Of a stretch of DNA of 32,213 bases, positions 1 through 32,213 are shown one piece after another; the first letter of the stretch is position 1; the number at the start of each line of letters is the position of its first letter. The notes beneath the pieces are model-generated. The model was not told where the DNA came from, searched no databases, and worked only from the letters and a program-made list of their open reading frames with translations. This stretch comes from Azoarcus sp. GTDB lineage: Bacteria > Pseudomonadota > Gammaproteobacteria > Burkholderiales > Rhodocyclaceae. The stretch covers positions 1-32,213 of the forward strand of contig JAITCV010000149.1 in assembly GCA_031282905.1 (NCBI GenBank), written 5' to 3'. Both the position numbers and the translations under genes were made by a program.

Positions 1-134
1 TGACCATCGCCTACTTTGACAGACTTGGGGTACCCCGGCTCTCATAACCTCAACGCCTCGAACCGCCCGGTGCGGACCCGCATGCCGGGTGGTGTGGCAG
101 GGGTACGGCCCAAAGGGCCGTACCCTATGCCGAT
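1..134 (+). mobile_element. 3' end of a group II intron: IEP C-terminal tail (...TIAYFDRLGVPRLS*, stop at 45-47), domain V (about 62-93), domain VI (about 99-128), 3' splice site near 134
   Basis: ACCGCCCGG-TGCG-GACC-CGCA-TG-CCGGGTGGT folds as a domain V shape (9-bp lower helix, upper helix, tetraloop, 2-nt bulge). It is followed by the hairpin GGGTACGGCCC-AAA-GGGCCGTACCC and a ...GCCGAT end. The 5' part is outside the window. Confidence 0.72.
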
Positions 135-250
135 GAAGATCAACAAACCTGGATCCCTCAGTTGACCATGGAGCGCGATCCAACCGTTCTTTTTGCTCAC
201 TGAACTCACCCCTAATACCTGCGCTCACGGAAAACCAGGGGTCAAATCGG

Positions 251-673
251 TCAAATCTCCCAGCCGATATCGCCCGTCGTTTTCAGTTTGTAATACCAGA
301 GAGTGGTGCGCCAACCGACAAGAGCGCTGTAAAGGAAACAAAGAGCCCTGAAAATCATCTCTCCAACCATGCCCAACATCACGGACACACCAATGCCCAC
401 CACCATGACCACGATGAGCACTCCCAACGTCAATGCGGCCTGACGTTTCAAGCCAATGATGAAAAGATAAATGAAGCTGAAGAAGAACGCCCATATGCTG
501 ACATTGATCTTGGCACGGTCTTTGAACGGCAGCGCCTTGAAAGCTGCCTGGAATTCCGCGCTCGGCTTCAGGCTGGGAAGACCGTAGCGTTCGTAAAAAT
601 CAAACCGGAATTTCCATGTTTCACTGAGTTCAGGGTCGTCGCGCCAGCTTGGCGTTGGCTGTTGGTTGTCCAT
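251..673 (-). CDS. DUF2628-like small membrane protein
   Basis: 140 aa; soluble N-terminus followed by hydrophobic segments (FFFSFIYLFIIGLKRQ, TLGVLIVVMVVGIGVSVMLG), typical of DUF2628. Confidence 0.65.
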   Translation of the reverse strand: MDNQQPTPSWRDDPELSETWKFRFDFYERYGLPSLKPSAEFQAAFKALPFKDRAKINVSIWAFFFSFIYLFIIGLKRQAALTLGVLIVVMVVGIGVSVMLGMVGEMIFRALCFLYSALVGWRTTLWYYKLKTTGDIGWEI

Positions 674-817
674 TTGCGTACTCCTTGCGAAAGAATGGGA
701 TTGGCATTATAGGCGGCGAGATTTTTTTGGCAACCTCGGCGAATCGAGGCGAACCGGCCAGCCCGATCGCTGAAAAAACGAATGGACGCTTCCCCGATGG
801 CCGTAGAATGCCGCGTC

Positions 818-1162
818 ATGGATACAACACGCGCAGTCCTTCTCGTCTTCACCGCCTTGCCCGACGAGGCCAGTGCGCGTCGGCTCGCCACGCAACTTGT
901 CGATGCGGAACTCGCGGCCTGCGTCAATGTGCTCGCGCCCGTGACGTCGGTCTACCGTTGGCGGGGCGTGATCGAAACCGCCGCTGAAATCCCGCTGCTG
1001 ATCAAGACCACCGCCGAGCATTACCCGGCGCTTGAAGCGGCGGTGCGCGCCGCTCATCCTTACGAATTGCCTGAACTGATCGCGCTGCCCGTTGTCCGAG
1101 GGCTGGCGGCTTACCTCGACTGGGTAGCGGCGTCCACCGCGGGCTCATCCGATATCTCATAA
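818..1162 (+). CDS. cutA: Divalent-cation tolerance protein CutA
   Basis: ACVNVLAPVTSVYRWRGVIETAAEIPLLIKTT and HPYELPELIALPV are CutA1 motifs; internal ATG at 818 chosen as start. Confidence 0.93.
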   Translation: MDTTRAVLLVFTALPDEASARRLATQLVDAELAACVNVLAPVTSVYRWRGVIETAAEIPLLIKTTAEHYPALEAAVRAAHPYELPELIALPVVRGLAAYLDWVAASTAGSSDIS

Positions 1163-1163
1163 T

Positions 1164-3059
1164 TTGCATGGCATGGCTACATCGATCTTCTTTCCAATAT
1201 CTCCAGGCAAAACCGTGCATCTGCTGATCCGGTTGTTCCATCCGTGCGTCCTGGCCGTGGTGATACTGTCCAGCCTGTCATTCATGCGGTTGGCGCACGC
1301 GGACGAGCCGCTCGAACCCGAAAAGGCTTTTGTCATGCGCGCCACTGCCAGCAGCATGGAAACGGTCGAGGTCGTGTTCGAGATCGCGCCGGGCTACTAC
1401 CTTTATGGCGACCGTTTCCAGTTCGCGATCTCGCCCGCCGAAGTCGTTTCCGGCCCCGTCGAGCGTCCGCCCGGCAAGATCAAGGCCGATCCGTTTTTCG
1501 GCGAAGTCGAAATCCATCGCGGCCGTCTGAGCATGCTCTTGCCGATCGAGAACCGCGCGGGACACAGCCGTTTCACCCTCACTGTCACCAGCCAGGGCTG
1601 CTGGGATGGCGGCGTGTGTTACCCGCCCACGCCGCAACGCGCGGAAATCAATCTGGGCGCCAGTTCCTCCTCCGGAACGAGAAGTGCGCTCGGCGCCGCG
1701 CTCACCTCGCCAGAGGGCAGAGGATGGAGACCAGAGGATTCCCTCCCTTCTTCGACTGCGGTCGGTTCCGATGAAAGTGGCCGCATCGCCGGGCTGCTTT
1801 TTGCCGCCAACAATCCGTTGGTGCTGGTGAGTTTTTTTGGTTTCGGCTTGCTGCTGGCCTTTACGCCATGCACTTTTCCGATGATTCCCATCCTGTCGAG
1901 CATCATCGTTGGCAGCGGGCGGCCCGTCTCGCGTGGGCGGGCGCTGGCGCTGGCGTCCGCTTATGTGTTGGGCATGGCGTCGGCCTACGCCGCCGCCGGG
2001 GTCGCCGCCGGACTGACCGGCACCCTGCTTGCCGTCTGGTTGCAAAATGCCTGGGTGTTGTCGGCTTTTGCCCTGCTCTTTGTCGCGCTGGCGTTGTCGA
2101 TGTTCGGCTTTTTCGAATTGCAGTTGCCTTCCCGTTTGCAAAGTCGGCTTGCCGACAGCGCCAATCATGAAAAAGGCGGTCACCTCGGCGGCGTCGCGCT
2201 CATGGGAGCCTTGTCGGCGCTGATCGTCGGCCCTTGCGTGGCCGCGCCGCTGGCCGGCGCCCTGCTCTATATCGCCCATAGCGGCGATGCGATCCTGGGC
2301 GGCAGCGCGCTGTTCTGCATGGCGCTGGGCATGGGCGCACCACTCATCGCCGTCGCGCTGGCGGCGCGTTCGATCCTGCCCCGCGCCGGGGCGTGGATGG
2401 AGGGCGTGCGCCGCGCCGCCGGAGTTTTGTTGCTCGCGGTGGCGTTGTGGCTGGTAACGCCGGTTGTTTCCGCGCTGCTCATCATGCTGGGTTGGGCGGC
2501 GCTGTTCATTTTCTCCGGCATTTTCCTCTCCGCGCTCGACCCGCTGCCGCCTTCGGCCCGTGGCTGGGCGCGTTTCCGGAAAGGGGCCGGGGTGGCGCTG
2601 CTGGTCGCCGGAGTGGCGATGCTCGTCGGCGCGCTCGCTGGTTCGCGCGATCCGCTCCAGCCGCTCGCGGTGTTGCGCGCCCAGGCCGCGCCCGTCCAGG
2701 CGGCGACATTTACCCGGATCGATTCCGCCGCCGAACTCGAGGCCCAATTGCGAGATGCCAACCGTCCGGTGCTGCTCGATTTCTATGCCGATTGGTGCGT
2801 GAGTTGCAAGGAGATGGCGCGCGACACGTTCAGCGTTCCGAGCATCGCCGCGAAAATGAATCGAATGCGGCTACTCCAGGTCGATGTCACCGCCAACCGC
2901 GCGGAGCATCAGGCGCTTTTGTCCCGTTTCGGTCTGTTTGGCCCGCCCGGCATCGTTTTTTTCGACGCCACGGGACAGGAGCACAAGGGATTGCGGGTGG
3001 TGGGCTTCATGCCCGCGACCGATTTCGCCGCCATCCTCGACCGCGCGCTGCCGCCGTAA
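1164..3059 (+). CDS. dsbD: Thiol:disulfide interchange protein DsbD
   Basis: N-terminal domain with CWDGGVCYPP, TM domain with FTPCTFPMIPILSSIIVG and GPCVAAPLAGALL, C-terminal thioredoxin domain with DWCVSCKEM. Confidence 0.95.
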   Translation: MHGMATSIFFPISPGKTVHLLIRLFHPCVLAVVILSSLSFMRLAHADEPLEPEKAFVMRATASSMETVEVVFEIAPGYYLYGDRFQFAISPAEVVSGPVERPPGKIKADPFFGEVEIHRGRLSMLLPIENRAGHSRFTLTVTSQGCWDGGVCYPPTPQRAEINLGASSSSGTRSALGAALTSPEGRGWRPEDSLPSSTAVGSDESGRIAGLLFAANNPLVLVSFFGFGLLLAFTPCTFPMIPILSSIIVGSGRPVSRGRALALASAYVLGMASAYAAAGVAAGLTGTLLAVWLQNAWVLSAFALLFVALALSMFGFFELQLPSRLQSRLADSANHEKGGHLGGVALMGALSALIVGPCVAAPLAGALLYIAHSGDAILGGSALFCMALGMGAPLIAVALAARSILPRAGAWMEGVRRAAGVLLLAVALWLVTPVVSALLIMLGWAALFIFSGIFLSALDPLPPSARGWARFRKGAGVALLVAGVAMLVGALAGSRDPLQPLAVLRAQAAPVQAATFTRIDSAAELEAQLRDANRPVLLDFYADWCVSCKEMARDTFSVPSIAAKMNRMRLLQVDVTANRAEHQALLSRFGLFGPPGIVFFDATGQEHKGLRVVGFMPATDFAAILDRALPP

Positions 3060-3116
3060 CGCCCCGCATGCCACCTTCGTCTATAATCGTTTTTTCTTCG
3101 CCTTTCACCGACCCCC

Positions 3117-3740
3117 ATGTTTTCTGGCATCGTGACCGCCATTGGTCATATCGAATATACCGAACCGCTGGGCGACGGTCTGCGCCTGACCGTCGACACC
3201 GGCAATCTCGATCTCGCGGATGTCGCTATTGGCGACAGCATCGCCAATAGCGGCGTATGCCTCACCGTGATCGCGCGCGAGGGCCAGCGGGTGAAATTCG
3301 ATGTTTCGCGCGAGACGCTCAACTGCACGGTTGGGTTGGCCCAGGCGGGCGGCGAGGTCAATCTCGAAAAGGCGCTGGCGCTGTCCGACCGCCTCGGTGG
3401 CCACCTCGTGACCGGCCATGTCGACGGTATCGGCGAGGTGGTGAGATTCGCTCCGGTCGCCGAGAGTTTCGAACTGGTGGTACGCGCGCCGGATGCCATC
3501 GCCGGCTACATCGCCCGCAAGGGATCGATCACGGTCAACGGGGTGAGTCTGACCGTGAATCATGTCGATGGACGCGATTTTTCGACCAATCTCATCCCGC
3601 ACACGGTGGAAATCACCAATCTCAAGCACCTGAAGGCGGGAAGCCTGGTCAACCTGGAAATCGACCTCATCGCCCGCTATGTTGAGCGCATGATGGCGTG
3701 GCGCGAGGCGCAGGACGCGCCGGATGCCGCCGCGCGCTGA
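3117..3740 (+). CDS. ribE: Riboflavin synthase alpha chain
   Basis: MFSGIVTAIGHIE start, two lumazine-binding repeats, GHVDGIGEV, SITVNGVSLTVN. Confidence 0.95.
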   Translation: MFSGIVTAIGHIEYTEPLGDGLRLTVDTGNLDLADVAIGDSIANSGVCLTVIAREGQRVKFDVSRETLNCTVGLAQAGGEVNLEKALALSDRLGGHLVTGHVDGIGEVVRFAPVAESFELVVRAPDAIAGYIARKGSITVNGVSLTVNHVDGRDFSTNLIPHTVEITNLKHLKAGSLVNLEIDLIARYVERMMAWREAQDAPDAAAR

Positions 3741-3788
3741 ACCCCCGCCGCCCGCCCCCCGCTCCGCTCTTTTCCTCCAGGAAAAACC

Positions 3789-4928
3789 ATGACTACGCTT
3801 ACCCTAGCTTCTCCTTCCCCACATTCCTCCCTGTCCCCGATTACCGAGATCATCGCCGAGATCAAGGCGGGCAGGATGGTCATCCTGGTCGATGAGGAAG
3901 ACCGCGAAAACGAGGGCGATATCATGCTCGCCGCGGAGTTCGTGACCCCGGACGCGATCAACTTCATGGTGACGCATTGCCGCGGTCTGGTTTGCCTGAC
4001 CCTCACCGCCGAACGCTGCCGGCAGCTTGGCCTCGAACAGATGGTGCGGGACAACCGCGCCCCGCACGGTACCGCGTTTACCGCCTCGATCGAAGCGGCC
4101 AGCGGGATAACGACCGGCATCTCGGCCCATGACCGCGCCCGCACGGTGCAGGCCGCTGTCGCCCGTCATGCCCGGCCCGAGGATATCGTGACGCCCGGTC
4201 ATATTTTCCCGCTCACCGCCCAGAAAGGCGGTGTGCTGATCCGCGCCGGTCACACCGAAGCCGCTTGCGATCTCACCCAGCTCGCCGGGCTGGAACCGGC
4301 GGCGGTGATCTGCGAGGTGCTCAAGGACGACGGCACCATGGCGCGGCTACCCGATCTGGTCGAATTCGCCCAAAAACACGGTCTCAAGATCGGCGCCATC
4401 CGCGATCTGATCGAATACCGCGCCGCCACCGAACGGTTGGTGGAAAAAATCGCCGACAAGGAAGTGCAGACCTTGCATGGCCGTTTCCATCTGGCCGCAT
4501 TCGAAGACAAGACCTCGGGCGACGTGCATTTCGCGCTCTACCATGGCGACATTCGCCCAGAACGCGAGACCTTGGTGCGCGTGCATGAGCCGATTTCCTT
4601 CATCGATTTTCTCGATGCCAGCAGCAGCGGTCACACTTTCCCGGTCAACGACGCGCTCGCCGGTCTGGCCGAAGCCGAAGCGGCGGTGATCGTGATGCTC
4701 TACCGTCCCCAGAGCGGGCGCGAACTGCTCGCCCGCCTGAGCGGCGAGGGCTGCCCGTCCGCGGCGATGCGCTGGGACGCGCGTCTCTCCGGCGTCGGCG
4801 CGCAAATCCTGCGTGGTCTCAACGTCGGCAAGATGCGCGTGCTGTCCAGCCCGCGCAAGATTCCCAACATGGCGGGTTTCGGTCTTGAAATCACCGGCTT
4901 CCAGGCTTCCTGCTGCAACCACGCCTGA
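3789..4928 (+). CDS. ribBA: 3,4-dihydroxy-2-butanone-4-phosphate synthase fused to a degenerate GTP cyclohydrolase II-like domain (RibBX type)
   Basis: DHBP synthase motifs [35 protein letters not shown]. The C-terminal half ends [21 protein letters not shown] but lacks the GCHII Cys cluster. Confidence 0.92.
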
Positions 4929-4966
4929 GCCTTTCTTCCCCATCTCCGCATTCTCTTCGAGACGCC

Positions 4967-5437
4967 ATGCCCCGCTACGAACACATCTCCGAATACGACA
5001 TCGACCTCGACGGCAAGGGACTGCGCATCGGCGTGGTCATGAGCCGTTTCAACCAAGACATCGGCGAAGGCTTGCTTGCGGCCTGTATCGACGAATTGCT
5101 CGCCTGCGGCGTGGCGCCGGAGTTGATCCGCATTGCCACCGTGCCCGGCGCGCTGGAGATCCCGCTGGTGTTGCAGCGCCTCGCCCGCAGCGGCAAGTTC
5201 GACGCCCTGGTGGCGTTGGGCGCGGTGATTCGCGGCGAGACCTATCACTTCGAACTGGTTGCCAATGAGTTGGGCGCGGGCATCACTCGCGTCACCCTCG
5301 ACGACGGCCTGCCGATCGCCAACGGCGTGCTGACGACCGAGGACGATGATCAGGCGCTCGCGCGCATGCGGGAAAAAGGCCACGATTGCGCACGGGCGGC
5401 GGTCGAAATGGCCATGTTGCAAAAAGTATTGCCATGA
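4967..5437 (+). CDS. ribH: 6,7-dimethyl-8-ribityllumazine synthase
   Basis: [41 protein letters not shown]. Confidence 0.95.
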
Positions 5438-6009
5438 GTGGCACGGAACAGAGCGCCCATATCGCGGCGCGACGCAGCGCGCGCGAACTGGCGCTGCAAG
5501 GGGTATACCAATGGTTGCTGCAAGCCCCGTCCGATCCTGCCGCCATCCCTGGCGGCGGAGCCTCGCCTCATGACAACACAATCGCCGGACAACCGCCGTC
5601 CCAGATTCACGCGATCAGGGAACTGCTCGACAACGCGCCAACCACGGATGAAGATCGCGCCGCCGCGGTTTGTTCGGCTTGCGCCGATGTCGATTTTTTC
5701 ACCGTGCTGCTCAACGGCACGCTCGGCGAGGCGGAACATCTGCGCACACTGTTCGCGCCCCTGCTCTCCCGCGCCGTTGCCGAGCTATCGCCGGTCGAAC
5801 ATGCCATCATGCTGCTCGCCGCGCATGAACTGCTCCACGATCCGGCCACACCTTATCGCGTGGTCATCAACGAGGCGATCGAACTGGCCAAGAAATACGG
5901 CGGTACCGATGGTCACAAATTTGTAAATGGCGTTCTCGACCGCCTGGCGGCCAAGCTGCGCCCGGAAGAAGTCGCCGCCACGCGGGAAAAGACAAGAAAG
6001 ACAAAATAA
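5434..6009 (+). CDS. nusB: Transcription antitermination factor NusB
   Basis: [17 protein letters not shown]-terminus and [28 protein letters not shown]-terminus; ATG overlaps the ribH stop (ATGA). Confidence 0.95.
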
Positions 6010-6046
6010 GACGGCGGCGGTTGGGAAGCCGCGAAGCAAGCAATCG

Positions 6047-6913
6047 TCACCCAGCGTCGGCGCGCAGGCGCCCGAGCAGACCGTCGAGCTGATCCAGGCT
6101 ACCGAAGCGGATCACGACCTCGCCCACGCCTTTCTTGTTGGCCTTGATCTTGACCGCCGCGCCGATCACGTCGGCGATTTCCTCTTCCAGCCGCAAGAGG
6201 TCGCGGTCGGGCGCGGGCAGGGCTTTGACCCGCGCCGGATTCAGCGCCTGCTGCACCAGGCGTTCGGTGTCGCGCACCGAGAGCCTCTTGGCCGCGACCT
6301 GGTTGGCGATCTGGATCTGACTGGCGCCATCGAGCGCCAGCAGCGCGCGGGCATGACCCATGTCGATGTCGCCCGCCATCAGCAATTCCTGCACCGGCTG
6401 GGCAAGGTTGAGCAGCCTGAGCAGATTGCTCGCCGCCGGGCGCGAACGCCCCACCGCGTCTGCGGCCTGCTGGTGAGTCATGCTGAATTCGTCAATCAGG
6501 CGCTGGATGCCGCCGGCCTCTTCGAGCGGATTCAGGTCTTCGCGCTGGATGTTCTCGATCAGCGACATCGCCAGCGCGGCGTCATCGGGAATCTGCCGTA
6601 CCAGACAAGGCACTTCTTCCAGTCCGGCGATCTCCGCCGCTCGCCAGCGCCGCTCGCCAGCGATGATTTCGTAGGCTTGCCCGCCCTCGTCGACAGGGCG
6701 CACCAGGATGGGCTGCATGATGCCGCGCGCCTTGATCGAGGCGGCGAGTTCTTCCAGCGAACCTGGATCCATGCGGGTGCGCGGTTGATACCGGCCGGGC
6801 TGCAAGCGCGCGTGTGACAGGTTTTGCAGTTCGCCTTGTTCGGTCTCGTCGTTCGGGACGATCAGGGCGTCAAGGCCGAGGCCAAGCCCTTTTTTGGGTC
6901 GGGGAGGAGTCAT
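6047..6913 (-). CDS. parB: Chromosome partitioning protein ParB
   Basis: KKGLGLGLDALI, RYQPRT, IAGERRWRAAEIAGL, LIENIQREDLNPLEEA, GHARALLAL. Confidence 0.95.
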   Translation of the reverse strand: MTPPRPKKGLGLGLDALIVPNDETEQGELQNLSHARLQPGRYQPRTRMDPGSLEELAASIKARGIMQPILVRPVDEGGQAYEIIAGERRWRAAEIAGLEEVPCLVRQIPDDAALAMSLIENIQREDLNPLEEAGGIQRLIDEFSMTHQQAADAVGRSRPAASNLLRLLNLAQPVQELLMAGDIDMGHARALLALDGASQIQIANQVAAKRLSVRDTERLVQQALNPARVKALPAPDRDLLRLEEEIADVIGAAVKIKANKKGVGEVVIRFGSLDQLDGLLGRLRADAG

Positions 6914-6940
6914 ACGCTATATGCATCCATGTTCAGCTTG

Positions 6941-7711
6941 TCAGAAAGTCCCGGACCGTTCGATCAGTTCGGCGGCAAAAGCGAGATAAGCCTGTGCTCC
7001 CCGCGAAGCCGGGTCGTAACGCACGCCTGGCATGCCGTGGCTGGGCGCTTCGGCCAGACGCACGTTGCGCGGCACCACGGCGCGGAACACCTTGTCGCCA
7101 AAATGGCTTTCAAGCTGGCTGGAGACCTGCTGCTGCAAGGTGACCCGCGGATCGAACATCACCCGCAACAGGCCGATGATCTTGAGGTCGCGGTTGAGAT
7201 GGGCGTGTACTTTCTTGATCGAATTGACCAGATCGGCAAGCCCTTCCATGGCATAATATTCACACTGCATTGGAATGATCACGCCGTGCGCGGCGCACAG
7301 ACCATTGAGCGTCAACAGCGACAATGATGGCGGACAGTCGATGAGCACGAAATCGTAATCGGCCATCGTCGTGACCAGCGCCTCGCGCAGGCGTTTCTCG
7401 CGCCGTTCGAGATTGACCAGTTCGATTTCGGCACCGGCGAGGTCGCGGTTGGCGGGCAGGATATCGTAGCCGCCGCTGGGCGACTTCACTCGCGCTTCAC
7501 CCAGTCCCGCCAGTCCGACCAGCAGGTGATAAATCGAGCGGTCGAGTTTGTGCTTGTCGATGCCGCTGCCCATGGTGGCATTGCCTTGGGGATCGAGATC
7601 GACGAGCAGCGTGCGCTGCCCAGCCTGGTGGAGGGCGGCGGAAAGATTGACGCTGGTAGTGGTTTTGCCCACCCCGCCTTTCTGATTGGCTACGCAAAAG
7701 ATATGCGGCAT
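6941..7711 (-). CDS. parA: Chromosome partitioning ATPase ParA (Soj)
   Basis: MPHIFCVANQKGGVGKTTTSVNLSAAL deviant Walker A, LVDLDPQGNATMGSG, DFVLIDCPPSLSLLTLN; start corrected from the longer ORF. Confidence 0.95.
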   Translation of the reverse strand: MPHIFCVANQKGGVGKTTTSVNLSAALHQAGQRTLLVDLDPQGNATMGSGIDKHKLDRSIYHLLVGLAGLGEARVKSPSGGYDILPANRDLAGAEIELVNLERREKRLREALVTTMADYDFVLIDCPPSLSLLTLNGLCAAHGVIIPMQCEYYAMEGLADLVNSIKKVHAHLNRDLKIIGLLRVMFDPRVTLQQQVSSQLESHFGDKVFRAVVPRNVRLAEAPSHGMPGVRYDPASRGAQAYLAFAAELIERSGTF

Positions 7712-7917
7712 GATCGTGAGTCGAGTACTGTCCGTGGAAAGGGTTGCGCGATGCGAAGCCTGCAAGTTTAGTCCATCGGGGGCCCAGTCTCCGAATCCCA
7801 TCACGGCGTCCGCAGCTTTTGCCGATCCCGCTCCCGGGATTGCACAGAAGGCGTGCTTGCCATTGCATGGCGTTTCGGGGAGCATCGAAGGCTCAAACAA
7901 TTGATCTGCGCAAGTCG

Positions 7918-7983
7918 ATAGTAAAAAACTATTAAATGTATCTCGAATATCAATTAGGACGGCTCGCGCCACCCGGTTATGAT
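7918..7983 (+). promoter_or_regulatory. Candidate OxyR operator (7918-7954) abutting a promoter with -10 TATGAT (7978-7983) and weak -35 (TAGGAC, 7955-7960), upstream of ahpC
   Basis: ATAG-N7-CTAT-N7-ATCT-N7-CAAT matches the OxyR spacing ATAG-N7-CTAT-N7-ATAG-N7-CTAT; the first dyad is perfect. Confidence 0.6.
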
Positions 7984-8052
7984 GCAAGCCATGGACGTTC
8001 GATACCGCGTCCTCAACCGCAATATCTCCAACCCAGGCAAGGAGTTCCACCC

Positions 8053-8622
8053 ATGAGCAGTTCTCTGATCAACACCGAAATCCTCCCGTTCAAGGCCCAG
8101 GCTTTCCAGAATGGCAAATTCATCGAAGTCACCGACGCCAACCTCAAGGGCAAATGGTCGGTCGTGTTCTTCTACCCCGCCGACTTCACCTTTGTCTGCC
8201 CCACCGAACTGGGCGACCTCGCCGACAACTATGCCGAATTCAAGAAGCTGGGCGTCGAAATCTACGCCGTGTCGACCGACACCCACTTCACCCACAAGGC
8301 TTGGCACGACACTTCCGACACCATCAAGAAGATCGAATACGTGCTGCTGGGCGATCCCACCCACGTCATCAGCAAGAACTTCGGTGTCTATATCGAGGAT
8401 GCCGGTGTCGATGAGCGCGGCACTTTCGTGATCGATCCCAGCGGCAAGATCCAGATCATCGAGATCAACGCTGGCAACATCGGCCGGGATGCCAAGGAAT
8501 TGCTGCGCAAGGTCAAGGCCGCGCAATACGTCGCCGCCCACCCCGGCGAAGTCTGCCCGGCCAAGTGGAAGGAAGGCGACAAGACCCTGGCCCCTTCGAT
8601 CGATCTCGTCGGCAAGATCTGA
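8053..8622 (+). CDS. ahpC: Alkyl hydroperoxide reductase subunit C (AhpC-type peroxiredoxin)
   Basis: [20 protein letters not shown] and [25 protein letters not shown]. Confidence 0.97.
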
Positions 8623-8647
8623 CCCCCTCTCGGTAGCATCGAGATTT

Positions 8648-8674
8648 ACAGCCGGTTCGCCGGCTGTTTTTTTA
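8648..8674 (+). terminator. Intrinsic terminator or attenuator between ahpC and ahpF
   Basis: ACAGCCGG-TTCG-CCGGCTGT followed by TTTTTT, 25 nt after the ahpC stop and about 30 nt before the ahpF start. Confidence 0.85.
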
Positions 8675-8704
8675 CCTGAAACAACTCATTCACGGAGTAA
8701 CACC

Positions 8705-10255
8705 ATGCTCGACGACAACATCAAGGCCCAATTGCAAGCCTACCTGGAAAAGCTTGTTCACCCGATCGAGCTGGTGGCATCGCTGGATGAAGGCGACGCC
8801 TCCCGCGAAATGCTCGAATTGTTGCAGGACATCGCCGTGCTCTCCCCCAAGGTGAGCCTGCGCAAGGACGGTGACAACCTTCGCCGTCCCTCCTTCGGCA
8901 TCGCTCCGACCGGCCAAACGCCCCGCGTCCATTTCGCCGGGCTGCCGATGGGTCATGAATTCACCTCGCTGATCCTTGCCCTGTTGCAAAGCGGCGGCCA
9001 TCCGCCCAAGGCCGATCCCGAGATCATCGAACAGATCCGCGCCCTCGACGGCGAATTCCATTTCGAGACCTACGTTTCGCTCTCCTGCCACAACTGCCCG
9101 GACGTCGTGCAGGCGCTCAATCTGATGGCCGTGCTCAACCCCGGTGTCAGTCACGTCATGATCGACGGCGCGCTCTTCCAGGACGAAGTCGACAAGCGCC
9201 AGATCATGGCCGTGCCCACGGTCTTCCTCAACGGCCAGCCCTTCGACCAGGGACGGATGGAACTGGGCGAAATTCTTGCCAAGGTCGACAGCGGCGCGGC
9301 GGCGCGCGATGCGAAAAAGCTCTCGGCCAAAGAACCGTTCGACGTCCTCGTCATCGGCGCGGGTCCCGCCGGATCGGCGGCGGCCATCTATGCCGCGCGC
9401 AAGGGCATCCGCACCGGCATCGTCGCCGAACGCTTCGGCGGCCAGGTGCTCGACACGCTGTCCATCGAAAACTTCATCTCGGTCAAGGAAACCGAAGGGC
9501 CAAAGCTGGCCGCCGCGCTCGAAGAACACGTCCGTCAATACGGCGTCGACATCATGAGTCTGCAAAAAGTCGCCCGCATCGAACCGGGCGCGATCATCAC
9601 CGCACACCTTGAAAACGGCGCAAGCCTCAAGGCAAGAACGCTGATCCTTGCCACCGGCGCGAAGTGGCGCGAAATGGGCGTGCCCGGCGAAAAGGAATTC
9701 CGCGCCAAGGGCGTGGCCTACTGCCCGCACTGCGACGGCCCATTGTTCAAGGGCAAGCGGGTCGCGGTGATCGGCGGCGGCAATTCGGGGGTCGAAGCCG
9801 CGATCGACCTCGCCGGTGTGGTCGCCCACGTCACCCTGCTCGAATTCGGTGAAGCGCTCCGCGCCGACGCGGTGCTGCAACAAAAACTCGCCAGCCTGCC
9901 CAACGTCACCATCATCAAGCAGGCGCAGACCACCGAAGTCACCGGCACGGACAAGGTCAACGGCCTTGTCTACAAGGATCGGGTCAGCGGTGAAATCCGC
10001 CGGATCGAGCTCGAAGGCATTTTCGTGCAGATCGGTCTGCTGCCCAACACCGATTTCGTCAAGGACGCGGTGGAAACCACCCGGTTCGGCGAAATCGTCA
10101 TCGACCACCGCGGCCACACCTCGATGCCCGGCATCTTCGCCGCCGGAGACTGCACCACGGTGCCATACAAGCAGATCATCATCGCCATGGGCGAAGGCGC
10201 CAAGGCTAGCCTGTCGGCCTTCGACCACCTGATCCGCAATTCGGCCCCGGCCTGA
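8705..10255 (+). CDS. ahpF: Alkyl hydroperoxide reductase subunit F
   Basis: N-terminal thioredoxin-fold [11 protein letters not shown] motif [28 protein letters not shown] redox Cxx[30 protein letters not shown]. Confidence 0.97.
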
Positions 10256-10424
10256 AAGTTTCCCAATGAGCGTGAGACCGGCTTCCGGCCGGCCTCACGA
10301 ACTTGTTCTCCGACAACACGGAGTCGCACAACGCGCGCGGAATTGCTGCCAACCTGGTGGCGGTCAGAGTGAACAGGATGACCTACCGCCATGGCTACGG
10401 CATCCACTTTCCAAGGCTCCTCCC

Positions 10425-10647
10425 CAAACTCGCCAAGATCACGGAACGGCGTACCCGCCTGGACTGGGCGCATTTCATCCGTGATCTCGTCGACAAACAG
10501 TATGCGAGCGCGGAGCGGGTCGTTCTGGTCATGGACAATCTCGACACGCATTCGACGACATTGCTGTATGAAGCCTTCCCCGCCGGTGAAGCCCTGCGTC
10601 TTTCGAAGAAAGATCGCCCGCGCGATCATCGAGCAATACGTCACTGA
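10425..10647 (+). pseudogene. IS630-family transposase remnant (internal DDE region)
   Basis: KITERRTRLDWAHFIRDLVDKQYASAERVVLVMDNLDTHSTTLLYEAFPAGEALRLSKK matches the IS630 DDE domain, but the ...LEIHYTPKHGSWLN... continuation is absent. Confidence 0.8.
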
Positions 10648-10899
10648 AAGAATCTGTAAAAAGATGGTGCAACCGGCCCCGGCCTTTCATCCTTGGGTGC
10701 AAGGCCGATTACACGGCGCAGACACGGAAGCCCTGAAAGGCGGTACCCATCCTTTCCAGGATCCACAGCGCCGGATGTCTTTTCTGTCTCCTGTTCCCTG
10801 ATGGGAGAAAAGTTGCGAGTGCAAGAATCCGCGTTTTGCGGTATGGTCGCGGCCTTGCCGATCTGGACGGAATGAACCCCCTTATCAGGACTCGCAAAA

Positions 10900-11346
10900 A
10901 TGAACGCAATCAGCTCACCTGCTCCGATGACCGCAGAAGCTCCGATGACCGAAGATGACATCCTGGCCGCGCCCGAGAACGACTACATGTCGCCCCGGCA
11001 GTTGGCTTTTTTCCGCCAGCGTCTGCTGGAAGAACAGAGTCAACTACTCAACAACGCCCAGGAGACCACGACCCACCTCCAGGACAATGAATCCACGCCC
11101 GACCCTTCCGACCGCGCCAGCGTGGAAGAAGAGCACACCCTGGAACTGCGGGTGCGCGACCGCGAGCGCAAACTGCTGAAAAAGGTCGAGGAAGCCCTTG
11201 CCCGCATCGACGCCAACGAATATGGCTGGTGCGAGGAAACGGGTGAGCCCATCGGCATTGCCCGCCTGATCGCCCGTCCCACGGCCACACTGTCCATCGA
11301 GGCCCAGGAACGGCGCGAAAAACTCAAGAAAATGCACGGAGGTTGA
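10900..11346 (+). CDS. dksA: RNA polymerase-binding protein DksA, one-cysteine type
   Basis: [88 protein letters not shown]. Confidence 0.93.
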
Positions 11347-11365
11347 AATCCATTCAATCCATCCG

Positions 11366-11635
11366 TTGCGCCGCCTGGTTCGCGGCGTGCTCCACGGCCT
11401 GATTCGCGCCTACCAGTTGTGCATCAGCCCGTTCCTGGGCTCACGCTGCCGTTTTTACCCAAGCTGCTCAGACTACGCTCTTGAAGCCATTGCAGTGCAT
11501 GGCGCGGTCAAGGGCGGCTGGCTGGCGCTGACCCGTTTGCTGCGCTGTCATCCATGGCATCCCGGGGGATTCGATCCCGTCCCGCCCCGTATCTGCCACA
11601 AACGGCACGAACATTCCCGCGCCCATTCCCGATGA
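11366..11635 (+). CDS. yidD: Membrane protein insertion efficiency factor YidD
   Basis: [62 protein letters not shown]. Confidence 0.95.
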
Positions 11636-11699
11636 TATTGAAGATGATGTAGGTTACAGGTTTTCCACTTCGCTGCATGAATCCGCTCATCCACCCACG

Positions 11700-13565
11700 A
11701 TGCAAGCTACCGTTGCACTTCGCATCCTGAAGGTTTTCGTTGTCGTCCTTGGCGTCGTTTCCCTCGTGGCTTTATGGGTCGAAACGGGCGCCTGGGCCGA
11801 ATATACCGAAACCAACATACGCGCCCAGTTGCAACTGGAAGCCCGCCAACGGACGCGGGCCGCCGCGAACAGCATCCAGGCCATGGTGGGAAATTACGAC
11901 CTTGCCTTGCGCGCCATGAGCCACATCGTGGCCCAGGGCAGGGACACCCTGACGCAGAAAGACGGACTCGCCGGCATTTTGGTCCCCCCCCTGAACGCGC
12001 AGCTGATCCACGTCGATGCCGAAGGCTACACGGCCTTTTCTTCGCAAGGCCCCATTCCGCGCAACTATGTCGGCGATCGCGCCTACTTCGTCCAGCACCG
12101 CAACAAGCACAGCGACCGCTTGCTGATCAGCGAGCCCATGCTGGATCACGAGACCTCCGCCTGGGTCGTTCCCTTTTCCCGCGCCGTCTGGAAGGACGAA
12201 CAATTCGTCGGTGTGTCCGTGCTCAACGTGCCGGTGGAAAATTTGCTCGCCTTGCTTCGCCGCCACCAGGAATCACAACAGGACAGCCTGGCCCTGATTC
12301 TGCCCGGAGGCCAATTGCTGGCGCACCTGCTGGGCGCCAACAATGCGATGGTCTACGGCAAGAGCGCGCCCGCGCAACGCCCTTACCTGCAACAACCCGA
12401 ACTGATGCAAGGCGAATTCGAAGCCGTCGATATCGGCGACCAGACGCGACGCCAGTTCTCCTGGTTGCGCTTCCCCGACACGGGCCTGATTCTCTCCATC
12501 GGCATTTCCCCCGACGAAGTGCTGAAACCCGCGCATGCGACGATCCACAAACTGGAAATCGCCAGCGCGGCGATCTCCGCGCTGATCGTATTGTTGTCGA
12601 GCGCTCTGTTGACCGCCCTGATACGAATCGAGCGTTGCGAGCGCGAACGCAACATGCGCAAGACCGGCCACCAGGAACTGAGCAACAGCATGAGCGAAGG
12701 TCTCATCGAAATCGATACCGATAACCGTATTGCCCATGTCAACCCCGCGTTCACCACGATTACCGGCTATCCCGCCGACGTGGTCATCGGCAAGAATATC
12801 GACATGCTTTCCCCCGCGCACAGGGACATCCGCAGCCTGGGCAAGATGATCGCGCAATGGTCTGCGGCAGACTACACGGGCACGGCCGAAGGCGATTTCG
12901 ACGGCCATCGCGCCAACAGCCTGCGCAGCGGTGAAAATGGCGAACCGCGCGCCTTCATCGGCCACGCCGTGCTGGTCAACCAGGCGGAAGCCCGGCAGGG
13001 CGTGCGCCGCGTCGTGTTGCTGACCGATGTCAGCGCCATACGGCGCAAGGAAGACGAAATCTGGCATGAAGCCAACTATGACGCGCTCACCGGACTCGTC
13101 AATCGCGCGCTGTGTCACGACCACCTCAAGCTCATGGTCAACCATGCCCATGCCCACGATTGCGGCGTGGCGGTGCTGTTCATCGACCTCGATTATTTCC
13201 TGCCGATCAGCGAGCATCGCGGCGCTGCCGTCAGCAATCGCCTGCTGTACGAAGTCGCCTGCCGCCTGCGTGACTTGTTCCATAACGAAGACACCATCGC
13301 CCGCCTGCGCAGCGACCAGTTCGTCGTGCTCATCTCCGATTACGGCGCGGTCTCGGTCGCCGAACGCGCAGCGGCCCGGGTGGTCAGCCGCATCTCCGAC
13401 CCTTTCGTCGTGGATGCGGTCGAAGGCACCCAGATCGAAATCACCTGTAGTGTCGGCCTCGCCCGCTTTCCCGATGGCGGACACAACGCCGATGAACTGC
13501 TGGCCAACAGCGAACAGGCCATGTTGCGCGCTAAGGACAAGGGGCGCTCGAGCTGGAGCGCCTGA
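11700..13565 (+). CDS. Membrane sensor with periplasmic dCACHE-like domain, PAS domain and degenerate GGDEF domain
   Basis: N-terminal TM (FVVVLGVVSLVALWV), extracellular region with YVGDRAYFVQHR, second TM (AAISALIVLLSSALLTALI), PAS (IDTDNRIAHVNPAFTTITGYPADVVIGKN), GGDEF fold (YDALTGLVNRALCHDHL...FIDLDYF...ARLRSDQFVVLI...CSVGLARFPDGG). Confidence 0.88.
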   Translation: MQATVALRILKVFVVVLGVVSLVALWVETGAWAEYTETNIRAQLQLEARQRTRAAANSIQAMVGNYDLALRAMSHIVAQGRDTLTQKDGLAGILVPPLNAQLIHVDAEGYTAFSSQGPIPRNYVGDRAYFVQHRNKHSDRLLISEPMLDHETSAWVVPFSRAVWKDEQFVGVSVLNVPVENLLALLRRHQESQQDSLALILPGGQLLAHLLGANNAMVYGKSAPAQRPYLQQPELMQGEFEAVDIGDQTRRQFSWLRFPDTGLILSIGISPDEVLKPAHATIHKLEIASAAISALIVLLSSALLTALIRIERCERERNMRKTGHQELSNSMSEGLIEIDTDNRIAHVNPAFTTITGYPADVVIGKNIDMLSPAHRDIRSLGKMIAQWSAADYTGTAEGDFDGHRANSLRSGENGEPRAFIGHAVLVNQAEARQGVRRVVLLTDVSAIRRKEDEIWHEANYDALTGLVNRALCHDHLKLMVNHAHAHDCGVAVLFIDLDYFLPISEHRGAAVSNRLLYEVACRLRDLFHNEDTIARLRSDQFVVLISDYGAVSVAERAAARVVSRISDPFVVDAVEGTQIEITCSVGLARFPDGGHNADELLANSEQAMLRAKDKGRSSWSA

Positions 13566-13611
13566 TTGCGCTGGAGCAGATCGGCAAACCGTGGCCATCA
13601 GTGATCAAGAC

Positions 13612-14445
13612 ATGTCGATGAACTCTTTTCACTCCCGTCAACGCCGCTTGCCCCCCGCGAGCATGGCGCGCGCCGTATGCGTTTCCACCACCTCGCGGGC
13701 CGATATCCTGCTCGTCGCCCAAGGGCTGGCGCAATCCCGCAATCAAGCGCAAGCGCTCATCCGGGCCGGGCAGGTCAGTTGGGCGGGTGGCGCGATCGCC
13801 AAACCCGCGCAGGAACTGCCTGCGGGAACACCGCTCACTTTGTGCGCCGCCGCCGGGGAAAACCACCGCTATGTCTCGCGTGGTGGGCTGAAACTGGCTG
13901 GCGCGCTGGCGCAAAGCGGGCTAGCGGTCGAAGGCTGGATTTGCCTCGATGTCGGCCAATCCACCGGCGGATTCACGGACTGCCTGCTGCAATCTGGCGC
14001 GGCCGCAGTCGTCGGCGTGGATGTCGGTCACGGGCAATTGCATCCCCGGATCAGGCAAGACGCCCGGGTCGATAGCCTCGAAGGCATCAATTGCCGCGCG
14101 CTCACCGCAGCCGATCTGGGGAAAAGCATGCCCGCCCACGGTTTCGACCTGATCACCGCCGACGTCAGTTTTATCTCCTTGACCCTGCTCCTGCCACAAT
14201 TTCCCCGCTTGCTTGCCCCTGCCGGACACATGTTGCTGCTCGTCAAACCCCAGTTCGAACTTGGACCAGACAAGGTCGACAAAGCCGGAATCGTGCGCGA
14301 TCCGGCGCTTTATGCCCAAGTGGAAGAAAAATTGCGCTCATGTTGCGAGAAACTACAAATGGATATATTGGGCTGGTTCGATAGCCCAATCGCCGGAAAA
14401 GACGGCAACCACGAATTCTTTATCTGGACCCGACATGCGCGTTGA
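13612..14445 (+). CDS. tlyA: TlyA-family rRNA methyltransferase (S4 plus FtsJ-like domain)
   Basis: RADILLVAQGLAQSRNQAQALIRAGQV S4 domain, YVSRGGLKLAGAL, CLDVGQSTGGFTDCLLQ, DLITADVSFISLTLLLP, LVKPQFELG. Confidence 0.92.
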   Translation: MSMNSFHSRQRRLPPASMARAVCVSTTSRADILLVAQGLAQSRNQAQALIRAGQVSWAGGAIAKPAQELPAGTPLTLCAAAGENHRYVSRGGLKLAGALAQSGLAVEGWICLDVGQSTGGFTDCLLQSGAAAVVGVDVGHGQLHPRIRQDARVDSLEGINCRALTAADLGKSMPAHGFDLITADVSFISLTLLLPQFPRLLAPAGHMLLLVKPQFELGPDKVDKAGIVRDPALYAQVEEKLRSCCEKLQMDILGWFDSPIAGKDGNHEFFIWTRHAR

Positions 14446-15280
14446 TCTCTCCATTGAATTTTTCCCCCCGCAAACATCCGCAGGCGTCGGCAAACTCAAG
14501 GCCGAGCGCGCCAAACTCTCGGCATTGAATCCGGCATTCTTTTCCGTCACTTATGGCGCGGGCGGCTCCACCCGCGAGCGCACTTTTTCCATCGTCAGGG
14601 ACATCGCCGCCGAGGGGCACCATGCCGCGCCACACCTCTCCTGCGTCGGCTCGACCAAGGCGGGCATCCGCGAAATACTCCATGAATTCAAGGCGGCGGG
14701 CATTCGCCGCATCGTGGCGCTGCGCGGCGACCTGCCATCCGGCATGGCCGATCCCGGTGAATTGCGCTATGCCAACGAACTCGTCGGATTCATCCGTGCC
14801 GAAACGGGCGACTGGTTTCATCTCGATGTCGCCGCCTATCCGGAATGGCATCCGCAGGCAAGAAGTCCACAAGCCGATTTGCAGCATTTCGCCCGCAAGG
14901 TCGAAGCTGGCGCAGATTCCGCCATTACCCAGTATTTTTACAATGCCGACGCCTATTTCCACTTCTTGGACAATGTGCACGCCTTGGGGGTGGATATTCC
15001 CATCGTGCCCGGCATCATGCCTATCGTGAGTTTCAGCAAACTCGCCCGCTTTTCCGATAGTTGCGGCGCGGACATTCCGCGCTGGATGCGGAAGAAATTC
15101 GAAGAATATGGCGACGACACCGATTCCATCCGTGCCTTCGGCCTCGATATCGTCACTGAATTATGTGAAAGACTCCTGCGGGGCGGCGCGCCGGGGCTGC
15201 ATTTCTACAGCATGAACCAAGCCCGGCTCACCACGGAAATCTGGCAACGGCTGAATCGACAGTCAATACTCCCTGGATGA
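14435..15280 (+). CDS. metF: 5,10-methylenetetrahydrofolate reductase
   Basis: SIEFFPPQTSAGVGKL, FFSVTYGAGGSTRERT, APHLSCVGSTK, RRIVALRGDLP, GADSAITQYFYNADAY, VPGIMPI. Confidence 0.96.
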   Translation: MRVDLSIEFFPPQTSAGVGKLKAERAKLSALNPAFFSVTYGAGGSTRERTFSIVRDIAAEGHHAAPHLSCVGSTKAGIREILHEFKAAGIRRIVALRGDLPSGMADPGELRYANELVGFIRAETGDWFHLDVAAYPEWHPQARSPQADLQHFARKVEAGADSAITQYFYNADAYFHFLDNVHALGVDIPIVPGIMPIVSFSKLARFSDSCGADIPRWMRKKFEEYGDDTDSIRAFGLDIVTELCERLLRGGAPGLHFYSMNQARLTTEIWQRLNRQSILPG

Positions 15281-15467
15281 TTTTCCCGCCAGCCGTGGCG
15301 GCTGGAAAGCCAGTAACAGCAAGGGTTTCGGGCAAATCGGAGGAAGAAAAAGGGCTGGAACTTCAGATTAATAATATTAATGAAATACGTAAAAATATAA
15401 ATGACGAGAATTTATGATAATCCGGAGCTTGATAATTTTAAACATGCGCTGGGATATACTTAGAACA

Positions 15468-16082
15468 CTAAATGACGAGGCGGCCATAGCTGCTGTTACC
15501 ATTGTAATATTCACACAAGGCTCTTTCCAGGCAATTCAAGTAATCTTTGGGGTCGTCAACGGTACGCAGGAGATCTTCCCGCGATATACGATATTGTTCG
15601 CCATTGAAGTTGATGCGGGCTGTTTGGAGCTCGAATATCCTAGTCGTCCAGCCTGCATAAGCCTGCGGTACATAGGAAAGATCGCCTTTCCTGACCTCAC
15701 CGAAGTCCAGGAAGGCGACGAAGCCTCGATAGCATAATACGTAGCGTTCCTCTTCCCTGTACCCACTTGGAGCATGAGTGCCATCGGTACATCCCTCGAA
15801 GTAAAGCCATATGCTTCCAGTTCTGTTTATGATGATAGGTGCTGTGATCCTTTCGGGTTTCCAATTGTGCCAGTTGGGGGCCACCGAAACGAGCTTTTCA
15901 CAAAGCTCGGTTTTGTTTGGCACGAGGCTTGGAGCCTGTTGAAGCAGCCGTTCCGCAAAACTCAGCCCCGGCCCATCTGGCACCGATCTTTTGCAAAAAG
16001 TCCATTCGAGATTTCTCGTATGAAGTTCAGATATCCGCCGTACCAGTCGGGGCGTGGGTATTTGATGCGTGAATGTTCTCAT
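15468..16082 (-). CDS. Hypothetical protein, no family recognised; lower GC than neighbours
   Basis: Uninterrupted ORF; start chosen at MRTFTHQIPTPRLVRR, 11 nt after the uvrD stop with an AAGAAG-like RBS. Confidence 0.6.
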   Translation of the reverse strand: MRTFTHQIPTPRLVRRISELHTRNLEWTFCKRSVPDGPGLSFAERLLQQAPSLVPNKTELCEKLVSVAPNWHNWKPERITAPIIINRTGSIWLYFEGCTDGTHAPSGYREEERYVLCYRGFVAFLDFGEVRKGDLSYVPQAYAGWTTRIFELQTARINFNGEQYRISREDLLRTVDDPKDYLNCLERALCEYYNGNSSYGRLVI

Positions 16083-16093
16083 GCTGCTTCTTG

Positions 16094-18280
16094 TCAGACC
16101 GTTTCCAGCTTCGCCATCGCCAATACCAGCCATTTGACCCCGGCGTTGGCAAAATTGATTTGCACCTTGGCGTCCTCACCGCTGCCTTCGGCAGCGATGA
16201 TCACGCCCTGGCCGAATCTGGGATGGGCCACGCACTGGCCGATGCGCAAACCATTGGACAAGGTGCGCGCGGAAGCGGCAACGCTCCCGTATATGGCCGC
16301 GCCGCCGCTCGATTTGCCATAACCCATGCCGTAACCCGCCCCCGTTTGCGACCCCAGCCATTTGACCAGTTCCTCCGGGATTTCCTCGACGAATCTCGAA
16401 CGCATATGGTAATTCGTCTGGCCGTGCAGCATCCGGGTCTGGGCGGAAGAAAGGTAGAGACGTTCGCGCGCGCGCGTCACCGCCACGTACATCAGCCTGC
16501 GCTCTTCTTCCAGACCCTCGGCCTCCATCACGCTGTTTCCATGCGGAAACAGGTCTTCTTCCAGCCCGGAGATGAATACGATCTGGAATTCCAGCCCTTT
16601 CGCCGCATGCACGGTCATCAGCTGCACGGCTTCCTCGCCCTGCCCGGCCTGGTGGTCTCCCGCTTCGAGCGCGGCATGAGTAAGGAACTCGGCCAGCCCG
16701 GCGTGGTTCAACGCTTCATCCCCGGCAGAGCGCTCCTCGATCTCGAAATTCTTCGCGGCGGTCTCCAGTTCGTTGAGATTTTCCAGCCTTTCCGCGCCGT
16801 CCTTCTCGCTTTGGTAAAACGCGGCCAGGCCGCTTTTGTCGACCACATGCCTGACCAGTTCGGAGAGCGGCAGCGTGACGGTATCTCGCCGCATGTCCTC
16901 GATCAGACGGGCGAACTGGGCAAGCGCTATCCCGGCCTTGCCGGCGAGGTAAGGGATGGCGGCATGGAGGCTGCTGTTTCGGGCACGGGCAGCATCCTGC
17001 AAATTTTCCTGCGAACGCGCGCCGATGCCGCGCGTGGGGAAATTCACTACCCGGGCAAAAGCGGTGTCATCGTCCGGATTGGCGATCAGACGCAGATAGG
17101 CAAGCGCATGCTTGATTTCCTGGCGCTCGAAAAAACGCAGGCCCCCATGCACTCGGTAAGCGATGCCGGCGGCGAACAACTGGTGTTCGAGCGCGCGCGA
17201 TTGCGCGTTCGAGCGGTAGAGCAAGGCGATGTCGCTCCTTGCCGCCCCTTCGGCGATCAGATTCTGGATTTCCTCGACGATCCAGCGCGCCTCGTCGGTG
17301 TCGGAACAGGCTTCGAACACCCTGATCGGCTCACCCGCGCCGGATTCGGTCCACAGGTTCTTGCCCAGGCGCTTGCCGTTGTTGCGGATGATGGCGTTGG
17401 CGGCGTCAAGGATATTGCCATGCGAGCGGTAGTTCTGTTCCAGGCGGATGAGATGGCGCACATGGAATTCGCGCTCGAAATCGCGCATGTTGCCGATTTC
17501 CGCGCCACGAAAGCGATAGATGCTCTGATCGTCGTCCCCCACACAGAAAAGCGCCGCGCCACCAGCCTCGCCGCCGCTGGCCAAGAGCTTCAGCCAGCGG
17601 TATTGCAGCACGTTGGTATCCTGGAATTCATCGACCAGGATGTGGCGGAAACGGCTCTGGTAATGACGACGGATCGGCTCGTGGCGTTCGAGCAATTCGT
17701 AGGAGCGCAGCAGCAGTTCGGCGAAATCCACCACCGATTCGCGCTGGCATTGCGCCTCGTATTCCTGGTAGATCTCGATCCGCCGCCTGGTGTAGTCGTC
17801 ATAGGCATCGATCGTGTGCGGACGCCTGCCCGCTTCCTTGTTGACGTTGATGAAGAGTTGCAAATCCCGCGCCGGGAATTTGCCGTCATCGATATTCAAC
17901 GCCTTGGACAGACGCTTGATCGCCGCGAGCTGATCGCCGGAATCGAGTATCTGGAACAGCCGGGGCAATCCGGCATCGTGGTGATGCGCCCGCAGCATGC
18001 GGTTGCAAAGACCGTGAAAGGTGCCGATCCACATCGCCCGGGTGTTGACCATCAGCATCGCCTCCAGCCGCGTCTTCATCTCGTTGGCCGTCTTGTTGGT
18101 GAAGGTCACGGCCAGGATGGCCGCCGGACCAACCAATCCATTCTGGATCAGCCAGGCGATGCGGGTGGTGAGCACCCTCGTTTTGCCCGAACCCGCGCCG
18201 GCAAGGATCAGCGCGTGTTCCGCCGGCAAGGTAACGGCCTCGATCTGGGGGGTGTTCAGGTGGTCAAGCAGATTGGACAT
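16094..18280 (-). CDS. uvrD: ATP-dependent DNA helicase UvrD/PcrA
   Basis: LNTPQIEAVTLPAEHALILAGAGSGKTRVLTTRIAWLI, VTFTNKTANEMK, GDDDQSIYRFRGAE, LMTVHAAKGLEFQIVFI, RRLMYVAVTRARERLYLS. Confidence 0.96.
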   Translation of the reverse strand: MSNLLDHLNTPQIEAVTLPAEHALILAGAGSGKTRVLTTRIAWLIQNGLVGPAAILAVTFTNKTANEMKTRLEAMLMVNTRAMWIGTFHGLCNRMLRAHHHDAGLPRLFQILDSGDQLAAIKRLSKALNIDDGKFPARDLQLFINVNKEAGRRPHTIDAYDDYTRRRIEIYQEYEAQCQRESVVDFAELLLRSYELLERHEPIRRHYQSRFRHILVDEFQDTNVLQYRWLKLLASGGEAGGAALFCVGDDDQSIYRFRGAEIGNMRDFEREFHVRHLIRLEQNYRSHGNILDAANAIIRNNGKRLGKNLWTESGAGEPIRVFEACSDTDEARWIVEEIQNLIAEGAARSDIALLYRSNAQSRALEHQLFAAGIAYRVHGGLRFFERQEIKHALAYLRLIANPDDDTAFARVVNFPTRGIGARSQENLQDAARARNSSLHAAIPYLAGKAGIALAQFARLIEDMRRDTVTLPLSELVRHVVDKSGLAAFYQSEKDGAERLENLNELETAAKNFEIEERSAGDEALNHAGLAEFLTHAALEAGDHQAGQGEEAVQLMTVHAAKGLEFQIVFISGLEEDLFPHGNSVMEAEGLEEERRLMYVAVTRARERLYLSSAQTRMLHGQTNYHMRSRFVEEIPEELVKWLGSQTGAGYGMGYGKSSGGAAIYGSVAASARTLSNGLRIGQCVAHPRFGQGVIIAAEGSGEDAKVQINFANAGVKWLVLAMAKLETV

Positions 18281-18587
18281 GGCGGCTCCTCGCGGGTCGC
18301 CATTCTAACTGTCCACAGGACGAAGCTGTCCGGGCAAGGCATGGATACAACGCCTGCGATCCTTGACCACGAAATTTTTGTTTGAAATTCCGCCTGCGTT
18401 GTACTACTCTATTGTGCACAGCAGCAATTTCACGAATGGCACTGACAGGAAACACCTTTAACCATATGTAAAGTTTTGAATTTGTGCCTTTCCAGCCGAT
18501 TTTGCAGCACAGCATGACAGCTATATGTCATGACGCCCCGGCGGCGGTGTTGCTCCCTGTTCCCTCCCTCTCCTTCACAGGAGATTT

Positions 18588-18613
18588 ACACCCGGTTCGC
18601 CGGGTGTCTTTTT
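18588..18613 (+). terminator. Intrinsic terminator with a plus-strand U-tract and no plus-strand CDS upstream
   Basis: ACACCCGG-TTCG-CCGGGTGT followed by CTTTTTGT; preceded by GAGATTT, as at the ahpC-ahpF terminator. Confidence 0.75.
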
Positions 18614-18686
18614 GTCTACGTGCCGCGGCTGTTTGAACCGCCGTGGCAGGACAATCAGCCACCCAAGCGGCGGCTTTGCCGTCCGT

Positions 18687-19622
18687 TCAATCCGTTCCCT
18701 GAGCTGTTTCCTGAATTGCCACCAGCCGTTTCGGCCATAAGCGGCCGTCTTCTTTCCACTGTCCCAGGCCAAGGAAACCGGCCGGGCCGTAAAGGCGGAC
18801 GATTTCGTTCGCGCTGGTTTGCGCAAGGCGCAGAGCTTGGCCGTGCAGGATCTGGCTGGCGGCTTGCTGGTCGAGGGCGAGGCGTGGAAAGGCGGTGACC
18901 AGGGTGTCGACCGGGGCCAGCAGGGCATCGCGCTCGTCGAGCTTGGCGGCTTCCAGGGTCTCCAGGGTGAGGCTCGCGGCGAGGTCGAACGCGCCGATGC
19001 GGGTGCGGCGCAGGGTATGGAGGTGCGCGCCGCAACCCAGTGCCGCGCCGATGTCCATGGCAAGGCTGCGGATGTAGAAGCCCTTGGAGCAGGTGACGCG
19101 GATGACGAAACGCGCGCCGGAAAATGACAGCAGTTCCAGCGCCGAAACCGTGACCCGGCGTGGCGCGCGTTCGAGTTCGATGCCGGCGCGGGCGTATTCG
19201 TAGAGCGGTTTGCCGTCGCGTTTGAGCGCCGAATACATCGGCGGCCGTTGCTCGATGTCACCGGTATAGCAGGCGAGCGTGGCAAGGAGTTCGGTTTCGC
19301 CGGTGGTGACCGGCGCGCGCGCGACGATTTCGCCTTCGGCATCGCCGGTGGTGGTAGCGATGCCCAGTTCGACGCCAGCTTCATAAGTCTTGTCGGCGTC
19401 GAGCAACATCTGGGAGAACTTGGTCGCTTCGCCGAAAGTGAGCGGCAGGAGCCCGCTCGCCAAAGGGTCGAGAGTGCCGGTGTGTCCGGCTTTTTCGGCG
19501 TTGAGCAGGCGGCGGACGGTTTGCAGCGCGGCGTTGGAACTCAGGCCCACCGGCTTGTCGAGCAGCAACATGCCGTCGATCGCGCGGCGGATGACACGCT
19601 GCTGGATGCGCTTTTCTGCCAT
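18687..19622 (-). CDS. truB: tRNA pseudouridine(55) synthase TruB
   Basis: GMLLLDKPVGLSSNAALQ, KAGHTGTLDPLASGLLPL, GEATKFSQMLLDADKTYE, CSKGFYIRSLAMDIG. Confidence 0.95.
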   Translation of the reverse strand: MAEKRIQQRVIRRAIDGMLLLDKPVGLSSNAALQTVRRLLNAEKAGHTGTLDPLASGLLPLTFGEATKFSQMLLDADKTYEAGVELGIATTTGDAEGEIVARAPVTTGETELLATLACYTGDIEQRPPMYSALKRDGKPLYEYARAGIELERAPRRVTVSALELLSFSGARFVIRVTCSKGFYIRSLAMDIGAALGCGAHLHTLRRTRIGAFDLAASLTLETLEAAKLDERDALLAPVDTLVTAFPRLALDQQAASQILHGQALRLAQTSANEIVRLYGPAGFLGLGQWKEDGRLWPKRLVAIQETAQGTD

Positions 19623-19634
19623 CTGGATCGCCGC

Positions 19635-20006
19635 TCAGTGGCCGGTGCGCGCGGCGTCCTCGCGCACCGCCTGCTCGATCAATTGCGACAGGCGACTGCC
19701 TTCTTCCACCGAGCGGTCATAGTGGAAATGCAATTCGGGCGTGGTGTGGATGCGTACCCGCCGCCCCAGTTCGCGGCGCAGGAAACCGCTTGCCCGGCGC
19801 AAGCCTTCGAGTATGGGCGGGACGCTTTGCGCGCCGCCCATCGCGGTGAAGAACACCTTGGCATGGGCGTAGTCGGGGGTGATCTCGACGTCGGTGAGCG
19901 AGATCATGTTTATCCGGGGGTCTTTGACTTCCTGGCGGATCAGTTCGGCCAGTTCGCGGCGAATCTGCCCGGAAATGCGCTGGGCGCGTAAATACTCTTT
20001 AGGCAT
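19635..20006 (-). CDS. rbfA: Ribosome-binding factor A
   Basis: RISGQIRRELAELIRQEVKDPRINMISLTDVEITPDYAHAKVFFT, ASGFLRRELGRRVRIHTTPELHFHYD. Confidence 0.95.
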   Translation of the reverse strand: MPKEYLRAQRISGQIRRELAELIRQEVKDPRINMISLTDVEITPDYAHAKVFFTAMGGAQSVPPILEGLRRASGFLRRELGRRVRIHTTPELHFHYDRSVEEGSRLSQLIEQAVREDAARTGH

Positions 20007-20112
20007 ATTCCATCCACGGTTGAAGCAGTTGAAGGACAAATGCGCATCGCGCATTGCATTTATCATTAATCGCATGGAGTGACGTGGTAGCATGCGACGA
20101 TTCAGTCCCCAA

Positions 20113-20138
20113 GGGACGAGGCATTGCCTCGCCCCTAC
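20113..20138. repeat. Palindromic (MITE- or REP-like) element between infB and rbfA
   Basis: GGGACGAGGCATTGCCTCGCCCCTAC; the minus strand GGGGCGAGGCA/TGCCTCGTCCC pairs fully with one G-U. Confidence 0.6.
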
Positions 20139-20163
20139 AGACCATTGCAATGACGATGTGGAA

Positions 20164-23100
20164 TCAGAGCACCCTCGCCACTTCCTTGATTTCGAACACT
20201 TCGAGCTGATCGCCGATCATGATGTCATTGTAATTCTTGAGTTGCAGGCCGCATTCCTGCCCGGCGCGCGCTTCCTTGACATCGTCCTTGTAGTGCTTGA
20301 GCGATTCCAGTTCTCCCGACCACAGCACGGTGTGGTTGCGCAGCAGGCGCACCGAGGCGCTTCGCCGCACCGCGCCTTCGAGCACCAGGCAACCCGCGAT
20401 CGTGCCCACCCTGGAAATGGTGAATACTTGGCGGATTTCGACCATGCCGATGATTTCTTCGCGTTTTTCCGGCGACAGCATGCCCGAGAGCGCGGCCTTG
20501 ACCTCGTCTACGGCGTCGTAGATGATGTTGTAGTAACGGATATCGACATCGAAATTTTCGGCGAGCTTGCGCGCGCCAGCGTCGGCGCGGGTGTTGAAGC
20601 CGATGATGACCGCTTCCGAGGCCTGCGCGAGGTTGACGTCGGATTCCGAAATCGCTCCGACGGCGGCGTGGATGACTTGCACCCGCACTTCGTTGGTGGA
20701 GAGTTTTTGCAGCGATTGCACCAGCGCTTCCTGGGAGCCCTGCACGTCGGCCTTGATGATGAGCGCAAGGCTCTTGGTTTCGCCTTCGCCCATTTGTTCG
20801 AACATGTTTTCCAGCTTGGCGGCCTGCTGTTTGGCGAATTTGACATCGCGGAACTTGCCCTGGCGAAAGAGCGCGATTTCACGCGCCTTCTTTTCATCGG
20901 CGAGCACGATGGCTTCATCGCCCGCCGCGGGCACTTCCGCCAGGCCCAGGACTTCGACCGGGATTGCGGGACCGGCCGACTCGATCATCTTGCCGGATTC
21001 GTCGAGCATGGCGCGGATGCGGCCAAAGGTTGCGCCCACCAGCAGGATGTCGCCTTTTTTCAGCGTGCCCGATTGCACGAGCAGCGAGGCGACCGGGCCG
21101 CGGCCCTTGTCGAGCCGCGCTTCGACGATCAGGCCCTTGGCCGCGCCTTCGACCGCGGCTTCGAGTTCGAGCACTTCGGCCTGGAGCAACACCGATTCGA
21201 GCAGTTCGTCGACGCCTTGGCCGCTCTTTGCCGATACCGGCGCGAAAATGGTGTCGCCGCCGTATTCTTCGGGGACGACTTGCTCGGCGATCAGTTCTTG
21301 CTTGACCTTTTCGACGTTGGCCGCCGGTTTGTCGATCTTGGTGATGGCCACCACCAGCGGCACGCCCGCCGCCTTGGCGTGGTGGATGGCTTCGCGCGTC
21401 TGCGGCATCACGCCGTCATCGGCGGCGACCACCAGGATGACGATGTCGGTCGCTTGCGCGCCGCGCGCCCGCATGGCGGTGAAAGCTTCGTGTCCGGGGG
21501 TGTCGAGGAAGGTGATCATGCCGCGCGGCGTCTCCACATGGTAGGCGCCGATGTGCTGGGTGATGCCGCCCGCTTCACCGGCCGCCACCTTGGCGCGGCG
21601 GATGTAGTCGAGCAGCGAGGTCTTGCCATGGTCGACGTGGCCCATCACCGTTACCACCGGGGCGCGCGGCAGCAGTTCGTAATTCTTGTGTTCCTCAGTT
21701 TCGGCAAGGAAGGCGTCGGGGTCGTCGAGCTTGGCGGCGAACGCCTTGTGGCCCATGTCCTCGACGATGATCATCGCGGTTTCCTGGTCGAGCACCTGGT
21801 TGATGGTGACCATCATGCCCATCTTCATCAGCGCCTTGATGACTTCGGTGGCCTTGATCGCCATCTTGTGGGCGAGATCGGCGACCGAAATGGTCTCGGG
21901 CACGTGCACTTCGCGCACGATGGGTTCGGAGGGGGCCTGGAAGGATGAACGCTCCTCGGCATGTCCGCCGCGGCCACGGCCATGACCATGACGGCCACCG
22001 CCCTTGGCGCCGCGCCAGGAATTGCCTCCCGTGCCAGCGGCGCCGACTTCGCCACGAGTCTTGAGACCGCGGCGCTTGCTGCTTTCGCTTTCGCGCTCGG
22101 GGGTGCGCTTGCTGGTTTTGTCCTCGGCCTTGGCCGGGCGGTGCAGGGTGCCCGAAGCGCCACTCTTGGCGACCGGTTTGACCGCTGGTTTGACCACCGG
22201 TTTGGCCACTGGCTTGGCGGGTGTCCTGGCGGGCGGAGCGGCAGTGGGGAGCGCGGCGGGTTTTTCCTTTTGTTGCCGTTGCTCGGCAATGCGGGTTTCT
22301 TCTTCCTGGCGGCGGGTTTCGGCGGCAGCCTTGGTGGCGGCTTCGCGGGCCTGACGGGCGTGCAAGTCGGCTTGCTGACGTTCACGCAGTTCGCGGTGGC
22401 GGCGCGATTCCTGCTCGCGCGCGGCGCGCTCTTCATCGCTCAGGATCTGGGTGATCGGCGGTGGCGGCAGCGGCGTGGCGCGTTTTTTCACTACCACGCG
22501 CGCGGATTTGTCCGCTTCGGCCTTGGTTTGGTTTGCCTGGTTTTTCCTGGATTGCCCGTTGGATTGCCCATTGCCCGGCCTGGCATTGCCCGGCCTGTTT
22601 TTGGCGCCGGTTCTGGATTCGGATCTGGCGGACGGGGCGTTTTTGGGGGTAGCGACATGCTTGGGGGGGGGCGCACTGGGCACGTTGGCTACCGTGGCCG
22701 TATCGGCTAGGCTCACATCGGCCACCGCCTCGGTCACGGCAACCGCATCGGCAGCCACATTGGCTGGCGCTTCGACGGCTTCGCCGACTTCGCCGACTTC
22801 GTTGACGCTGGTGAGGTTCGATTCGGCTGCTGGTGCCGGTTCAGGCAATGTTTCAGCGACCGTGGCGGTGTCGACCGCCACCGCCGCGACTGCGGCCATG
22901 GTGTCGTCTACAGGAATGTCCGCGGGAATGTCCGCCGCCTCGGCCGCGACGCTGGTCGCGGTTTCGGGCGCGCCTTTTCCTTCGTTGGTTTCCACGCTTT
23001 CATCGCGCTTGACGAAGGTCCGCTTCTTTCTCACCTCGACCTGCACCGTGCGGGCGCGGCCAGAGGCGTCGGTGGCGCGAATCTCGGAAGTCTGTTTGCG

Positions 23101-23298
23101 GGTCACGGTGATCTTGCTTTTCTTCGTGCCGCCGCCATGCGAACCGCGCAGGTATTCGAGCAAGCGCGATTTATCCTGCTCGGTCAGGAAATCATCCTCG
23201 CCCGTCTTATCGACGCCGGCACGCTTGAGTTGTTCGAGCAGCGACCCAGCGGGCATTTTCAGCTCGCTGGCAAACTGGGTAACGCTTATGCCTTCCAT
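20164..23298 (-). CDS. infB: Translation initiation factor IF-2
   Basis: [62 protein letters not shown]2 N-terminal motif [11 protein letters not shown]. Confidence 0.97.
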
Positions 23299-23313
23299 AT
23301 CTCTGCTCTCCCT

Positions 23314-24789
23314 TCATTCTTCGAACCAATGGGCGCGCGCGACGGAAATCAACGCCTTGGCGCGTTCCTCGTCGATGGCGGTGATGTCGACCAGTTCATC
23401 GACCGCGAGATCGGCGAGATCGTCGCGGGTACGGATACCTTGGTCGACGAGCCGGGCCGCCAACGCCTTGTCCATGCCATCGAGATCGAGCAGATCATCG
23501 GCGGCGCCTTCGAGTGTTTCCTCCGTGACGATGGCCTCGGTCAGCAGCACGTCACGGGCGCGATTGCGCAGCTCGTTGACCGTGGCTTCATCGAAATCCT
23601 CGATGCCGAGCATTTCGGCCAGCGGCACGTAGGCAATTTCTTCGAGCGAAGAAAACCCCTCGTCGATCAGGATGTTGGCCACATCCTCGTCGACGTCGAG
23701 TTTTGCCATGAACAGATCGCGCAACGCGCCGCGCTCATGCTCGGCGCGAGTGGCGGATTCCTGTTCGCTCATCAGGTTGATCGTCCATCCGGTCAGCTCG
23801 GAGGCAAGCTTGACGTTTTGGCCATTGCGTCCGATCGAGATCGCCAGGTTGTCTTCATCGACCACCACATCCATGGCATGGGCTTCCTCGTCGACCACGA
23901 TGGAGACGACCTCGGCGGGTTGGAGCGCGGCGATCACGAACTGCGCCGGGTCGGGCGCCCACACGATGATGTCGACCTGCTCGTTGCTGACTTCGCCGCG
24001 CACCGCCGTCACCCGCGAACCGCGCAGCCCCACGCAGGTGCCGATCGGGTCGATGCGCTGGTCATTGGCCTTGACCGCGATCTTGGCACGCAGGCCGGGG
24101 TCGCGCGCGCAGCCCTTGATCTCGAGCAGACCGTCCTCGATTTCGGGCACTTCCAGCTCGAAGAGCTTGACCAGGAATTCGGGCGCGGTACGCGACAAGA
24201 TGAGCTGCGGGCCGCGCACGCCACGGTCGATCTTGAGCAGATAGGCTTTCACCCGGTCGCCGACGCGCAGGTTCTCGCGCGGGATTTGCTGGTCGCGCGG
24301 CAGCACCGCCTCCATGCGGCCCACCTCGATGATTGCGTTGCCACGCTCGATGCGCTTGATCGCGCCGGAGACGAGGAATTCCTCGCGTTCGAGGAAATCG
24401 TTGAGCACCTGCTCGCGTTCGGCATCGCGGATTCTTTGCAGGATGACCTGTTTGGCGGCTTGCGCGCCGATGCGGCCGAAGTCGACCGGTTCGAGTCCTT
24501 CCTCGATGTATTCGCCGATTTCGATGTCGGCACAGATGTCGCGCGCGTCGATGAGGCCCATCTGGGCCTCATCGTTGGTCACTTCCTCGTCGGGCAGCAC
24601 GATCCAGCGGCGGAAGGATTCATAATCGCCGGTTTCGCGGTTGATGATGACATGCACATCGGCATCGTCATGGACGCGTTTCTTGGTCGCGGAGGCCAGC
24701 GCCGATTCCAGTGCGGCGAACACGATGTCCTTGGCAACGTTCTTTTCGCGCGCCAGCGCGTCTACAAGCAGCAGAATTTCGCGGCTCAT
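23314..24789 (-). CDS. nusA: Transcription termination/antitermination protein NusA
   Basis: [17 protein letters not shown]1 and KH regions ([31 protein letters not shown]), C-terminal acidic HhH repeats. Confidence 0.96.
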
Positions 24790-24816
24790 TGTTGTCAGAC
24801 CTCCCCAATCCAGAAT

Positions 24817-25257
24817 TCAGAATTTCGGAACAAGACGCGCCCGGTCGAGTTCGTCGAAAGGCACGACGAGTTCGCCCTGATCGGTATCGACCACGACCGC
24901 GCCTTCGCGCAGCCCCTGGAGCACGCCGGTAAAATTTCGCTGCTCGCCTACCGGCAGCGCGGTGCGAAGCCGGATCTCCCGGCCCGCGAAGCGCTCGAAA
25001 TCCGCTGGTTTGATGAGCGGACGGTCAAGCCCCGGCGAGGACACCTCCAGCCGGTCATAATCGACGTTCTCGACTTCGAACAACCGGGTCAATTGGTTGC
25101 TCACCATGACGCAATCGTCTACGGTCACGCCGCGTTCAATGTCGATGAAGACTCTGATGAGTCGGCCACGCGGCGAACGCTCGACGACCACCAGCTCGAA
25201 ACCGAGCCCGGTCACCGCCTGTTCGATCAAGGCATCCACGTTGAGCACACCCATCAA
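24817..25257 (-). CDS. rimP: Ribosome maturation factor RimP
   Basis: VTVDDCVMVSNQLTRLFEVE, YDRLEVSSPGLDRPLIKPADFERFAG. Confidence 0.94.
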   Translation of the reverse strand: MMGVLNVDALIEQAVTGLGFELVVVERSPRGRLIRVFIDIERGVTVDDCVMVSNQLTRLFEVENVDYDRLEVSSPGLDRPLIKPADFERFAGREIRLRTALPVGEQRNFTGVLQGLREGAVVVDTDQGELVVPFDELDRARLVPKF

Positions 25258-25272
25258 TCCGCCACCACAAAT

Positions 25273-25292
25273 AAAAAATGGGCGTTACGCCC
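25273..25292 (-). terminator. Second leader terminator upstream of rimP
   Basis: Minus strand GGGCGT-A-ACGCCC followed by ATTTTTTAT. Confidence 0.75.
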
Positions 25293-25309
25293 TTGTTTGA
25301 CCACAACTG

Positions 25310-25334
25310 AAAAACAGGCTCTAAGTGAGCCTGT
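25310..25334 (-). terminator. First leader terminator upstream of rimP
   Basis: Minus strand ACAGGCT-CACTTAG-AGCCTGT followed by TTTTC. Confidence 0.7.
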
Positions 25335-25348
25335 CCCGAAGCCTGACG

Positions 25349-25377
25349 AGTATAGCGGCGAAAACGTTTCCTGGCAA
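25349..25377 (-). promoter_or_regulatory. Sigma70-type promoter of the rimP-nusA-infB-rbfA-truB operon
   Basis: Minus strand TTGCCA (25377-25372), 17-nt spacer, TATACT (25354-25349). Confidence 0.7.
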
Positions 25378-25630
25378 AGCGGAGAGGATTCCACGCCGGG
25401 CTTGCATCACGCCGCCCACGAAATCCTGTCGCGGCGCGGCGGGATTGTCTGCTTGCCTACATTTTGTGGTCAACACTACACAAAAAAAGATATAACCCTA
25501 AATAAATATAACGTAAGTATTTGATTTATATGAAAATAATAGCTGGCGTGGACTTTGCTGGATTCTCTTTCGCTATATTTCAAGGAAGCATGCATGGATG
25601 CCGGAACGATGAAAACGACCGCGCCATCGG

Positions 25631-25923
25631 CTGATTCTCGACCTTGCCCTTGTCCCCGGCGAACTCGTCGCCCTGCTTGGCATCAACGCGGGGAAGAGCA
25701 CCCTGCTCGGATTGCTGCGGCCGGAGAGCGGGGAAATTCGCCTGGACGGCCAGCGGCTGGCCGACTGTTCGCACCGCCCGGCATCTGGCCTATGTTCCGC
25801 AAGCCCACGCTGCGTTTTGCCGCAACCGCGTGTCATCCTGTTCGACCAAGGTATCATCCTCGCCGACGACCCCGGCCAGATACTCACCACCGCCCTGCTC
25901 GAACGCATGCGGCGCACCATGTA
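25631..25923 (+). pseudogene. Decayed ABC transporter ATP-binding protein, possibly iron- or heme-uptake type (FecE/HmuV-like)
   Basis: LDLALVPGELVALLGINAGKSTLLGLLRPESGEIRLDGQRLAD, then ARHLAYVPQAHAAF in another frame, then VILFDQGIILADDPGQILTTALLE back in the first frame; Walker B and signature regions missing. Confidence 0.75.
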
Positions 25924-25965
25924 AATGGTATAGAATTTCTCGATTTCCCTTCAAGGAGCCATACG

Positions 25966-26562
25966 ATGTGCCAGACTGAAACCCTCTCCGTTGTCATCAC
26001 CCCGGTCCCGAACTCAAACCCGATCCCGACCGTCAGCCACAAATGCGCCTGCGGCGGACATGGCGGCTTCGCCGGGCGCAAGGTGCCGCCCGGCCACGAT
26101 CTGGAATACCCATCCGTCGACTTTCCGCCATCGGGCTTCATCGCCGAAGTCGGCGAAACCGCCTTGCGCGCCTTGGTGCTGCGTCACCACACCCTGCTGC
26201 GCCAGCATGCGGAAATCGGCCATCTTTTTGCCAGGGACGATAAGGTGTTTGCCGAACGTGTGGCAAAAATCGCCGATTACATCGTCGAAGCCTGCGGTGG
26301 CCCGAGCGCCTATTCCGATGCCGAAGGCAGCGATGTGTGCATACGCACTCGCCATTTCCCGTTCGAGATCGACGAACGCGCGCGAGAAATATGGCTGGAA
26401 AAACTGTTCGTGGCCCTGGGCGAAACGCAATTCTCGCTGCTCGCCAAACAAACCTATTGGACATGGCTGGAAGCCATGTCGATACGCATGATCAATCGGC
26501 GCCACGCCAAGGCCCAGCCGACGCGGATCGGCTTCGACGAAGCGGTCGGGCGTTTTGGCTGA
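25966..26562 (+). CDS. Truncated hemoglobin-like (group II) protein with a Cys/Gly/His N-terminal extension
   Basis: LRALVLRHHTLLRQHAEIGHLFA...VCIRTRHFPFEIDERAREIWLEKLFVAL resembles the group II trHb RMRHxPFxIxxxERDAWL region; RBS AAGGAG; N-terminus CACGGHGG. Confidence 0.6.
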   Translation: MCQTETLSVVITPVPNSNPIPTVSHKCACGGHGGFAGRKVPPGHDLEYPSVDFPPSGFIAEVGETALRALVLRHHTLLRQHAEIGHLFARDDKVFAERVAKIADYIVEACGGPSAYSDAEGSDVCIRTRHFPFEIDERAREIWLEKLFVALGETQFSLLAKQTYWTWLEAMSIRMINRRHAKAQPTRIGFDEAVGRFG

Positions 26563-26597
26563 CGCGGCCACAGCCGCAGCGGTCATGGAAAACGACC

Positions 26598-26909
26598 ATG
26601 GAAAGTCATATGCGCAAACATGCCGAAATACTTGCCGATTGGGCCCCCGATTTGTCTCTCAAGCTTGGACGGCCGGTCGAGGTCATCCGGGGAAAAGGGC
26701 TATCGGCCTACGATTTCCCGCCCAGTCAAAGGGTAAGAATCAATTTCGTCGATGGCTCCGTTGCCGAGTTCAACTATGCCTTTGCCTGTATCCGGGAAAA
26801 GGAATCCCAAGTCGCGGTTTTTACCGAGCATTGCGGTTACCTGGAATTCTGGCTCGAGCCGGAAATGGAAATCGTCGAGATCAGGGAGAACCACTACCGC
26901 CACGAGTAG
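26598..26909 (+). CDS. Small conserved-looking hypothetical protein
   Basis: 103 aa; VRINFVDGSVAEFNYAFACIREKESQVAVFTEHCGYLEFWLEPE; follows the globin-like gene in the same direction. Confidence 0.55.
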   Translation: MESHMRKHAEILADWAPDLSLKLGRPVEVIRGKGLSAYDFPPSQRVRINFVDGSVAEFNYAFACIREKESQVAVFTEHCGYLEFWLEPEMEIVEIRENHYRHE

Positions 26910-26966
26910 AGATACCCGGTATTCCCACATTGCAAGCCGGGACAGGAGCGGCGAAGCCGGTCGTTT

Positions 26967-27545
26967 TCACTGTCCCTCTGTCTTCTGCCCTCTGTTTCCG
27001 GCCAGCAGCAGGAATGTATCGCGGTAATGGCGCAATTCCTCGACCGATTCGACGATGTCGGCAAACGCGGTATGGGCGCCAGCTTTTTTGACGCCCTTGT
27101 ACACCTCGGGATTCCAGCGTTTGGCGAGTTCCTTGAGCGTCGACACATCGAGGTTGCGGTAATGGAACCAGGCTTCGAATTTCGGCATGTGGCGGGCGAG
27201 AAAGCGACGATCCTGGCATACCGAATTGCCGCACATCGGCGAGACGCCCTTGGGTACCCATTGTTCGAGGAAAGCCAGCATTGTCGCCTCGGCCGCAGCC
27301 TCGTCGATGGTGGAAGCGCGCACGCGCGCGGTGAGGCCCGAACGGCCATGGGTGCTGGTGTTCCACTCATCCATCGCCTCGAGCACCGCGTCGGACTGAT
27401 GCACGACGATCACCGGCGCTTCGGCGACGATGTCGAGCCCGCTGTTGGTGATGAGCAGGCCAATCTCGATGATGCGATCCCGGTCGGGATCAAGTCCGGT
27501 CATCTCCATGTCCAGCCAGATCAGGTGGTTCGGATCCTGTGCCAT
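26967..27545 (-). CDS. orn: Oligoribonuclease
   Basis: [78 protein letters not shown]. Confidence 0.97.
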
Positions 27546-27571
27546 AATCCTTCCGTCTTTTTCAAGCGCCG

Positions 27572-28543
27572 ATGGTAAAGCTCCGAATTGTGGCACAGAA
27601 TCCCCGCTTCCCGGCCAAATCTCATCTCTCCGCCCATCCCGCCGCGCCACGCCTGACCGGCACGGTCATCGCTGCTTTTGGCCGCCATTTCGAGGTCGAT
27701 ACCACTCTGGGCATTCTGCGCTGCTACACCCGGGGCAAGAAAAACGACCACGCTTGCGGCGATGAAGTCGACCTCACCCCCACCGGCAACGGTCAGGGCG
27801 TGATCGAAAATCTCCATCTCCGCCGCAACCTGCTGTGGCGCTCGGACGCCTTTCGCGCAAAGCGGCTGGCGGCCAATCTCAGCCTGGTCGTCATCGTCGT
27901 CGCCACCGAACCGGGCTTCTCCGATCTGCTGGTGTCGCGCTGCCTTGCCGCCGCCGAAAGCGAAAACATCGCCGCGCTCATCGTGCTCAACAAATCCGAT
28001 CTCAGCGAACGTCTACCCCAGGCGCGCGCGCGACTGCAACTCTTCGCCGAACTCGGCTATCCGGTGATCGAACTATGCGCGTTGGATGGCGTCGCGGAGC
28101 TTGCCGCGCGTCTCGAAGGCGAAAAATGTCTGCTCATCGGCCAATCGGGCATGGGGAAATCCACCCTGACCAACGCACTGGCCCCCAACGCCGCCGCCGC
28201 GACCCGCGAAATTTCCGCCGCGCTCGATACCGGCAAGCACACCACCACCTTCGCCCGCCTCTATCCGCGCGGCCAAGGCTGGCTGGTCGACAGCCCCGGC
28301 CTGCAAGCCTTCGGCCTCGCCCACCTCGGCCCGGAAGAACTGGCGCAAGCTTTCATCGAATTCCGCCCCCACCTCGGCCAATGCCGTTTCCGCGACTGCC
28401 GCCACGACGCCGAACCTGGCTGCGCGCTGGCTGCGGCGGTGGCTTCGGCGTCGCCCAACCCTATCCATCCCCGCCGTTTCGAGCATTACAAGATCATCCG
28501 CGCCGAAATCGACGCGGCGCGGCGGGCAAATCCGGGATGGTGA
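27572..28543 (+). CDS. rsgA: Small ribosomal subunit biogenesis GTPase RsgA
   Basis: Circularly permuted GTPase: [28 protein letters not shown], Zn motif [14 protein letters not shown]. Confidence 0.95.
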
Positions 28544-28585
28544 TTGCCCTTGTCCGTCACGCGCCCTCGTGTTGCAATCCGTCCC

Positions 28586-29302
28586 ATGTCCGCTCAACAC
28601 CCCAACGCTCGATTTTGCCGCGCGCTCGTCGCCTTGCTCATCTTCATCTGCTTGACGACTGCCGCATCCGTCCACGCACAGCAGGAGCCCGCACCGCTCG
28701 AAGCCATCGCCCGCCAGTTCATCGAAGAACAGACGCGCGGGCTGCCGGGCGAAGTCAGCATCGAACTCAGCCCGTTCGACGCCCATAACCAACTCCCTCC
28801 CTGTGTCGAGCTCGTCGCGTTCCTGCCCGCCGCCGCCCGCGCCTGGGGCGCATTCAGCATCGGCGTGCGCTGCGATTCTCCGGTGGAATGGACGGTATAT
28901 CTCCAGGCCCGGGTGAAATTGATCGCCGACTACTTCGTTACCGCTCGCCCACTCCGCGCCGGGCAAATCATCGGCCCCGACGACCTCGTCATCCGCCGCG
29001 GCGACATCGCCGCCCTTGCCGACGACATTCTCGCCGATGCCAGCCAGGCGATCGGCCGCCACGCCCGCCACGCCCTCGCCCAAGGCAGCCCGCTGCAAGC
29101 CCGCATGCTGCGCATGCCCGCCGCCATCCAGCAAGGCAGGGAAGTCACCGTGCTCAGCCAGGGTGACGGCTTCCAGGTCTCGAACACGGGCCGCGCGCTC
29201 AACCACGCCGCGCCAGGCGAAACGGTGCGGGTACGCATGCCCAACAACCAGATCATCACCGGCACCGCCCAGGCCAACGGCACGGTGATCGTCGGTTATT
29301 GA
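28586..29302 (+). CDS. flgA: Flagellar basal body P-ring formation chaperone FlgA
   Basis: Signal peptide, SAF-type domain (YFVTARPLRAGQIIGPDDLVIRRGDIAALADDILADASQAIGRHARHALAQGSPL), GETVRVRMPNNQIITGTAQANGTVIV. Confidence 0.92.
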   Translation: MSAQHPNARFCRALVALLIFICLTTAASVHAQQEPAPLEAIARQFIEEQTRGLPGEVSIELSPFDAHNQLPPCVELVAFLPAAARAWGAFSIGVRCDSPVEWTVYLQARVKLIADYFVTARPLRAGQIIGPDDLVIRRGDIAALADDILADASQAIGRHARHALAQGSPLQARMLRMPAAIQQGREVTVLSQGDGFQVSNTGRALNHAAPGETVRVRMPNNQIITGTAQANGTVIVGY

Positions 29303-29349
29303 GTTTCCTCGAATAAGTAAGCATCAAAAAGTAACTCGGGTTGATCAGC

Positions 29350-29378
29350 AAAAAGGACAAGCAAAGCTCGCCCTTTTT
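29350..29378 (-). terminator. Intrinsic terminator downstream of nadA
   Basis: Minus strand AAAAAGGGCGAGC-TTT-GCTTGTCCTTTTT, 13 bp with two G-U pairs that form only on this strand. Confidence 0.7.
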
Positions 29379-29525
29379 GGGAGTAAAGACAAGATCACCC
29401 CACTGCCAGATGGATTTTGCTTTGGGACTACACGGTTTGCAGCCAGGCTTTGCCTGCTTTCAAACCCAAGACAAACCGGCAAAAAAATAGGGGTTATTTT
29501 TTGACGCCCCCTGACTCCCTGCTCA

Positions 29526-30656
29526 TCAGGATACCGTCAGCATGCGTTCGAGCGCGGTTCGTGCCGGTTCGGCCTCGCTCGCCGCTACCCGGATCGGGTT
29601 CACTATCTGGCCTGCGGCGAGGTTTTCCAGCGTCCAGGCCAGATGTTGTGGGTCAATGCGCTGCATTGTCGAGCACATGCACACCATGGGCGCCATGAAT
29701 TGAACGATCTTGCCTTGTGGTTTCATTTGCTCCGCCAGGCGATTGACCAGATTCAATTCGGTGCCGACCAGCCAGCGGGTATTGGCCGGGGCTGCCGAAA
29801 CGATATCGCGGATATATTCGGTGGAACCGACATGGTCAGATTCGCGGCAAACGTCGAGATTGCATTCGGGGTGCGAAATCACCTGCCCGTCCGGATATTG
29901 CGCGCGCCAGCGCCGGATATGTTCGACCTGGAACATTTGATGCACCGAACAGTGCCCTTTCCAGAGCAGGATGCGGGCATTGGCTATTTCTTCCGGGGCG
30001 AGTCCGCCGTTTTCGAGATCGGGGTCCCATACCGCCATTTGTTCAAGGGCAATGCCTTTCTTGAACCCCGTCCAGCGCCCCAGATGCTGATCGGGGAAAA
30101 ACAATACTTTTTCGCGGCGCGCGAGCGCCCAATCGACGATCTTGGGCGCATTGGTCGACGTACAGACAATGCCGCCATGTGCGCCGCAAAACGCCTTGAG
30201 ATCGGCGGCGGAATTGATATAGGTGACAGGAGTGATTTTTTCGTCCGGCGCGCCCAGCACGGCGGCGAGTTCGCGCCAGCAGCGTTCGACCTTCGCCAAA
30301 TTGGCCATGTCGGCCATCGAACAGCCGGCGGCCAGGTCGGGCAGGATGGCGGTTTGCTCGGGCCGCGACAAAATGTCGGCGACTTCGGCCATGAAATGCA
30401 CGCCGCAAAAGACGATGAACTCCGCGTCGGTCTGCGCTGCCAGCCGGGCGAGTTTGAGCGAATCGCCGGTCAGGTCGGCATGGCGATAGACATCGGCGCG
30501 TTGGTAATGGTGGCAAAGCAGCACTGCGCGTTTGCCGAGCCGGGCGCGCGCATCGAGAATGCGCGCCTGCGCGTCTTCTTCGGAGAGCACGCCGAAACGC
30601 TCGAAACCCAGATCCGCCCAGGGCGCGTCTCCAGGAGCAAGCCGCCCGCTGCTCAT
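29526..30656 (-). CDS. nadA: Quinolinate synthase A
   Basis: LLCHHYQRADVYRHADLTGDSLKLA, FCGVHFMAEVADIL, VTYINSAADLKAFCGAHGGIVCTSTNA, HPECNLDV, MVCMCSTMQRI; start overlaps the rhodanese stop (ATGA). Confidence 0.96.
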   Translation of the reverse strand: MSSGRLAPGDAPWADLGFERFGVLSEEDAQARILDARARLGKRAVLLCHHYQRADVYRHADLTGDSLKLARLAAQTDAEFIVFCGVHFMAEVADILSRPEQTAILPDLAAGCSMADMANLAKVERCWRELAAVLGAPDEKITPVTYINSAADLKAFCGAHGGIVCTSTNAPKIVDWALARREKVLFFPDQHLGRWTGFKKGIALEQMAVWDPDLENGGLAPEEIANARILLWKGHCSVHQMFQVEHIRRWRAQYPDGQVISHPECNLDVCRESDHVGSTEYIRDIVSAAPANTRWLVGTELNLVNRLAEQMKPQGKIVQFMAPMVCMCSTMQRIDPQHLAWTLENLAAGQIVNPIRVAASEAEPARTALERMLTVS

Positions 30657-31105
30657 GCCTGCTCCCAGGGCAGCCCGGCAAGCTTCCAACCGCCGACGTG
30701 ACTACGCTGCCTGTTGGCGTCGAGCGAGCCCTCGAAACCTTCGAGGACGTTGTAACAATTGTTATACCCGGAACGAACGGCGAGGCTCGCGGTTTCATCG
30801 GAGCGCCGTCCGGAGCGGCAGATGAACATCACCAGTGCCTCGGGGCTGACCGACTGGCGCAACTGCATCATGAAACGGTTATTGACTTGCCCGCTCGGCC
30901 AGAACTCGTATTCGATGTCGACCGTGCCCGGAATGCGCCCGACCCATTCGAGTTCGGCGCGGGTGCGGATATCGACGAGCTTCGCCCCAGGCGCGAGTTG
31001 CCACACCTGCCAGGCTTCGGCGGGCGTAAGCGCCCCCTGGTAGGACAATCCAAGCTCGACGGTGCGTTGATGCGCCAGATCAAGTAAGGCGTTGAGGGTT
31101 CCCAT
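30653..31105 (-). CDS. Rhodanese-like domain protein
   Basis: AKLVDIRTRAELEWVGRIPGTVDIEY and active-site loop FICRSGRRSDETASLA. Confidence 0.9.
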   Translation of the reverse strand: MGTLNALLDLAHQRTVELGLSYQGALTPAEAWQVWQLAPGAKLVDIRTRAELEWVGRIPGTVDIEYEFWPSGQVNNRFMMQLRQSVSPEALVMFICRSGRRSDETASLAVRSGYNNCYNVLEGFEGSLDANRQRSHVGGWKLAGLPWEQA

Positions 31106-31155
31106 GACAGTATCCGGCTAAAATCGGGGGCCAAAGTATATACCTGTCCGTTCCC

Positions 31156-32213
31156 ATGACTCCGACTTCGCCCGGCAACCTCGGCAACGATGGCGGCAAA
31201 CGTGCCCGCGCCATCCACAGGGTGGCGCTGGTTGCCATCGCCACCAATTCCGCCCTCATCATCGGCCAGATCTGCATCGGTCTTTTTGCCCACGCCTTCA
31301 GCCTGGTGGCCGACGCCGCCCATACGCTTTCGGATCTGATCACCGATCTGATGGTGCTCGTCGCCGGGCGGCGCGGCGCCGATCCCGCCGATATCGATCA
31401 TCCATACGGTCATGGCCGTATCGAAACGGCAAGCTCGTTATTGCTCGGCGGGGTGCTCATCGCGGTGGGATTCGGCTTTCTGTGGGCATCCGGCGTCCGC
31501 TTGCAGAACATGGATGCCCAGACGGCGGCAGTCTTGCATCCGGTGGCGCTCGTCATGGCGGCGGTCACGCTGGCGGCGAAGGAAATCCTGTTCCGCTTCA
31601 CGCTCACCGCCAGCCGGAGACTTTCCGCGCCCCTGCTCGAAGCCAATGCCTGGCACGCGCGCTCGGACGCGGCGTCCTCGCTGGTGGTGGCAATCGGCAT
31701 CGGCGGCAGTCTGGCGGGGTATCCCTTTCTTGAACCGCTTGCCGCGGCTGTGGTGGGTTTTCTCATCCTCAGCATGGGGCTGCGCCTGGGCTGGCAGGCG
31801 GTGCGCGAATTGATCGACACCGGCCTGCCGCCGGAGGAACTCGCCAGCCTGCGCCAGAGCATCGCCGCCACGCCAGGCGTCGTCGGCTTGCACGACATGC
31901 GCACGCGACGCATGGCCGACCGGGTATTGTGCGATACGCATATCCAGGTCGACCCCAGGATCACGGTGTCGGAGGGGCATTACATCGCGGAGCGCGTCTC
32001 GTTGGCCATATGCAAGTCACATCCGAAGGTGAGCGAAGTGCTCGTGCATGTCGATACCGAACGGGATGAATCGCCGCCATCGCCCAATATCGAGCAGTTG
32101 CCGGATCGTGAAATGGTCCGGGCGGATATCGAAGCCTTGCTGGGCGGGGACGGACCGGCGATCCAGCGTCTGCTGGTGCATTACCTGGGATGCCGGATCG
32201 AGGTCGAGGTTTA
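31156..32213 (+). CDS. Cation diffusion facilitator family transporter, truncated by the window edge
   Basis: Direct translation: SLVADAAHTLSDLITDLMVL, DHPYGHGRIETASSLLLG, AKEILFRFT, ANAWHARSDAASSLVV; reading frame still open at 32213. Confidence 0.93.
   Translation, partial: MTPTSPGNLGNDGGKRARAIHRVALVAIATNSALIIGQICIGLFAHAFSLVADAAHTLSDLITDLMVLVAGRRGADPADIDHPYGHGRIETASSLLLGGVLIAVGFGFLWASGVRLQNMDAQTAAVLHPVALVMAAVTLAAKEILFRFTLTASRRLSAPLLEANAWHARSDAASSLVVAIGIGGSLAGYPFLEPLAAAVVGFLILSMGLRLGWQAVRELIDTGLPPEELASLRQSIAATPGVVGLHDMRTRRMADRVLCDTHIQVDPRITVSEGHYIAERVSLAICKSHPKVSEVLVHVDTERDESPPSPNIEQLPDREMVRADIEALLGGDGPAIQRLLVHYLGCRIEVEV

Follow-up and report, generated by a model that had tools for sequence, protein, structure and literature searches.

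The leader of the rimP-nusA-infB-rbfA-truB operon in this genome is best read as a rimP-leader transcription attenuator, through which NusA would exert negative feedback on its own operon by way of termination in the leader (probability roughly 0.7). It lies on the minus strand of the window, the whole 32,213-nt stretch of DNA that was analysed. Every betaproteobacterial rimP leader collected carries a short GGGC stem predicted to act as a terminator, often near a sigma70-type promoter. A preliminary description of the locus had proposed an attenuator with two terminators in series. The attenuator itself stands as the best reading and is of a kind published elsewhere; the two-terminator device is not conserved, and only the second hairpin is a conserved terminator. 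The feedback proposed there is plausible and is already known in kind.

The source assembly is a metagenome-derived Rhodocyclaceae genome of 2.67 Mb in 259 contigs, with an estimated completeness of 87.5%. The named relatives closest to it are metagenomic assemblies that carry the label 'Azoarcus sp.' or Betaproteobacteria. Their isolate names look like those used in termite-gut surveys, and it is from such names that the family and habitat are deduced. The operon is composed of rimP (24817..25254, minus strand, NF000929), whose ATG is at 25254, followed on the same strand by nusA (23314..24789, TIGR01953), infB, encoding IF2 (20164..23298, TIGR00487), rbfA (19635..20150, TIGR00082), and truB (18687..19622, TIGR00431). 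These NCBIfam and TIGR family matches bear out the gene content first assigned from the letters alone. The claim that no tRNA lies upstream also holds, as a tRNA search of the window returned none. None of the minus-strand frames upstream of rimP matched an NCBIfam family. The hairpins were also considered as terminators of an upstream gene or tRNA, and this was rejected because the window has no tRNA and the upstream minus-strand frames have no family match. A few relatives do have tRNAs no more than about 2 kb from rimP, most of them on the other strand. A long plus-strand frame (25555-26562) contains a bacterial globin domain (PF01152) that is confined to its second half. By eye, the first part of this frame (~25600-25900) resembles a degenerate ABC ATPase whose Walker A motif is damaged; a Pfam search of that part found no domain.

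The promoter consists of a -35 element, TTGCCA (25372..25377, minus strand), and a -10 element, TATACT (25349..25354, minus strand), separated by a 17-nt spacer. As first described, this promoter is followed by two hairpins, each with a U-tract. From the position of the -10 element, transcription would start near 25342 and yield a leader of about 88 nt. The whole leader folds with a z-score of -3.35, and 18 nt separate the end of the last T-tract from the rimP ATG. For comparison, rimP leaders were gathered from Rhodocyclaceae and other betaproteobacteria, giving 115 distinct sequences. Within the genus, the best sigma70-type site in most species is TTGCCA with a spacing of 16-17 nt and a -10 element of TAGAAT, TAAAAT, TATACT, or TATAAT, located 50-94 nt upstream of the GGGC stem. 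The retention of both elements supports a local promoter.

Hairpin 2 (P3) is the terminator stem of the rimP-leader. It has the form GGGCG-UAA-CGCCC (25280..25292, minus strand) and is followed, after a single A, by a U6 tract (25273..25278, minus strand). Its folding energy is -8.5 kcal/mol, with a z-score of -3.1. The leaders of relatives had been suggested as a check on the hairpins, and in all 115 a GGGC-N2..16-GCCC stem precedes a tail rich in T (a minimum of 5-6 in 10), against 2.0 expected from dinucleotide shuffles. The tail after the stem is conserved as A-T6-A/G-TTTG, and the AUUUGUG that follows the U6 tract in the window is conserved as well. Counting from the end of the stem, positions 2-6 are T in 112-115 of the 115 leaders, a count made on leaders already filtered for T-rich tails. 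A strict version of the motif, GGGCN{2,8}GCCCATTTTTT, has 60 matches in 61 genomes, and comparison of motif and rimP coordinates placed 49 of them directly at rimP. The reversed motif has 3 matches in the same genomes. The only strict match in the genome studied here is the leader of this rimP. The distribution of the GGGC terminator extends beyond the coverage of the Rfam rimP model. What is conserved is the GGGC sequence and not pairing alone, which suggests that the sequence itself is recognised.

The leader is also relevant to an existing Rfam family, RF02420 (Bp1_162), which was described as a predicted Burkholderia sRNA, Bp1_Cand612_SIPHT (PMC3521395). Among 349 genomes of the order, RF02420 scores above its cut-off in three, and in each the match covers the opposite strand of the GGGC terminator that immediately precedes rimP; a fourth, sub-threshold match falls at the same site. 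The observation covers rimP leaders L138, L139, L140, and L141 and positions 25256-25335 of the window. RF02420 apparently models the Burkholderiaceae rimP-leader on the wrong, antisense strand.

Hairpin 1 (P1) lies between the promoter and hairpin 2 (25314..25334, minus strand). Its stem arms, ACAGGCT and AGCCTGT, enclose the loop CACTTAG, and a U5 tract follows (25310..25314, minus strand). Folded with the U-tract, it reaches -15.8 kcal/mol and a z-score of -4.2, and none of 200 shuffles folds as well. A simple terminator scan of the minus strand listed hairpin 2 and missed hairpin 1, probably because the stem of hairpin 1 also pairs with its own U-tract. Covariation in relatives had been proposed as a check and was found. 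Among 13 congeners whose hairpin 1 is short, pairing is kept in 96% of cells, and two-sided changes occur in 6 of the 8 pairs; none of 500 shuffles reaches this level, and sliding the partners abolishes the signal. The region upstream of the linker is also more stable than its shuffles, with a mean z-score of about -3 across 42 leaders and values below -1 in 40 of them. This pattern of substitution marks hairpin 1 as a genuine RNA hairpin across the genus, though one that rarely scores as a terminator. These results also bear on whether the hairpins arose by chance, for which one could cite that motifs resembling terminators exceed expectation only modestly in this stretch of the window (4, compared with 1.3 +/- 1.2 in shuffles). 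Chance is very improbable and was rejected, chiefly on the evidence of homology, given that hairpin 1 covaries, hairpin 2 recurs in 115 of 115 leaders, and the promoter is kept in the genus.

The U5 tract is not conserved; relatives have UUUCCGG in its place. A terminator score in the style of d'Aubenton-Carafa was computed with our own script and is a crude measure. By this score, hairpin 1 is negative in nearly all relatives. Scores above zero for an upstream terminator occur in 5 of the 115 leaders, namely the window (+12.3) and 4 of the remaining 114, so a tandem pair of terminators is not a conserved feature. The tandem appearance would be mostly particular to this genome. A distinct possibility, held at less than even odds, is that hairpin 2 alone terminates and hairpin 1 is a 5' stem, serving as a pause site or as 5' end protection, with an incidental U5 tract in this genome. 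It draws on the covariation of a genus hairpin that nevertheless precedes UUUCCGG and scores negatively, and on several other betaproteobacterial families that lack hairpin 1 and have the GGGC stem 6-20 nt from the predicted start. It is opposed by the scores of the window, where hairpin 1 has +12.3 and hairpin 2 has -9.1, the opposite of what is seen in relatives.

The short distance between the GGGC stem and the predicted start in some families is typical of a 5' protective stem, and the hairpins could accordingly act after transcription, through 5' stabilisation or rimP translation and not through termination. Such a role is quite unlikely: conservation of the U-tract almost matches that of the stem, a pure stabiliser needs no U-tract, and termination or NusA control has been published for the homologous leaders of E. 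coli and B. subtilis.

The score of -9.1 for hairpin 2 is the lowest of all 115 leaders; the second lowest score is +10.0, and half of the leaders lie around or above the median of 29. It is low because the window has AAGGGC..GCCCAU where relatives have AUGGGC..GCCCAU, with loss of the closing U-A pair. In this genome, hairpin 1 appears to have gained the terminator strength that hairpin 2 lost, as judged from one metagenome assembly and a crude score. This shift between hairpins would be the sole unusual point of the leader. A tentative and rather doubtful extension is that the attenuator has switched, the ancestral GGGC hairpin having fallen below working strength while the upstream hairpin, which in most congeners would not terminate, gained a U-tract and took over. 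If true, the switch would amount to a natural exchange of terminators, and could show which part of the rimP leader is recognised by NusA or another factor. A degraded GGGC stem together with a gained upstream terminator would likewise offer a natural test of sequence-specific recognition.

The two hairpins are joined by a 17-nt linker, CAGUUGUGGUCAAACAA (25293..25309, minus strand), that has diverged from the CCGGUUG-N4-CAACAGG linker of relatives and has CAGUUG where they have CCGGUUG. The relatives' form is conserved upstream of the terminator in many Rhodocyclaceae (e.g., leaders L093, L065, and L044), and matches to it occur in 16 of 101 genomes of the family, one in each. The linker was considered as a further hairpin (P2), but many congeners, Zoogloea, and the window all have an interrupted stem there, and no structural claim is made for it. 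Inspection by eye and folding turned up no conserved antiterminator that would pair with the GGGC stem.

In the NusA feedback reading, RNA polymerase would start near 25342, and a fraction of transcripts would stop at intrinsic terminators before rimP while the remainder reads through. Partial termination in the leader would set the supply of rimP-nusA-infB mRNA. NusA is expected to promote the formation of weak terminator hairpins, such that a rise in NusA would increase termination and lower operon mRNA. In relatives, the GGGC..GCCC hairpin 2 would terminate and hairpin 1 would form a structured 5' stem. In this genome, with a U-tract on hairpin 1 and a weakened hairpin 2, both hairpins, or mainly hairpin 1, may terminate. 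In B. subtilis, the contribution of NusA is greatest where the hairpin is weak or the U-tract interrupted (PMC12288461), and the weak hairpin 2 of the window would by inference fit a NusA-dependent terminator.

Read-through might instead be set by NusG-dependent pausing or by the supply of RimP or ribosomes, and not by the NusA level. The conserved U6-R-UUUG tail contains TTNTTT, the pause motif of B. subtilis NusG, in the window (25271-25278) and in 115 relatives. That type of NusG is said to be widespread outside the gammaproteobacteria, and the NusG proteins of relatives, aligned by eye, have S-T or N-T at the matching positions. RimP feedback was raised as a possibility by Naville and Gautheret (PMC2965389). 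Control of this kind is unlikely here, as any U-tract alone yields TTNTTT and the published genetics favour NusA. A search for nusG in the assembly found none, while congeners have it; the absence is most likely due to the incompleteness of the assembly (87.5%).

Among known systems, the gammaproteobacterial rimP leader (RF01770) also has two tandem hairpins, each with a U-tract, at similar spacing and with GGGC..GCCC in the second. Its first hairpin differs in sequence from that of the window, which in most relatives is not a terminator. Membership in RF01770 was rejected: the window leader scores 19.1 bits (E 1.2), below the cut-off of 47, and none of 20 relatives reaches that cut-off. The likeness to the tandem form is probably convergent and of independent origin, because most betaproteobacterial leaders lack an upstream terminator.

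In E. coli, the metY-nusA-infB leader has the P2 promoter downstream of metY and the terminators t1 and t2 upstream of rimP. Operon transcripts rise as NusA-dependent termination falls, and NusA lowers them (PMC6511841). The window shares the order of a promoter, two predicted terminators, and then rimP, and differs in having no tRNA gene and no upstream P-1 or P0 promoters. In B. subtilis, NusA is reported to control its own synthesis by stimulating termination in its 5' leader (Mondal 2016, as cited in PMC12288461). There, too, a terminator stands ahead of the NusA operon, and the proposed logic is the same; the effect of NusA was demonstrated in that distant phylum, whereas in the window it is a predicted one.

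The closest comparison is with the general rimP-leader, which Naville and Gautheret (2010) called the most ubiquitous of attenuators and for which they favoured NusA as effector (PMC2965389). Its general form is GGGc..gCCC with a U-stretch, 4-130 nt before rimP, and no antiterminator is visible in it (PMC2965389, Figure 2b). The window has GGGCG-UAA-CGCCC-A-U6 (25292-25273), ending 18 nt before the rimP ATG in a rimP-nusA-infB operon, and the motif is specific to rimP leaders (the sole match in its own genome and 49 of 60 in 61 genomes). It differs from the general form in the extra covarying upstream hairpin of Rhodocyclaceae and in a GGGC hairpin that is unusually weak in this genome. The leader has the tested features of the general rimP-leader and is predicted to terminate transcription prematurely.
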